DNA of 64,000 nucleotides from Formicincola oecophyllae (GTDB lineage Bacteria > Pseudomonadota > Alphaproteobacteria > Acetobacterales > Acetobacteraceae), in contig NZ_CP038231.1 of assembly GCF_006542395.2 (NCBI RefSeq), positions 434,001 through 498,000 on the forward strand. Reading direction: 5' to 3'. Below are positions 1 through 64,000 of this stretch, in pieces (positions within the stretch are counted from its first letter, which is position 1; the number at the start of each line of letters is the position of its first letter). A model generated the notes under the pieces. That model had not been told where the DNA came from. It did not search any database and was given only the letters and a program-made list of their open reading frames with translations. The position numbers and the translations under genes are program-made.

Positions 1-359
1 TTGGCGCCGTAAAGCGAACGGCGCTGACGACGCTTGGCAATGCCCTGGGTATCAAGGACACCGCGCAGGATGTGATAGCGCACGCCCGGAAGATCCTTGA
101 CGCGACCGCCACGGATAAGGACCACGCTGTGCTCCTGCAGGTTGTGCCCTTCACCGGGGATATAACTCACGACCTCGAACCCGTTGGTCAGGCGCACCTT
201 GGCAACCTTGCGAAGGGCAGAGTTCGGCTTCTTTGGAGTAACGGTGTAGACGCGTGTGCAAACGCCACGCTTCTGCGGGCATTCCTGAAGCGCGGGAACT
301 TTGTTCCGCTTCGCAGCCGGCTTACGGCCTTTTGCGATCAACTGGTTGATGGTCGGCAT
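1..359 (-). CDS. rpsL: 30S ribosomal protein S12 (C-terminal end beyond window)
   Basis: Ribosomal protein S12 of the small subunit, which sits at the decoding centre. The N-terminus [13 protein letters not shown], the [10 protein letters not shown] segment and the [14 protein letters not shown] segment are classic S12. The two lysines where streptomycin-resistance changes occur, in PKKPNS and GRVKDLPG, are both unchanged. About 119 codons are present; the last few residues fall off the left edge. ATG start at 359. It follows rpoC in the same direction but is separated from it by 572 bp that hold a terminator and its own promoter candidate, so it probably begins a separate str-operon transcript (rpsL-rpsG-fusA-tuf expected outside the window). 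Confidence 0.97.
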
Positions 360-466
360 GCGCCCTTCCCAATCCTTAGTCCACTAGTGGCCGGGAGCCC
401 AATCCCGTCCGTATTGTTAGCCAAAACGACTGGGCCAGGCGTGCCTGTCGCAGTCAAAGCCCCAAG

Positions 467-497
467 CCTTCCAGAAGCGGGCTCTCCTTCTGGAAGG
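467..497 (-). promoter_or_regulatory. strong hairpin in the rpsL leader
   Basis: A perfect 11-bp inverted repeat (CCTTCCAGAAG at 467-477, CTTCTGGAAGG at 487-497) with a 9-nt loop lies 108-138 nt upstream of the rpsL start, inside the leader if the promoter at 616-644 is used. No clean T-tract follows on the minus strand, so a simple terminator is unlikely. A regulatory or RNA-stability structure is possible. The pairing is seen directly; the function is unknown. Confidence 0.5.
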
Positions 498-615
498 TAG
501 CGCAAAACCTCCGGCCTCACTGCCACACCCCAAGGGGTGGCATGACACCGAAGACAATTCGAAAATCCTGGGGCCGTTCCGGGGCCAAAGGGAGCCGGAA
601 CTGCCTAGGGCGCGC

Positions 616-644
616 ACCCTACGGGTGGCAGGGTGGCAAGTCAA
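616..644 (-). promoter_or_regulatory. candidate sigma-70 promoter of rpsL
   Basis: On the minus strand TTGACT (639-644) is followed after exactly 17 nt by TAGGGT (616-621). The -35 matches 5 of 6 consensus bases, the -10 matches 3 of 6. It lies between the rpoC terminator and rpsL, where a new promoter is needed. It resembles the rplK promoter candidate (TTGACG-17-TAGGCT). Confidence 0.4.
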
Positions 645-825
645 GGGCCTGCGCCGGGTTGTTTTGACAAACCGTTAAGGAGCAGGCGCTTTCCAGGGGG
701 TGTGCCGTGTCACCCACTGGGAGACTGGGTTTTCCGCACGCACCAGGCTGAATGCCTCTTTATAAGGTAGTTTCCTTGGCAATGCCAGGGGTGGAATGTC
801 CGGTCTATGCCTTCAATCCATCAAA

Positions 826-864
826 ACACAAAACCGCGCCCCTTGTGAAAGGGGCACGGCTTTG
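826..864 (-). terminator. Rho-independent terminator after rpoC
   Basis: On the minus strand a GC-rich stem (GCCGTGCCCCTT pairing with AAGGGGCGCGG, 4-nt loop, one internal T/G mismatch) is followed by TTTTGTGTTTTG. It starts about 70 nt after the rpoC stop codon and should end the rpoBC transcript before rpsL. Confidence 0.8.
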
Positions 865-931
865 CTGCAGAGAGGCATTTTGCCAGCTAGCACAGTCTAT
901 TTAGTGCGTGCCAGCTGGGCACTGTGCGTTG

Positions 932-5257
<4,326 letters not shown>

Positions 5258-5451
5258 ACGCCTCTGTTTCCGCAGCGCCCAAGGCCCCTCAGGGCCTGGG
5301 CTGCTTTTCCATGTGACCCCAGCGCCTTGGGGCGCGTGGCTGTCACGATGCGGCCTTTCCAATCACGCTGTCATTGTCCTGTCATGGATAAGACATGGTG
5401 ATGGCAAGGCCCTTTGTCACCTCACAGGTGGGGGCCGTTGTGATGGCGCCT

Positions 5452-8400
5452 TCAGGAAGCGCCCCCTTGTTCAAGCTCCACATTGAGGCCAAGGGACTTA
5501 AGCTCCTTGACCAGAACATTGAAGCTTTCAGGGATGCCAGCCTCGAAGTCGTCCTGCTCACGCACGATGGCTTCATAGACTTTGGTGCGGCCTGAAACGT
5601 CATCAGACTTCACCGTCAGCATTTCCTGCAGCGTGTAGGCAGCACCGTAAGCTTCCAGCGCCCAGACTTCCATCTCACCAAAACGCTGACCACCAAACTG
5701 CGCCTTGCCGCCCAAAGGCTGCTGGGTGACGAGGGAGTAAGGCCCAATGGAACGGGCATGGATCTTGTCGTCCACAAGGTGGTGCAGCTTCAGCATGTAG
5801 ATGTAGCCAACGGTGGTCTTACGCTCGAAAGGCTCGCCCGTGCGGCCGTCAATCAGTTGTGACTGGCCAGATTTATCGACCCCTGCCTTTTCCAGCATTT
5901 CTTCGATGTCAGGGATGGAGGCGCCGTCAAACACGGGCGTGGCGATGGGCACGCCTTTGCGCAGGTTGTTGGCCAACTCCACCAGCTGGTCGTTGCTGAG
6001 GGTGGCGATGTCTTCATTGAACACGCGTTCGCCGTAAACATCCTTCAAGCGGTCCAGCAATTCCTGGCGCTTCTCGCCTGTGCGCTGATACTCGTCCACC
6101 AGCTCCCCGATGCTTTGGCCAATGTTGGCACAGGCCCAGCCAAGGTGGGTTTCAAGGATCTGACCGATGTTCATGCGCGACGGCACGCCCAGTGGGTTCA
6201 GGACGATGTCCATGGGTTGGCCATTCTCAAGGAAGGGCATGTCCTCCACAGGCAAGACGCGTGACACCACACCCTTGTTGCCATGGCGGCCAGCCATTTT
6301 GTCGCCAGGCTGGAGCTTACGCTTCACAGCGACGAAGACCTTAACCATCTTCATCACGCCTGGGGGCAGGTCGTCACCACGCTGCAGCTTCTCCACCTTG
6401 TCATTGAAGCGCGCGTCAATGCGCGTCACGGCTTCATCGAACTCACGGCAGGCGGCCTCAAGGGCGGCGGTGGCCACAGGGTCAGTGACGGTGATGTTGC
6501 GCCAAGTGGCCTTGGGGAACTGTTCAAGGATCTCAGGCGTGATGACGGTGCCAGCCTTGATGCCCTTGAAGCCAGCGGCAGCCTCCTGGCCGACCAGGCG
6601 TTCCTTGAGGCGGTTGTGGAAGCTGCGCTCCTGGATGAGGCGCTCATCGTCACGGTCACGGGCGAAATGGGCGATGCCGTCACGCTCAATGGCCATGGCG
6701 CGCTCGTCCTTGTCAACGCCACGGCGCGAGAACACGCGCACATCCACAATGGTGCCACTGGTGCCTGGCGGCAGCTTCAAGGAGGTGTCGCGCACGTCAG
6801 AGGCCTTCTCGCCAAAGATGGCGCGCAGCAACTTCTCCTCAGGGGTCATGGGGCTTTCGCCCTTGGGGGTCACCTTGCCCACCAGGATGTCGCCTGGATT
6901 GACCTCCGCGCCCACATAGACGATGCCGGCCTCATCGAGGTTGCGCAGGGCCTCCTCGCCGACATTGGGAATGTCACGGGTGATTTCCTCCTGGCCCAGC
7001 TTGGTGTCGCGGGCCATGACTTCGAATTCCTCCAGATGGATGGAGGTGAAGACGTCGTCTTTGGCGATGCGCTCTGAAATGAGGATGGAGTCCTCAAAGT
7101 TGTAGCCGTTCCAGGGCATGAAGGCGACCAGAACATTGCGGCCAAGCGCCAGCTCGCCCAGTTCCGTGGCGGGGCCATCAGCGATGATGTCACCCGCGGC
7201 AACGCGGTCCCCAACCTTCACCAAAGGTTTCTGGTTGAGGCAGGTGGACTGGTTGGAGCGCATATATTTGCGCAGACGGTAGATGTCCACACCTTCCGTG
7301 GCGCCGTTCTCATCAGTGGCGCGGACAACGATGCGGGCGCCATCGAGCTGATCGACAACGCCAGCGCGCTTGGCGATGATGGTGGCGCCAGAATCATGCG
7401 CCACCGCCGCTTCCATGCCCGTGCCGACCAAGGGCGCGTCAGAGCTGATAAGCGGCACGGCCTGACGCTGCATGTTGGAGCCCATGAGGGCGCGGTTGGC
7501 ATCGTCATTCTCAAGGAAGGGGATGCAGGCCGCAGCCACGGAGACCAGCTGGCGCGGCGAGACGTCGCATGCTGTAACCTGTTCGGGCGGAACCAGGCGG
7601 AAATCACCCTGCTGGCGCACAGAAATCAGTTCGTCAGCAAGCTTGTCGCCGTTTTCCAGGCGCGCGTCAGCCTGGGCAACAACCAGCTTCTCCTCCTCCA
7701 TAGCGGAGAGGTACTTCCAATCCGGCTGCAGCTGGCCGTCCTGGACCAGGCGGTAAGGGGTCTCAATAAAGCCGTATTTGTTGACCTTGGCGTAAGTGGC
7801 CAGTGAGTTGATGAGGCCGATATTGGGGCCTTCTGGGGTCTCAATAGGACAGATGCGGCCATAATGCGTAGGGTGGACGTCACGCACCTCAAAACCAGCA
7901 CGCTCACGCGTCAAGCCACCTGGACCAAGCGCTGAGAGGCGGCGCTTGTGGGTCACCTCTGACAGGGGGTTAGTCTGGTCCATGAATTGGCTGAGCTGGG
8001 AGGAGCCGAAGAACTCGCGCACAGCAGCGGCCGCTGGCTTGGCGTTGATGAGGTCGTGCGGCATGACGGTGTCGATATCGACTGCACCCATGCGCTCACG
8101 GATGGCGCGTTCCATGCGCAGCAAGCCAATGCGGTACTGGTTCTCCATGAGTTCGCCCACGGAGCGGACACGGCGATTGCCGAGGTTGTCGATGTCATCG
8201 ACCTGGCCACGGCCGTCCTTGAGGTCGCACAGCACCTTGACCGTTTTGAGGATGTCCTCCTTGCGCAGGGTGTGCACGGTGTCAGGCACCTGCTCGTCCA
8301 GGCGCATGTTCATCTTCACACGACCCACGGCTGAAAGGTCGTAACGGTCTGGATCGAAGAACAGGCCGTTCAACATGGCTTCAGCGGTTTCGGGGGTGGG

Positions 8401-9639
8401 TGGTTCACCTGGGCGCATGATGCGGTAGATGTCGATCAAGGCCTCATCGCGGCTGCGGTTCTTGTCTGCAGCCAGCGTGTTGCGAATCCATGGGCCATGC
8501 TGGGCGTCAATCCCCAAAGTGGGGATTGAGGTGACGCCAGCTTCCTCAAGGGTGGTGAGAGCTTCATCGGTGATTTCATCACCAGCTTCCAGCCAGATTT
8601 CGCCAGTCTGGGTGTTGACCAGGTCGCGCGCAGCAAAACGCCCGACCAGGTCCAGACGCCCTGCCTCTACCGTCTTGGTGTTTTCAGCAATTTGACGCAG
8701 CTTGCGCGCCGTCAGCTTAGTGTCAGCTGCAGCCACAACCTCGCCGGTTTCAGCGTCCACCAGGTCTGAAAGCAGCTTCTGACCCTTAAAGGAGTCTGGA
8801 TCGAAGGGGCGCGCCCAGTTTTCAGTATTGGCGTCCTTACGGGTGAAGGACACCGTTTCATAGAATTGAGAGAGGATTTCCTCCTGGTCCATCCCCTGCA
8901 CGCCGAGGGCCTCAACATCGCCCCCTTCAGCTTCCTTGGCTTTACGCGCAGCAAGTGACTTCGCCCCCTCCAACGCGTAAAGCAGCGTGGTGGCTGGCAG
9001 CTTGCGCTTGCGGTCGATACGGACATAGAGGACGTCCTTGGCATCGAACTCAAAGTCCAGCCAAGAGCCACGGTAAGGGATAACGCGCGCAGAATAGAGG
9101 TACTTACCGCTGGAGTGCGTTTTGCCATGGTCATGGTCGAAGAAAACGCCAGGGCTGCGGTGCATCTGCGAAACGATGACGCGCTCAGTGCCATTGATGA
9201 TGAAGGTGCCATGCTCCGTCATCAGGGGGATGTCCCCCATGTAGACGGGCTGTTCCTTCAAATCGCGGATGGAACGGGTGCCTGTATCCTCGTCAATGTC
9301 CCAAGTGGTGAGGCGCAAAATGACTTTCAGGGGCGCAGCGTAGGTCAAGCCACGCTGGATGCATTCCTCAACGTCGTATTTAGGTTCCTCAAACTCATAA
9401 CGCTGGAAGTCCAAACGCCCCTTGCCCGCGAAATCGTGGATTGGGAACACGGAGTTGAACACTTCCTGCAAACCAGCAGGGGCGCGCTCGTCAGGCTTGA
9501 TGTTGGCCTGGAGGAAACCTTCGTAAGAGGAACGCTGAACGTCAATGAGGTTGGGCATCGGGGCGACTTCGGGAATACGCCCGAAGCTTTTGCGGATGCG
9601 CTTCTGCCCAGTGAAAGATTTTGTGATTGCGCTGCTCAT
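5452..9639 (-). CDS. rpoB: DNA-directed RNA polymerase subunit beta
   Basis: The beta subunit of RNA polymerase, 1395 aa, full length. The rifampicin-binding cluster around residues 545-580 ([11 protein letters not shown], then [13 protein letters not shown]) carries the wild-type Asp, His and Ser at the positions where resistance usually arises, so rifampicin sensitivity is predicted. The C-terminal [19 protein letters not shown] motif is present. Usually rpoB is preceded directly by rplL; here a nuclease gene intervenes and a separate promoter candidate lies at 9828-9856. Confidence 0.98.
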
Positions 9640-9827
9640 TCTATCCTGCCTAAAAGCCAGCCCTCCCGGCCAGCTTCAAGCCGCCAGGCCAGAATGGCGC
9701 GACAGGCAGAAAAGAAGCAGGCCAGGATGGCTGGCACCGCACCGCCTGGGCAAACCCAGCGGTGTCTGATTACTTAATTCTTTTTCAGACTGAGTGCACC
9801 CATGCGCCCGGTGCACCAAGAACCACC

Positions 9828-9856
9828 AACATAAGGTCGATCTTCGCCTTATTCAA
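9828..9856 (-). promoter_or_regulatory. candidate sigma-70 promoter of rpoB
   Basis: On the minus strand TTGAAT (9851-9856) and TATGTT (9828-9833) are separated by exactly 17 nt, about 190 nt before the rpoB start and downstream of the nuclease gene. Such a promoter would let rpoBC be expressed independently of the interrupted rplJL unit. Confidence 0.45.
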
Positions 9857-9937
9857 GACCTGAGATGCGCACAGTGCGGATTTTCAACGGGGCTTTGAAC
9901 CACCTTGAACAAAAATTTTGCTTGAACAAGCCTTGGC

Positions 9938-10549
9938 TCAGTCCCCGCCTTGGCAGGGCTGGTGGGGGAAAAGCTGCCCATAAGGCTGAGACAAGGCCCA
10001 GCGGTTTTGAAAATGAGCTTCCATGGCGTTCATTAAAGCTGCATTGCCCTGAATGGCCACGATGTTTTCGCTTTTATGCTTTTCAGAAGAGGGGGTGAAG
10101 TTCATAGAACCTGTCACCACCGTGTTGTCGTCTGTGAGCGTCAATTTGTCATGTTGCTTTTCCCAGCCTGGGCTATGGTCAATACGGACCTTCACGCCAT
10201 GGCGTTGCAGAAAACACACCATATGGCGCTGCCGCCCATCACGCCTTACTGCGCCATAATCCATGGCCACCTGCACGTTCACGCCACGCTGGCGCGCAGC
10301 TACTAAAGCGTTTGCGATGTCAGGCGCCCGAAAGGAATAAGCCATCATCTTTATGGAGTGCCGGGCTTGTCCCAGAGTTGCCAAAAGCAATTGGCGCGCG
10401 CTGCCTTCCGGTGAAAAGCCCCAACGCACCTTCACAGGCGAAAGAGGGCATGGTTGCGCAATGGCACAAGGCAACCCATGGGAGAACCCCATAAGTACCG
10501 CCAAGACCCAAAGCGATGTATTTCCTCTATAAGGGAGTTTGTTAGTCAC
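9938..10549 (-). CDS. secreted phospholipase-D-like nuclease (Nuc type)
   Basis: A small single-HKD member of the phospholipase D superfamily, 203 aa, of the bacterial endonuclease (Nuc) type. The catalytic motif HDKLTLTD (H-x-K-x4-D), followed by TVVTGSMNFTPSSE, closely resembles Nuc. The segment IKMMAYSFRAPDIANAL is the usual first strand and helix. A hydrophobic N-terminal segment ending near PCAIAQ suggests export to the periplasm. A GTG start at 10549 is chosen because GGGAGGG lies 8 nt upstream; the frame is open to another GTG at 10606. Members act as dimers on DNA or RNA without metal ions. It sits between rplL and rpoB, where no such gene is usual. The family is confident; the substrate is not. 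Confidence 0.85.
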   Translation of the reverse strand: MTNKLPYRGNTSLWVLAVLMGFSHGLPCAIAQPCPLSPVKVRWGFSPEGSARQLLLATLGQARHSIKMMAYSFRAPDIANALVAARQRGVNVQVAMDYGAVRRDGRQRHMVCFLQRHGVKVRIDHSPGWEKQHDKLTLTDDNTVVTGSMNFTPSSEKHKSENIVAIQGNAALMNAMEAHFQNRWALSQPYGQLFPHQPCQGGD

Positions 10550-10633
10550 CAAGGGTGTCCCTCCCCAAAGCACAAAACAGGTCTTGGTGAGGAAGCCTGT
10601 TTCCACGTTGTTTTAATGTGCTTAATCATTGCT

Positions 10634-10672
10634 CAAAACAATGGGGGCCAAGGCTGATGCCCTGACCCCCAT
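10634..10672 (-). terminator. terminator between rplL and the nuclease gene
   Basis: On the minus strand GGGGGTCAGG pairs with CTTGGCCCCC (two wobble pairs), followed by ATTGTTTTG. It lies about 50 nt after the rplL stop and before the nuclease start, so it should cut or attenuate readthrough from rplJL. The T-tract is moderate. Confidence 0.6.
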
Positions 10673-10717
10673 GGGGCTTTCCTCACAAAGGGGAAAGCCA
10701 CTTAAGCCTGGAAAGGC

Positions 10718-11092
10718 TTATTTGATCTCGACAGTCGCGCCAGCGGCTTCGAGGGCCTTCTTCATCTTCTCGGCCTCGTCCTTGGAGACGCCTTCCTTCA
10801 GGGTCTTGGGAGCGCCTTCAACCAGGTCCTTGGCTTCCTTCAGGCCCAGGCCGGTGATGCCACGGACTTCCTTAATGACGTTGATTTTCTTGTCGCCAGC
10901 CTTGGCCAGAACAACGTCAAATTCGGTCTTTTCCTCAGCGGCAGCGCCACCAGCACCGGGGGCAGCAGCGGCAACAGCCACAGGAGCGGCAGCGGAAACG
11001 CCCCATTTCTCTTCAAGCATCTTGGAGAGCTCAGCAGCTTCCAGAACGGTCAGGGCGGAGAGTTCGTCAACCAGTTTAGCCAGATCGGCCAT
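10718..11092 (-). CDS. rplL: 50S ribosomal protein L7/L12
   Basis: The L12 stalk protein, 124 aa, which recruits translation GTPases to the ribosome. It has the N-terminal dimerisation helices ([28 protein letters not shown]), an Ala/Gly/Pro-rich hinge at about 34-52, and the C-terminal domain with [16 protein letters not shown] and [14 protein letters not shown]. The start at 11092 is fixed by homology and a GAGGAT ribosome-binding site; the frame is open 14 codons further. It follows rplJ after a 129-nt spacer containing a hairpin. Confidence 0.97.
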
Positions 11093-11115
11093 GATGATAT
11101 CCTCAGTGTTGAACG

Positions 11116-11156
11116 CTGCAGCGCGTAGGGTCACCCTTGAAAAACTGCAGCGCGTA
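11116..11156 (-). repeat. two copies of a 12-bp direct repeat between rplJ and rplL
   Basis: CTGCAGCGCGTA occurs at 11116-11127 and again at 11145-11156, starts 29 bp apart, within the 129-bp rplJ-rplL spacer. The repeat is exact. It may be a small local duplication or part of a leader structure; no function can be assigned. Confidence 0.6.
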
Positions 11157-11165
11157 ATGCGTGTT

Positions 11166-11209
11166 GTTCAAGCCATTTCCAAAAGCGTGCGCCCTGGGAA
11201 TGGCTGAAC
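11166..11209 (-). promoter_or_regulatory. hairpin between rplJ and rplL
   Basis: Directly after the rplJ stop, GTTC-AGCCATTCCC and GGAAATGGCT-TGAAC can pair on the minus strand (about 14 pairs with one mismatch and one bulge). No T-tract follows, so it is more likely an RNA processing or stability element, which could adjust the higher L12:L10 ratio, than a terminator. Confidence 0.45.
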
Positions 11210-11221
11210 GTGAACAGATGT

Positions 11222-11740
11222 TCAGGCGGCTTCGCCGGCTTTGGCATAGGCGCCGAAGACACGGGCAAGCTGGCCAGCAGGGGCCTGCGTGACGGATGCG
11301 ATGCGCTGGGCGGGTGTGGAAACCATACCCACCAACTTGGCGCGAAGCTCGTCCAGCGAAGGCAGCTCGGCAAGAGCCTTGACACCGTTGACGTCCAACG
11401 CCACGGAACCAAGGCTGCCACCCAGCAGCTCAAGCTTGTCGTTTGTCTTGGCGAACTCGACCAGCACTTTGGCCACGGCCACAGGTTCCTCAGCCCAAGC
11501 AAGGGCAGTGGGGCCTGTCAGCAGTGGGGAAATGCCTTCGAATTGGGTACCTGCCAGAGCACGGGTGGCCAGCCGGTTTTTGGCGACCTTGTAACTTGCA
11601 CCCGCTTCGCGCACCTGGCGGCGCAGCTTGGTCACGTCATCAACGGTCAAACCCAGATTGCGGGTGACCAGAACGATGCCGGTTGAACCAAACACGTCAG
11701 CGAGGAAGTTGACAAAGGCGCTTTTTTCCTTGCGGTCCAA
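11222..11740 (-). CDS. rplJ: 50S ribosomal protein L10
   Basis: L10, 172 aa, anchors the L12 dimers to 23S rRNA and in many bacteria represses its own operon. MDRKEKSAFVNFLADVF, the VAKNRLATRAL segment and the C-terminal helix ending FGAYAKAGEAA match the family. The start codon is TTG, supported by AGGAG 7 nt upstream. A 503-bp leader separates it from rplA and includes the rplA terminator, so rplJL has its own transcript. Confidence 0.95.
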   Translation of the reverse strand: MDRKEKSAFVNFLADVFGSTGIVLVTRNLGLTVDDVTKLRRQVREAGASYKVAKNRLATRALAGTQFEGISPLLTGPTALAWAEEPVAVAKVLVEFAKTNDKLELLGGSLGSVALDVNGVKALAELPSLDELRAKLVGMVSTPAQRIASVTQAPAGQLARVFGAYAKAGEAA

Positions 11741-12243
11741 AACCTGTCTCCTTCACGGCCTGTCAACAGCGCCCCCTCAGCAAGGGCACCTTCATGACTA
11801 GGCCTGTTGACCCATGGAGGGGTGCTGGCTGTGCAGCCCTCCCTCCGCTCGCCTGTCCTTGTCAGTGCAGTCCGGGAGCCGCCCACGCAGGTTTCAGCGA
11901 GGAAACCGTGCCATGAGGGCCTGGCCCGTCTGGCGCCCGCCCAGTAAGGTTGCCCTAGCTGGATTATGGCGCACCCCTTGGCGACAAGGGGCAACAACCG
12001 CGTGCGGTCTTGGACAGGTTTGGCTTCATGACCTCCACCAAGGCAGAGTATGAAAACCAAGGCTGCATCAACTGGTTTTTAAGCAAAAACACAAAAGATG
12101 CAGCGAACCTTGCGGGGAAAGTCGCCCTTCCCCAACCCTGCGCAGGCCTGACCAGGCACAGGCGCAGGGGCAGTTAGCTGGCCTTTTACCTGAAGCCTGG
12201 CAAAAAGCAAGATGGGATGGCACGAAACCATCCCAAAGTCAGC
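11741..12243 (-). other. long leader region upstream of rplJ
   Basis: This gap of about 500 bp contains the terminator after rplA (12202-12234) and otherwise no convincing gene. An L10-binding leader RNA is expected here from other bacteria, but I could not identify its fold by eye. A good -10-like CATAAT occurs on the minus strand near 11965, without a well-spaced -35. Confidence 0.4.
12202..12234 (-). terminator. Rho-independent terminator after rplA
   Basis: On the minus strand GGGATGG pairs with CCATCCC across a 7-nt loop, followed by ATCTTGCTTTTTG. It begins about 10 nt after the rplA stop and separates rplKA from rplJL. Confidence 0.75.
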
Positions 12244-12936
12244 TCAGCCGTTGAAGCCGCTGACATCCACAGCCACGCCAGGCCCCATGGTGGAGGAGAG
12301 GGCAGCCTTTTTCATGTAAGTGCCCTTGGCGCCTGATGGACGGGCCTTCTGCACAGCACCCATGAGGGCATTGACGTTCTCAGCCAGTTTGGTGGGCTCA
12401 AAAGAGGCCTTGCCAACAGCTGCGTGAACGATGCCTGACTTCTCGGCGCGGTATTCAACCTGCCCAGACTTGGCGGCCTTGACGGCATCACCAACATTCA
12501 TGGTGACGGTGCCCAGGCGGGGGTTAGGCATCAGGCCACGTGGGCCTAGGATTTTGCCCAGGCGCCCCACCAGGCCCATCATGTCAGGAGTAGCGATACA
12601 GCGATCGAAATCGATCTTGCCTTCCTGCACAGCTTCAGCCAGGTCTTCGGCGCCAACCACGTCAGCACCAGCGGCCTTGGCTTCCTCAGCCTTCGGTCCA
12701 CGGGCGAACACGCCAACGCGCATGGTCTTACCCGTACCGTGCGGCAGGGAAACCATGCCACGCACCATCTGGTCAGCATGGCGGGGGTCAATGCCCAGAT
12801 TGATGGCCAGTTCAACGGTTTCGTCAAACTTGGCTGTGGCATTGTCCTTGACCAGCTTCACGGCTTCTTCAAGGCTGTAGGTTTCAGCTGGGTTAACAGC
12901 GGCGCGGGCCGCATTGATGCGCTTATTCTTGGCCAT
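12244..12936 (-). CDS. rplA: 50S ribosomal protein L1
   Basis: L1 of the ribosomal stalk near the E site, 230 aa, the usual length. The motifs [29 protein letters not shown] and the C-terminal [11 protein letters not shown] are diagnostic. The ATG start lies 4 nt after the rplK stop, so the two are translated from one message. L1 often represses the rplK-rplA message by binding its leader. Confidence 0.97.
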
Positions 12937-12940
12937 GGCG

Positions 12941-13375
12941 TCAGGCTCCCGTCACGTCAATGCCCATGGACTTCGCGGAACCGGCGAGCATACGCACGGC
13001 GCCATCGATGTCATTGGCGTTCATGTCCTTGAGCTTGGTGGCGGCGATCTCGCGCAGCTGCGCGCGCGTCACCTTGCCCACGGAGGCAGACTTGCCAACT
13101 GTCTGGCTGCCTTTGTTGATTTTGGCGGCTTTCAGAAGGAAGTAAGTGTTAGGCGGGGTCTTGGTGATGAAGCTGAACGTGCGGTCCGCATAGGCGGTGA
13201 TGACCACTGGAATGGGCATACCGGGTTCCATGCCTTGGGTTTTGGCATTGAACTCTTTGCAGAACTGCATGATGTTCAGCCCGCGCTGACCCAGGGCCGG
13301 GCCCACAGGCGGTGACGGGTTGGCCTTACCGGCCGGGATCTGCAGCTTGATGTAGCCAACGATTTTTTTGGCCAT
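12941..13375 (-). CDS. rplK: 50S ribosomal protein L11
   Basis: L11, 144 aa, binds the GTPase-associated centre of 23S r[39 protein letters not shown] and the later [13 protein letters not shown] are family hallmarks. It is the first gene of this ribosomal block. The secE and nusG genes that usually precede it are not here; an efflux operon on the same strand ends 177 bp upstream. Confidence 0.97.
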
Positions 13376-13417
13376 ATCCGGGAAACTCCCCTTTGACTGG
13401 CTTGGGTTGCGTCATCC

Positions 13418-13431
13418 CGAACCGCGGTTCG
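13418..13431. repeat. 14-bp perfect palindrome in the rplK leader
   Basis: CGAACCGCGGTTCG is its own reverse complement. It lies between the rplK promoter candidate and the rplK start, about 45-60 nt before the ATG. It could be a protein-binding site or form a small hairpin in the leader RNA. The role is unknown. Confidence 0.5.
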
Positions 13432-13490
13432 AACGGTGCCCAGCCTGCCAAGCTATGGCTAGGACACCTCCCGCGTTTCTGGAAATTCCC

Positions 13491-13519
13491 AGCCTAGAGC
13501 CTTCGCCAGCTTCCGTCAA
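13491..13519 (-). promoter_or_regulatory. candidate sigma-70 promoter of rplKA
   Basis: On the minus strand TTGACG (13514-13519) and TAGGCT (13491-13496) are separated by exactly 17 nt, about 120 nt upstream of rplK and just after the efflux operon ends. Position and spacing fit an independent promoter for the ribosomal block. Confidence 0.5.
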
Positions 13520-13552
13520 GGTTGGGATAGGGTGATTCAACCCGGCCCCTCC

Positions 13553-15283
13553 CTACCACCAGCGCACAGGGCCATCCGCAGGCAGTCTGGAACCGCCTTC
13601 ATCATTCCCAGATTTTTCGCTGCCCTGCGCTGCGGAAGAACTGGGCAACGGGGCCTGCACTGGCAGGGGGGAGGCAAGGTTGCTGTCCACCTTTGGTGGC
13701 GCCAGCCCCTTGAAGTGCACCCCATTGGGGACGCCGCCTACAGAGAGCGCGTAATGGAGGCCTTCATATTGCAAAGGTCCCACCGGATCGATCTGCGCGA
13801 TGGTTGGCATGTCTGAAGCGCGCCAACCACCACCAAGCGCCCTGATGAGACTGACAGTGGATTGCAGCTGCTCCGTTTGAGCGGAGACCTCGTTCAAGCG
13901 CGCCTTGAGAGCATCCTGCTGTGCCACCAGGGCATCCAGGTAGTTGGAGAGGCCACCTGTGTAGAGTGCCATGGTCATGGACTGGGTGCGCAAGGCCGCC
14001 TCCACAGCGCGGTGGAGCTGGCGGCGTTCACGCGCGTAAAGCTTGGTGCGGCTGAGGTTGTCCTCCACCTCCTTGAAGGCTTCCAGGACGGTGGCGCGGT
14101 ATTCGTCAAAGCTCTGGCGGTAGGATGACCATGAACGTTGCAGCGCAGCCCGTCGCAACCCACCCGTGTAGACACGCTCAGCCGCTTGGATGGCCACGCG
14201 CCACATCGCCATGGCCATTTGGGCTAAATCGAAACCCCCATTCTGGAAACCGCCAGAGGCACTGAGGGTGATGTGGGGGTAAAAGGCCGCCCGCGCCACG
14301 CCGATGCTGGCCACCGCGCCTGCCAGCTGGCGTTCTGAGGCCGCGATGTCTGGGCGGCGCTCCAACAAAGTGGAAGGCAGGCCCGGTTCTATGGGCACTT
14401 CCTTGATGCGGATGGTGAAGCCAGGCATCGGTTTGATGTGGAATGCCGCTGGCGTGGTGTTGAGGAGCACGGCAATGGCGTGTTCCGTCACGGCGCGCTG
14501 GGCCTTCAGGTGGCTGAGCGCCCCTTGCGCGCTGTAGAGCTGGTCTTCAGCACGGGAGACGTCAAGCCCAGCGCCGATGGCCCCGCCTTGCCGCATACGG
14601 GTGATGTCTACAGCGGCGCTGAAGTAACGGATGGAATCGCGGTAAACGGCATCCTGCGCATCAAGACCACGCAGGAGGATATACTGCCGCGCCAACTCAG
14701 ACTGAAGGCTGAGGCGCGCATTGGCATAGTCAGCTGCCGTGGCTTGGGCTTGGTTCTTCTCCATGCGGGTTGTATTGCGGATAGAATCCCAGAAGTCAGG
14801 CTCCCAAGTGGCTGCGCCTTGGTAGCCCTGGTTGGATTCATATTCCAAGCTGTGGCTGCGGCGGCTGAAATACAGCCGTCCCAACGAACCCTTGTTGTAG
14901 CTGGCCCAGGCGGAACCTGCTGACTGAGGGTAAAGCAGGGCCTCGCTTTCGCGTGCGACGTCACGTGACTGCAGGAAGGCTTCAGCGGCTGCCTGAAGGT
15001 CTGGATTGCTGGTGGCCAGTTTCTCTTCCATGCGGTTGAGCAAAGGATCATTGAAAACCGTCCACCACGGGCCGCGCGGCAAAGCGTCAGCTGGGATGGC
15101 CTTGCCCATATTGCGAGGCCAGCGCACAGCGCCATGGGTACTGTCGCTCCAGACATCTGGGAAAGTGAGTTTAGGCGCTCCCTTGTACGTTGGGGCCATG
15201 TCACACCCTCCCAACACCACAAGGGGAATGAGAACCAAAGTCGCCGCGTGCCGCAAGCGGTGAAGGTGCCTTTTGACCATCAT
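13553..15283 (-). CDS. RND efflux outer-membrane lipoprotein factor (NodT family)
   Basis: The outer-membrane channel of a tripartite efflux pump, 576 aa. A lipoprotein signal (hydrophobic stretch ending LVVLGG before Cys at about 27) is followed by the two-fold repeated OEP domain, with the typical PGLPSTLLERRPDIAASERQLAGAVASIGVARAAFYP segment and a second repeat containing LGGGWRASD. A Ser/Pro-rich tail of about 90 residues after the OEP domain is unusual. Its start overlaps the stop of the membrane-fusion gene by 4 bp (ATGA). Substrate unknown. Confidence 0.9.
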   Translation of the reverse strand: MMVKRHLHRLRHAATLVLIPLVVLGGCDMAPTYKGAPKLTFPDVWSDSTHGAVRWPRNMGKAIPADALPRGPWWTVFNDPLLNRMEEKLATSNPDLQAAAEAFLQSRDVARESEALLYPQSAGSAWASYNKGSLGRLYFSRRSHSLEYESNQGYQGAATWEPDFWDSIRNTTRMEKNQAQATAADYANARLSLQSELARQYILLRGLDAQDAVYRDSIRYFSAAVDITRMRQGGAIGAGLDVSRAEDQLYSAQGALSHLKAQRAVTEHAIAVLLNTTPAAFHIKPMPGFTIRIKEVPIEPGLPSTLLERRPDIAASERQLAGAVASIGVARAAFYPHITLSASGGFQNGGFDLAQMAMAMWRVAIQAAERVYTGGLRRAALQRSWSSYRQSFDEYRATVLEAFKEVEDNLSRTKLYARERRQLHRAVEAALRTQSMTMALYTGGLSNYLDALVAQQDALKARLNEVSAQTEQLQSTVSLIRALGGGWRASDMPTIAQIDPVGPLQYEGLHYALSVGGVPNGVHFKGLAPPKVDSNLASPLPVQAPLPSSSAAQGSEKSGNDEGGSRLPADGPVRWW

Positions 15284-16941
15284 GGCGCTGACGGGCTTGG
15301 CTTGACTTGCGCCGCACCATGACCTGGCTTGCCGGCCCCGCTCAACCCTTCTGCCTTAAGCGATTCAGTCGGGCTGGGCACAAGGCCTTTTTGGTGGGGC
15401 AGGACGGGAGCCGCAGCATGGCGCCCTCCCTTGGTGGCGCCACCCTTAGTGGTTTGAGCGGCTTTGGCTTTGGTGCTTGCAGGTGAAGGTAGCCCACCTT
15501 TTTGCTTGGCTGATGAGGGGGCAGAGCTAGGAGCGGTTGCACCCTTGGTGGCCTGGGAGGGTGGTGGCTTGTCTGGCAAAGCTTCTGTCATGCTGGTTGG
15601 TTCAGCTGCCAGGCGCCGCAGCTCCGCAGCGGGATCAGTGGCTGGGGCGGCTGGCATGGGCACTGGCTTGGGAAGGACTGCTGGGGCGTTGTAGCCACGA
15701 GTTGGTTTGACCAGGCGCACTTTGTCGCCGTCTAGAAGGTCCGCCACAGGGTTGGCAATGACTTTGTCACCTGGCTTCAAGCCCGTGATGATTTGACTTT
15801 CCAACCCTAGATCAGTGCCGACCGTTACATTATGGATGACGGCACGATTGTTTTTGACCATGGCTACCTGCATGCCATAGCCTCTAAAAATGAGGCTGCT
15901 GGTTGGAAGCAACAGGATGTTCGGGTCTGAAGGCGCCACGATGTGGGCAGTCGCATAGGAATTGGGCCAGAGGGCGTCATCCTTGTTTTCCAGCCAAAGC
16001 TCGGTGGTGACAGTGCGTGTAGCTGCATTGAAAGCGCGTGCCGTGGCCAGGAAGTTGGCGTGGAACTTCCGCCCAGGGTATTGAGGCACTGTGAGCTCCG
16101 CACTGATTTGAGGGCTGATGGCAGCCGCGTAATCCTGGGGGACGGAAACGAAGACGCGCATTTTGCTGATGTCTGCCACAGAGAACAGGGCACCGCTTCC
16201 ACCATGGGTGTTGAGGCTGCCGCCATTGTCACTGACGTAATCGCCGATATTGACAAAGCGCGCCGTCACGATGCCGTCAAAAGGGGCCACGATTCTCTTG
16301 AAGTTCTCAAGCGCCTGGAAACGCTCCACTTCATGGGAGGCAGCTTCGAGTGAGGCCTTCTCCGCTGCTGCGTTGGCCGCCTGGACGTCCACCTCCTGCC
16401 GGGAGACAGCCTGGGTGCCTTTGAGCGCGTTCCAGCGTGCCGCCGTGATGAGGGCGAGGTGGTAACGGGCCAGTACAACGTCATAGTGCGCTTTGGCTGC
16501 CGCGAACTGGGCGTCAAGGCTTGGCGTGCTGATGAGGGCTAGCACCTCTCCCTTTTTCACGCGTGCGCCATAATCAGTGTACCAGGCTTTTACATAGCCA
16601 GAGACCTGGGCGTAGATGGGGGCTTCATACCAGGCAGCCAGGTTGGCTGGCAGGTCAACTGAACGGGTAGCGGGGCCTTTGTGGGGTGAGATCAGCACAA
16701 CGGGCGTTATGGCGTTTTGGTGCGTCTCCTTGGTGAGGAGGCCATAATGCACCAAGCGTTGCGTAATGCCCCACGCTGCCAGGCCAGCCATGGCCAACCC
16801 CACCGTAACTCCGACAAAAAGCAGTGGCGCGCTTTTGCGCAAGCGCAGGTAACGCCCCAGGAGCCCTTTGGTGGGGGGAGTGTCAGACTTCTGGGTTGCT
16901 GGCGCAGCGCCTTCCGGAAGCTGGTTGTCCTGTGTGCTCAT
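15280..16941 (-). CDS. RND efflux periplasmic adaptor (membrane-fusion protein)
   Basis: The periplasmic adaptor of an RND pump, 553 aa. There is one N-terminal membrane anchor (about residues 38-60), then a lipoyl/barrel-sandwich region (GYVKAWYTDYGARVKKGEVLALI), a helical hairpin, and a beta-barrel with PFDGIVTARFVNIGDYV. From about residue 410 to the end the chain becomes a low-complexity Ala/Pro/Ser/Lys tail, roughly 140 residues beyond the usual AcrA-like length. ATGA overlaps join it to the permease before it and the outer-membrane factor after it. Confidence 0.92.
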   Translation of the reverse strand: MSTQDNQLPEGAAPATQKSDTPPTKGLLGRYLRLRKSAPLLFVGVTVGLAMAGLAAWGITQRLVHYGLLTKETHQNAITPVVLISPHKGPATRSVDLPANLAAWYEAPIYAQVSGYVKAWYTDYGARVKKGEVLALISTPSLDAQFAAAKAHYDVVLARYHLALITAARWNALKGTQAVSRQEVDVQAANAAAEKASLEAASHEVERFQALENFKRIVAPFDGIVTARFVNIGDYVSDNGGSLNTHGGSGALFSVADISKMRVFVSVPQDYAAAISPQISAELTVPQYPGRKFHANFLATARAFNAATRTVTTELWLENKDDALWPNSYATAHIVAPSDPNILLLPTSSLIFRGYGMQVAMVKNNRAVIHNVTVGTDLGLESQIITGLKPGDKVIANPVADLLDGDKVRLVKPTRGYNAPAVLPKPVPMPAAPATDPAAELRRLAAEPTSMTEALPDKPPPSQATKGATAPSSAPSSAKQKGGLPSPASTKAKAAQTTKGGATKGGRHAAAPVLPHQKGLVPSPTESLKAEGLSGAGKPGHGAAQVKPSPSAP

Positions 16942-19900
16942 GCCAGATGCTCCCTGCCGGTTGGTTCGTCTGTTGGGCCACCAGGCCCTGAAGGCGTTGA
17001 CGCGCCCTGTTTTGAAGCTTTGCCCCCCTTATTGCCGTCAGGGGTGACCAGTGCGAACACGCAAGGCACGAAAAGCAGCGTGGCAATAGTGGCGCAAAGC
17101 AAACCACCAATCACTGCTTTGCCTAAAGGTGCGTTGGCGGAGTTGCTGGTTGCCATGGGGATCATGCCCACCATCATGGCCAGGGCCGTCATCAAAACGG
17201 GGCGGATGCGTTCATAGCCAGCCTCCACAGCAGCTTTGAGGGGGTTGGCGTGCGCATCCATGCGTTCACGTGCCATGGCCACCACCAAGATAGAGTTGGC
17301 CGTTGCCGTGCCCATGCACATGATGGCCCCTGTGAGGGCTGGCACGGAAAGGGGAGTGTGGGTGAGGAACAGCGCCCAGGCGATTCCAGCCAAGGCCCCT
17401 GGCAGGGCCATGATGATGACGAAGGGGTCAAGCCAGCTCTGAAAATTCACCACGATGATGAGGTAAACCAGCACAATGGAAAGGGCCAGACCACTGATGA
17501 GCTGACTGTAAGCGGAGAACATGGTCACCGCCTGGCCACGCACCACCATGGTGCTGCCATGGGGCAGGTTTTTGCGTTCCTGCGCCACCAGCTTGTCAAC
17601 GGCGCTGGCCACGCTGCCCAGGTCAAGCTTCTCTGGGCTGGCGTAGATGTTGAAAACAGGCATGATGTTGTAATGCGAGACCTCCCCAGCCGTTCCACCG
17701 GGAATGAGGTCGGCCAAGGCGCCCAGGATCTGCGGGTTGGCGTTGGTGGGGTTGCCATTGCCCTTGTCCACGGGCATCAGCTCCAGCTCATTGAGTGTCT
17801 GGAGGTAGTTAGCAGGCACCTGGACGTCAATGAGCTGCGACGTGCCCATGCGGTTGAGATAATAAGTCTGCCCCACTTGCCCAGAACCCGAAAGCGCCAC
17901 AAGGGCGTTCCAGGCGATGTCGCGCTCCGTCAGTCCGGCCCCCATGGCGTAGGAACGGCGGGCGTGGATGGTCATCATGGGTTGGTTCATCGGCTCCTGA
18001 ATGACCACATCCGCAATGCCGGTGATTTTCTTGAGCCTGTGAACGAGGTGGACGGCAAAGCTGTAGTTAGCTTCCAGGTTGCGCCCTACGATCTGCACAT
18101 CAATGGGTGCTGGCAAACCAAAGTTGAGGATCTTGGCTGTAAGATCCGCAGGCTGGAACGTGAAAATCGTGCCTGGGAAGGCTTGGGTCAGTTCCGTGCG
18201 CAATTGCTGCCGGTAGAGGTTGGTTGGGCTTTCAGGGTCCTTGAGCTGCACCGTCAGGTCGCAGTCCTGTGGCCCTGTAGTAGGGGAGGGGATCATGGCC
18301 TGGTTGATCTGGCTTGTAGGCAGACCGCAGTTGGTGACCACCGTCTCCACCTGGCCTGGCAGGGTTTGGCGGATCCTCTTCTCCACCAGGCCGCTGATGA
18401 GGCCGGCCTGCTCCAACCGATAGCCTTGGGGCGCACGCATGTGGAGCTGAAGGGTGTCAGACTTGATTTCAGGGAAGAAGTCCTCCCCCACGAACAAAAG
18501 CAACCCTAAGCTTGCTAGGCTCATGCCCATGAAAACGGTGATGAACGCTTTGCGGTGGTGCACAAGCAGCCCAAGCACACGCCCATAGCCTTCACGGAAA
18601 ACGGTGAACAAACGTTCAAACCCTTCCTGGAAACCCACCAGCATCGCCCCCACTGGCCCTGGGCCTGAGGGCAGGCCTTGGGCCTCACGTGCGGCTGCGC
18701 GTTCCTCCGCCTTTTTCTGGCCATTGAGCAGGTACATGGCCATGGTTGGCACCAAGGTGCGCGAAAGAATGAAACTGGCGGCCATGGCAAACACGATGGC
18801 CTCGGCAAGGGGCATGAATAGCCAGCCAGAGACACCAGTCAGCTCAAATAAGGGCAGCCACACAATGCAGATGCAGGTTGTGGAGACGAAAGTCGGCACC
18901 ACAATTTGGTTGGCGGCGTCAATAATGGCGTCTTCAATGGATTTCTGCATGTGCAGGTGATGGTCGATGTTCTCAATCATCACGGTGGCGTCATCCACCA
19001 GAATGCCCACAGCCAAAGCCAAGCCGCCCAACGTCATGACGTTGATGCTCTGCCCCGCCAGTGACAAGCAGATGAGTGCTGAAAGGATGGCCAAAGGAAT
19101 GGAAGTGGCCACAATTAAAGTGAAGCGCCACGATCCCAAAAACAGGAGGACCGTCAAGCTGGTCAGGAGGGCCGCCATGAGCATTTCACGCATGACGTCC
19201 GTGACGGACTCTTTCACGAAGCCTGAGGCATCCGTCAGGATGCGCATCTCCGTGCCTTCAGGCAAAGTGGTGCGGACTTGAGGCAGCAGCTTCTTGATGC
19301 CAGCGACCACCTCCAGCGTGGAGGCGTTGCCAGACTTCATAACCACGATCATCACTGCTTGCTGGCCCCGCACCAGAACGGCGTTCATCTGGGGGGGGCC
19401 ACCTTTGTGCACCCAGGCAACATCGCGCATGTAGATGACGGAATTGCCCACTTGTTTGATGGGCATTTTGTTAAACTTGGCGATGTCGAGCGGGGCCGAG
19501 TTGGTCTTCACCAACAGATCGAGCTTGCCCACCCTTTGGTCCCCACCAGGCAGAACGATGTTCTGCTGGTTGAGGGCATTGGCCACATCAACAGGTGAAA
19601 GCCGGTGCGCCAACAGTTTGACGGGATCCAGGTCCACCATGATATCAGCAGCCAGGCCGCCATAAGGGGCGGCGATGGCCGTACCAGGCACTGAGACCAG
19701 CTGTGGCCTGATGAGGTTGGAGGCCATGTTGTAAATTTCAGATCCTGACATGTTCGGGTTGTTCACCTGAATGGTCAGGACAGGCACTGAAGAGGCGTCC
19801 ATGGCGAGGATGAGAGGGGGCGTTGCCCCTGTTGGCAGCTGCTTGATGACGGTCTGCGAAACCGAGGTGATCTGCGTTTGCGCTACCGCAGGGTCTGTTC

Positions 19901-20198
19901 CGGGTTGGAAAAAAATGCGAACGATGCCGCGCCCGTAATAAGAATTGCTTTCGATATGCTCGATGTTGGCCACGGTGGCCGTGAGCGTGCGCTCATAATA
20001 ATAGACGATGCGCCCAGCCACCTCTTCAGGCATCAAGCCAGTGTAGCTCCACACCGCCGCCACCACAGGAATACGGATAGCGGGGAACACGTCAGTCGGG
20101 GTGCTGAAAATCGACCGCACCCCGAAAATGACGATCAGGATGGAAAGAACCACAAAAGTGTAAGGACGCTTGAGCGCTGTGATGACAATGGCGTTCAT
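16938..20198 (-). CDS. RND-family multidrug efflux permease (AcrB/HAE1-like)
   Basis: The inner-membrane proton-driven pump, 1086 aa. It starts with MNAIVITALKRPYTFVVLSILIVIFG, the usual first helix. Transmembrane helix 4 holds the proton-relay pair of aspartates in VGILVDDATVMIENI. The two-fold pattern of six helices and large periplasmic loops is evident, ending with a short polar tail. It is the first gene of a permease-adaptor-channel operon. The two-component system just upstream on the same strand (264 bp away) is the likely regulator. Substrate cannot be read from sequence. Confidence 0.94.
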   Translation of the reverse strand: MNAIVITALKRPYTFVVLSILIVIFGVRSIFSTPTDVFPAIRIPVVAAVWSYTGLMPEEVAGRIVYYYERTLTATVANIEHIESNSYYGRGIVRIFFQPGTDPAVAQTQITSVSQTVIKQLPTGATPPLILAMDASSVPVLTIQVNNPNMSGSEIYNMASNLIRPQLVSVPGTAIAAPYGGLAADIMVDLDPVKLLAHRLSPVDVANALNQQNIVLPGGDQRVGKLDLLVKTNSAPLDIAKFNKMPIKQVGNSVIYMRDVAWVHKGGPPQMNAVLVRGQQAVMIVVMKSGNASTLEVVAGIKKLLPQVRTTLPEGTEMRILTDASGFVKESVTDVMREMLMAALLTSLTVLLFLGSWRFTLIVATSIPLAILSALICLSLAGQSINVMTLGGLALAVGILVDDATVMIENIDHHLHMQKSIEDAIIDAANQIVVPTFVSTTCICIVWLPLFELTGVSGWLFMPLAEAIVFAMAASFILSRTLVPTMAMYLLNGQKKAEERAAAREAQGLPSGPGPVGAMLVGFQEGFERLFTVFREGYGRVLGLLVHHRKAFITVFMGMSLASLGLLLFVGEDFFPEIKSDTLQLHMRAPQGYRLEQAGLISGLVEKRIRQTLPGQVETVVTNCGLPTSQINQAMIPSPTTGPQDCDLTVQLKDPESPTNLYRQQLRTELTQAFPGTIFTFQPADLTAKILNFGLPAPIDVQIVGRNLEANYSFAVHLVHRLKKITGIADVVIQEPMNQPMMTIHARRSYAMGAGLTERDIAWNALVALSGSGQVGQTYYLNRMGTSQLIDVQVPANYLQTLNELELMPVDKGNGNPTNANPQILGALADLIPGGTAGEVSHYNIMPVFNIYASPEKLDLGSVASAVDKLVAQERKNLPHGSTMVVRGQAVTMFSAYSQLISGLALSIVLVYLIIVVNFQSWLDPFVIIMALPGALAGIAWALFLTHTPLSVPALTGAIMCMGTATANSILVVAMARERMDAHANPLKAAVEAGYERIRPVLMTALAMMVGMIPMATSNSANAPLGKAVIGGLLCATIATLLFVPCVFALVTPDGNKGGKASKQGASTPSGPGGPTDEPTGREHLA

Positions 20199-20462
20199 GG
20201 GCGTCTCTCAAAGCAGGAAACAGGAAGCTGATGGGGCGTAAAGCAACATGGTATTTCCAGCGTGTTGCCCCGGAAAACCCTCTCCAGATGGGTGGTGCCC
20301 GTTATCCCACGGGTATGGCATAAGGTGGGGGCAGCAGGTTTCAGTGGCGTGCAGACTGGCATGGCGCCAGCTTACCGGCCAATCGTGGTGGGGTTGTGGC
20401 AGCAAGCCGCACGGCGCTTCAAGTGCTAGCTTGCCCAGGCTGAGATGGCGTTTGTAGAGGGT

Positions 20463-22046
20463 TCATTCCTGCGTTTTGGGGAAAATGATCTTGAAGCGCG
20501 CCCCATAGGGCAAAGGGGCTGGCGCCACAGGGTTGCAGTGCAGGGGGCCAGCAGTTCTATCCGTTTTGGGTCCTGTTTTCCCTCCTACCTGCTCTGTGCA
20601 GGTGGTGGGGGCGCCATCCATAATGTCAATGCGCGCACCATGCAGCCCTGCAATGGCCGCTACCAGGCTTAATCCCAGGCCAGAGCCTGGGACGTGGCGG
20701 CTTTTGTCAGCCCTGTAGAAACGCCCCAGAACATTCTTACGTTCCTCAACAGGGATGCCAGGCCCTGTGTCGGTGACGGAGAACCATGGCCCTATGGCGC
20801 CATTGCCAGCTTCAAGGATGATGGTACCCCCCCTGGGGGTGAACTTCATGGCGTTATCGAGAAGGTTGGCAACGACCTCACTCAACAGTCCTTCATCACC
20901 GTAAATTTCTACAGGTGACGAAGGCAGGTGCAAAATCAAATGTTGGTGACGTTCCTCCGCCGCGACTTCATAAAAGTCAGCGATATCACGCAACATGGCC
21001 ACCAAATCCATGACGGCGAAACCCGCATGGCGCTGGGCGCTTTCTATCTCTCCAATGCGCAGAATGGCCGTGATGATGCGGAAGCAGTGTTCCAGGTCCC
21101 CCGTGCTGGCAGCGACCGCTTCCTCCACATGGTTGCGCTGCAAGGGGGGCAGGCTGGTGGCGAGCCTGGTCAGACGTTCCAAACGGGCACGGGCACGGGC
21201 AAGGGGTGTGCGCAAATCATGGGCGATATTGTTGGTGACGTCACGGATCTCCCCCACCAGTTGCTCCAAACGGTCCAACATGAAATTAACGGACATCGCC
21301 AAAGCGTCTATGTCGTCCTTGGGGGTGGCTGTGCCGGGGCGCACAGGCAGGCGCACGCCCAGATCACCTTCCATTACCTCATCAACAGCTTGGTGGATCG
21401 CGGCAACCCGCCCCAAAGCGCGGTGACTGAGGAAAAGCGCCCCTAGCAAAGCAAAGGCCACCACAGGACCGATGGAAAACAAGGCTGACTGCCGCAGCAT
21501 GGCTTGCAGTTCAGCGGCCATGGTATGGCCGGAACGCTCCAGCACCAGGAAGCGCTTGGTGCCGTAAGGCCCCGGCACCTCATCAACCAGAAAGCGCATG
21601 AAAGTGCGCGTGCCATCAGGCAGGTTGACGGAAAGGCGCTGCATACCAGGGCGCGCGTCAAGCCCACGCGGCCAATGCCTGATGTCACCATGGATGCGCA
21701 CCCGGTGAGCATCAAACAAGCCCGCCCCATTAAGAATAATGCGGAGTTCGTTGGTGTCGCGCTCCTGGAGGGAGACTTCCAAGCTGGAGGGCGATTCATG
21801 TTCAAGGACATCCGCGGAGGCCCGCAGAAGGTGGATATCGCGGTTGCGCTCAAACGTGTTCATGTGCGTGTAGAGGAGCAGGATCTGCGCGCACATGCCA
21901 AGGCAGATGACCAACGCCAACCCCAGCATGAGCCTGAAGGCCGATGCCCTGAAAAGCGCCCATGGCGCTGGGCGCCGCTTCAGCCTGGCTGGCAGTGGGG
22001 CATGGCTAGCGTCAGGGGGCTGGGCTGGAGGGGCCACGGCAGGCAA
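20463..22046 (-). CDS. two-component sensor histidine kinase
   Basis: A membrane sensor kinase, 527 aa. Helices at about 36-60 and 188-208 frame a periplasmic sensing domain of about 125 residues; a HAMP linker follows. The H-box NNIAHDLRTPLARAR contains the phosphorylated His (about 276), then the N-box LLDNAMKFTP and G-boxes DTGPGIP and GSGLGLSLV. An insert with no obvious motif lies near the C-terminus. It probably starts at TTG, 14 nt after the response regulator stop, so the two are co-transcribed. Its signal is unknown; the adjacent RND operon is the likely target. Confidence 0.92.
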   Translation of the reverse strand: MPAVAPPAQPPDASHAPLPARLKRRPAPWALFRASAFRLMLGLALVICLGMCAQILLLYTHMNTFERNRDIHLLRASADVLEHESPSSLEVSLQERDTNELRIILNGAGLFDAHRVRIHGDIRHWPRGLDARPGMQRLSVNLPDGTRTFMRFLVDEVPGPYGTKRFLVLERSGHTMAAELQAMLRQSALFSIGPVVAFALLGALFLSHRALGRVAAIHQAVDEVMEGDLGVRLPVRPGTATPKDDIDALAMSVNFMLDRLEQLVGEIRDVTNNIAHDLRTPLARARARLERLTRLATSLPPLQRNHVEEAVAASTGDLEHCFRIITAILRIGEIESAQRHAGFAVMDLVAMLRDIADFYEVAAEERHQHLILHLPSSPVEIYGDEGLLSEVVANLLDNAMKFTPRGGTIILEAGNGAIGPWFSVTDTGPGIPVEERKNVLGRFYRADKSRHVPGSGLGLSLVAAIAGLHGARIDIMDGAPTTCTEQVGGKTGPKTDRTAGPLHCNPVAPAPLPYGARFKIIFPKTQE

Positions 22047-22060
22047 TAGCCTTCACCCCT

Positions 22061-22858
22061 TCACGCGCCGTTGCCGGCTACGGCTGAACCGTCATGGGCA
22101 GCGGGTGCAGGTGGCGCCTCAGGGATGTTAAGGCGAAATCCTGCCCCTCTGATGGATTCAATCATGGGGTCTTCGCCTGCGCCATCCACTTTGCGGCGCA
22201 GCTTGCCAATATGGACGTCAACGAGATTAGTCTGTGGCACGAAACGGTAATGCCACACATCCTCCAGGAACATAGTGCGCGTCAGCACAGCGCCTGGGCG
22301 GCGCATCATATATTCCAGAAGCTTGAATTCCCGGGGCAGCAGTTCGATTTCACGCCCATCACGGCTGACGGTGCGTTCAATCAGGTCCATTTCCAAGGGC
22401 CCCACCCGCAGCCTTGACTGCCGCGTTTCTACCGGGCGGCGTAGAAGGGCCGCTAGCCTGGCGGAAAGCTCCCCCATGGCAAAGGGCTTAGTGAGGTAGT
22501 CATCACCCCCTGCATGAAGGCCATTGATGCGGTCATCCACAGCTGAAAGGGCCGAAAGCACCAGGACAGGTGTTTGTACGTCACGCGCCCGTAACTGCGC
22601 GAGCACACTGAGGCCATCCAGCCCTGGCAGCATCCTGTCCATAATCATAACGCTGAAGGGCGCTTCAGGCCCCAATGCCATTTCAAGCGCCGTTGGGCCA
22701 TCCGCCGCCCACAGGACCTGATAGCCAGCCTCAGCCAAGGCCACCTGGATCTCATGGGCCAGGGTTTCGTCATCTTCCACCAGCAGTACTTTAACCGCAT
22801 TTGGGGTGCCTTGGGGGGAGGGGGCCACGCTGGGGGCCTGCCTGATGTCATTTGCCAT
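22061..22858 (-). CDS. OmpR/PhoB-family response regulator
   Basis: A DNA-binding response regulator, 265 aa. The receiver domain (about 22-140) has the acidic pair DD (29-30), the phospho-acceptor Asp in MIMDRMLPG (74), and the conserved Lys in LTKPF (124). The C-terminal winged helix has LLPREFKLLEYMMRRPG and VDVHIGKLRRKVD. The start is placed at ATG 22858; a GTG four codons upstream is also possible. It is the first gene of the kinase pair upstream of the RND operon. Confidence 0.93.
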   Translation of the reverse strand: MANDIRQAPSVAPSPQGTPNAVKVLLVEDDETLAHEIQVALAEAGYQVLWAADGPTALEMALGPEAPFSVMIMDRMLPGLDGLSVLAQLRARDVQTPVLVLSALSAVDDRINGLHAGGDDYLTKPFAMGELSARLAALLRRPVETRQSRLRVGPLEMDLIERTVSRDGREIELLPREFKLLEYMMRRPGAVLTRTMFLEDVWHYRFVPQTNLVDVHIGKLRRKVDGAGEDPMIESIRGAGFRLNIPEAPPAPAAHDGSAVAGNGA

Positions 22859-22971
22859 AACAGTTCTCACTCATAGCATGGGCTGGCCCCAAACACCCAA
22901 CATCTGGGGCGGACTGGAAACCGCGCAGCAGTCCCTCCACCTGCCTCCCCCAGCAAAGAACCCGGGACGCT

Positions 22972-23511
22972 TCAGAAGCCTTCCTCATCATCCATGCGGA
23001 CAACCACTTTACCAGAGAAGTACTTGTTCAGCGGTAATGGCGCTTCACCATAGCCGTGGTCAAGACGCACATCCCCATTGGCGCGCGTGTGAATGGTGTT
23101 GAAGCCAGTGCCAGTGGTATGGTTGATGTCAGCGCTCAACTGGTATTCCACAGTGCCATCCTCACTGCTGTCGTCTGGCCCCATGACCAGGCGCAGCTTG
23201 AGCGTGTAGGCGCTGACCTTGTAAGGGCCGTTACCCACTGAAACGGAAACGGTTTTGTGGCGGTTCTTGAAGTCAGGCCCGACATCAACCTTGATCACGG
23301 TGGGCTGGGGCTGACTGCCGGCCACCACAGGCGTGGGCACAATGGTGGTGCTGACTGTATAGGCCTCATTAAAGGCTTCCGCCTGTGCAGAGTATGGCAT
23401 CACGGCCCAGACAGCGCCCAGAAGCGCTGGCGCCACCATGATGGGCATGGCGCCCTTCTGCAGAAGCTGTCTGATCCTGAAGGCGGCGGGTGCAGGGATG
23501 AACGTCGTCAT
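22972..23511 (-). CDS. secreted protein of unknown function
   Basis: A 179-aa protein with a signal-peptide-like N-terminus (hydrophobic MVAPALLGAVWAVMP, cleavage near AQA). The mature part is beta-rich with alternating polar and hydrophobic residues and an acidic C-terminus MDDEEGF. No known family is recognised. An alternative start at MPIMVAP (23448) has AAGGG close upstream and would give a shorter signal peptide. It precedes the two-component genes on the same strand with about 110 bp between, so it may or may not share their transcript. Confidence 0.65.
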   Translation of the reverse strand: MTTFIPAPAAFRIRQLLQKGAMPIMVAPALLGAVWAVMPYSAQAEAFNEAYTVSTTIVPTPVVAGSQPQPTVIKVDVGPDFKNRHKTVSVSVGNGPYKVSAYTLKLRLVMGPDDSSEDGTVEYQLSADINHTTGTGFNTIHTRANGDVRLDHGYGEAPLPLNKYFSGKVVVRMDDEEGF

Positions 23512-24128
23512 GACGGCGGCGGTTCCTTGTCTAATGCAGATGGCCGTTCCCGCGTGAAATGTCCTTTCTGAGCAAGCTGAGGTGGAAACGGCACAGGACA
23601 GGTTCCATAAGACAGCATTTAAGAACTGGTCGAAAAGCTTTCGCTGGCGATATGAACAACATTTCCCCTTGAAGGTGCCCCAATCACAAATTTGGTAGCA
23701 GCGCTGTGACCAACCAGCAACGCATGATCAATGCATGATTCAGTGACACACAGGGCTGAGGGGTAGAAACAGCGCCCCCAAGAACGCACGGGCTGTTTGG
23801 GAAGTGCCATGGGTGCGCTGTAGCCAGGAAACTTCGCCCCTCGCAAGGCTTAGTCCAGCTTTGCCCAGGCCTTGCTTTTCACCCCTTTGCGCAGGGTGGG
23901 ACAATACTTGCCCCCCATGGTGCGCAAAGCCTTTAAATCAGGTCAAAACGCTTTTCTTCTAGGAAGGGAGCAGTTTTTGGGCCAGAATGAACGCCGCCAG
24001 CACAGCTGGCCAGCTAGTGCGGCCACAGGCCGTCACATCCCCAGGCTCATCTGGCCTGGCTTCCACACAGGTGCGACCTGTGGGGAAACCAGGGAGAGCC
24101 GGAACCATCACCACCAGAGGGACAGTTC
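23512..24128. other. intergenic region without a convincing gene
   Basis: This divergent gap of about 600 bp separates the secreted orphan (minus) from the YfdX-like gene (plus). It has moderately AT-rich stretches and an imperfect direct repeat GCATGAT around 23722-23740. Short reading frames here have no ribosome-binding site or family resemblance. A GAGGG ribosome-binding site precedes the YfdX-like start. Confidence 0.4.
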
Positions 24129-24929
24129 ATGTCTTTGACCAAATCTCTCCGCTTCTTGGCGCTTCCGGCCCTGCTCGCCGGGACTACACTGGCTGCCCTG
24201 CCAGCCGTGGCAGCAGATGCTCCTGCCGCCCAGCCTGCCAGCGCCCACCAGTCTAAACTGGCCCACCCCATCAAAGCTATTGAGCACGCTTGGGAACGCC
24301 ACGAGGCGCGCGTGTCTTTCCGTCATTTGTCCGTTGACGGCCAGGCGGCTCTTCTGGGCATCCTCAAAGCGCAGCAGGTTCTGGGCGCCAACGACACGGC
24401 CGGCACCATCCGCATCCTGGAAAAGGTCGCTTCTGACCTGAATTCCGCTGGTCGCGCCGAAACCAAGTTCATGGCCGCTGAGACTGACCTGCACCCAGGC
24501 ACCAAAACCGCTGTGGAGCAGGCCAACCAGAAAGCCAGCGCCCAGACTTGGATCCCCGTTGGCGGTGAATTCATCGCCAGTGAGGAACTGGCCCCTGAAA
24601 AGAAAGCCGCCATCGCCAAGGCTAACACCCAGCTGCGCGCCGGCCAGGCGGATGAAGCCCAAAAAACCCTTGAGGTTGTCGGTTCCGACCTGGACTTCAT
24701 CATCGCGCTGGCGCCGCTGGCCCCCACTGAAGGTGACGTGACCCGCGCCCTGCAGTTCGCCAAAGCCAACCAGCCTGCCGCGGAAAAAGCCGCTCTGAAT
24801 GACGCTTTGAACGCCTTGGTTTTCGTGTCTGAGAACTTTGTTACCAGCATGCTGCCAGCCAACGCGCCTTCCAAGGCTGCACCAGCCAGCGCTGCGCCTG
24901 TGGCCCCTGCCGCCCCCGCCAAAAAGTAA
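24129..24929 (+). CDS. YfdX-family periplasmic protein
   Basis: A 266-aa secreted helical protein. It has an Ala-rich signal peptide (cleavage near AVAADA, about residue 29) and a C-terminal Ala/Pro tail. The pattern AIEHAWERH..., WIPVGGEF, PEKKAAIAKANTQLRAGQADEAQKTLEVV and LAPLAPTEGDVTRALQFAK matches the YfdX family, known in E. coli as an acid-stress-linked periplasmic protein. That link suggests, but does not prove, a role in acid tolerance here. It is monocistronic, followed by a good terminator. Confidence 0.8.
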   Translation: MSLTKSLRFLALPALLAGTTLAALPAVAADAPAAQPASAHQSKLAHPIKAIEHAWERHEARVSFRHLSVDGQAALLGILKAQQVLGANDTAGTIRILEKVASDLNSAGRAETKFMAAETDLHPGTKTAVEQANQKASAQTWIPVGGEFIASEELAPEKKAAIAKANTQLRAGQADEAQKTLEVVGSDLDFIIALAPLAPTEGDVTRALQFAKANQPAAEKAALNDALNALVFVSENFVTSMLPANAPSKAAPASAAPVAPAAPAKK

Positions 24930-24980
24930 TTTCTTGACCGGAATCCCCCATTCCACTCTGTAGGGTGGGGTGGAAGCTGA

Positions 24981-25019
24981 AAAGCGGCCTCCCCTTTGTG
25001 GGAAGGTCGCTTTTCTTTT
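24981..25019 (+). terminator. Rho-independent terminator after the YfdX-like gene
   Basis: AAGCGGCCTCCC pairs with GGGAAGGTCGCTT (one wobble, one mismatch), followed by TTTTCTTTT, about 50 nt after the stop codon. A second, weaker stem (TTCCAC/GTGGAA) lies just before it. Confidence 0.75.
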
Positions 25020-25143
25020 GGTCACTCTGAACAACCCCACCCTTAGCGCCCTCAAAAAACAGAGGGCATGGGCATGGCGTGCGCTTAAGCCACCTGTGGC
25101 CTACTGAGCTTAGTAGGACCCGCACGGATGGGGCCCTTATTTT

Positions 25144-26997
25144 TCAGTGCGGGGCTGGTGTGGGCACCAAGGCATCCACCGCAGCAGCTGGAGCGATGGG
25201 GGGGCTGACCACGCCAGGAAAATGGAGGCTATCGCCACCACCACCCTGCTGCGCGGCAGGGCGGGTCTTGTAGCTGTTCTCAACACCATTGGCGGTTTGG
25301 TTGACGGCTTCCTCCTCCACAGCGTTGGCCAGTTTCACGTCCTTGCCTTTATCGGGCAACACGTCTTTCCAACCACCACCCAGGGCATTGTAAAGCTTGG
25401 CCATGCCATCAGCTAGGTCCGCGTCAGATTGCGCTGTGGCCATCTGGGCATTTTGCAGGTCCGTCTGCGCACTGAGAACATCAAGGTAAGTGGCCAGGCC
25501 AGAACGGTATTGACTGGTGGCCAAGGTTAGGCGGCGCTTGTTGTCACGGGCAGTTCCCTCAAGCCCGATTTTGCGGAACTGCCCTTCGCGGTAGGCCACC
25601 AAAGCATTGTCCACTTCATGCCAAGCCTTCAGGACGGTTTTGCGGTAAGTGACCGCAGCCTCTTTCTGTTGTTCCTTTTTCAGGCGCAGCTGCCCCCACA
25701 GACGTCCACCCTGGAAAATGGGAATGGTGATGGCAGGCCCGACATTCCATGTGCGTGCACTCCACATGGCTAAATCCTTGAAGGATAGGGTGGACATGCC
25801 AAAATTCGCATCAATGGTGAATTTTGGATAGAAATCAGCTGTGGCCTGCCCTGTCTCAGCCACTGTCTGGCGCAATATGGCTTCAGCCTCACGGATGTCA
25901 GGACGGCGGTGCGCCAACTCTGATGGCAGACCAATGGGAACCTGGGGCGGCACAGCTGGAATGGGGCTGATGCCAAGCTCCATGTCCAAGGCGTGGGGCT
26001 CCTTGCCAAGCAGCATAGCAATGGCGTTCTGTTCCTGGCTGATGGCCTGGGTCAAGCCGTGCTGGGCGACTTCCACCTCATGAAGGCGCGCTTGCATGGC
26101 TTCCACATCCACCTCAGAAACCAACCCTGTGCGGTAACGATTGGTGGTGAGGTTCACCAACCCCTCCACTGTGCCATGAGTGGCGGCCAGGATAGCGGCG
26201 CGCTTCTGATCACCGCGCAGATGTAGGTAATCGCGCGCCAAATCAGCCTGGGAGGCAATCAGGACTGTCCGCCGATGCCAGGCGGAAGCATCCGCAATGG
26301 CCTTGGCAGCCTCGTATTGCCGTGCCACGCGCCCCCAAAGGTCAACCTCGTAATTGGCGTCAACACCGTAGTTCCAAGCGTTGAGGAGTGGAATCTCAGC
26401 ATCTTTGGAGGATTGCCCAACCATGCTACCAAAGGGGCCAGGCGAGCTTTTGCCGATGCGGTGCAGGATTTCCTGCAGCTGCCGGCTTGAGGGCTGAGTG
26501 AGGCGGTACTGGCCCTGAATGCCCATCATGGGGAAGCGTTCAGCACCAGCGATCATCATCTCAGCGCGTGAGGAGCCAAGGTTGGCCGTTGCCTGCTGCA
26601 AATCCAGGTTCTGGGTGGAGAGGTCACGTTCCAGCTTGGTCAGTTCCGGATCGCGGAAAGAGTTCCACCAAGCATCGTCAAAGGGCTGTTCAACCACTTC
26701 ACTCAAAGGGGCTGGGGTGTTGGGCTGCCCTGCGCCCTTGTAACTGGCTGGGGCGGCTGGGTTGGGTTGGTGGTAATGCGGCCCAACCATGCAACCTGAC
26801 AAGGTGCCAGCCATCAGCAGGGCCACGGCCGCCTTGGCAGCTGGTTGCCGCCTGGGCGCTTGTCCTGACCGAACTGTTCGGTCACTATGCGTTTCCCCTG
26901 CCGTTCCGGCGCCTGGCGGCTTGTCCCGGCCCCCACCGCTGATCCTTGTTGGATGACTTAACTGATGCCTGTACCCGCTGATGCTGTTTCCGCTCAT
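25144..26997 (-). CDS. outer-membrane efflux lipoprotein (NodT family), partner of EmrAB-like pump
   Basis: An outer-membrane channel protein, about 617 aa as drawn. The lipobox (LLMAGTLSG before Cys, then MVGPHYHQP) and two OEP repeats (ELAHRRPDIREAEAILRQTVAETGQATADFYP; LDVLSAQTDLQNAQ) identify the family. The frame has no ATG, GTG or TTG between the ATG at 26997 and a GTG only 12 codons before the lipobox Cys, so the start is uncertain. The ATG choice leaves an unusually long leader and overlaps the divergent tetR start by 33 bp. A perfect palindrome lies inside the leader codons. Confidence 0.85.
   Translation of the reverse strand: MSGNSISGYRHQLSHPTRISGGGRDKPPGAGTAGETHSDRTVRSGQAPRRQPAAKAAVALLMAGTLSGCMVGPHYHQPNPAAPASYKGAGQPNTPAPLSEVVEQPFDDAWWNSFRDPELTKLERDLSTQNLDLQQATANLGSSRAEMMIAGAERFPMMGIQGQYRLTQPSSRQLQEILHRIGKSSPGPFGSMVGQSSKDAEIPLLNAWNYGVDANYEVDLWGRVARQYEAAKAIADASAWHRRTVLIASQADLARDYLHLRGDQKRAAILAATHGTVEGLVNLTTNRYRTGLVSEVDVEAMQARLHEVEVAQHGLTQAISQEQNAIAMLLGKEPHALDMELGISPIPAVPPQVPIGLPSELAHRRPDIREAEAILRQTVAETGQATADFYPKFTIDANFGMSTLSFKDLAMWSARTWNVGPAITIPIFQGGRLWGQLRLKKEQQKEAAVTYRKTVLKAWHEVDNALVAYREGQFRKIGLEGTARDNKRRLTLATSQYRSGLATYLDVLSAQTDLQNAQMATAQSDADLADGMAKLYNALGGGWKDVLPDKGKDVKLANAVEEEAVNQTANGVENSYKTRPAAQQGGGGDSLHFPGVVSPPIAPAAAVDALVPTPAPH
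26866..26884. promoter_or_regulatory. 19-bp perfect palindrome, likely TetR operator
   Basis: TGACCGAAC-T-GTTCGGTCA is perfectly symmetric about 26875. On the plus strand it fills the 17-nt spacer between TTGTCC (26860-26865) and CACTAT, which could be the tetR promoter. A related site, TGACCAATCGGTCA, lies upstream of emrA. Its position 80 nt before tetR supports autoregulation. Confidence 0.65.
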
Positions 26998-27660
26998 TTC
27001 CAAAACCCTTCCACCCTTCATGACAGCATTTCCCCCACCGCGTTGCCGCTCAGCCCTGCCTGCCAGAAACGGCGAGCCCAAATCATCAAAGGGGCTGGCA
27101 AAGTCTTCCTGAGGCTTGGCTACGAAGGGGCTTCGATGTCGGTCATCGCGCGCGAGGCCGGCGTTTCCAAAGGGGCGCTCTATAACCACTTCGTCAGCAA
27201 GGCTGAGCTGTTCACGGCCTTCTTTGAAGACACTTGCCGCACCAAGCTCGATGCCATTGAAAGCCTGCCCCGCACCAACGACGTCCCCCTGCAGGCGGCC
27301 CTTGAGGAAGCGGCCCTGATGCTCATCACCATGTTGAGTGACGCCATCGCGCTGGGGCTTTACCGCATCATCGTGGGGGAGGCTGAACATTTCCCCCACT
27401 TGGCTGACACTTTCTGGCGTTACGCCTATGCGCGCACCCTGGGAGGGCTGGCGCGCTGGTTTGAAGCGCGCATGGCCCTGAGCCCCGAACTGCTGGCTAT
27501 TGAAGACCCTTACCTGGCCGCTGAGCAGTTCTGCATGATGTGCCAAACCCGCATTATCCAACGCAAGCGCTTCATGCTGCCTGTTGATGACAGCCCCCAA
27601 GCCATTCAAGCGATCGCCCAGCTGACCGCCCGCAGCTTCATGCGCATCCACGCTCCCTGA
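26965..27660 (+). CDS. TetR/AcrR-family transcriptional repressor
   Basis: A 231-aa regulator. After a leader of about 30 residues the helix-turn-helix is clear: ASMSVIAREAGVSKGALYNHFVSKAELF. The C-terminal part is an all-helical ligand-binding domain ending in an AefR-like region. It is divergent from the outer-membrane factor gene and convergent with the MFS permease gene, so it sits inside its probable regulon. It likely represses the pump and itself through the palindromes at 26866 and 30783. The true start may lie further in, since the first residues are not conserved-looking. Confidence 0.9.
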   Translation: MPVPADAVSAHFQNPSTLHDSISPTALPLSPACQKRRAQIIKGAGKVFLRLGYEGASMSVIAREAGVSKGALYNHFVSKAELFTAFFEDTCRTKLDAIESLPRTNDVPLQAALEEAALMLITMLSDAIALGLYRIIVGEAEHFPHLADTFWRYAYARTLGGLARWFEARMALSPELLAIEDPYLAAEQFCMMCQTRIIQRKRFMLPVDDSPQAIQAIAQLTARSFMRIHAP

Positions 27661-27764
27661 GCCCTTCAGGTCAGAAAACGCGGCGCATGGGGGTTTGACC
27701 GCTGGCCCTACAGGGAGCACCAGGTTTGGAAAGGGCCGGCCATATTTATTGGTGGAGGCCATGT

Positions 27765-29390
27765 TCAGTGCCCTCCTTTGGCTGGCCCACCACTGCGCGG
27801 GCCAGGACTGGCAAGGAAACAGAGGGGCACCACGCTGAGGGCCAGCATGCCCAAGATCTGGAACACCTCATTGTAAGCCAGCATGGAAACCTGCACCTGG
27901 AAGTCCTGGTACATATGGGCCACAGCGTAGGATTTGGCCCGCAGGGGTGCGAAACCATGCCACTGCGCCACCTTGTCCACATCCTGGATGTATTGCCGCA
28001 TGGCCACGCGCCATGGGGCCGTGGCCGTGCCCAACTGATCCTGGTGGAGCTGGCGGGCCTCCGTCAGGCCAGCACCTGAATAGGAGATGGCCTGGCTGCC
28101 CAGGTAGTTGCGCACCATGGCGAACAGGGCCGAACCATCAGCGTTCAGTTCATCAGGCAGGGTCATGAACGCCAGCGTAGAAATGGGCACGAACAAAAAG
28201 GCCAAGGGCGCGGACTGCAGCAGGCGGCATTTGACCAGCCAGCCAAAGCTTGTGCCAGTGTAAAGCTGTGACGAGTAGAACAGCGACGTGGCCATGAACA
28301 TGAAGCCAAACGCGATGATGTAGCGCAACTCCACCTTGCCCATCAGTTTCCCCACAAAAGGGATGAGGCAGATGATGACCACGCCCCCAGGCGCTAGGAG
28401 CATGCCAGCCAGCGTTGCCGTGTAACCCTGCACCTGCTGGGCGAACTGCGGCACGATAACAGCACCTGCGTAGAGGATCATGCCCATCGCTCCCACCAGA
28501 ACCGTGCCGACGGCAAAGTTCCTGTCCTTGAGCACAGAAAGGCGGAGAAGCGGGTTCTTGGACTTGAGAAGCCAGATGATGGCCGCAATGGTGCAGGAGA
28601 AGCCGATGAGGGCCATGGTGATGATGAAGCCAGAACTAAACCAGTCGTCATCTTCGCCACGGTCGGCCATGATCTCCACACAGCCCAGCCCCAATGAAAT
28701 CAAGCTGATGCCAATGACGTCAATGCGGCTCTTGCGGGCTTTCTCCCAAGGCGGGTCCTCCAGAATGCCAGCCACCAGGGCCGTTGTGATGATGCCAAAA
28801 GGCACGTTGACGAAAAACACCCAGTGCCAGGAGTAATTGTCCGTCAGCCACCCACCCAGAAGAGGGCCAAGCACAGGCCCCACAATGGTGGCGATGGCTG
28901 ACAGACCAAAGGCTGCGCCGCGCTTGTCCGGTGGGAAGATGTCCAGGATGATGGATTGCTGGCATGGCTGCAGGCCGCCGCCAAAGAATCCCTGCAGCAA
29001 CCTAAAGATCACTAGCATGCCCAGGCTTTGTGAAAGCCCACAGCAGAAGGATGTCAAGGTGAACATGCTGATGCAGATCATGAAGTAGCGCTTGCGCCCG
29101 AATGTGCGCGAAAGCCATCCAGAAATGGTCAGCACAATGCCGTTGGCCACAAGGTAGGAAGTCAGGGCCCAGGTGGCATCATCGTAGGAGCAGCCCAGGG
29201 CGCCGGCGATGTGCGGCAACGCCACGTTGACAATCGTGGTGTCAAGCACCTCCATGAAAGCGGCCATGGTGACCACAATGGCCACTAGCCAAGGGTTATA
29301 TTTGGGCTTCCAGGCGGCACGCTCGGCTTCCGTGCCGGGGCTCCTCTCAGGGTTGCCCCCTGGGTCGTCATGGGTAATGGCTGTGCTCAA
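27765..29390 (-). CDS. emrB: EmrB/QacA-type MFS drug transporter (DHA2 family)
   Basis: A 14-helix proton-coupled drug exporter, 541 aa. Seen motifs: MEVLDTTIVNVALPHIAG in helix 1, the loop 2-3 motif GWLSRTFGRKRYF, and the antiporter motif GPVLGPLLGGWLTD in helix 5. A short charged N-terminus precedes helix 1. Its start overlaps the stop of the membrane-fusion gene by 4 bp (ATGA), so they form one operon. With the NodT-type protein at 25144 it would make a tripartite pump. Confidence 0.93.
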   Translation of the reverse strand: MSTAITHDDPGGNPERSPGTEAERAAWKPKYNPWLVAIVVTMAAFMEVLDTTIVNVALPHIAGALGCSYDDATWALTSYLVANGIVLTISGWLSRTFGRKRYFMICISMFTLTSFCCGLSQSLGMLVIFRLLQGFFGGGLQPCQQSIILDIFPPDKRGAAFGLSAIATIVGPVLGPLLGGWLTDNYSWHWVFFVNVPFGIITTALVAGILEDPPWEKARKSRIDVIGISLISLGLGCVEIMADRGEDDDWFSSGFIITMALIGFSCTIAAIIWLLKSKNPLLRLSVLKDRNFAVGTVLVGAMGMILYAGAVIVPQFAQQVQGYTATLAGMLLAPGGVVIICLIPFVGKLMGKVELRYIIAFGFMFMATSLFYSSQLYTGTSFGWLVKCRLLQSAPLAFLFVPISTLAFMTLPDELNADGSALFAMVRNYLGSQAISYSGAGLTEARQLHQDQLGTATAPWRVAMRQYIQDVDKVAQWHGFAPLRAKSYAVAHMYQDFQVQVSMLAYNEVFQILGMLALSVVPLCFLASPGPRSGGPAKGGH

Positions 29391-30739
29391 GGCTGCATAC
29401 CCCTGGCGGCCTGTTTGGCAGTGCGGCCGGACGCAGGCATGTTCACTGGCGCCGTGGTGACGGGCTGGGCGCCAACAGGAGCCTGGCCGCCATTGGCCAT
29501 CAGCATGGCATCCTGGTCATCCTGCGCGACAGAGTGGAAAGGCATCCCTGAGCCATTCAGGCCGCCTTCAGCTTTGCATAGGGCATTAACGTCACTTGGA
29601 TGGGTGCTGACATCCACCACAGGCTCCACTGAAAGGCCAATCGCCAAGGGGATGTCCTTGCGCATGCCACAATCAATGAGGATCTTGACAGGAATACGCT
29701 GGACAATCTTCACGAAGTTGCCAGTGGCGTTTTCAGGCGGAAAAGCGCTGAAGGCTTCACCAGAACCCATCTGCAGGGAATTGACATGGCCACGCAGGTG
29801 CAGTTGCGGGTAAGCGTCCACATGTAGGTCGACCAGCTGACCAGGGCGCATGTTCTTCAATTGGGTTTCCTTGAAGTTGGCCACGATCCAGATGTCGCGC
29901 GGCACGATGGAGAACATCGTCTGGCCCACCGACACGTAATCGCCACGCTCCACGGCGCGTTGGGAAACCCAACCATCCCAAGGGGCGCGCACTGCCATCC
30001 ATTCTACATTCAAGCGTGCGTGCTCTAAAGCAGCCTGCGCTGCCTTCATGTTGGCGTCCGCCTGGGAAATGTGGGCGTCAGCGCTGGCGATGTTGGCCTT
30101 AACGGGCAAGGCCTGCATCACATGGCCCTGCGCTTCCATCACAGCCGCCTCGGCAGCCTGCAGTTCGGCGCGCGCCGTGTCGATGTCAGCCTGGGAGGTG
30201 GCCGCACGCATGACGCGGTGCTGGCGGCCGTAATCGGTCCGCGCCTTGAAAAGCCTGGCCTTGGCTTGGCCCAATTCACCTTGGGCGACCTCAAGCTGGC
30301 CTGGGAAGTTCTTTGAAGCCACCAACAGGCCAAGCTTGTAGGCTTTCAAGTCAGCCTGGGCCTGCACAACAGAAGCTTCAGACTGTTTCAAGTTGGCAAG
30401 GTAATCACGCCCATCAATCGTGACCAGCAATTGACCCTTGTGAACGAATTCATTGTCATTGACTAGGAGGTTGCTGACGTAACCTGCCACATGGGGCGCA
30501 ATGCCAACCTTGCGGCCCGTGGTGTAGGCATCGTCTGTGTCCACCTCGTTGCGGTGGAGGAACATCCACATGCCAATGCCCAGCACGACCAGCACCATCA
30601 GGATGGCAATGGCGATCTTCTTGGCCGTGGGGCTCATCTTCTCCTTCTTCTCAGGCTCCATCATAGCTTCTGGAGAAGTGGAGGGGGATGAAGGCGCTGG
30701 CGCAGCGCTCTGATTGTCATCAGTGGAATGGGTGGGCAT
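29387..30739 (-). CDS. emrA: EmrA-type HlyD-family membrane-fusion protein
   Basis: A 450-aa adaptor. A Ser/Pro/Glu-rich cytoplasmic leader, one helix (about 41-62) and then the family motif EVDTDDAYTTGRKVGIAPHVAGYVSNLLVNDNEFVHKGQLLVTID, a long coiled-coil hairpin, and VRAPWDGWVSQRAVERGDYVSVGQ are typical of EmrA. The C-terminus is Ala/Pro-rich. The start has AGGA close upstream. The operator-like palindrome 44 nt upstream suggests TetR control. It is the first gene of the emrAB pair. Confidence 0.93.
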   Translation of the reverse strand: MPTHSTDDNQSAAPAPSSPSTSPEAMMEPEKKEKMSPTAKKIAIAILMVLVVLGIGMWMFLHRNEVDTDDAYTTGRKVGIAPHVAGYVSNLLVNDNEFVHKGQLLVTIDGRDYLANLKQSEASVVQAQADLKAYKLGLLVASKNFPGQLEVAQGELGQAKARLFKARTDYGRQHRVMRAATSQADIDTARAELQAAEAAVMEAQGHVMQALPVKANIASADAHISQADANMKAAQAALEHARLNVEWMAVRAPWDGWVSQRAVERGDYVSVGQTMFSIVPRDIWIVANFKETQLKNMRPGQLVDLHVDAYPQLHLRGHVNSLQMGSGEAFSAFPPENATGNFVKIVQRIPVKILIDCGMRKDIPLAIGLSVEPVVDVSTHPSDVNALCKAEGGLNGSGMPFHSVAQDDQDAMLMANGGQAPVGAQPVTTAPVNMPASGRTAKQAARGMQP

Positions 30740-30782
30740 TGCGCATCCTGCTCTGGTGATGGGCGGGAAACCGTCTGGATGG

Positions 30783-30796
30783 TGACCAATCGGTCA
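30783..30796. promoter_or_regulatory. operator-like palindrome upstream of emrA
   Basis: TGACCAATCGGTCA (TGACC/GGTCA arms, central four bases not symmetric) shares its outer half-sites with the palindrome at 26866-26884. On the minus strand it directly follows TTGAAA, a possible -35, so a bound repressor would cover the emrA promoter. Confidence 0.55.
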
Positions 30797-30949
30797 TTTC
30801 AAGGTTTTGCACCAATTGCACAGCAGCGCTGCCCTGGCAAGCCCCGCTTTGCCTGCCCCCACACTTAGGGAATCACGTATTCACAATGATTTTTGTTTGT
30901 TATCATGGGGTTCTAAAATTTTCTTGATAATCTTATAAAGGCCAATTCC

Positions 30950-31831
30950 ATGACTTTCAGCAAAACTTATTTCTTGGCAGGCCATGAGGTAAACCGCATG
31001 GGCTACGGGGCGATGCAGCTTGCAGGCCCAGGCGTCTTCGGTCCCCCAGCCAACCGCGCCCAATGCGTAGAAGTGCTGCGTGAAGCCTTGGAGCTTGGTG
31101 TCAACCACATCGACACTAGCGATTTCTATGGACCGCACATCGTCAATGACATCATCCGGGAAGCCCTTGCGCCTTATCCCGCTGATTTGACCTTGGTCAC
31201 CAAAGTGGGTGCCCGGCGGGACGCAAAAGGCGCCTGGCTACCTGCCCAAAGCCCTGGGGAAATTACGGCAGCTGTAGAAGACAACCTGCGCAATCTTGGC
31301 CTGGATGTGCTTGAGGTCGTCAACCTGCGCGCGATGTTTGACATGTTCCAACCAGCGCCTGGTTCCTTGCGGCCCCAGTTGGAAGCTTTGGCGCAACTGG
31401 TGCAGCGCGGCTTGGTCAAGCATGTTGGGCTGAGCAACGTCACCCATGACCAAGTCAGGGAAGGTTTCACCATTATGCCCATTGCTTGTGTGCAGAACCA
31501 CTACAACCTTGTTCAGCACGCTGATGACCGCTTGATTGATGAACTGGCCGAACGCCAGGTGCCGTACGTCCCCTTTTTCCCACTAGGTGGCTTCACGCCC
31601 ATCCAATCAGACGCTTTGAGCGCTTTGGCACAGAAATTGGGCCACACGCCCCATCAACTGGCCTTGGCGTGGCTGTTGCAGCGTTCTCCCAACATTTTGC
31701 TGATTCCTGGTACCTCCTCCCTTGCGCATCTTAGGCAAAACCTGGCCGCAGCTGACATCACCCTTGATGCTTCCACCTTGGCAATCCTTGATGGCATTGG
31801 CGCTTCATCACGCCCCAGCCGGGGAAGCTGA
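30950..31831 (+). CDS. aldo/keto reductase family oxidoreductase
   Basis: A 293-aa NADPH-dependent (alpha/beta)8-barrel reductase. The tetrad Asp (55, in HIDTSDFYG), Tyr (60) and Lys (85, in LVTKVG) are present. The usual catalytic His after strand 4 is replaced: the segment reads VVNLRAMFD. The YdbC-like branch shares this, to my knowledge. The C-terminal cofactor segment IPGTSSLAHLRQNLAA is intact. It is divergent from emrA, and its 3' end overlaps the convergent gene by 24 bp. The substrate is unknown; aldehydes or ketones are expected from the family. Confidence 0.9.
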   Translation: MTFSKTYFLAGHEVNRMGYGAMQLAGPGVFGPPANRAQCVEVLREALELGVNHIDTSDFYGPHIVNDIIREALAPYPADLTLVTKVGARRDAKGAWLPAQSPGEITAAVEDNLRNLGLDVLEVVNLRAMFDMFQPAPGSLRPQLEALAQLVQRGLVKHVGLSNVTHDQVREGFTIMPIACVQNHYNLVQHADDRLIDELAERQVPYVPFFPLGGFTPIQSDALSALAQKLGHTPHQLALAWLLQRSPNILLIPGTSSLAHLRQNLAAADITLDASTLAILDGIGASSRPSRGS

Positions 31832-32587
31832 TGGCTGGACCTTGCTCAAAGCGGTTTGGGTGAGTTGGCTCCACAGGGTCTCAGCTACCCCGTGCGCATC
31901 TAAAGGCTTGGCCTGGGAGGACAACGGCAGCGCCTGCCACACGGCCTGGCTTGAGGCATGTTCAAGAGGTGGGGCCAGAATGAAGCGCAATGGCTCAAAA
32001 CCAGGGCGGCGCTTGCAGGCGCAAGGGGTGAGACTTTCCCAGCCATAGGTCTGGGCTGTGCCATCAAGCGCATAGGGACGCCAAAGCGTTCCATGGCCGT
32101 CCATGATGAGGGCAGGTTCCCCCACCATGGCTGTTTCAACCAAAGCAAGCCAAGGCCATCCTTGCGGCCCAGGGTCAAAGGGACCACGCACAGGGGGAGG
32201 ACCAAGGCCTGGGTTGCTTTCTGGACACAAGGTCAACCCGCCTTGCAGCCATGCCCCCACTGTTGAACCGCCAGGCGCAGTGAGCTGCACCAAAGCTGCT
32301 GGGCTACCCGTGCCAAGGTCCGCCTGGAGGTCAAAGCACCCACGCCAGCCTGCTGCAGGCGCATTGTCCAGCGCCAAGCGCAGTAATGTGGTAGCGCCAT
32401 GCCACATATCCTCAAGGGCTTGCTTGCGTTCTGTCTGTTGCTGTGAGGGGGGCAGCAGAAAAGCGTTGAGCTTCGCCAGGAACCATTGCCCCAAGGCTTG
32501 CCAACTGCCACGCTCAGCTATGGTGAGGTCCTGTTGCTTCAGGCGCCGAAGCTCCCCTGCATGTTTTCGCGCAAGCCCTTTTGCCAA
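31808..32587 (-). CDS. conserved-looking protein of unknown function
   Basis: A 259-aa protein with no signal peptide, a basic N-terminal helix and a Pro/Gly/Trp-rich middle (about 125-200) containing three cysteines. I do not recognise the family. Its start lies 49 bp inside the folD 3' end, a long overlap that implies translational coupling or a misplaced start; no other start codon gives a better length. Its 3' end overlaps the aldo/keto reductase gene by 24 bp tail to tail. Codon use matches its neighbours. Confidence 0.65.
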   Translation of the reverse strand: MAKGLARKHAGELRRLKQQDLTIAERGSWQALGQWFLAKLNAFLLPPSQQQTERKQALEDMWHGATTLLRLALDNAPAAGWRGCFDLQADLGTGSPAALVQLTAPGGSTVGAWLQGGLTLCPESNPGLGPPPVRGPFDPGPQGWPWLALVETAMVGEPALIMDGHGTLWRPYALDGTAQTYGWESLTPCACKRRPGFEPLRFILAPPLEHASSQAVWQALPLSSQAKPLDAHGVAETLWSQLTQTALSKVQPSASPAGA

Positions 32588-33630
32588 GCGGTGGCTTCAA
32601 GGGTGTTGGACAGCAGGCAGGCTATGGTCATAGGGCCAACCCCGCCAGGCACTGGGGTGATGGCCCCAGCGCGCAGACGGGCGCCAGCCATGTCCACATC
32701 TCCCACCAAATGGGTTGGCTTGGCCTTTTCCCCTTGTTCAGCACGCGCGTTGGCCATCTCCGCCTCCGTGCGCTGAACGCGATTGATGCCGACATCAATC
32801 ACAATGGCCCCTTCCTTCACCCAATCACCTTTGACCAGGCGTGGAACCCCTGTGGCCACCACCAGAATATCTGCCTGGCGGCACAGTTCAGGAACATGGC
32901 GTGAGGTCTTCTGCACCAACGTCACCGTGCAGCCCTGCTGCATCAAAAGCTGTGCCATGGGACGCCCCACCAGGGGGGAGGCGCCCACCATGACCGCGTG
33001 AAGGCCCGTCAAGCTTTCATGGCCAGTCAGGTGAGCCTGCGCCGCCTTGATGAGATAGAGGCAGCCCAAAGGCGTGCACGGCACAATCCCTTCAGGGTTT
33101 TGGTTTTCACGCTGCGCCACAGCCAAGCGCCCTGCATTAAGGGCGCCCAGCCCGTCAACGTCCTTTTCAGGGGCGATGGCGCCCAGCAAACGCAAAGGGT
33201 CCATGTGGGGCGGCAGGGGCAACTGCAGTAGAATGCCATTGACCACTGGATCAGCGTTCAGTCGTTCGATAAGGGCGTACAGATCCTCCTCAGGGGTGTC
33301 CGCCTCCAAAACATGCTTCCAGGAAGTCATGCCAGCAGCGATTGTGGCGGCTTCCTTGTGGCGCACATAGACCTCTGAAGCCGGATCATTGCCCACAAGA
33401 ATAACAGCCAGGCCAGGTACCCCCTGCCCTGCTTGCTTCATGGCCGCCACAGCCCCTTTGACGCGCGCTTGCAAGGCCTGGCCATAGCTTTTGCCATCAA
33501 TCAAGGCAGCGCCTTCAGACTGGGGGATAATGAAAGAGGGCTGGGAATCCTCATGGCCAGGCACCCTTGAAGCCCCCGACGAATTGCCGGCAGGGGCTGG
33601 TGATGGCATGATAGGGGTGCGGTCAGTCAT
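32539..33630 (-). CDS. folD: bifunctional methylenetetrahydrofolate dehydrogenase/cyclohydrolase
   Basis: FolD interconverts 5,10-methylene-, methenyl- and 10-formyl-tetrahydrofolate. Motifs present: YVRHKEAA with the active-site Lys, QLPLPPH, PEKDVDGL, the Rossmann segment VGASPLVGRPMAQLL, VVATGVPRLV, VIDVGINR, GDVD and TPVPGGVGPMT. At 363 aa it is longer than usual (about 285-300), owing to a Pro/Ser-rich leader of about 42 residues before LIDGKSYGQ and a longer tail. An ATG eight codons in is an alternative start. It is divergent from threonine aldolase, another one-carbon enzyme. Confidence 0.95.
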   Translation of the reverse strand: MTDRTPIMPSPAPAGNSSGASRVPGHEDSQPSFIIPQSEGAALIDGKSYGQALQARVKGAVAAMKQAGQGVPGLAVILVGNDPASEVYVRHKEAATIAAGMTSWKHVLEADTPEEDLYALIERLNADPVVNGILLQLPLPPHMDPLRLLGAIAPEKDVDGLGALNAGRLAVAQRENQNPEGIVPCTPLGCLYLIKAAQAHLTGHESLTGLHAVMVGASPLVGRPMAQLLMQQGCTVTLVQKTSRHVPELCRQADILVVATGVPRLVKGDWVKEGAIVIDVGINRVQRTEAEMANARAEQGEKAKPTHLVGDVDMAGARLRAGAITPVPGGVGPMTIACLLSNTLEATAWQKGLRENMQGSFGA

Positions 33631-33729
33631 GATGCGGCACTCTGGAGCATTGGGGATTTCCCCAGTTCATAACGCTTTTTAGATTATTTTCACAATTTCA
33701 AAACTTTGACAGCGCATCAGGACACCATC

Positions 33730-34926
33730 ATGGCAGCGGCACTGGCGACCAAACCCACCCCCGACACCCTCTACGCTGAAGGGACAGTCCGCAAAGATTT
33801 CACAAGCGATAACGTTGCCCCTGTGGACGAAGCCGTCATGGCAGCCATGGTGGCAGCCAACCAAGGCAATGCCACCCCCTATGGTCTTGATCCGTTGGGG
33901 AGCGCGCTTGAGGAAAAGTTCCGCCAAGCTTTTGGCATCGATGTGGCCGTGTTCACAGCCACCACTGGAACGGCAGCCAATGCCTTGAGCCTGGCCAGCC
34001 TGGTTCAGCCCTGGGGCAGCGTGGTGTGTGACGGGGCAGCCCACATTGATAATGACGAGGGGGGGGCGCCTGAATTTTTCACAGGGGGGAGCAAAATCTA
34101 TCCCCTCCCGTCCCATGATGGCCGCATGGACCCAGCCGCTTTGAAAACGGCCATGGAGCATAACAAAGCCAAAGGCGTTCTGGCCCCTCCCTACCAGGCG
34201 CTTTCCCTAACGCAAGCAACGGAATGGGGCACTGTCTACACCCCAACGCAGCTGCAGGCGCTTTGCGCAACAGCGCATGAAGGTGACTTGGCCGTTCATC
34301 TGGACGGCGCGCGTTTGGGCAACGCCCTGGCCCATCTGAAAACGCGCCACCCTGCCACCACCTTGGCGGAAGCCACATGGGGGGCAGGGGTGGACGTTCT
34401 GGTGTTTGGCGGCACCAAGGCTGGCGCCATGGCGGCGGAAGCCATCGTGTTTTTCCTCAACCCCCAAAGCCCAGCCCACAGCCAGGTTGAACGCGCTGTC
34501 GCCTCCATGCGCAGGCAGGTGAAGCGTTCTGGGCATTTGTGGTCTAAAGGGCGCTACCTGTCTGCTCAGTTGCTGGCCCTGCTGGAGGATGGGCACACAG
34601 CCATGCCCCGTTGGCTGGCCAATGGCGCCCATGCCAACCAAATGGCACGCCAATTGCGCGCAGGGTTGGACAAGCGCTCCACTGAACGTGGCTTGAAGCT
34701 GCCTTTCGCTACTGAAAGTGACGAGCTATTCGTTGTTATGCCAACGCAGCTTGCCAACAAGCTGGCTGAACAGGGGTTCAGCTTCTATCGCTTCCCCGTG
34801 CCGCCTTTTATTCAAAGTCCCCAGCGCCAAGGCCAAGATGACATCATGGTGCGTTTCGTCACCAGCTTTTACACGCGACCCCAAGACGTCCAGGCTTTGC
34901 TCAATGCTTTTGACGGTGACTTTTGA
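33730..34926 (+). CDS. ltaE: low-specificity L-threonine aldolase (PLP enzyme)
   Basis: A fold-type I PLP enzyme, 398 aa, that cleaves threonine or allo-threonine to glycine and acetaldehyde. The FTSDNVAPV start, the ATTGTAANAL phosphate region, HLDGARLGNA with the PLP-binding Asp, and the Schiff-base Lys in FGGTKAGA (about 230) are clear. The ATG at 33730 is preferred, with AGGA 8 nt upstream; a TTG eight codons earlier is open. It is divergent from folD and 2 nt before a secreted orphan gene. Beta-eliminating relatives cannot be excluded. Confidence 0.9.
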   Translation: MAAALATKPTPDTLYAEGTVRKDFTSDNVAPVDEAVMAAMVAANQGNATPYGLDPLGSALEEKFRQAFGIDVAVFTATTGTAANALSLASLVQPWGSVVCDGAAHIDNDEGGAPEFFTGGSKIYPLPSHDGRMDPAALKTAMEHNKAKGVLAPPYQALSLTQATEWGTVYTPTQLQALCATAHEGDLAVHLDGARLGNALAHLKTRHPATTLAEATWGAGVDVLVFGGTKAGAMAAEAIVFFLNPQSPAHSQVERAVASMRRQVKRSGHLWSKGRYLSAQLLALLEDGHTAMPRWLANGAHANQMARQLRAGLDKRSTERGLKLPFATESDELFVVMPTQLANKLAEQGFSFYRFPVPPFIQSPQRQGQDDIMVRFVTSFYTRPQDVQALLNAFDGDF

Positions 34927-34928
34927 CG

Positions 34929-35597
34929 ATGCCCCACCTGTCCAGCCAGATTGATGGACCATCAAAGGTGCCAGGAGGACCCCTGCTCCTGCTGTTAGCT
35001 TTTCTAGTGCCTGCTGTGCTCCAGCCAGCCCATGCCGCAGGGGAAATCATGCCTTTGCAGGTGCCCCATCTGCAAACTGTGCTAGAGGCCCAGCAAGGCC
35101 ACTGGATGACCTTCCGCCTTTTAGATAAGAGCACGCCTAACAAACCCCCTCATGAAAGGGCGTTGTTGATGTGCATGGCTGGCTCAGCAGATCCCAGCCT
35201 GGCGAGCACCACCTTGATGCTGCAATTTGACCACCGCCATTTGGAGGTGAGGGTGGCCAACGGCAACTGGGCTTTGCTGCCCCCCCTTCATGGAAAGGAT
35301 GAGGGGGAGGAGAAAGCACCCACAGGCACACTGACAGTGCAGGCTGGCCCCTATAGCCAGAGCTGGCCTGCCAAAGTCGGCGATGACCATATTGTGGTGG
35401 CCCAGCCAGCTGCCAATGGGGCGCCTGCGCTTCTCAAGGCCCTGTCGCAGGCGCCTGTGGCGACTATACACATCACCATGCAGTCTGAAAGCGCTCAGCC
35501 CCTCTCAGAAAGTAGTTCCGTGCCGCTTAATGGCGCTGCGCAAGCCATGACGGCTTTCAGGGGGTGTGCACGCCACATGGGCTGGGGCGGTTTCTAA
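34929..35597 (+). CDS. secreted protein of unknown function
   Basis: A 222-aa exported protein: the signal peptide has a strong Leu-rich core (LLLLLAFLVPAVL) with cleavage near AHAAGE. The mature part is beta-rich with two widely spaced cysteines (LLMCMAG and FRGCARH). The C-terminal pattern of a Ser/Pro stretch, then LNGAAQAMTAFRGC, recalls IalB-type periplasmic proteins, but the match is weak. It begins 2 nt after ltaE and is probably co-transcribed by position. Confidence 0.6.
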   Translation: MPHLSSQIDGPSKVPGGPLLLLLAFLVPAVLQPAHAAGEIMPLQVPHLQTVLEAQQGHWMTFRLLDKSTPNKPPHERALLMCMAGSADPSLASTTLMLQFDHRHLEVRVANGNWALLPPLHGKDEGEEKAPTGTLTVQAGPYSQSWPAKVGDDHIVVAQPAANGAPALLKALSQAPVATIHITMQSESAQPLSESSSVPLNGAAQAMTAFRGCARHMGWGGF

Positions 35598-35682
35598 ACA
35601 ACTGCGCCAGCCCTGGCCCTGTGGAGCACCTAAATGCCTGCAACCAGGCCTGCCTGCTGGCAAGGCCTGGCCCGTTCAGCAA

Positions 35683-37320
35683 TTAGGGGCCACTTTCAGG
35701 GTCATCTTCCTGAACGCTGCTGGGTGAAACGGCGACAAAGAGCGTTTCATGGTCGCGGACAATCTGCAGCAAGGCTGGTTGGTGGCGCGCCAGGGCTTTC
35801 TGGATGCCTTCCACCACAGCCGCCAGGGTTGGAGTTGGGGTTTCCCCCACGCTGATGATGACATCGCCAGCCTGGATGCCAGCATGTTGGGCCGGGCTGT
35901 TCGGTGCCACCTCAGCCACGACAGCGCCATTGATTGATGAGTTCAGCCCCAGTTGCTGCCTGTTAAGGGCCGAAAGGGGCGCCAAGCCGAAGCCCAGCTT
36001 GCCCTGGCCCCCAACCTTCATTTTACCTGAACCTTCAGTGTCCACATGGTTGTTGGGGGGCAGACCCACCTCAAAGGCCACATCGCGGTGGGTGCCGGCA
36101 CGCCACACACTGAGCATGGCTTTGCTGCCTGGCTTCAGGGCTGTAACCTTCACAGTCAAATCGTGGGGGGACTGCACCATGTGGTTGTTGATGCTGAGGA
36201 TAAGGTCACCACTTTTCAGCCCCGCCTTGGCAGCAGGGCTTGAAGGCACCACCATGCTGATCAAGGCCCCCTTAGGCATCGCGCCTGGGGCCAGTGGCAT
36301 GCCCAGTGCCTGTGCGATGGCCCCAGATACTGGCTGCGTTGCCACACCCAAATAGCCGCGCACCACATGGCCAGTGCGTTTGAGCTGCTCCACCACCGTG
36401 CGCACTGTGTTGGAGGGGATAGCAAAACCCAGCCCAATCGACCCACCACCATTGGAGGAGACGATCAGCGCGTTGACGCCAGCTACCTTGCCATTCAACG
36501 TAATAAGAGGGCCACCAGAGTTGCCCTGGTTAATGGGGGCATCCACCTGGATGAAATCATTGTAGCGCCCCAAATGGAGGTCACGCCCCAAGGCGGAGAC
36601 GATGCCAGCCGTGATGGTGCCGCCAAAACCCAAGGGGTTGCCAATGGCTGCCACCCACTGCCCTGGCTGCACGTCATCTGAATCGCCCAGCTCCAGCCAT
36701 GGCAGGGCATGACCAGCGTGGATGCGGACAAGCGCCAGATCGGTTTTGTCGTCATGGCCCACCAGCGTGCCTGGCAGGATGGAGCCATCAGCCAATTTCA
36801 CCGTGATGCGCTCTGCGCCGTTCACAACATGGTTGTTGGTGACGATGTAACCATCAGGTGAAACCAGGAAGCCAGAACCACGGGCTTCTATGGTTTGGTG
36901 GGCAGGCTCGCCCTGCATGGGCCCCATGGGAAAGCCTGGAAAGGGGGGGAAAGGAAACATGAAGGGCGACATGCCCATGCCGCCCATGGGGTTTTCGGGC
37001 CCCATCTCACCAGCCATAGTGTCACTGTCCGCCTTCATGTGGACGGAGAGGCTGACAACCGCTGGGCGCGCTGCCTTGGCGATATTCACAAAATCAGGCA
37101 AGCAATTGCAATGAGCTTTGACATTGGCTGGAGCCACCACAGACTGGGGGGCACGGACCGTGGCAGGGGCGCTTGCAATGCTGGTGGCTGGTTCAGCCAA
37201 CGCGCTCCAAGGCGCGGCCACCATGGCGGCGCCAGCCAGCATCAAGAGTCTGCGCGCTGAAATGGTGGTAATAAGATGAGGAAGCCTGGAAGGGGAACCA
37301 GGGCAGCCAATCTGCGTCAT
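35683..37320 (-). CDS. DegP/HtrA-family periplasmic serine protease
   Basis: A Do-type protease-chaperone, 545 aa, for periplasmic protein quality control. An exported N-terminus (ARRLLMLAGAAMVAAPWSALA) precedes a trypsin-like domain with the triad His164 (TNNHVV), Asp194 (DKTDLALVR) and Ser268 (GNSGGPL), and then two PDZ domains (about 330-430 and 460-530). An unusual Met/Pro/Phe/Gly-rich stretch at about 101-138 lies in the LA-loop region before the catalytic His. It is monocistronic. Confidence 0.93.
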   Translation of the reverse strand: MTQIGCPGSPSRLPHLITTISARRLLMLAGAAMVAAPWSALAEPATSIASAPATVRAPQSVVAPANVKAHCNCLPDFVNIAKAARPAVVSLSVHMKADSDTMAGEMGPENPMGGMGMSPFMFPFPPFPGFPMGPMQGEPAHQTIEARGSGFLVSPDGYIVTNNHVVNGAERITVKLADGSILPGTLVGHDDKTDLALVRIHAGHALPWLELGDSDDVQPGQWVAAIGNPLGFGGTITAGIVSALGRDLHLGRYNDFIQVDAPINQGNSGGPLITLNGKVAGVNALIVSSNGGGSIGLGFAIPSNTVRTVVEQLKRTGHVVRGYLGVATQPVSGAIAQALGMPLAPGAMPKGALISMVVPSSPAAKAGLKSGDLILSINNHMVQSPHDLTVKVTALKPGSKAMLSVWRAGTHRDVAFEVGLPPNNHVDTEGSGKMKVGGQGKLGFGLAPLSALNRQQLGLNSSINGAVVAEVAPNSPAQHAGIQAGDVIISVGETPTPTLAAVVEGIQKALARHQPALLQIVRDHETLFVAVSPSSVQEDDPESGP

Positions 37321-37676
37321 GTGCGCTCCTGCATGTTATGGCAACCGAAACCACCTGATGTGAGAACGGCCTTCTTGATCTGGGGAATTTAAAACCCAAT
37401 TCTGGCTTCAATCAGGCCGCATGACGTGCTCCTGAACCGAGAGGAGGGAGGCAAGCCAACAACCTTCTTGAGGAAATGGTGTGCCAACTGCTTTTTTGAA
37501 AGGTGTCGGGCGTTTTTAGCTGCACAGGCTTGTGGGGCCATTGGCAAGTGGGGCAGTTGATCAGGTGCTGACCAGGCAAAGATTAAAGGCACAGTGCGCC
37601 AATCACAAAAAAGCCCTGAACCTTTTGGTTCAGGGCCTTGGCCTTCCTGTTCACAGCGCCTAGGCGCTGGGAGGGA
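37321..37676. other. upstream region of the DegP-like gene
   Basis: A gap of about 350 bp between two minus-strand genes. It holds the clear terminator of the upstream small gene (37605-37636). Nearer the protease, the minus strand has AT-rich -10-like stretches (TTTTAAATT near 37387-37393) but no clean sigma-70 or sigma-32 pair that I can defend. No gene is seen. Confidence 0.4.
37605..37636 (-). terminator. Rho-independent terminator
   Basis: On the minus strand GCCCTGAACC-AAAA-GGTTCAGGGC is a perfect 10-bp stem followed by TTTTTTG, about 40 nt after the stop of the small DUF1737-like gene. This is a textbook terminator. Confidence 0.9.
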
Positions 37677-37859
37677 TCAAGCCTCTTTCTTGATCAGCGT
37701 CTGCGTGAAACGCACATGAACCTGGCTCTGGTTGTCAGGGGCTGTGGTCAGCACCACCAGCTGACCTGGGCCGACAACCTCATAACCTTCCTTCAGCAAT
37801 TCGCTGACTTTGGCTTCAAGCTCAGTATTGGAACCGGTGACCAGAAAACGATAATCCAT
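37677..37859 (-). CDS. small protein resembling the DUF1737 family
   Basis: A 60-aa cytosolic protein. MDYRFLVTGSNTELEAKVSELLKEGYEVVGPG has the strand-helix-strand look of DUF1737-type proteins (short proteins beginning with a Tyr-Arg strand and an NxGYE-like turn), and the C-terminal strand ends in KKEA. The start at 37859 is chosen for GGGGA 8 nt upstream; an ATG five codons earlier is in frame. A perfect terminator follows. The function of this family is not known. Confidence 0.75.
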   Translation of the reverse strand: MDYRFLVTGSNTELEAKVSELLKEGYEVVGPGQLVVLTTAPDNQSQVHVRFTQTLIKKEA

Positions 37860-38012
37860 AACCACAATCCCCATCAGGTGTTGAATGCCCGTTGTTTGCC
37901 AACAGGCAGGTCATTCTCTGAAACTAGCAGATAACACATTCCTAGTTACGCTGCCAGAGATGAGGGAGAATTTTATTAATGAAAACTTAACCAACCGTTC
38001 AAAAAACAGGCG

Positions 38013-38264
38013 TCAGAGGCCTTCCATATCCAAACGCTGGTCACGCCAATTAGCCAGGCCAATGATGGCTTCATCCATGGTCTGCACCACCGTGCGCAGG
38101 GAAGCTGCGTCTGCCGCCACTTTGGGGCCATTTGTGCCAGGCAGCCAGGATGCTGGCAGCTCACCTTTGCCAGGGCCCGTTTTGAGGGCTTCAAGGCGGC
38201 TTTGGAATTCCGTTATCAAATCATCCCAGACATTGGCCTGGTGGCTGGCTGGTTGTGCTTTCAT
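38013..38264 (-). CDS. small helical protein coupled to crcB
   Basis: An 83-aa soluble protein of unknown function, predicted mostly helical (VWDDLITEFQSRLEALK; LRTVVQTMDEAIIGLANWRDQRLDM). Its start overlaps the crcB stop by 4 bp (ATGA), so it is co-translated with the fluoride channel. Nothing in the sequence links it directly to fluoride. Confidence 0.7.
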   Translation of the reverse strand: MKAQPASHQANVWDDLITEFQSRLEALKTGPGKGELPASWLPGTNGPKVAADAASLRTVVQTMDEAIIGLANWRDQRLDMEGL

Positions 38265-38815
38265 GGCTTACCTCCCTCCTGGGGTAGAGGCGCCTTGTGG
38301 GCAGGGTGGGGCATATGGTGCCCCGTCAACACAGGGCCAGGGGATGTGGTGCGCTGTTGTTGGGCCTGCCATTGCGCCTGTTGCAATGTGGCTTCGGCTT
38401 CCTGGGGCTGCAGGGCGGCACTAAGGCGCTGCCCACAAAGATCCCCCAAGGCCACGGCCAACATGCACAGAACAACGCTGCCCAAGAGGTTGATGAGCCC
38501 ACGGCCAAGCGCGCCATGCTTGAACAGTTCCAACGTTTGAAGGGTGAGGCTGGAGAAGGTGGTGTAACCACCACAGAACCCTACCATAATGAACAGGCGC
38601 GCCTGGTCTGAAAGGGCCCAACGTCCACTGCCACCTGTATTGGCCATGGCCAGCGCACCAACCATGCCAATGATGAAACAGCCGCTGATGTTGATTCCAA
38701 TGGTGCCCAAGGGCAAGTGGCGGTCCAAGGGAGCCGTCAGCACTGAGACGAGAAAACGCGCAAGCGTTCCCAAAGCGCCGCCCGCCATGACGATCAAACA
38801 GGTTGTAAAAGACAA
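38261..38815 (-). CDS. crcB: CrcB/Fluc fluoride ion channel
   Basis: A four-helix inner-membrane fluoride exporter that works as an antiparallel dimer. GGALGTLARFLV (helix 1), GTIGINISGCFIIG (helix 2 with the conserved Asn) and GFCGGYTTFSSLTLQ (helix 3 Phe-box region) are diagnostic. At 184 aa it carries a Gln/Pro-rich tail of about 60 residues beyond the usual 125. No fluoride riboswitch was recognised in the 60 bp upstream. Confidence 0.93.
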   Translation of the reverse strand: MSFTTCLIVMAGGALGTLARFLVSVLTAPLDRHLPLGTIGINISGCFIIGMVGALAMANTGGSGRWALSDQARLFIMVGFCGGYTTFSSLTLQTLELFKHGALGRGLINLLGSVVLCMLAVALGDLCGQRLSAALQPQEAEATLQQAQWQAQQQRTTSPGPVLTGHHMPHPAHKAPLPQEGGKP

Positions 38816-38879
38816 AAACGAACCCTTTCATTTTAAGGGAACTCTATTAAGAGCCTAGCACCCCAGAAGCGTATTAACC

Positions 38880-39029
38880 ATGGCAGCGTTTCTGCGGCGT
38901 TTTGATAACAACCACCAAGTCACCTTGGAACAACCTGTCAAGCCCCACAACCTTTCAGGGCGCATGGCGCCCTTGTCCATCACTGGCTTCACGCTGGACA
39001 TGACCCCAGGCCCCAAGGGCAAATCTTGA
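38880..39029 (+). CDS. possible small protein (49 aa)
   Basis: An open frame from ATG 38880 encodes a basic 49-residue peptide beginning MAAFLRRFDNNHQVTLEQ and ending GPKGKS. Codon choice looks like that of neighbouring genes, and it sits between divergent crcB and the next plus-strand gene (51 bp away). The ribosome-binding site is weak (AGAAG), and no family is recognised. Confidence 0.35.
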   Translation: MAAFLRRFDNNHQVTLEQPVKPHNLSGRMAPLSITGFTLDMTPGPKGKS

Positions 39030-39080
39030 ACATGTGCCCCCTTACGTATCATATGATTTTGTTACAGAGGAGAAACCATC

Positions 39081-39407
39081 ATGACACTGGGGCCATTGAT
39101 TGGACTGGCGGTTGTTGCCGCCTTGGCATTGTGGGTGTGGCGCCACCTTTCAGGACCATTTGGACGCATTGTAGCGCTGGTACTGGTGGGGGCCTATCTG
39201 GGGCTCTGGCTATTAGCGCGCCTAGCCAATGGCACAGCCAACACATTGACCCATATGGGGCAGGACATAACATTGTTTTCATCACATTTACTGATGTGGA
39301 TCATGAAAACTGGGGTTATCCTGACCATTATTGTGGTGGTTATGGCAGGCTTCCTGTTGTGGCGGCTGGTGCGCCATTGGCGCCAAGGCCCCAAAGGGAC
39401 AGTTTAA
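39081..39407 (+). CDS. small integral membrane protein of unknown function
   Basis: A 108-aa protein with hydrophobic segments at about 4-20, 29-47 and 71-96, and a basic C-terminus (RLVRHWRQGPKG), consistent with a small inner-membrane protein. AGGAG precedes the ATG by 10 nt. It lies 120 bp upstream of mscL on the same strand. No family is recognised. Confidence 0.7.
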   Translation: MTLGPLIGLAVVAALALWVWRHLSGPFGRIVALVLVGAYLGLWLLARLANGTANTLTHMGQDITLFSSHLLMWIMKTGVILTIIVVVMAGFLLWRLVRHWRQGPKGTV

Positions 39408-39526
39408 TGCCCACTCCCTCAGGCGGTGCCATGTGCACTAACAGCTTCAAACACGCCCCGCCATTTATTTGCCCATGCAGTCATAATGCTGTTGGCTGAC
39501 CCTTCACGTTCACTTGAGGAATGCCC

Positions 39527-40108
39527 ATGAATAATCATCCTAAGGATGCCACCCAGACCATCGAGCATGACGCCCATGACCTCCAGAAGCGCTTGCAGCA
39601 GGTCCACATGCCTGGCTGGGTGGGGGATTTCCGCAAATTTATTATGCGCGGCAATGTCATGGACATGGCCGTTGGTATGGTGGTGGGCGCGGCCTTCACC
39701 GCCATTGTCAACTCTGTAGTCACCAACCTGCTCACACCCGTCATCGCTGTGCTGACTGGGGGGATTGATTTCTCCAACCTGTATGTCGTGCTCAAAGGGC
39801 CGCGTCTGCCCACATTGGCGGCAGAAAAGGCAGCTGGCGCCATCACGCTCAATATTGGCCTTTTCCTGAATGCGCTGATTCAGTTCCTCATCATCGCCTT
39901 CTTCATTTTCTGGCTCATGCGTATCATTGGACGCATCATGAACAACCAGGCCGCCAAACCTGAGGAAGCCCCCAAGCCCAGCACAGAGGAAGTCTTGCTG
40001 AGCGAAATCCGTGACCTTCTGGCTGCCGCTAACCCAAAAGCTGCAGAAGAAGTGACGGCCAAGCTGGCTGAAGCTGACAAAAGCCCCAACCCAACCGCCC
40101 AAACCTAA
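39527..40108 (+). CDS. mscL: large-conductance mechanosensitive channel
   Basis: MscL, 193 aa, opens under membrane tension to release solutes during osmotic downshock. FRKFIMRGNVMDMAVGMVVGAAFTAIVNSVV is the N-terminal helix and TM1, and LNALIQFLIIAFFIFWLMRIIG is TM2. The family is usually 130-150 aa; here there are an extra N-terminal leader of about 35 residues and a longer Ala/Glu/Lys-rich C-terminal helix region containing the EVLLSEIRDLL motif. The second ATG (39527) is favoured, with GAGGA 6 nt upstream. Confidence 0.95.
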   Translation: MNNHPKDATQTIEHDAHDLQKRLQQVHMPGWVGDFRKFIMRGNVMDMAVGMVVGAAFTAIVNSVVTNLLTPVIAVLTGGIDFSNLYVVLKGPRLPTLAAEKAAGAITLNIGLFLNALIQFLIIAFFIFWLMRIIGRIMNNQAAKPEEAPKPSTEEVLLSEIRDLLAAANPKAAEEVTAKLAEADKSPNPTAQT

Positions 40109-40122
40109 AGAAGGGACACGCT

Positions 40123-40947
40123 ATGCCAAGCCTGCACCCCATCACAGCCCAGCGCGCTGCTCAGCCAAACAAACGCCGCTGGGTGCGCCCAGGCGTGGTC
40201 GCCCTTTTAAGCATGGCGGGTCTGCTCTGCCCTTTTACAAAAGCTGAAGCGGCCCCAAGCGCTTTGCAAAGCCTGATGGGTGACAGCACCCCTGGTAAGG
40301 TGGAGGGGCAGGTTCATGGTGCCTGGTCGGTGGTGAGCGCCCAGATCAACCTAGAAAAGCTAACCTCCATGCCATTGCCCATGCCAGGGCTGAACGCTGT
40401 GCCTGTTTGTGCTATGTCTGCCACGTTGCCAGCTCTTTCAAACGGGCATGTCGACAAAACAGCCCCTGCCCTGTCCCTGGTTATGGGTGCAGTGCCGCTG
40501 ATGATCAGTGCAGGGAGTGGCCCCACCTTGGTTTTGGGACTAGTCATGGAGCAGAATCCAGATTGGCATATGAAAACCAATCAGCTTCCCCTGACAGGGA
40601 AAGCGACTTTCAGCCTAGCAGATCCTGCCAAGGATAATTCAGCAGACCTTAATACGGCTCCCGTCAGCTTGACCTTGATGCAATTGCACAGCGATACATT
40701 GGTCAATCTGGATTTCAACGATCCTCACAAAGCGCTCTGGGACCTACTAGCCAAATTGGGGCAGGATGATTCCAACAACCCCTCTGTGCAGATGACTGAA
40801 ACCATCGGCGCTAAAAAATGGCTTATACCCCAGGATGGCCTCTCCCCTGCTTTGGCTACCATGAAGCGCTGCGTTCAAACAGGCGCACTGCAGCCAACGC
40901 CCGTCAACAGCGCCACAGATCCCTTTGCCACCTCCGCTACACCGTAA
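40123..40947 (+). CDS. secreted protein of unknown function
   Basis: A 274-aa exported protein: basic N-terminus, hydrophobic PGVVALLSMAGLLCP, cleavage near AEA at about 43. The mature part has a cysteine pair (CAMSATLP; KRCVQTGA) and ends Ser/Ala/Pro-rich. No family is recognised. It follows mscL by 14 nt with AAGGGA before its ATG, so the two are probably co-transcribed. A bidirectional terminator follows. Confidence 0.7.
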   Translation: MPSLHPITAQRAAQPNKRRWVRPGVVALLSMAGLLCPFTKAEAAPSALQSLMGDSTPGKVEGQVHGAWSVVSAQINLEKLTSMPLPMPGLNAVPVCAMSATLPALSNGHVDKTAPALSLVMGAVPLMISAGSGPTLVLGLVMEQNPDWHMKTNQLPLTGKATFSLADPAKDNSADLNTAPVSLTLMQLHSDTLVNLDFNDPHKALWDLLAKLGQDDSNNPSVQMTETIGAKKWLIPQDGLSPALATMKRCVQTGALQPTPVNSATDPFATSATP

Positions 40948-41012
40948 AGCCCTAAAGGGCCCTGGAGGGGCATTCAGTTAACAACGATGTTGGGCGCTAG
41001 CTCAACACGTCA

Positions 41013-41049
41013 TGAAAAAAGGCTTTCCCCCGAAGGAAAGCCTTTTTCA
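41013..41049. terminator. bidirectional Rho-independent terminator
   Basis: GAAAAAGGCTTTCC and GGAAAGCCTTTTTC form a perfect 14-bp stem around a short loop, flanked by A and T runs on both sides. It can end the plus-strand mscL unit and the minus-strand His-rich gene, which converge here. Confidence 0.88.
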
Positions 41050-41111
41050 TTAAGCTACCCACACTTCAACTGAAGTGTTTAGGGCAGCTAAAACCGCCTG
41101 TGGCCTGAACC

Positions 41112-41450
41112 TCAGTTCTGGGCAGGGGCAGCCTGGTCGGCGCCAGCGTCAGCAGGGGCGGCCTGTTCAGCAGCGGCCTTCTTGTGGTGGTGGTGCTTAC
41201 GGTGGTGCTTGTTGGCATGCTTGCGGTGGTGCTTGCAGTGCTTGTGGGCAGGTGCGGCACCCTCTGAGGAGGCGTCAGCAGCAGGGGCAGCCTGGTCAGC
41301 ACTTGGGGCAGCTGCATCAGGAGCGGCAGGGGCAGGCGCAGCAACCGGGGCGGTGGCAGCCGGGGCCGCTTCCTGAGCGAAAGCAGCAGGGGCCAGCGTC
41401 AGAGCGGCAGCAGACAGGGCAACGGCGGAAAAGCGAAGGATGTTACGCAT
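41112..41450 (-). CDS. secreted His/Lys-rich, Ala/Pro-rich protein
   Basis: A 112-aa exported protein. The signal peptide MRNILRFSAVALSAAALTLAPAAFA is followed by an Ala/Pro/Asp low-complexity region and then a striking basic block (about 70-95) dominated by His and Lys with one Cys (HKHCKHHRKH ... KHHHHKK), and again an Ala-rich tail. Metal binding is plausible from the His density, but not shown. The start at 41450 has AAGGGA upstream. It is monocistronic. Confidence 0.75.
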   Translation of the reverse strand: MRNILRFSAVALSAAALTLAPAAFAQEAAPAATAPVAAPAPAAPDAAAPSADQAAPAADASSEGAAPAHKHCKHHRKHANKHHRKHHHHKKAAAEQAAPADAGADQAAPAQN

Positions 41451-41770
41451 GATGATCCCTTCCGAGGGGTCGATGGAGAGGAGAATACAACCCAGCATCC
41501 ACTTGTTTGTTTTCCAGGCTTTGCCTTGAGATGGGGGAAGCCTAGACCTGGCAAACGCAACTAGTGGCGCGCATGGGCTGCTAAAGGTACAATGGCAAAT
41601 TGCACCACTTTGTCAAACCTTTTCAGTGCACCTGTGCATAGAGGTGGGGCGGTCGCCTTCTCCTCCCCTATTCGCTGCGCTATGCTGGACGGCAGTAAAC
41701 AAGGCCGCACAAACATCTTGCCAGGGGGCGCACCCTTTCTGGCGCAGCCATTTCCTTGGAGGGAACCACC
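41451..41770. other. divergent intergenic region
   Basis: This region of about 320 bp separates the His-rich gene (minus) from the plus-strand operon at 41771. It should hold both promoters. A weak plus-strand pair, TTGTCA with TGTGCA 17 nt later (near 41610), is the best I can see. No gene is apparent. Confidence 0.35.
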
Positions 41771-42628
41771 ATGGCGGATGCCACCGACACCTCACTCACC
41801 GATGAAGGTTCAGCCACCACAGAAGGTGATGGCGCCGCCGATCCCATTTTCAAGCTGATTGGCTTTGAGACCCGCGTTTGCCGCGCTTCGCGCCTGCTCG
41901 CCTCCCTCTACCCAGACGCACGCTGCGCCGACTATGCCTCCTCCGTCATCAATGGGCTGTTTGACCGCACCTTCGGGCGTTTCCGGGGCGATGCCATGCC
42001 AGCCATCAAACATGCGCGGCGCATTGCGCTTGCTTTGGGTGACGATGTCTCCAATGCGACAGCTGAAGCACGCATGACCCCTGAACATGGGTTGCGGCTG
42101 ATTCTTGGCATCATGACCCTGGACGATTTCCTGCGCTTCGCCCATGACCACCCTGACAGCTCCGTTGCGGAGATCTTCCCTTCCGCCATCGGCTCGCAGG
42201 ACATCTCCCCTGACATCTGCGATGCCATTGCGGCGCGCAACATGGCTGTTGCCCCTTACCTGGACATCGCTGCAGACCGTGCTGCAACGGAGATCCTGCG
42301 TTTGGACAGGCAGGCGGAGGCTGCAGCCCACATCATCGCTAAAGCTGGCCTGGCCCCCCATGACGTGCAGGTACAAATCAACGACCGCCACACGCCTTTC
42401 GCCCTTTGCGTTCATGCTGGTGACATCAGCTGTTACCTGGGCCCTGTTCCCGTTAGCTTGACGCCTGAAGCGGCCATTGCGCGGGCGTCTGGCACGATTG
42501 AGACCGTCCTCTGGCCTTTGGTGCAAAAACGTGACGCCGCTGCCAAGGAAGCCCAGGCCTTAGCAGCGCGCGAAAAAGGCCAAGCATCAGCCCCTAAAAG
42601 CGCCTCCACCAACCCAACAGGCAAGTGA
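41771..42628 (+). CDS. cytosolic protein of unknown function, first of a coupled operon
   Basis: A 285-aa soluble protein, mostly helical, beginning with an acidic leader (about 1-25). It has segments such as CRASRLLASLYPDARCADYASSVI, LGIMTLDDFLRFAHDHPDSSV and a beta-rich part near 205-245. The C-terminus is Ala/Lys-rich. The family is not recognised. GGAGGG stands 8 nt before the ATG. Its stop overlaps the next start (ATGA), so it opens a tightly packed four-gene unit ending in a phosphatase. Confidence 0.75.
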   Translation: MADATDTSLTDEGSATTEGDGAADPIFKLIGFETRVCRASRLLASLYPDARCADYASSVINGLFDRTFGRFRGDAMPAIKHARRIALALGDDVSNATAEARMTPEHGLRLILGIMTLDDFLRFAHDHPDSSVAEIFPSAIGSQDISPDICDAIAARNMAVAPYLDIAADRAATEILRLDRQAEAAAHIIAKAGLAPHDVQVQINDRHTPFALCVHAGDISCYLGPVPVSLTPEAAIARASGTIETVLWPLVQKRDAAAKEAQALAAREKGQASAPKSASTNPTGK

Positions 42629-42858
42629 TGAACCTGCTGACTAAAGGCTGCCTGCCCTTGGCAGCTGCCGGGGTGTTTGTGCTGGCCTGCTTGGGGGCCT
42701 GCCACGACAAGAAGACACCTGGCCAAGGCACCACCTCACCCAGCCAGCAGGTGGTGGCCCAACCTACTCAGGCCCAACAGGCTGAAGCGACACGGCGCTT
42801 CCGCTCCTTGTTGGAGCCAGGGCCCGTCAAGCTGGGCCCGGACGGCAAGCCCCTTTGA
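42628..42858 (+). CDS. small lipoprotein
   Basis: A 76-aa protein with a lipoprotein signal: MNLLTKGCLPLAAAGVF, then LACLGAC as lipobox, followed by a Gln/Pro/Thr-rich linker and a short conserved-looking end (RFRSLLEPGPVKLGPDGKPL). ATGA overlap with the gene before; its stop overlaps a TTG start of the next gene. It resembles the tiny lipoproteins often found in alphaproteobacteria; function unknown. Confidence 0.7.
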   Translation: MNLLTKGCLPLAAAGVFVLACLGACHDKKTPGQGTTSPSQQVVAQPTQAQQAEATRRFRSLLEPGPVKLGPDGKPL

Positions 42859-43778
42859 CGGCCAAGTCCCTGCAAAAACTCCTGGAAGCTCTACGTTGTG
42901 CTGTGGGGGGGCTTTTAGGGGTAGGGATAGTGGCAGCACCAATTTTTGCTGCGGCAGCGGGCCTGCCTACGCCTGGGGAACATGAGGCTTGTGCTCCAGC
43001 CAGCCCTCAAGCTGTGCTGCTGATGTTGCCAGGGGGCATGGGGGTTGTGAAACCAGGCCCAAAGCAGGATTTCATCCTGCGTGAGGCAAGCTGGTTCCAA
43101 GCGCACCACATGGCAGTGGTAGCCATGCCAGCCAGCCACAGCCTGCGCAACCACCGTGCCAGCCATGATTACGGCATGCAGGTTCTGAAGCAGGCGGCTG
43201 CTTTGAAGGCGCAATGCCACGCACCTGTTTTCGCCCTTGGTGAAAGCCAAGGTACAGTGGCTGCTGTGAATGCTTTGGTCATGCAAGGCTGGCTGCGTTC
43301 ACATGGGGTCACGCCCCCAAGTTCCAGCGCTCCTTTGGCAGGCATAGCCTTGTTGGAACCTGTGACCAGAAACAGCGCACGCCCCCACCGTTCCCATGAA
43401 AGCCTAGAAACAGTCCTAGCCCACTTGCCAAGCCTGCCCCAGCCCCAAGGCCATTACGGTTGGCCAGCCGCTGACAGGCCTGTGCTGATTGTCAGCAACC
43501 AGGCTGACCATTGCCCCGTCACACCCCCAGCGGGTGCCTCTGCACTTTTGCTGCAGCTCAACACGCTTTCAAGCCATGTGCATTTGGTTCAGCTCAAAAC
43601 CAGCACCCTCCTTGGGGCGCAAAAAGGCTTTTCCCCCTGCGATCCCAGAGGACCTCATGGCTATGGCGATGGCCAAGCTGATGAAATACGCCGCCTTCTG
43701 CTGCGGTGGGTGACCCTCAATCTTTCAAACAGGCCACAGTCGATGGCGGAACAGTTCTCCCCACCCTTCCAGCCATGA
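42855..43778 (+). CDS. secreted alpha/beta hydrolase-like protein
   Basis: A 307-aa protein with an exported N-terminus (GGLLGVGIVAAPIFAAAAG). The fold is suggested by the nucleophile elbow GESQGT (Ser about 131), an oxyanion-type LPGGMG near 59, an acid position near VSNQADHCP, and a late His in PHGYGDG. The start is probably TTG at 42855 overlapping the preceding stop; a GTG 16 codons later is possible. It ends in an ATGA overlap with the phosphatase. The substrate is unknown, possibly an ester. Confidence 0.75.
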   Translation: MTAKSLQKLLEALRCAVGGLLGVGIVAAPIFAAAAGLPTPGEHEACAPASPQAVLLMLPGGMGVVKPGPKQDFILREASWFQAHHMAVVAMPASHSLRNHRASHDYGMQVLKQAAALKAQCHAPVFALGESQGTVAAVNALVMQGWLRSHGVTPPSSSAPLAGIALLEPVTRNSARPHRSHESLETVLAHLPSLPQPQGHYGWPAADRPVLIVSNQADHCPVTPPAGASALLLQLNTLSSHVHLVQLKTSTLLGAQKGFSPCDPRGPHGYGDGQADEIRRLLLRWVTLNLSNRPQSMAEQFSPPFQP

Positions 43779-44887
43779 ACAGCGACCAGGCAGCTTGCAG
43801 CGTCCTACCAGAAGGCTTTTTTGACTGTCCTGGTCAACCAGTCCCTGGAGCCTTGGAAAACCAGTTGCTGGGGTGGGCCCAGGCCCAACAAACCATGTCA
43901 GGCCCGGAAGGGCCGTATTTCAGGCAGCTTCAGCACGATGCCCAGCAAGCGCACTGCCGTCTGGTCAGTTTAGCTTCCCACAGTTTCCCTGTGCATGTGC
44001 GTGCCAGCCCTTGGATGGCCGCTCCCCTTCACGTTCCAGGCCCCGTCATGGCCATTGGGGATGTCCACGGCATGGCCTTGCAGCTTGACGCCCTTTTAGG
44101 GTGGTTCAACATGGCCTGCCCTGATGCGACACTCGTCATATTGGGGGATTTAGTGGACAGGGGTGATGACAGTGCTCTTGCCTTAGCGCTGACGACCCTC
44201 GAAATAGCTTGGAAAAACCGCCACCAGGCAGGGAAAGGGCAATGGCTGCTGGGCAACCATGAAACCACCATGCTGGCTTGGTTGGCTGGTAATGACAGTG
44301 TGTTGGAAAACTGGGCCCAGCATGGTGGGCGTTGGCTACTGCCGCCCAACTTAGCCCATGCTGTGGGTCAGCGTGCCCTCCACCCCCTGGAGGCAGCCAA
44401 GCTGCGCGCGGCCGCTGCGCAGCGTCTTCCACCTTCAGCGTGGCAAGCCCTTTTGACCCACACGCACCCTGCATGGGAATGGGGAACCATGCATTTTGCC
44501 CATGCTGGTGTTGATCCAACTGACCCAACACCCCTTCAAAGCGCCCTGCAAGCTTTCCAGAGTGGCCACAGCCAGCCTGGACCAAGTCAAGCCGCGCTCA
44601 AACCAGCCTGCACCACCATCAGGAATGCTTTTTTGAAACATCAAGGGCCTTATGCCATGGGGGAACACTGGGTTGTGGTTCATGGCCACAGCATAACCAA
44701 GCAGGTTGGCCTGCAAGGTTGGCGCCTGAGTTTGGACAGTGGCTGCTTCATGTCAGGCGTGCTGAGTGCCGCCCTGGTGGAGCAGGGGCGTTGGCGCCTG
44801 ATTCAGGCCATGGGCCGCCTCAGCCACTGGATGGGCCCTGGCAGTCGGTCCACCCAAAGGATGGCAGCTTCGCCACCGTGGGGCTGA
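43775..44887 (+). CDS. PPP-type metallophosphatase (calcineurin-like)
   Basis: A 370-aa metal-dependent phosphatase. The signature series is complete: GDVHG (95-99), GDLVDRG (124-130), GNHE (160-163), then a distal His (HFAHAG) and VVVHGHS. This fits bacterial protein Ser/Thr phosphatases or ApaH-like enzymes; the substrate cannot be told apart. The frame is open upstream, but ATG 43775 overlaps the preceding stop as ATGA, matching the other junctions in this operon. An N-terminal region of about 90 residues has no clear domain. Confidence 0.87.
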   Translation: MNSDQAACSVLPEGFFDCPGQPVPGALENQLLGWAQAQQTMSGPEGPYFRQLQHDAQQAHCRLVSLASHSFPVHVRASPWMAAPLHVPGPVMAIGDVHGMALQLDALLGWFNMACPDATLVILGDLVDRGDDSALALALTTLEIAWKNRHQAGKGQWLLGNHETTMLAWLAGNDSVLENWAQHGGRWLLPPNLAHAVGQRALHPLEAAKLRAAAAQRLPPSAWQALLTHTHPAWEWGTMHFAHAGVDPTDPTPLQSALQAFQSGHSQPGPSQAALKPACTTIRNAFLKHQGPYAMGEHWVVVHGHSITKQVGLQGWRLSLDSGCFMSGVLSAALVEQGRWRLIQAMGRLSHWMGPGSRSTQRMAASPPWG

Positions 44888-44906
44888 TGGCTTGTGGCGT
44901 GCCAGA

Positions 44907-45254
44907 TCAGTTTTGCCCCATTAAGTTGAGCTTGCGCAGTGTTTCATCCAGGGCAGCGCGGCTGACAGGGAAACGCACGGCGTAATCTTCCAAAACGCCC
45001 CTTTGAAGCGCGCTCTGCACCCACAACTTAAGGTAACCATGGCGGTATTCCACCTGCACCTTGCCGCAGGCTCCATCTGGCAAAGGGGCTGTGCCAGCAA
45101 CCGTGTTGTCATCATTTTGCAGCAAAGCCTGCACATCGCTGGCCGAAAGGCGCACCGCCAAAGGTTTGACCGCGCCTGGGGGTGAAGTGACCTGCAGGAA
45201 AGCTTGCCCTTGTCCATTCCTGAGCAGCGCCAGGGGGGTGGGGTGGTCCGTCAT
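44907..45254 (-). CDS. small protein of unknown function
   Basis: A 115-aa soluble protein with an alpha/beta look: VKPLAVRLSASDVQALL, then a Tyr/Trp-rich strand pair (VQVEYRHGYLKLWVQ) and a C-terminal helix SRAALDETLRKLNLM. No family is recognised. The start at 45254 is chosen because GGAG lies 6 nt upstream; two other ATGs are just before it. It is convergent with the phosphatase operon. Confidence 0.6.
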   Translation of the reverse strand: MTDHPTPLALLRNGQGQAFLQVTSPPGAVKPLAVRLSASDVQALLQNDDNTVAGTAPLPDGACGKVQVEYRHGYLKLWVQSALQRGVLEDYAVRFPVSRAALDETLRKLNLMGQN

Positions 45255-45386
45255 GATCATCTCCATGTCCGTGCTTGGCGATGCTGGGCTTGAGCCTGCA
45301 CAATCTGAGCGCCATCATGCCATGATGTGGGTCTGCTTGTCCTGGTCCCTAATAGCCCTTTTTCATAGTGTGGCGGTTTTTGAACA

Positions 45387-45980
45387 ATGCGTGTTACCCC
45401 CTGCCCACCTTTCCTCCGCGTTTGCCTGCGTTATTGTCGCCCCTGGTGGTCAGGTCTAGTGTTGCTCAGTAGTGGGTGTGCAGCCATCATCGATGGTCCC
45501 ACAGATACGCTGGATATCAGTGCAACCCCCACAGCAGCCAACTGCGCCCTGTACCGGCAGGGCGCCATGGTAGCGTGGCTGCCGCACGCACCAGCGCGCA
45601 GCATATTGTGGCGCAGTGACAAACCCATTGTGGTGGCCTGCGTCAGCCCCCTTTACGCCTTGACCGCGGCAAAGGTGGAACCACACCTGGATGATTGGAT
45701 GTGGCTTGATTGGGCGCCCCCTGCTCTTTTGGTGGATTTCTTGCTGCCTTCGCGCAACGCTTACCGTACGCACATCCACATCAACCTGGTGCCGCTTGAA
45801 CTGACCCCTGGGCAGAGAGCGCAAATCGCCCATGAACCCGTGCCCTACCCACCTACCAGCTGGCCGCCACCAGCCCAGTACGGCTACCAGAATGGCGCTT
45901 ACAAGGTCGTGCCTATTGATGACGACCCACCACCAGACGCCATTACGTACCGCGCCCACGCCGTGCTGACCTCCCCTTAA
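45387..45980 (+). CDS. lipoprotein with a PEGA-like domain
   Basis: A 197-aa predicted lipoprotein: basic N-terminus and lipobox LLSSGC (Cys about 31). The segment DTLDISATPTAANCALYRQGAMV, followed by an S-D-K-P-I pattern, resembles PEGA-type surface lipoproteins. It is paralogous in plan to the protein at 62925 (GC, TLxI, a CA-Y-x2-G turn, SD then C). The C-terminal third is Pro/Tyr-rich. The ribosome-binding site is weak. Confidence 0.65.
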   Translation: MRVTPCPPFLRVCLRYCRPWWSGLVLLSSGCAAIIDGPTDTLDISATPTAANCALYRQGAMVAWLPHAPARSILWRSDKPIVVACVSPLYALTAAKVEPHLDDWMWLDWAPPALLVDFLLPSRNAYRTHIHINLVPLELTPGQRAQIAHEPVPYPPTSWPPPAQYGYQNGAYKVVPIDDDPPPDAITYRAHAVLTSP

Positions 45981-46130
45981 GCCCCCGATGGCGCATGTCT
46001 GAGCAAGCAGCCCTGGGCGCCCTGCCAGGTGTCTGTTATGGGAGGGGTGAAGTCAGCATCGCCCCACCAGCAGACCACGGCTTTTTGGCGTACTAATTCA
46101 CCGCGATACAACCAATTGGAACAATCAGTC

Positions 46131-47123
46131 ATGACGGACACCATCTCACTGGCAACTGAAATCGCAGGCATTGCCTTCCCCAACCTCATGACGAATGCTG
46201 CTGGCGTCAGCTGCGAAACCACCCAAGAACTCAATGCCGTCCTCGCTTCTGAAGCGGGGGGGGTAACCACCAAAAGTGCCACCCCTGTAGCGCGACCTGG
46301 CAACCCCACCCCCCGCCAGGAGCTCCTGCCTCTGGGCAGCATCAATTCCATGGGACTGCCCAACCGCGGTCTGGGTTACTACCTGGCCTACGCCACGCAG
46401 CGCCAAGCCCTGGCTGGTCAAGACCTGCCTGCTGAAGTCGCCGCGGAAACAGCCCAGCACAAACCCGTCATCCTTTCTGTTTCAGGCCTGTCCATTGAGG
46501 ATAACCTGGCCATGCTGAAAGACATTCAGCAAAGCCCCTTCACAGGGCTAACAGAACTTAACCTGTCATGCCCCAATGTGGTCGGCAAAGCCCAGCTAGG
46601 TTATGATTTTGAAGCTGTGGTGGCTACTTTGACGGAAGTGTTCAGCCACTTCACCAAGCCATTGGGGCTGAAGCTGCCGCCCTATTTTGATTTCTTCCAG
46701 TTTGATGGCATCGCTGAGGCCGTTGGCCGCTTCCCCATTGCCTACGTCAACATGATTAACAGCATTGGCAATGGCCTGGCCATCGATGCGGAAACCGAAA
46801 CTGTCCTCATCAAGCCCAAGGGCGGCTTCGGTGGGATTGGCGGTGAGCTGGTCAAGCCAACAGCCCTTGCTAATGTGCGTGCCATGCGCTTGCGCCTGCA
46901 CCCAGATATCAAGATTATCGGCACAGGTGGTATCCGCACAGGGCAGGATGTGTTTGAGCACGTCTTGTGTGGTGCCGATGCGGTGCAGGTGGGAACGGAA
47001 CTGTGGCGTGAAGGGCCAGGCGTCTTCAAGCGCCTTTCAGAGGAACTGCGGGCCATCATGAAAGAAAAAGGCTACGGCAGCCTTGATGATTTCAGGGGCA
47101 AGCTCAAAACCATGGGGGCCTGA
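46131..47123 (+). CDS. pyrD: class 1A dihydroorotate dehydrogenase (fumarate-type)
   Basis: An FMN enzyme of pyrimidine synthesis, 330 aa, oxidising dihydroorotate to orotate. The class 1 active-site Cys is in TELNLSCPNVVGKAQLGYD (147). VNMINSIGNGL, KPKGGFGGIGGE and PTALANVRA are the class 1A signature of Lactococcus PyrDA. There is no membrane-anchoring N-terminus, so it is soluble and, by family, uses fumarate as electron acceptor. Proteobacteria normally carry the quinone-linked class 2 enzyme, so transfer is suspected. The ATG at 46131 fits the family start; the frame is open 34 codons further. Confidence 0.93.
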   Translation: MTDTISLATEIAGIAFPNLMTNAAGVSCETTQELNAVLASEAGGVTTKSATPVARPGNPTPRQELLPLGSINSMGLPNRGLGYYLAYATQRQALAGQDLPAEVAAETAQHKPVILSVSGLSIEDNLAMLKDIQQSPFTGLTELNLSCPNVVGKAQLGYDFEAVVATLTEVFSHFTKPLGLKLPPYFDFFQFDGIAEAVGRFPIAYVNMINSIGNGLAIDAETETVLIKPKGGFGGIGGELVKPTALANVRAMRLRLHPDIKIIGTGGIRTGQDVFEHVLCGADAVQVGTELWREGPGVFKRLSEELRAIMKEKGYGSLDDFRGKLKTMGA

Positions 47124-47138
47124 GGGGTCCGTCCGCAT

Positions 47139-48086
47139 TCACCATTTCATGCGCCTGTAAACGGGCTGGACAGCACCAGCCTGGAGGGGAGGTGCCTTGA
47201 AGCGCCAATCCATCCAGAGGGCGGCTAGCCAGCCAAGACCCGTCCAGCCCAGAAGGAGGTTGACCAGGAAAATGACCAATCCATGGCGCGCCCGCACCAC
47301 ACCAGCCAACCATGTGGGCAGGAAGTACAGCCACAACGCCAGGGCAGCAGGCACCAATGTGGCTATCGCAATGCCCAGACCCACCAAGCCTTTTTGAAGG
47401 CCACTTTCCATTTCAAGCTGCTCTGCCTTAGTGCCCAGGAGGTGCAGCACGCGTGCCACGCCATTGACATGGTCATAATCAGGCGCAGCTGCTGAAACCT
47501 CCCCTTCAACATCTTGCGGGCCGTTGGTTGGCTGCGCCTCCCCCAAATGGGTGACGTCAAAGCCTTGGCGCAGAGAGTCAGCCGTCCCTTCCACAAAGCG
47601 CGAGAAATCACTAGAGTGCGGGAAAACGGCCATGCCGTAGACCAGTTGCCGCGCCAGGCTGCGGCTGGGGTCAAGGAAGGGCGTCATGGGGGCGCGTGGC
47701 CCCTGCCCTGATTGCAGGCCTTGGCGGCGCCAGCTTTCATCAAGCGCGACCAAGGCCAAATCCATGGCCAGGCATGTTTTCAAGTGCAAGCTGTTGCGGA
47801 TGTGCCGGTAAGCAGTGGGGATTTCCGGGCCTGTGCGCGGATCATAGGCGGAGACACTGGCCCAGGCCGCATCGTTGTAGCATTGGCGCAGCGCCGTGCT
47901 GGCTGCAGCCAGCCCCCCCTCCGCCCATGCCGACTGCATGTCGTGGCGTGCCGCTGCAAGCAGGCCTGGATTAGGCAAGGCATGGGCTGGCTGTACCAGG
48001 CCCGGGCAGAAGCCAGCCAGCATGGTCACAGCCAGCAATGGCCCGGGGAAACGCACCAACGCTTTTTGAAGGACATTCTGAAGCAT
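47139..48086 (-). CDS. secreted or membrane protein with C-terminal superinfection-immunity-like domain
   Basis: A 315-aa protein. The signal-like N-terminus (LLAVTMLAGFCPGLVQPAHA) is followed by a helical domain with two cysteines (LRQCYNDA, LKTCLAMD). Near the end two hydrophobic segments enclose HGLVIFLVNLLLGWTGLGWLAALWMDW, which matches the N-x5-GWT-x-x-GW pattern of superinfection-immunity (T4 Imm-like) membrane domains. The start at 48086 is a choice; the frame is open to 48209. That the domain has any immunity role here is inference only. Confidence 0.7.
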   Translation of the reverse strand: MLQNVLQKALVRFPGPLLAVTMLAGFCPGLVQPAHALPNPGLLAAARHDMQSAWAEGGLAAASTALRQCYNDAAWASVSAYDPRTGPEIPTAYRHIRNSLHLKTCLAMDLALVALDESWRRQGLQSGQGPRAPMTPFLDPSRSLARQLVYGMAVFPHSSDFSRFVEGTADSLRQGFDVTHLGEAQPTNGPQDVEGEVSAAAPDYDHVNGVARVLHLLGTKAEQLEMESGLQKGLVGLGIAIATLVPAALALWLYFLPTWLAGVVRARHGLVIFLVNLLLGWTGLGWLAALWMDWRFKAPPLQAGAVQPVYRRMKW

Positions 48087-48180
48087 TCTGAACAGTCCAG
48101 TATGAAATAACTGTACGCGGCAATGCCTGCGACACCACCAAAAAACCACGCCTAAAACAAGGTTTTCCTGCCAAACGCCC

Positions 48181-48909
48181 TCACTCCTTACCCTGTTCGG
48201 CAAAATCATCCCGTGCAGGCAGGGAAGCTGCCGTCACCCCTTTGATCAGTTCCTTCTCAGGCACGCTGCCAGCGCAACCAGCAGGCAAGGCTTCATCACG
48301 CTGCCAACACCACGCCACATCCCCAGGCGTGCGTCCATAGCCAGGGCAGCCCCATTCAAAATTCAAGTGGTAACGGCACGATGCTACCAAATGCCCATGA
48401 AGGTCAGCCATAGTCACCAACAACTGGCTGTTTGACAAAGGGCCTTGAAGCTGTGCCACTAAATGACCGTTTTCCCGTACAGCAATGGTAACGGGGCGGC
48501 AAATAGGAACCGTGCCCAACTGCCAATCATGGCCTGTGCGCTCCTGGAGGCAACCTTTAGGCTGGTGGGAGCGTTCCTCAGGCGGGGGCCATGTGCTGGG
48601 CGGTGATGGTGGCTGAAGCCTGCCGGCTGCTTTCTGGCGCGCAGGCCATGCCCACCACGCTGCCACGTTGAGGGCGGCTTCCATGGTGACGTCATGACGC
48701 TTGAGGATCCGAATGTCGCTGCCGTCCTCCTGACGAACGAACATCGTCACGTCCCAGGCGCGGTCCTCCAAGGGGGTTTCGCAGCTTGCCAACATGACGA
48801 AGCACAAACCGGCCAGTACGCCACAAGCCCGCTTGGCGTTAGTTAAAATGACGTACCCAGCAAAAAGGGCCCTACCGCCCCTGGGCAAGCTGGTGGTCTG
48901 GTCTATCAT
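48181..48909 (-). CDS. lipoprotein of unknown function
   Basis: A 242-aa predicted lipoprotein: hydrophobic GVLAGLCFVMLASC gives a lipobox Cys at about 42. The mature part has several cysteines (GCLQER, PICRP, SCRYH, WGCPG, WCWQR, AGCAG), suggesting disulfides, and a Pro-rich linker. No family is recognised. The frame is open to 49077, but that would run into the divergent reductase gene; the ATG at 48909 leaves a 52-bp divergent promoter region. Confidence 0.6.
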   Translation of the reverse strand: MIDQTTSLPRGGRALFAGYVILTNAKRACGVLAGLCFVMLASCETPLEDRAWDVTMFVRQEDGSDIRILKRHDVTMEAALNVAAWWAWPARQKAAGRLQPPSPPSTWPPPEERSHQPKGCLQERTGHDWQLGTVPICRPVTIAVRENGHLVAQLQGPLSNSQLLVTMADLHGHLVASCRYHLNFEWGCPGYGRTPGDVAWCWQRDEALPAGCAGSVPEKELIKGVTAASLPARDDFAEQGKE

Positions 48910-48961
48910 CACATCACGCACGTGTTTCACCTTCCATTCCACCCAAGCCAGGAAAACCGCC

Positions 48962-50116
48962 ATGACCACACTTTTTGACCAACTGCAACTTGGGGCCATT
49001 CCCTGCAAAAACCGCGTGTTCATGGCACCGCTAACCCGGCTGCGCTCCACGCCTGATGGGGTGCCAACCCCCCTCATGGCCCAGTACTATGCGCAACGCG
49101 CTGATGCTGGGCTGATCATCGCTGAATCAATGGCCATATGCCAGCAAGGCAGTGGCTTCCTCAACGCACCTGGCATTTGGGAACAGGCGCAAATCAAGGG
49201 GTGGCGCCTTGTGACGGATGCCGTTCATGCTGCCGGTGGCAAGATCGTTGCCCAGCTATGGCACGGGGGGCGCATTGTGTTCCCTACCATGAATGGCGGC
49301 ACGCAGCCTGTTAGCGCCAGCGCGACCCAAGCTCCAGGGCTGGGCCACACATGGGAAGGTAAGGAACCATACCCCATGGCCCGCGCCCTGCGTCTGGATG
49401 AAATCCCTGCTTTAGTGGCGCAGTTCGCCCAAGCCGCCCAAAACGCCATCAAAGCTGGTTTTGACGGGGTGCAGGTTCACGCCGCTAATGGTTATCTCCT
49501 CGACCAGTTCCTGCGTGATTCAACCAACCACCGCACCGACGCTTACGGTGGTTCTGTTGAAAACCGCATGCGCCTGCTGCGCGAAGTCTGCGTAGCTGTC
49601 ATAGGGGCGGTTGGGGCAGGCCGCACAGGGGTGCGTATTTCCCCCAATGGTGAAATCCTGGGCTGTGTGGATAGCAATCCCAAGGCTCTTTTCGTGCCCG
49701 TGGCGGCCATGCTGCAGCAATTGGGGGTGGCTTGGCTTGGCGTGAAGGAATTCAACCCCCATGCAGACCCCAATGCGCCAGGTCCCCAGCAGGCGCCATT
49801 GTCCCCTGAAATCCGTAAGGTCTTCACCAATCCTTTGGTCTTGAATGGCAATTACGATTTTCAAAAAGCTGAACAGGTGGTGGGCACCGGAAAAGCTGAC
49901 GCCATATCGTTCGGGCGTCCCTTCATAGCCAACCCAGACCTGGTCAAGCGTTTTGAAAAATTGGCCCAAGGCCAGACTGCTAATGTGGCTGAAAGCGACA
50001 AGAAAACCTGGTACGGCGAATTCCTACCGCGGGAGGAGCAATCTCTAGGTTATACAGACTACCCCACAATGAATGGGCTACCTTGCGGCCCAGCTGGCGA
50101 ACCCGCAACAGATTGA
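48962..50116 (+). CDS. Old Yellow Enzyme family ene-reductase (NemA-like)
   Basis: An FMN-dependent NADPH oxidoreductase, 384 aa, reducing activated C=C bonds and some nitro compounds. Motifs: NRVFMAPLTRLRS with the flavin-tuning Thr, QLWHGGRI, substrate-binding His/Asn in GVQVHAANGYLLDQFLRD, YGGSVENR, and the FMN phosphate site SFGRPFIANPDL. The ATG at 48962 has AGGA 9 nt upstream and gives the family N-terminus (TTLFDQLQLG). The electron-poor alkene substrates cannot be specified. Confidence 0.93.
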   Translation: MTTLFDQLQLGAIPCKNRVFMAPLTRLRSTPDGVPTPLMAQYYAQRADAGLIIAESMAICQQGSGFLNAPGIWEQAQIKGWRLVTDAVHAAGGKIVAQLWHGGRIVFPTMNGGTQPVSASATQAPGLGHTWEGKEPYPMARALRLDEIPALVAQFAQAAQNAIKAGFDGVQVHAANGYLLDQFLRDSTNHRTDAYGGSVENRMRLLREVCVAVIGAVGAGRTGVRISPNGEILGCVDSNPKALFVPVAAMLQQLGVAWLGVKEFNPHADPNAPGPQQAPLSPEIRKVFTNPLVLNGNYDFQKAEQVVGTGKADAISFGRPFIANPDLVKRFEKLAQGQTANVAESDKKTWYGEFLPREEQSLGYTDYPTMNGLPCGPAGEPATD

Positions 50117-50221
50117 AGACTTAAGGGTAAAAGCGGGGCAGGGCTGCGGGGGCTGTGCTGGTATGGGCCCCAGCTGCCCTTTAAACTTACCGCCACTGAC
50201 ATGACAAAAGGAATTGGCACC

Positions 50222-50587
50222 ATGGGCATTGAGAAAAAAATTGAAGACGTAGCCAAGGACGCTGCACAGGGCGTTAAACAGTTTTTTGAAGGCGGGGAAA
50301 ACGCTGTCCTGGCCAAAAATGAAGCCGCCCGCAAAGCCCAGCACGAGGCAGAACGCAAAGCCCACGATGAAAAGCGTGACCAAGAACGCCATGAGGAGCG
50401 CGCCAAGCGTGAAGCTGAAGCCAAGGCTCATGGCGCTGACATTGAAAACAACAAAGCCTACATGGCTGACGATATGAGTGTTGTACCAGCACCCGTTGAA
50501 GGTGATGCTAGCGCTATTCAGGCTGAAGGCGGCGCAGGGGCTGCTGGTGCTGGGGCCTTTGGCAATGACATTGGCAATGCCCTGTAA
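50222..50587 (+). CDS. small highly charged coiled-coil protein
   Basis: A 121-aa soluble protein. Residues about 20-75 are a continuous Ala/Glu/Lys/Arg-rich helix (ARKAQHEAERKAHDEKRDQERHEERAKREAEAK), probably a coiled coil, followed by an acidic and Gly/Ala-rich tail. AAGGA precedes the ATG at 50222. No family is recognised; such proteins are sometimes stress-related, but nothing here shows it. Confidence 0.6.
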   Translation: MGIEKKIEDVAKDAAQGVKQFFEGGENAVLAKNEAARKAQHEAERKAHDEKRDQERHEERAKREAEAKAHGADIENNKAYMADDMSVVPAPVEGDASAIQAEGGAGAAGAGAFGNDIGNAL

Positions 50588-50715
50588 AAAGGCGCTGCGC
50601 TGTCCTTGAAGGTTGAGGCAAAAGTGTTCTCCTGAAAGGCCATTGGTTTCCACCACCAAGAATTTGCCTAGGTACCTTCACCATCAAACCAAACCTTACA
50701 TTGTGAAAAATGTAG

Positions 50716-50748
50716 AAAACCCCAGATCCTTGTCAGGACTGGGGTTTT
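50716..50748. terminator. bidirectional Rho-independent terminator
   Basis: AAAACCCCAG ... CTGGGGTTTT with an inner TCCT/AGGA pair gives a long stem around TGTC, ending in T-runs on both strands. It lies between the convergent genes at 50222 (plus) and 50794 (minus). Confidence 0.85.
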
Positions 50749-50793
50749 GAGTTTCCACAAGCTACGGTCAGGGACCGTACTGTAGCGGGAAAA

Positions 50794-51087
50794 TCAGTTC
50801 TTTAGCGCATCCTGCACATAGGTCTGGAAATTGGCCGCTTCATCGCCAGTGCCCTGTTCACCCCAAGTGTGCAGGCAAAACTCCACATAGGCACCGGCAA
50901 TCCGGCTGGCCTGGGATTCATCAAGGGGTGTACCAGCGTTTTCCATGACATAAGCGTTAAGGCGCTTGCGAATATTGGCGTCAACGCCATTCATGGTGCG
51001 CCAACCTGCGGCACCATGGGGACCAGGGATTTTTTCGCCGTGTTTTTTGTCAAACACATTTTGGTAGACATTCATCAAATTCAGCAT
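50794..51087 (-). CDS. small protein of unknown function
   Basis: A 97-aa soluble protein. The first part has a Gly/His-containing stretch (KKHGEKIPGPHGAAGWR); the rest is helical (ANIRKRLNAYVMENA; ASRIAGAYVEFCLHTWGEQ). No family is recognised. It is the last gene of normal base composition before the AT-rich segment that starts just beyond its 5' end. Confidence 0.6.
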   Translation of the reverse strand: MLNLMNVYQNVFDKKHGEKIPGPHGAAGWRTMNGVDANIRKRLNAYVMENAGTPLDESQASRIAGAYVEFCLHTWGEQGTGDEAANFQTYVQDALKN

Positions 51088-51285
51088 GAGGTTAAGCCTC
51101 CTGGTTCAGAAAAATACCTCAAAAACCTTTTGAGGATCATTAAAACATCAAGTAAATTAGGCGGAAAATCAAGCTAATGAAAATTATTTCTTAACGTATT
51201 GATCTTTAACGAAGGTGTCTTTAAACGCTAAGAAAATAAACATTTTATTCAAAATTTCTTATTTTCTAACATTCGGAAATTAACG

Positions 51286-52596
51286 ATGAAATGGATTAAA
51301 GCTAAATCTAAAAATGAAATTTTACCCTGGGTTAAAACTAATCTTCTTAAAACAGATCATCTAATTATTGTTTTTAGTGGTTTTAATGACAATGGTTCTA
51401 AAAATAATAAATTTGATATGGAAGGATTGCTTCAAAATAATGATTTTTTAAGTGTCCTTTTAAAGGATCTTAATAACCATTGGTGCCTTAAAAATCTAAT
51501 GATCTAGAAATAACTTTCGTTATAATCTAAACTAACTTAAAAATATTTTCAAACCGTACAAAAAAGTCCCGGGTATGGGCGAAAACATGGGTGGTTATTC
51601 AACCATAATTTATGACTACTTAATTAAAGGCTCTGAAGTAGTGGCTTTTCACCCCAGACTATGCTGGACCCTACTCTATGCCGATCCATTGGTGACATGC
51701 GCTCTTTGCATTCCCATGAAACGCTACCTAAAGCACTCCAGAAGTTCTTCAATTTGAAGTCTCTCTTGAGCAAAAGCCCCTTTCCTCCGCCAACTCATGT
51801 CACAGTGTTTGTCTCTTGCTATGACAAATTAGATGTTTTGCAGGGCGAGAATATTGCAGGATTGCCAGGTGTTAGTGTGCAATTCATTTCTTATTTTGAT
51901 CATTGGTTTGCCATCTACTTCAAGCGTTTGGCCTATTGCGTTCCATCATCACTGAATTTTTGCTGGGTTTTAACGTGAATGTTTTGGGCTATTTAAAAAC
52001 CTACCATGAAGTTCTTGAAAAGATTTTATTAGGCAGTGAATATATTCAAAATCATGCCCATAGTTGCCATTCCAACCTGGACCATGACAGAGAAATTGTT
52101 GGTTATTCAGGACTTACTATTGGATAATTCTTCCCTTTACAGCCTTGGCCTTAAACCGCAGATCACACACTTTACATCTAAAGCTCATCAATTCATTACC
52201 TCCAATCCGTCAGCGGTCATGGACATCACGGATAAATACCCACCTTTTGAAAAGTCTTCTTGGGAAGACCACTACATGATGACTGGTCCTTATATGCCCC
52301 TTGGAAAGGGCGCCTATTGTGTAAAAGTGTCATTGCGAGGCTGTTTCAGTCCTTTAGCTGAACTAAATCTGGATATTGCCTTCAACAAAGGGCAAAATCT
52401 TCTTGCCCTCAAAAGCCATTCTAACCTTCAGCAGGACAAGGAAATTACCTGCGCGATTGAACTACCCTTTTACGTTTTGGATGATTTGAGGGACGTTGAA
52501 ATCAGGCTGCGTGTGAAGGGACGCTTCACTGGCCGCGTTGAGCAGGTGCAGTTACTTTACCATGACTTTAAGGGTGCCCATTTAAGCAACATTTGA
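51286..52596 (+). pseudogene. decayed esterase-like gene in an AT-rich segment
   Basis: Fragments in changing frames read as one broken protein: 51286-51507 (MKWIKAKSK..., HLIIVFSGFNDNG, DLNNHWC), then from about 51560 a nucleophile-elbow-like GENMGGYSTIIYDYL and VVAFHPR, then in another frame LDPTLCRSIGDMRSLHS ... HVTVFVSCYDKLD, a third frame near 51903-52010, and finally 52036-52596 with a beta-rich C-terminal domain (GRFTGRVEQVQLLY). At least four frame changes and a stop occur. The order (I-V-F-S-G, G-x-N-M-G-G-Y, A-F-x-P) recalls alpha/beta-hydrolase proteins of surface-polysaccharide clusters. The base composition is far more AT-rich than the neighbours, which suggests foreign origin. 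Confidence 0.7.
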
Positions 52597-52738
52597 CTAT
52601 GCCTTTAATCATGCTTTCTGTTTAAGTGAATTTTAGTGCGCAGTGCCTCTACCATCGCAAAGCATGAATCCCAGGAAAGCCCCCATAGAACATGCCTTAC
52701 CTGCCCGTCATGTTCGTTTTGGCCCTTGGAAGGTCGAC

Positions 52739-52767
52739 TTGGTACTTGCAGGGCCGATGGATGTTAT
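52739..52767 (+). promoter_or_regulatory. candidate promoter of tRNA-Gly
   Basis: TTGGTA (52739-52744) and TGTTAT (52762-52767) are 17 nt apart, about 30 nt upstream of the tRNA. Each hexamer matches 4 of 6 consensus bases. Confidence 0.4.
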
Positions 52768-52797
52768 GGCATAGTTTGCAGCACTGGCTTTGAAGAT

Positions 52798-52872
52798 GCG
52801 GGCGTAGCTCAGGGGTAGAGCACAACCTTGCCAAGGTTGGGGTCGAGGGTTCGAATCCCTTCGCCCGCTCCA
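52798..52872 (+). tRNA. tRNA-Gly (anticodon GCC), CCA encoded
   Basis: A complete cloverleaf of 75 nt: acceptor arms GCGGGCG/CGCCCGC, D arm GCTC-AGGGGTAG-AGC, anticodon arm CAACC-TTGCCAA-GGTTG with anticodon GCC, and T arm with the GGTTCGAATCC loop. Discriminator T and a genome-encoded CCA end it. An AT-rich decayed gene ends about 200 bp upstream. Confidence 0.97.
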
Positions 52873-52999
52873 AACCAGTTTTATTATGTCTGTTCTGCTT
52901 GGCCGTCCTTCCTTTATTGGGCAGGCGGTTTTATGACTGACTTTATGATCGACCCCTTGTTTTATAGCTGCCCCAAGAGCATCTGCAGGTGATCTCTTT

Positions 53000-53911
53000 A
53001 TGAGCGCCTATGCTTCCAATCACCTGCTCTCAAAAGGGTTTCTAATCTGGGCCGTTGGGTTATTTTCTTTTTGCGGCAATCCAGCCTGGGCGCAACCGGC
53101 CCAAATCAATAACGAGTTAAGCACCAGGCTTTTCTTGCCAGGCGTCCAGGATAAAACCCCTGCCCCCTCCAAAGCCACCAATCCCCACCAACCAGGATTA
53201 TTGGGGGAAGTTCAAGGTGCGTTACCCCCTGATGGTGAAGCAGTCTATGCCCGCAAACCTTTGATTTTGCACGGTCATGGTGATGCCGTCATGGCAGCAT
53301 TACGCGCCCGTTGCCAACATGTGACCTACAACCAAGGCGCCTGGCGTTATGTGGCTGATACACTCACACCAAAAGCTGCAGATCTTTCACCAGCCATGGT
53401 TTATGAAGGCCATTCCCCCTTAACGGGGACGAAGTCTAGTTTGTTGCTGGAAACTAGCCCTGATGGAACGCGCCTGCACTATTCTGGCTTGTGCCAAACG
53501 GCCCCCCTGTTGTTATGGCTAACAGACGGAAGCCACCTTGATTTAAACCCTATTCGATGCCGCCCTGGGGCGGGTTTGGTTGCGGGTAAGGGGCTTGCCC
53601 TTCATGAAGTGCCGTTAGTGGTGCAGACTGAACGCACCTGCATGGTGTTAGGCACCGTTGACCGGGCTAACTGGCAAGTGTTCAAGCCCTATTGGCAGGT
53701 GTTAGCCCAACGTGCCCAAGCACGGCACGGCACGGTGACCGCGCAGGCGGCGCTGCCGTCATCCAATCCTGGTGAAATGGGACAAGCCCTGCAACGCCTT
53801 GATGAAGGGCGCCGCAACAGCTCTGTAGATATGGCAAAGGCCGCTCAGCACACTATGGATGAAGCTGAAACGGCCCAGGCAGCGCTTGAAAAGCGCCTTG
53901 CACACCCTTGA
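53000..53911 (+). CDS. secreted protein of unknown function
   Basis: A 303-aa exported protein: signal peptide (FLIWAVGLFSFCGNPAWAQ, cleavage about residue 32), a central beta-rich region with cysteines (ARCQHV, GLCQTA, PIRCRP, RTCMV), and a C-terminal helical tail rich in Ala/Gln/Glu (about 255-303). AGGTGA precedes the ATG by 7 nt. No family is recognised. It is one of a cluster of secreted orphans downstream of tRNA-Gly. Confidence 0.7.
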   Translation: MSAYASNHLLSKGFLIWAVGLFSFCGNPAWAQPAQINNELSTRLFLPGVQDKTPAPSKATNPHQPGLLGEVQGALPPDGEAVYARKPLILHGHGDAVMAALRARCQHVTYNQGAWRYVADTLTPKAADLSPAMVYEGHSPLTGTKSSLLLETSPDGTRLHYSGLCQTAPLLLWLTDGSHLDLNPIRCRPGAGLVAGKGLALHEVPLVVQTERTCMVLGTVDRANWQVFKPYWQVLAQRAQARHGTVTAQAALPSSNPGEMGQALQRLDEGRRNSSVDMAKAAQHTMDEAETAQAALEKRLAHP

Positions 53912-53921
53912 AGCAGCAGGG

Positions 53922-54161
53922 TTACTTGTCGCAAGAACCTTTTTTGCAACGTTTTTTGCAGCAACGCTTAAGGCAGCAAAGCAGTGACATGGTCAGCATA
54001 ATACCCACCATGCAGGCGATGCCACGGGCAAACCCAACAACGCGGTTGGAGTTGACAGCGGTTTCCTCAGTCGCATCAGCGATGCGCTCCAGCTGCACCA
54101 GGGCCTCTGGACCGACTTCTGCTGATTTGTCTTTGATGTTGTGGTTGTGATGTGAGCTCAT
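53922..54161 (-). CDS. small membrane protein with a Cys/Lys-rich tail
   Basis: A 79-aa protein. A His/Lys-containing polar N-terminus and a helix (EALVQLERIADATEETAVNSNRVV) precede one membrane segment (GIACMVGIMLTMSLL) and a short tail CCLKRCCKKRCKKGSC with six cysteines among lysines. AAGGAGGAGG is an excellent ribosome-binding site for the ATG at 54161. The Cys/Lys tail could bind metal or be lipid-modified; neither is shown. It is convergent with the gene at 53000. Confidence 0.7.
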   Translation of the reverse strand: MSSHHNHNIKDKSAEVGPEALVQLERIADATEETAVNSNRVVGFARGIACMVGIMLTMSLLCCLKRCCKKRCKKGSCDK

Positions 54162-54320
54162 GCTCTTCCTCCTCCTTAAGGGTCCTGCCCTCATGGCAGG
54201 GTTAGGCAGTCAGCCCACATCATGCGTTGATGCGCTGCAAGATGATAGGGTGTTTCTTTTTGCCTTGTCCCTTTAATATGGAAGCGCAACAGAAACAGAG
54301 TGTTTAGAGTGTTTTAGGCC

Positions 54321-54815
54321 ATGCCCCCCAACCCACGTCATTTTGCTGCCCGTCCCAGCCGTGTGCGGAAAGCTTTGTGGAAATTTACTCCCCTAGTGGC
54401 TGCTATGTTGGTGGGGTGTGCCCAAAAGCCCCACTTGCCCCCCCAAGCAGCTGCCAACCCTATGGCTGGCGTTAGTACTTATTATGGCGCAGGGGACCAG
54501 TCCTGCGCCGCTTGGAACAAGGTGGCTGCCCAACCAGCGCTGAATCAGTTCTATGAAGCCTGGGTGGTGGGTGAGGTTACAGGCCAGGAAAACATCTGCC
54601 GTTTGGTGCATGGCATGACATCGCCTCCCTGTTTGGGATCGCGCCTAGCCAACACGGGGCTGGTTGTCACCATGGCCCACGCCCTTTGCTTGCGCCAACC
54701 CCAAGCGAGAATTGGTTTTGCCGCCGCCACGACATGGGCTGCATTGGCACGCCACCAACCATTACCTGCGCCACAAACCCAGCGCCCCACAGGCCAACAA
54801 GGGGTTCAACCATGA
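54321..54815 (+). CDS. lipoprotein, first of a tandem duplicate pair
   Basis: A 164-aa predicted lipoprotein (lipobox AAMLVGC, Cys about 33). The mature part has the pattern YYGAGDQSCAAW ... WVVGEVTGQENIC ... PPCLGSRLAN ... ALCLRQPQARIG ... W-A-A-L, with four cysteines. The next gene repeats this pattern almost position for position. It is joined to that gene by an ATGA overlap. No known family is recognised. Confidence 0.75.
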   Translation: MPPNPRHFAARPSRVRKALWKFTPLVAAMLVGCAQKPHLPPQAAANPMAGVSTYYGAGDQSCAAWNKVAAQPALNQFYEAWVVGEVTGQENICRLVHGMTSPPCLGSRLANTGLVVTMAHALCLRQPQARIGFAAATTWAALARHQPLPAPQTQRPTGQQGVQP

Positions 54816-55393
54816 AAGCACCCCATCAACCCTTCGCCCGAACTTTTGCCGGGAAGTGTGCACGGGGCTGCTTGGCAGCCTTGGCAGCACTTTGTTGCGC
54901 TGGCCATGCTGCTATGGCAGTCCCCCCGGCCGACAGCCAAACCATTGCTTCCCCCCTGCCCAGCGTCACAGGGGCTGAAAGCGTTGCCCAACTGCTTGGT
55001 CAGATTGCCGTCTATTATGGTGTGGGCCAGCAGAGCTGTGCCAGCTGGGGCGCCCAGCCTGGCACCAATCATGATTTTGAAGTTGAATCCTGGCTTCTGG
55101 GGGAGGTCAGCGGCCTTGAGAACATGTGCCACAGCTTGCAAGGGGCCTATCAATTGCCCTGCCTGGGCAAAAGCCTTAACAGCACGGCGCCTCTTTTAAC
55201 AGCAGCACGGCTTTACTGCCGCCAACACCCCACAGCACCTATCGGCCAGGCTGGCCTAGTGGGTTGGACCAGCCTTGCCATCCGCAACACGGCCACCTTT
55301 TTGGCCACCGTGCCTGCCCCAGCACGCCAAGCAGCCAGCGTGGCACGGGCTGCTTCACAACCACTGCTGCCACAACAGGGCCCCACACCGTGA
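54812..55393 (+). CDS. secreted protein, second of a tandem duplicate pair
   Basis: A 193-aa exported protein (Ala-rich signal, cleavage near AAMAV). Its core YYGVGQQSCASW ... WLLGEVSGLENMC ... LPCLGKSLN ... RLYCRQHPTAPIG ... W-T-S-L aligns with the preceding lipoprotein, including all four cysteines, but it lacks the lipobox, so the copies probably differ in location (soluble against anchored). ATGA overlap with the first copy; a tiny membrane protein follows 2 nt later. Confidence 0.75.
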   Translation: MKAPHQPFARTFAGKCARGCLAALAALCCAGHAAMAVPPADSQTIASPLPSVTGAESVAQLLGQIAVYYGVGQQSCASWGAQPGTNHDFEVESWLLGEVSGLENMCHSLQGAYQLPCLGKSLNSTAPLLTAARLYCRQHPTAPIGQAGLVGWTSLAIRNTATFLATVPAPARQAASVARAASQPLLPQQGPTP

Positions 55394-55395
55394 CC

Positions 55396-55566
55396 ATGCC
55401 ACAAGCAAACAACACCACCCCACCTGACCCCCAGGCGAAAAGCCAACCACAGGCTGTGGTGCAGCCTTACATGAAGCGTGACACCAAAATACTGGCGTTA
55501 ACCGCCTTGGTGCTTTTCCTGCTGTTCATTTCAACCGCCTGGTGGGCGCCAGCTTTTTCCTCCTGA
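55396..55566 (+). CDS. tiny single-span membrane protein
   Basis: A 56-aa protein: a polar Gln/Pro-rich N-terminus (about 1-28), then one membrane helix (ILALTALVLFLLFISTAWW). It starts 2 nt after the duplicate pair (a GTG overlapping the TGA stop is also possible) and ends just before a terminator, so it belongs to the same unit. Confidence 0.6.
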   Translation: MPQANNTTPPDPQAKSQPQAVVQPYMKRDTKILALTALVLFLLFISTAWWAPAFSS

Positions 55567-55572
55567 CGCAAC

Positions 55573-55611
55573 AAAGGCGCCCATGGAACCAACAGTTCCG
55601 TGAGCGCCTTT
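55573..55611. terminator. terminator between convergent genes
   Basis: AAAGGCGC and GCGCCTTT enclose a second stem CATGGAAC/GTTCCGTG, giving a long hairpin with A and T ends. It lies between the plus-strand duplicate-pair unit and the minus-strand gene at 55636. Confidence 0.7.
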
Positions 55612-55635
55612 GCCGCTGCCCAAAAGGGGTGACGG

Positions 55636-55860
55636 TTAGGCCTTGACTTTGGCTGCCATGTCAGAAGCAGCAGACTCCACCTTGCTGTTGAGCTGATGGG
55701 CATTTTCACGTGCGTGCTCAACGCCGGCCTTCACTTTGTCGGAAGCTTCGTTGATGTCATGATCAAGGGCTTTGCGGCCCCCGCGGCTGTAACGGTAAAT
55801 GCCGTAACCACCCATAACAGTCGCCACAATACCAAAAACCAATGTGAGGAAACGCAACAT
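55636..55860 (-). CDS. small membrane-anchored helical protein (YtxH-like plan)
   Basis: A 74-aa protein with one N-terminal membrane helix (FLTLVFGIVATVMGGYGIY) and an amphipathic helical tail (EASDKVKAGVEHARENAHQLNSKVESAASDMAAKV) with regular spacing of charged residues, as in YtxH or CsbD-like stress proteins. No firm family. It has its own promoter region of about 165 bp upstream. Confidence 0.65.
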   Translation of the reverse strand: MLRFLTLVFGIVATVMGGYGIYRYSRGGRKALDHDINEASDKVKAGVEHARENAHQLNSKVESAASDMAAKVKA

Positions 55861-56027
55861 GCTATTTCTCCTGAAAAGCGTTGGAAGAGCCTAAAAACTC
55901 TTCGGCCGCTTTTTAAATGGTGTGTCCCCCTGGTTGAAAACAAGAGGGGGGAACGCTGGGCAGACCTGAAAATGAAGGAATGCCTCTGAAGCAACTAGGT
56001 GGCTTAACGCTTTGACCAGGTGCAACC

Positions 56028-56399
56028 TCAGAAAACGCTGATGCTCCGCACCTCGCCAGCAGTCCACGGCCCCGCCACTACTTTAAGCAGCTTCACATCG
56101 GGGCCTGCTGTGTCCCCACCATCATCGTCTGGGTCATCTTCCTGGGGTTCGGCTTCATAAAGCGTCAATTCAGAAGGTTTTTCCTCAACACCCACAAGGG
56201 TGTTGCCGTTCTTGAAAATCAACGGGAACGTGTGCGTGGAGCCATCTGCAAGGGTGAAGCGCAAATTATCATGGCCTGTGGTGCAGGCCTGGAAAAGGGC
56301 CTCATCAAACATGGCTTTGAGCGCCGCCACGCCAGCGGGCATGGAGCCAGTGGGCATGGATACTGAAAGATCCTGTTCAGGCTGGGCGCGCTCAGTCAT
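56028..56399 (-). CDS. small protein of unknown function coupled to a phosphatase
   Basis: A 123-aa soluble protein with a beta-rich middle (LRFTLADGSTHTFPLIFKNGNTLVGVEE), an acidic stretch (EPQEDDPDDDGGD) and a C-terminal beta segment. Its ATG overlaps the end of the histidine-phosphatase gene by 8 bp, so they are probably co-translated. No family is recognised. Confidence 0.65.
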   Translation of the reverse strand: MTERAQPEQDLSVSMPTGSMPAGVAALKAMFDEALFQACTTGHDNLRFTLADGSTHTFPLIFKNGNTLVGVEEKPSELTLYEAEPQEDDPDDDGGDTAGPDVKLLKVVAGPWTAGEVRSISVF

Positions 56400-57231
56400 G
56401 GGCACCCACCACGCCAGGGGCCTTCATGACCTTTTCACGCCATCCCTGGGGCGTTGGCTCCATATGGATGGGCGTGGCATTAGGAACGGGCGCGCCAACA
56501 GCTTGCCCAGGAGCCATCCCTAGCCCGAAACGCAAAGCGCGGAACCAGGCGCCATGGCCCACCAGCAAAAAGGACCCTTTGCCTTCACAGGCCGCCATGG
56601 AAAGGCCGCGCAGCGCACGCAATGCCAGAAGGTCGCGGCTTTCACCATTTTTCAGGGGCGCCCCGTTGGCCCATGCCTCAAACCAATTATTATCTGAAAG
56701 GCTTTTGCCTTCCATGGGGCCAAAATTGACTTCCGTCAGGTCTGGATCGTAACGGATGGGCAGTTCAGGCCCCCCTGCAGCCTTAATGGCTTGGACAATG
56801 TTCCAGGCTGTTTGCCAAGCACGCATCATGGGGGAGCAGACAATATGGTTGAATGGCCAGGTAGCAGCGTCTTTGGCATCCTTGAAAAGCGCAGCGCACG
56901 CTTGCCCACACGCTGTGGCCTGAGCCTGCCCGTGCGCTGTGAGGGGAATGTCAGCCCGCCCCAGGGCAAGGCCTTCCACATTGGCTTCCGTCTCCCCATG
57001 GCGAATGAACCAGAAGGGCTGCTTGTGTGCTTCCATGCCAGCACGCCCCTCCTCCAGGGCAGCGGCGATGGCCTTAGGGTCGTTTTCCAACCCAGGGGGC
57101 AACACAGAACGGGGGCTTTCATCTACCATGGCGACTGCACGACTTTCATCAAAAGGCTGTGGACGGTGGCCTGGCCAAGAATAGCTTTTTCTGCCAAGCC
57201 CGTGAATAGCTGTGAAAGGGGGCGCGACCAT
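56392..57231 (-). CDS. histidine phosphatase superfamily protein (phosphoglycerate-mutase-like)
   Basis: A branch-1 histidine phosphatase, 279 aa as drawn. The motif WFIRHGETEAN (phospho-His within RHGE, about 77-80), the Arg region SPMMRAWQTA, LTEVNFGPMEG with the acid, and the late LLVGHGAWFRAL are complete. The start is uncertain: ATG 57231 gives a leader of about 70 residues before the core; ATG 57129 is shorter. The frame is open to 57399, but that would run through the divergent gene at 57272. The substrate is unknown. Confidence 0.85.
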   Translation of the reverse strand: MVAPPFTAIHGLGRKSYSWPGHRPQPFDESRAVAMVDESPRSVLPPGLENDPKAIAAALEEGRAGMEAHKQPFWFIRHGETEANVEGLALGRADIPLTAHGQAQATACGQACAALFKDAKDAATWPFNHIVCSPMMRAWQTAWNIVQAIKAAGGPELPIRYDPDLTEVNFGPMEGKSLSDNNWFEAWANGAPLKNGESRDLLALRALRGLSMAACEGKGSFLLVGHGAWFRALRFGLGMAPGQAVGAPVPNATPIHMEPTPQGWREKVMKAPGVVGAHD

Positions 57232-57271
57232 GCCATGATGGCGCCTCCGCCCCACGCACCACAGGTTTTCC

Positions 57272-57430
57272 ATGAGCGACCCTGCACATACTCCGCCCCC
57301 AGAAGATGCCCCTATCCCAACGCCAGCAGGGCTGCCCAGCTGGCGCCTTCTCGGCATTGTCATCACCGCTGGTGGGTTGATTGGCAGCGCCATCGCCATT
57401 GCGATGCTGGTTTACATGAAAACCCACTGA
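57272..57430 (+). CDS. tiny single-span membrane protein
   Basis: A 52-aa protein: Pro-rich polar N-terminus (MSDPAHTPPPEDAPIPTP) and one membrane helix (LLGIVITAGGLIGSAIAIAMLVY) ending in MKTH. The short AGG-containing ribosome-binding site (ACAGG, 6 nt) and the position divergent from the phosphatase support it. A second protein with the same plan follows at 57502. Confidence 0.55.
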   Translation: MSDPAHTPPPEDAPIPTPAGLPSWRLLGIVITAGGLIGSAIAIAMLVYMKTH

Positions 57431-57501
57431 AAATGGGGGGCAAAGCTTGCGCGTTGGAGTGTCCTGCCCCACACGCCGCCCTTTGAACACGAGAATGATT
57501 G

Positions 57502-57681
57502 ATGGCCCCTGATTCCAAACCCACTCCCCCCCAGCCTGATTCAAGCCATTTGGCCGCTGAGGAGGCGCGGCGCATGAAAGCGGCGCGCAACAGCACATTG
57601 CTGGTCATCGGCTTGTTAGGCTGTGTCAGCATGGTTCTTATTTATCTGCCCTACCTGCTGCAGGCCCTTAAGCATAGTTGA
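57502..57681 (+). CDS. tiny single-span membrane protein
   Basis: A 59-aa protein: polar Pro/Ser N-terminus, a charged helix (AAEEARRMKAARNS) and one membrane helix (LLVIGLLGCVSMVLIYLPYLL). It lies 71 bp after the similar small protein at 57272; both could be accessory subunits of a membrane complex, but no partner is seen. The ribosome-binding site is weak. Confidence 0.55.
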   Translation: MAPDSKPTPPQPDSSHLAAEEARRMKAARNSTLLVIGLLGCVSMVLIYLPYLLQALKHS

Positions 57682-57817
57682 GGCCGCTGAAGGGGCCTGT
57701 TCACCACTCCAAGAAAATCTGCACAACCTTGGTACCATGGCTGGCTTTGGGTTCGCCGCCATGACCTGTTAAGGGGAGGGCCTACCTACTATGAGGTCGC
57801 TTTGAAAGGAGCCTGCC

Positions 57818-58168
57818 ATGACTGTTTCAAAACCTGTGCCCGTTCATAACCACCAACTTGACGACATATCACTGAGCATGATCCCAGGCTGCTTTGGTGA
57901 GACCGATCAGGTGGGTGGCTTCGCCCACAACCCCCCTGAGCGCGAACGCGCCCTGCGGCTGCTGCAGGACCTGGTGGCGCAGCGCACCACCTGGGCGGTG
58001 GCGGAACAGGCCATCCACCAATGGCTTGATGAACAGGTCGCGGCTAATCTGTGCAGTGCCAGCGCGGTGGCGCCACTTATGGCGCGCGTTCAGGCTATGT
58101 TTGAGCCTTGGCTTGCCTACCCCTCCCAGGAAGGCGCCCGTTCCAGCGCCACCGCTGCCCAAACCTAA
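57818..58168 (+). CDS. protein of unknown function
   Basis: A 116-aa soluble protein, mostly helical (RERALRLLQDLVAQRTTWAVAEQAIHQWLDEQVAANL), with no signal peptide. AAAGGAG lies 8 nt before the ATG. It is 45 bp upstream of the AraC-type regulator on the same strand. No family is recognised. Confidence 0.65.
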   Translation: MTVSKPVPVHNHQLDDISLSMIPGCFGETDQVGGFAHNPPERERALRLLQDLVAQRTTWAVAEQAIHQWLDEQVAANLCSASAVAPLMARVQAMFEPWLAYPSQEGARSSATAAQT

Positions 58169-58213
58169 GGGCCTGCCACAGCCCTTGCTTGGCACCATAA
58201 GTGCCCTTTAACC

Positions 58214-59053
58214 ATGGCTACCCCCCCTTTTGCCACTGAATGGACGTTCTGGCGCCCTGGCCCAACGCTTCGCCTTAGGGACGTCAAGCATGGCAATGCC
58301 CTTGTGCATGACGTCAACCGTTTCCAGGGCGCCCCACCGGCATTGCCAGCCCATTTCCATGATGAGGACCAAGTCACTATTGTCCTCAAGGGGGCGATCC
58401 AATTCCGCCTTTTGGGGGAGAATGGCCCCGAAACCTGCCTCCTCCGGGCTGGTGAGCGCCTGTTGATCCCCGCTGGCGTGCCCCACCGCACCCTTTCCCC
58501 CCAAACCGCTGAACTGTTGCCGCACCATGCGCCAGCCCACTTCCCCTTTCAGGGCGCCCCCCCACCCTTTGCAGGGCTTGAGCAAGCAGGGGATGCTTCA
58601 TCAGGGCCGGCGTTGATTTGCATGTCCTTTTTCATCGCCCGCCCAGCCCAGGCAGCGCACCAGGAAGGCATTGCGACTGACCTTATCCAAACCATCGTGC
58701 AGGAAGGGCTGGTTGGCCCCCTAGACGCTGCGCGCCTTTGGGGTGGGCGGTCCCTGCAAGCCCTCAACGTCACGGAAGCCGCCCGCCACGCTGGCATGAG
58801 CCGTGAGGGCTGGTCACGCAAATTCAGGCGCCTTCATGGCCTGCCCCCCCAACGTTTTGAACTTCTGGTGCGCCTCAACAAGGCTCGCGCCCTGCTGCGG
58901 GCAGGGCACAAACCCGCTGCTGTAGCGGCTGCCTGCGGCTTTGCTGATCAAAGTCACCTGGGGCGGCATTTCCGTGACTGCTTTGGTGTAACGCCAGGCC
59001 ATTACAGGGCGTGTATGCCTTACCCCGCGGCAACGTTTCCAACGTTCTTTTGA
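58214..59053 (+). CDS. AraC-family transcriptional regulator with N-terminal cupin
   Basis: A 279-aa regulator. The N-terminal cupin (about 40-110) has PAHFHDEDQVTIVLKG and GERLLIPAGVPH. The C-terminal double helix-turn-helix (about 180-270) has NVTEAARHAGMSREGWSRKFRRLHGLPPQRF and AAVAAACGFADQSHLGRHFRDCFGVTPGHYR. It lies upstream of and in the same direction as a FUSC-type transporter gene, which is a natural target. The ligand is unknown, perhaps an aromatic acid as in other AraC-FUSC pairs. Confidence 0.9.
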   Translation: MATPPFATEWTFWRPGPTLRLRDVKHGNALVHDVNRFQGAPPALPAHFHDEDQVTIVLKGAIQFRLLGENGPETCLLRAGERLLIPAGVPHRTLSPQTAELLPHHAPAHFPFQGAPPPFAGLEQAGDASSGPALICMSFFIARPAQAAHQEGIATDLIQTIVQEGLVGPLDAARLWGGRSLQALNVTEAARHAGMSREGWSRKFRRLHGLPPQRFELLVRLNKARALLRAGHKPAAVAAACGFADQSHLGRHFRDCFGVTPGHYRACMPYPAATFPTFF

Positions 59054-59211
59054 CTGTGCCCACCCCTAAGCACTGAGCGCCCTGAGCAACAAACCCCATC
59101 GGCACCGCTGCCCATCCCCAGAGCAGGCATGCCACACCCCGCATGGTTGCAGGGCTTGTGGGGGGGATAGTCACATACGTTCTAGAAAAATTCCCATGTT
59201 CATCCCCATGA

Positions 59212-61500
59212 ATGCCCAACAAAGCCAGAACGCTTGATGATGGGGGACTGCAGGCAGCCATGGCGTTTACAACGCACCTGAACGCGCCCACCACGCACAG
59301 TGCCCTGAAAAAAATGTTGGAGGCCCTGCAGGCTTGCTTCAAACCATGGGCGTGGCTTTTGGCGCCTTCATGGCCCAATGTGCTTTTTGCCGTCCGCACC
59401 ACAGCGGCAGCCCTGCTGGCGTTGGGGCTGGCCATGTATATGGAGCTCGACAGCCCTGGCTGGACCTGCATCACCGTGTGGGCTGTGGCTGCGCCATCAC
59501 GCGGGGAGACAGTCTCCAAAGCGCGCTGGCGTTTGATGGGAACTGCCCTGGGCACCACCATGGCGCTGACCTTCACCGCCTTGCTGCCCCAGGCGCCTTG
59601 GCTGTTCTTCCCCACCTTGGCTGGGTGGGCTGGCATCTGCGCTGGCATGTCCACCCTCAGCAGCAATTTCCGCGCTTACGCCTGGAGCCTGTCGGGCTAC
59701 ACCTGCGCCATCATCGCGCTTGATGCCGCACCCAATGCCAACCACGTGTTCTCCTTCGCCTGTGGCCGCGCCACCTATGTTGTGCTGGGCATTGTGTGCG
59801 AAGCGATACTGGGCTCCGTGTTCTCCATTGACCGCGCAAGCCAGGCTCTGCGCGCCACCACCAAAAACCTCCAGAACATCCTTTCAGGGCTGAACCTCAT
59901 CATCAGAGATGTGATGATCAACCAGCCTGGCACGGAAGATGCCATGGAGCGTGAAATTGGCGCCGTCATCACGCTGGGGCGCCGGCTGGAGTTCGCCGGG
60001 CTTGAAATGGGCCCCTACACTCATGCCATCGACCACGCCCGTGCCATGCTGGCTGCGGTGATGATGATCCTGACGCGCTGCTTTGGGTTGGCTTTGCGCC
60101 TGCGGGCTTTGGGTCGCGGCACTCTGCCTGACCACCCCATTACGGCGGCTCTTCAGCAATTGTTGGCGGAAGCCAAGATGGATTTGCTCCACGGGGATGT
60201 GGCCCCGCTGCTAGCTGACATCCGCCAAGTGCGCTCCCTCTGCGCCCAAGACCACCTGACCTCTGACGAAACACCAGAGGCACGCGTCATCCGCACTGGC
60301 CTTGCCGACATGCTGGGCGACCTGGAACTGGCTATTGCCGAGTTCTCCGCCATTGAGCACGCCCGCCCCCATGTGCCTGAACAAGACAAGTTCCGTTTCA
60401 AGCATGCCTTGTGGCGCGACCCTGTCCAAGCGCTATCGAATGGCGTGCGCGCCTTCCTGGTCGTGCTGGCTTCAGCCCTCATTTACGAGGTCACCTCCTG
60501 GAGCATGGGCATGCGCCTGGTGACCATGGTTTCCGTGATTAGCTGCCTCTTCGCGCCCAGGGACGATGCGCGCGCTGGTTCATTCAGTTTTGTTAAAGGC
60601 ACTATTTGCGCCACGCTTGCCGGTTGGCTGCTGGTGTTCGTTCTGCTGCCCATGACGAGCGTTTACGAAGCCTACGCCCTGGCGCTGGGCAGCATGATGG
60701 TGCTTGGCGGCCTGGCCCGCGCCAACCCCGCCACCGCTGACGCTGCCGCGGCCTATGGCTTCATGCTGACTTTGGTCTACAGTCCTAACAACCAAATGCT
60801 GACCAATGAGCTGCAGTACTTCAACATGGCGTCAGCCTTGATCGCGTCAGCTTTGATGAGCTTCATGGCGTTTCACATCATCTGGCCTTTTGACACGCGC
60901 GTTGTGCTCAAGCGTGCCTTGCGCCACATCATTCTGGATGTGGTGCACCTGGCCTCAGCACCCATGGCTTCACCCATCGCCTGGTCAAGCCGCCTGGCCA
61001 GGCGGCGGGCGCTGCAGCATGCAGAACGGGTATGGATCATGCATGGCATGGACAGGTTCGCGCGCATCGCCAACCGCCTCCATGCCCAGGGAACTTACGT
61101 CCCCCTGCAGCTGCAGGCTGACATCCTCAACGGCACTTTGGCTGCCCTGACATTGGGCATGAACGTGATGCGCCTCAAATCAGCCCTTCAACCTATAACC
61201 CCTGCCCTGCCGCCAGCTGTTGTGGCGCGCTGCAAATCCTTGCTGCGGGCCTTGGCAGCATTGGGGCGCTTCAGGACCAGGCCCCAGCGTGAGGCAGCGC
61301 TGCTGCACGCTGAGGAACGCGCAGTCGCAGCCACAAAAGCTGCCCAAAACGCCTTGGAGGTAGAAACCCAGCCCTTGGTCAGGCGCACCTTGACGGACAT
61401 CCTGGCAGCCTGCGTTCTGATTGAGACATTGCTGAAAAGCTGGGAAAGCTTCTTCAAGGTGCAATATTCGCTGGTCGGCCCAGCCCCCATCACACCTTGA
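59212..61500 (+). CDS. FUSC-family inner-membrane transporter (AaeB/YccS-like)
   Basis: A 762-aa protein with the two-fold FUSC plan: a first bundle of membrane helices (about 58-190), a long cytoplasmic helical region (about 210-410), a second bundle (about 420-545) and another helical tail. Motifs such as LALGLAMYMELDSPGWTCITVWAVAAPSRG and FAPRDDARAGSFSFVKGTICATLAGWLLVF match aromatic-acid exporters or related permeases. The start may instead be the ATG 16 codons later. It is preceded by an AraC regulator. Confidence 0.88.
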   Translation: MPNKARTLDDGGLQAAMAFTTHLNAPTTHSALKKMLEALQACFKPWAWLLAPSWPNVLFAVRTTAAALLALGLAMYMELDSPGWTCITVWAVAAPSRGETVSKARWRLMGTALGTTMALTFTALLPQAPWLFFPTLAGWAGICAGMSTLSSNFRAYAWSLSGYTCAIIALDAAPNANHVFSFACGRATYVVLGIVCEAILGSVFSIDRASQALRATTKNLQNILSGLNLIIRDVMINQPGTEDAMEREIGAVITLGRRLEFAGLEMGPYTHAIDHARAMLAAVMMILTRCFGLALRLRALGRGTLPDHPITAALQQLLAEAKMDLLHGDVAPLLADIRQVRSLCAQDHLTSDETPEARVIRTGLADMLGDLELAIAEFSAIEHARPHVPEQDKFRFKHALWRDPVQALSNGVRAFLVVLASALIYEVTSWSMGMRLVTMVSVISCLFAPRDDARAGSFSFVKGTICATLAGWLLVFVLLPMTSVYEAYALALGSMMVLGGLARANPATADAAAAYGFMLTLVYSPNNQMLTNELQYFNMASALIASALMSFMAFHIIWPFDTRVVLKRALRHIILDVVHLASAPMASPIAWSSRLARRRALQHAERVWIMHGMDRFARIANRLHAQGTYVPLQLQADILNGTLAALTLGMNVMRLKSALQPITPALPPAVVARCKSLLRALAALGRFRTRPQREAALLHAEERAVAATKAAQNALEVETQPLVRRTLTDILAACVLIETLLKSWESFFKVQYSLVGPAPITP

Positions 61501-61731
61501 GCAAAAAGCCCCTTGAGCTACTTTGGGCCCGGGTCCTTGCTGGCCCCTGTTGATTGGGAGATGCCCATCTGCGTGGTTGGCAACCCTGCCTCACAAATTG
61601 TTAACCCCCCATATGGTTTCGGGGCGTGATGGCTCAAGGCCAAAGGGCTATTGTCCCTTTGTTAGCGATTTTTAAAGGCACCCCTGAAAGGGCGCGCCTT
61701 CATCCATCGTGCATTAAAGTGAGGTATCAGA

Positions 61732-62139
61732 ATGCCAACATCACAACCACTGCCCAAAGTCGTTGTTCCCCCTTATGACAAAAACAATGTTTTCGCGCGC
61801 ATTTTGCGAGGTGAAATGCCGTTTGAGTGGGTTTACGGGAACCAGTATGTCATGGCGTTCCGTGACATTGCACCTGTGGCCAAGGTCCATGTCCTTGTTG
61901 TGCCGCGTGGGGCCTATGTGAACTACCATGACTTCATCGAGAACGCCCCCGCTAATGAACAGCTTGGCTTCTGGAAAGCTGTTGACCACGTGGCGCGTGA
62001 ACTGGGCCTGGCTGAAAATGGCTGGCGCATGGTGGCCAACACAGGCAAGGATGCTGGTCAGGTCGTGCCACATTTCCATATCCACATTCTGGGTGGCGAA
62101 CCCCTTGGCCCTATGGACAACCCACCACGCCAGAACTAA
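61732..62139 (+). CDS. HIT-family nucleotide-binding protein (HINT-like)
   Basis: A 135-aa purine nucleotide hydrolase or transferase of the histidine-triad superfamily. FARILRGEMPFEWVYGNQYVMAFRDIAPVAKVHVLVVPR and the triad HFHIHILGG near the C-terminus are diagnostic of HINT-type phosphoramidases. GAGG precedes the ATG by 8 nt. It has a promoter region of about 230 bp with no other gene, and is convergent with the next gene. Confidence 0.94.
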   Translation: MPTSQPLPKVVVPPYDKNNVFARILRGEMPFEWVYGNQYVMAFRDIAPVAKVHVLVVPRGAYVNYHDFIENAPANEQLGFWKAVDHVARELGLAENGWRMVANTGKDAGQVVPHFHIHILGGEPLGPMDNPPRQN

Positions 62140-62168
62140 CAACCCAACCTGGCAAAGCGCTGCGCCCA

Positions 62169-62816
62169 TCAGGGGAGGAAGTATTTCTCCCCCTGGTGGC
62201 TGGTCAGGAAAGTGGCCACAGCTTGGCCATCCTTCACAGGGCTTATCACCCTAGAGGACCCATTAGCCAGCTCCAACGTGGTGGCGTGGGCCAGCGCTTT
62301 GAGGAAGGATCCCCCGTGGCCAGCAGGCACTGTTGCCTGGCTGACAAGCATCCAAGGGGGTGGTCCAGCCTTGGCGCGCAAAGGGCGCAGGGAACTGTGG
62401 CCGTTCGTGGCATTAAAAGTCATGCCTGCAAGCTTCACCTGCGCTGGCGGTGTTGTTGGCCCTTCTGGCTTAGTTGCCAGAATTTCGCTGATGGTCACCG
62501 TCACAGCGCCCCTGAAGGCGCTCAAGGTCACTGTGGGCGATGATTCTGATGGCGCCTTTCCCAACGTGCAGGGAAAACTGAGCAACGACCCGTTCTCTGG
62601 TGGGACTAGGGGGAGCCTGAGTTTCTCGCACTGCCAAGCACCAACCCTTTCCACCGTGAAATGGGGTGGCTGGGCTTGGGTCTGCGCTTGGGCGCTGGCT
62701 TGATCCCATCCTCCTCCCATCCCAAACCACAGGAAGGCCAACCCGGCCCCTTTGATGGCCCCAGGCCAGCAGGACTTTGCCTGGGCAACCTCAGCAACCT
62801 TTGAGAAGGTCTTCAT
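62169..62816 (-). CDS. secreted protein of unknown function
   Basis: A 215-aa exported protein with an N-terminal hydrophobic segment (GAIKGAGLAFLWFGMGG) and cleavage near ASA/AQA, then a beta-rich mature part with two cysteines (WQCEKL, FPCTLG) and Pro-rich turns (PEGPTTPPAQV). The ATG at 62816 has GGAGG upstream; another ATG lies two codons before. Weakly IalB-like in layout, but not a clear match. Confidence 0.6.
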   Translation of the reverse strand: MKTFSKVAEVAQAKSCWPGAIKGAGLAFLWFGMGGGWDQASAQAQTQAQPPHFTVERVGAWQCEKLRLPLVPPENGSLLSFPCTLGKAPSESSPTVTLSAFRGAVTVTISEILATKPEGPTTPPAQVKLAGMTFNATNGHSSLRPLRAKAGPPPWMLVSQATVPAGHGGSFLKALAHATTLELANGSSRVISPVKDGQAVATFLTSHQGEKYFLP

Positions 62817-62924
62817 AACCATGCCTCCGGACCAAAGACTTTCAACAAAAACTCGTTTTCAAAATCCAACAAAGCTAGTTTGAACTAACTTGTTGGTGTC
62901 CCCTTGTTGCTTGCTGGTCTGTAC

Positions 62925-63476
62925 ATGACGCGTTTCCCTATCCCTGGCTATGGTTTTACCCCCCTGTTGGCATACCTCTTTTTCCTGGGAGGATGTTCCA
63001 CAGTGATGACGGGCCAAATGCAAACCCTGCACATCAACACCAGCCCACCTGGCAGCACCTGCGCCGTTTACCAAGATGGCGTGCGTGTTGGGGTCATCGC
63101 CGCCACGCCTGGCACGATCAAGGTCAAGCGTTCTGACCGGCGCATCATGATCGGCTGCCTGAAAACAGGGGCGGACGCAAGCCGCTATGATTACAGCTAT
63201 GTTCAGCAGGACAGCAGGCTCAACCCCTGGGTGTGGGGCAACCTGGTGGCTGGGGGGCCTTTTGGCCTGGGTGTGGACATGATCACGGGGGCGCTGCGGC
63301 AATACGGCACAGGTCATGTCACCGTACAGCTGGCTGGGCGGGAACGGGGCCTGGGGCAAGCAACAGCTCTGCCGGCCAGCTGGCCTGGCTCACCTGTGCC
63401 ACGACAGGTCACCCCCAGCCCCTTGCGCGCCAATCCTTTTCCCCAACCGGTCCTCCCCACAGCGCCCCTACCCTGA
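62925..63476 (+). CDS. lipoprotein with a PEGA-like domain
   Basis: A 183-aa predicted lipoprotein: lipobox FLGGC (Cys about 24). The mature part TGQMQTLHINTSPPGSTCAVYQDGVRVGV ... TPGTIKVKRSDRRIMIGC follows a PEGA-like pattern and aligns with the lipoprotein at 45387. A Gly-rich amphipathic segment (WGNLVAGGPFGLGVDMITGA) and a Pro-rich tail follow. Its end overlaps tadA tail to tail by 9 bp. Confidence 0.7.
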   Translation: MTRFPIPGYGFTPLLAYLFFLGGCSTVMTGQMQTLHINTSPPGSTCAVYQDGVRVGVIAATPGTIKVKRSDRRIMIGCLKTGADASRYDYSYVQQDSRLNPWVWGNLVAGGPFGLGVDMITGALRQYGTGHVTVQLAGRERGLGQATALPASWPGSPVPRQVTPSPLRANPFPQPVLPTAPLP

Positions 63477-63953
63477 GGTGGGGGAAGAACGCACCTGTTG
63501 GAAAAAATCACGCATTAACGCACCACAGCGCCTTTCCTGCACGCCCCCTATGATTTCACCGGGTCTGTGCAAGCTCCCCCCACGCGCATAAAGCCGCGGA
63601 CCATGCGTGACAGCGCCCCCTTTGGAGTCATACGCCCCAAAAACTAACTTCTGAATGCGAAAATGCCCTATGGCGGCCGCACACATGGCGCATGGCTCTA
63701 AGGTGACGGTCAAGGTGCAGCCAACCAGGCGGCTTTGCCCCAAGCGCCGCGCACCCTCAGCCATGGCCAGCATTTCAGCATGGCCTGCAGCGCATTGGCC
63801 TGGCCCTTCCACCTGATTGTGAGCTGCCGCCAAAATGCGCCCGCGTGTGTCACTCAACACAGCGCCGACAGGCACCTCCCCCTGGGCGCGTGCTTTGCCA
63901 GCCCAGCGCAGGGCTTCCTCCATCAGGGGGAAACGCAGCTTGTGGTCACTCAC
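63468..63953 (-). CDS. tadA: TadA-type tRNA adenosine deaminase
   Basis: A zinc deaminase of 161 aa that in this family converts A34 to inosine in tRNA-Arg(ACG). The zinc ligands are in GHAEM (His about 58, with catalytic Glu60) and PCAMC (Cys 88 and 91). The usual D-x-T-A before H-A-E is replaced by Q-C-A-A-G, a deviation worth noting; a related nucleoside deaminase is the alternative. The C-terminal FRIQKLVFGAYDSKGGAV fits TadA. GTG start, overlapping the upstream gene's stop by 4 bp. Confidence 0.85.
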   Translation of the reverse strand: MSDHKLRFPLMEEALRWAGKARAQGEVPVGAVLSDTRGRILAAAHNQVEGPGQCAAGHAEMLAMAEGARRLGQSRLVGCTLTVTLEPCAMCAAAIGHFRIQKLVFGAYDSKGGAVTHGPRLYARGGSLHRPGEIIGGVQERRCGALMRDFFQQVRSSPTSG

Positions 63954-64000
63954 ATGGGGGCCATTGGGTCACGCGCCTTTGCCAGGGCACTTGCCACAGC
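63950..64000 (-). CDS. 3' end of an unidentified gene (cut by the window edge)
   Basis: Only the last 16 codons are visible, ending ALAKARDPMAPM before TGA. The stop overlaps the tadA start by 4 bp (GTGA), which suggests an operon. The product cannot be told. Confidence 0.5.
   Translation of the reverse strand, partial: AVASALAKARDPMAPM

Follow-up and report, generated by a model that had tools for sequence, protein, structure and literature searches.

A TetR-type regulator at an EmrAB-like efflux locus of acetic acid bacteria, with predicted operators of two lengths

We analyzed a window of 64,000 nucleotides of bacterial DNA (C1:434001-498000) from a source genome of 1.96 Mb in three contigs; the named relatives in our scan are acetic acid bacteria, and a plasmid search gave no match. 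The window contains an efflux locus with the gene order outer-membrane factor (minus strand), tetR (plus), emrB (minus) and emrA (minus). The regulator gene is therefore positioned between the pump genes and their outer-membrane partner, as a preliminary description of this DNA had stated. The locus contains the following features:

25144..~26826, minus strand: outer-membrane factor, a NodT/TolC-type lipoprotein (TIGR01845, 325.5 bits; cut-off 210.05)
26866..26884, no strand: 19-bp candidate operator TGACC-n9-GGTCA, between the outer-membrane factor gene and tetR, 80 bp upstream of the tetR ATG
26965..27660, plus strand: tetR, TetR/AcrR-family regulator of 231 aa with recognition helix SKGALYNHF (PF00440, PF14246, fold model)
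27765..29390, minus strand: emrB, DHA2-family MFS pump of 541 aa (TIGR00711, 418.2 bits; cut-off 230.2)
29387..30739, minus strand: emrA-like periplasmic adaptor of 450 aa (PF16576, HlyD_D23, 63.9 bits; cut-off 30)
30783..30796, no strand: 14-bp candidate operator TGACC-n4-GGTCA, 43 bp upstream of the emrA ATG at 30739
30950..31831, plus strand: aldo/keto reductase gene, divergent from emrA (NF007695, 456.7 bits; cut-off 280)

The TIGR00711 score places the permease in the EmrB subfamily, and the TIGR01845 score identifies the nearby outer-membrane factor as the NodT/TolC kind, both as in an EmrAB-type tripartite MFS pump. The adaptor scores 248 bits against the EmrA/EmrK-subfamily model TIGR00998, below its cut-off of 390.8, and by this measure is classed as EmrA-like rather than EmrA. 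The emrA and emrB reading frames share 4 bp. Since the aldo/keto reductase gene starts only 153 bp from the 14-bp site, it might also be affected by that site. A scan of 26600-31000 for sigma-70 promoters revealed none that was convincing, with one match against 1.4 expected from shuffles.

The start of the outer-membrane factor (26780-27003, minus strand) is unusual, in that there is no clear start codon where relatives show a GTG about 45 bp past the palindrome. The frame is open upstream, through the 19-bp site, and its only in-frame ATG, GTG or TTG codons are GTG 26826, ATG 26814 (which would leave a very short signal peptide), ATG 26997 and TTG 27003. If either of the last two is the start, the palindrome would fall within the gene.

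The tetR product is a member of the TetR/AcrR family: it matches TetR_N (PF00440) with 54 bits against a cut-off of 24 and TetR_C_7 (PF14246) with 70.5 bits against 22, and its AlphaFold model (mean pLDDT 89.4) is a confident, all-helical TetR fold. Among solved structures, the closest in fold are MexL, MLR_4833, NalC and FrrA. MexL and NalC of Pseudomonas aeruginosa resemble the window TetR in fold and are likewise efflux-linked regulators, with 28% and 25% identity to it, respectively, over the structural alignment. FrrA of Bradyrhizobium (PDB 6g87, 6g8g and 6g8h) came first in a profile search of solved structures (E 4e-43) and is also encoded beside an efflux pump, FreCAB, which is called RND type in PMC4070704. 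According to their PDB titles, the FrrA structures include bound genistein and naringenin, making plant phenolics a reasonable first guess at the inducer, and no more. The recognition helix of FrrA reads SKATLYAYF, compared to KGALYN in the window, and loci in our set with the FrrA-type helix use AACTGAACNGTTCAGTT rather than TGACC-n9-GGTCA. The window TetR thus differs from the FrrA type in both operator class and helix, where FrrA's own operator is assigned from its helix type.

RutR binds the site TTGACCA-nn-TGGTCAA, whose half-site spacing matches that of the 14-bp emrA site. The window TetR is not a RutR, scoring 37.6 bits against a TIGR03613 cut-off of 368, and unlike RutR it stands among efflux genes. 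QacR controls an MFS drug pump, and PMC6018408 depicts a dimer of dimers on its operator, CTATA-n9-TATAG; TGACC-n9-GGTCA at 26866-26884 is a pseudo-palindrome of the same 5-9-5 geometry, with a half-site that differs from that of QacR. QacR itself is not among the best 60 PDB sequence matches listed for the window TetR in either of two comparisons, and it is not known to have an operator of 5-4-5 geometry. More broadly, the grouping of TetR-family proteins given in PMC4150764 separates dimer-of-dimers binders on 22-32 bp, with CprB on 22 bp, from single-dimer binders on 15-17 bp, including TetR, SimR and DesT. In the open-licence literature we found neither a description of a TGACC-n9/n4-GGTCA operator nor anything joining FrrA with EmrAB and TetR, and passages on EmrAB with TetR and Acetobacteraceae named no operator.

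The 19-bp site, TGACCGAACTGTTCGGTCA, is a perfect 9-1-9 palindrome, and the emrA promoter carries the shorter TGACCAATCGGTCA with the same outer half-sites, TGACC and GGTCA; the preliminary description had reported both elements, and both are present at these positions. TGACCGAACTGTTCGGTCA is unique at up to three mismatches, in the window and in the whole genome. When the spacing in TGACC-nX-GGTCA is allowed to vary from 0 to 13, the window contains three matches: n9 at tetR, n4 at emrA, and n2 at 31188, within the aldo/keto reductase gene. Forty shuffles of the window gave on average 0.45 perfect 9-1-9 palindromes, compared with the one observed, and 8 of 100 shuffles contained the 14-mer pattern. 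These chance statistics alone are modest evidence for the sites; their placement and their conservation in relatives are the convincing part.

Searching 397 genomes of the family by protein at E up to 1e-25, we found orthologues of tetR in 145, and we scored the upstream DNA of 56 usable loci (among L001-L057) for two operator classes against the recognition helix of the adjacent regulator. Loci with the helix KG[TA]LYN carry TGACCGANCNGNTCGGTCA, at up to three mismatches, upstream of tetR in 28 of 30 cases (the misses are L033 and L047), while all 12 loci with KAT[LV]YA carry the other class, AACTGAACNGTTCAGTT, at up to two mismatches. KGSLYN loci, all from genus g33, carry the TGACCGANCNGNTCGGTCA-class site in none of 10 cases. 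The four remaining loci have other helices, and one of these, L009 (KGTIYH), shows an intermediate sequence. Across these sequences, the class of operator tracks the recognition helix of the TetR encoded next to it.

A second set of loci contains the site in 84 of 85 cases (80 named loci, four others and the window; the miss is L093), although most of these loci were found through the pattern KG[TA]LYN[HY]F and the set is not an independent draw. Information content, measured over 64 distinct 43-mers, is 1.46-2 bits from position -9 to position +9, except for position -2 (0.73) and the centre (0.23), and at most 0.68 bits in the flanks outside positions +10 (1.22) and +13 (1.06).

Genus g33 presents a distinct pattern. 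Its tetR-side operator is absent in 10 of 10 loci (L002, L038, L039, L041-L043, L045, L049, L051 and L052), its recognition helix has serine in place of threonine or alanine, and it keeps the 14-bp emrA site in the six genomes checked (G319, G296, G373, G340, G234 and G032). With the tetR-side site missing in g33, L033 and L047, autoregulation may be lost or different there.

The emrA-side site differs in length between two groups of relatives. Within the window's own clade, comprising Saccharibacter, genera g30, g33, g86 and g94, and the window, the emrA promoter carries TGACC-n4-GGTCA in all 14 genomes examined. Gluconobacter, Neokomagataea, Tanticharoenia and genome G009 have 19-bp sites of one class upstream of both emrA and tetR. 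Counted by row, 17 rows from 14 different genomes have an emrA site of 14 bp, 19 rows have one of 19 bp, and TGACC-n9-GGTCA stands at both genes in 19 rows. We placed these lengths on a tree of EmrB, EmrA and TetR (36 rows, 33 of them different; 1084 columns; quick search with SH-aLRT only). Operator length at emrA changes once, on the branch splitting the two sides (100% SH-aLRT), whereas presence of the tetR 19-mer changes twice on the same tree. On these sequences, the pump operator changed architecture once in the clade, and the repressor's own operator mostly did not.

This tree has no outgroup and alone cannot separate gain from loss, but the 19-bp form is found both at tetR and on the other side of the tree, pointing to a change from 19 to 14 bp. 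Consistent with this direction, removing five consecutive bases from the Gluconobacter emrA site, TGACCGATCGGTTCGGTCA, gives TGACCGATCGGTCA, which is letter for letter the form seen in G159. The 14-bp site was thus probably derived from a 19-bp site through loss of 5 bp. The 14 clade genomes contain 36 exact 14-mers, compared with 21 matches to a reversed control; the 36 include the 14 emrA sites, which explain most of the surplus. In G159, G139, G234 and G032 there is no further exact copy. The middle of the site reads RRYY in all 14 emrA sites and in only 2 of 22 14-mers located elsewhere. Taken together, the comparison with relatives indicates that both sites are conserved operators, and lends support to the earlier proposal that the three units (tetR, the outer-membrane factor gene and emrAB) belong to one TetR regulon.

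Based on these comparisons, we consider it probable that the two sites are operators of the local TetR repressor, predicted to regulate tetR itself, the outer-membrane factor gene that diverges from it, and emrAB. Without inducer, the repressor would occupy both sites and block transcription; it would be freed by a toxic compound that the pump exports, perhaps a plant phenolic. The 19-bp site may be bound by two dimers offset by 5 bp, each reading one outer TGACC half-site and a weaker inner GANC/GNTC half-site, while a single dimer would span the two outer half-sites of the 14-bp site, which probably arose at emrA by loss of 5 bp from the longer form. We base this model on the half-site spacing of 9 versus 4 bp, the conserved middle of the 19-mer, and the precedents of QacR and CprB.

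An alternative is that the cluster's TetR acts on its own 19-bp site only, and that the 14-bp emrA site is read by another TetR with a similar half-site. The window genome encodes three TetR_N proteins, the cluster's own and two others, which would provide candidates for such a regulator. One of these two, at locus L059, lies just downstream of a hydrolase-like gene that has AGACCAATTGGTCA, one mismatch off the pattern, upstream of it (G000:C1:678980-678993; L059:69-82); AGACCAATTGGTCA is possibly an operator of that regulator. Against this alternative, the tetR and emrA promoters of the other clade share a single class of 19-bp site, and genome G139 carries both the tetR 19-mer and the emrA 14-mer although only the TetR of the cluster passes the TetR_N cut-off there (two other matches fall below it, at 22.4 versus 24 bits). 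We therefore regard a second reader of the emrA site as unlikely; that the cluster TetR reads both sites is the simplest reading and probably correct for these genomes.

The preliminary description had taken the different half-site spacings as a sign of two binding affinities. On such a reading, one flexible dimer would span gaps of either 4 or 9 bp to give a strong and a weak operator. The outer half-sites TGACC and GGTCA are indeed common to both sites. A TetR dimer, however, has a fixed reach, and a shift of 5 bp, close to half a turn of the helix, places the half-sites on different faces. Further, the 9-bp middle of the 19-mer is conserved save for two positions, as would not be expected of a mere spacer, and QacR reads a 5-9-5 site as a pair of dimers in the account of PMC6018408. 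The 5-4-5 spacing would suit one dimer, and 5-9-5 is the spacing of QacR. We judge a flexible dimer unlikely and the earlier suggestion of two affinities unsupported in its simple form; the spacing difference, a single, clade-wide change at emrA, is better understood as two operator architectures, one dimer versus a pair. Finally, we rejected the explanation that both sites are functionless chance palindromes: a stretch of 64 kb will fairly often contain a perfect 9-1-9 palindrome, but different genera keep these sites at corresponding promoters, which leaves chance practically no room.

Returning to the model of one repressor with two operator architectures, we searched for further members of the regulon. 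The window genome contains four exact matches to TGACC-n4-GGTCA: the emrA site, one at an MdtA-like gene (L149), one at an AcrA-like gene (L150), and one in L064 that sits within overlapping open frames. The L149 site, TGACCAAACGGTCA (L149:2805-2818; promoter at C1:406804), lies 34 bp upstream of the MdtA-like adaptor gene, which is followed by two RND pump genes, and the L150 site (promoter at C1:869020) lies 236 bp upstream of the AcrA-like RND-pump adaptor gene. The genome has six other adaptor genes over the PF16576 cut-off, and two of the three non-emrA sites lie in the 250 bp preceding such a gene, a placement with a chance of about 2e-6 when reckoned after the fact. Neither site is conserved: none of 17 orthologues of the MdtA-like gene has an upstream site at up to one mismatch (4 of 17 do at two), and none of 14 orthologues of the AcrA-like gene has one at up to two mismatches. 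The middles of the two sites, AAAC and ACCC, also depart from the RRYY of emrA sites. Given this lack of conservation, the absence of an RRYY middle and the distance of the AcrA site from its gene, we retain the RND-pump adaptor sites as a lead only. At up to one mismatch the window genome holds 99 matches versus 65 for the reversed control, and none of five places inspected among them was convincing.

The AcrA-like operon of the window genome (L150:4285-4957; C1:868784-869456) has TGACC-n4-GGTCA instead of a divergent TetR gene and a GGAAAC/GTTTCC palindrome. A TetR gene stands beside the AcrA-like gene in 9 of 10 relatives compared and is absent in G139 and in the window genome; the palindrome is found upstream of the gene in 13 of 14 relatives, and in the window genome the intergenic region, 673 bp long, lacks it even at two mismatches. 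The local AcrR-like regulator and its site are thus gone here, and the TGACC-type site is present.

Two Saccharibacter genomes (G224 and G181) have a YtcA-like/HlyD-like gene pair that adjoins an outer-membrane factor gene and has an RRYY 14-mer about 115 bp upstream. These 14-bp sites of the emrA type are:

L201:2744-2757: before the YtcA-like/HlyD-like pair
L204:2540-2553: before the YtcA-like/HlyD-like pair

The sequences hint that efflux genes were recruited to the 14-bp site separately in each genus. Other 14-mer matches in relatives were discarded, as they fall in the ribosomal L5 gene (L200), in a FUSC gene (L210) or within open frames (L202 and L203). TGACC-n9-GGTCA also has matches outside the cluster over 17 genomes, and a conserved 19-like site in Komagataeibacter (L135, the one inspected) lies within an open frame of 758 aa, and we treated it as coding sequence. 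A more far-reaching reading, which we find doubtful, is that one TetR uses both binding modes, two dimers on 19 bp and one dimer on 14 bp, with a single switch between them in the clade through a 5-bp loss at emrA, and that in the window's lineage the loss of the acrA-linked TetR gene was followed by recruitment of the 14-bp site at two RND pumps (those with the MdtA-like and AcrA-like adaptors), yielding a master switch for three pumps in a 2-Mb genome.

The predicted system, in which a TetR repressor controls the tripartite pump encoded beside it, is ordinary in kind, and its regulon is solid by comparison of sequences across relatives. The locus also offers a ready search pattern for efflux regulons of acetic acid bacteria. 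If one regulator does use both binding modes, and if a 5-bp loss does convert one operator into the other, this locus and its Gluconobacter counterpart would form a natural before-and-after pair in which the evolution of operator architecture could be tested.
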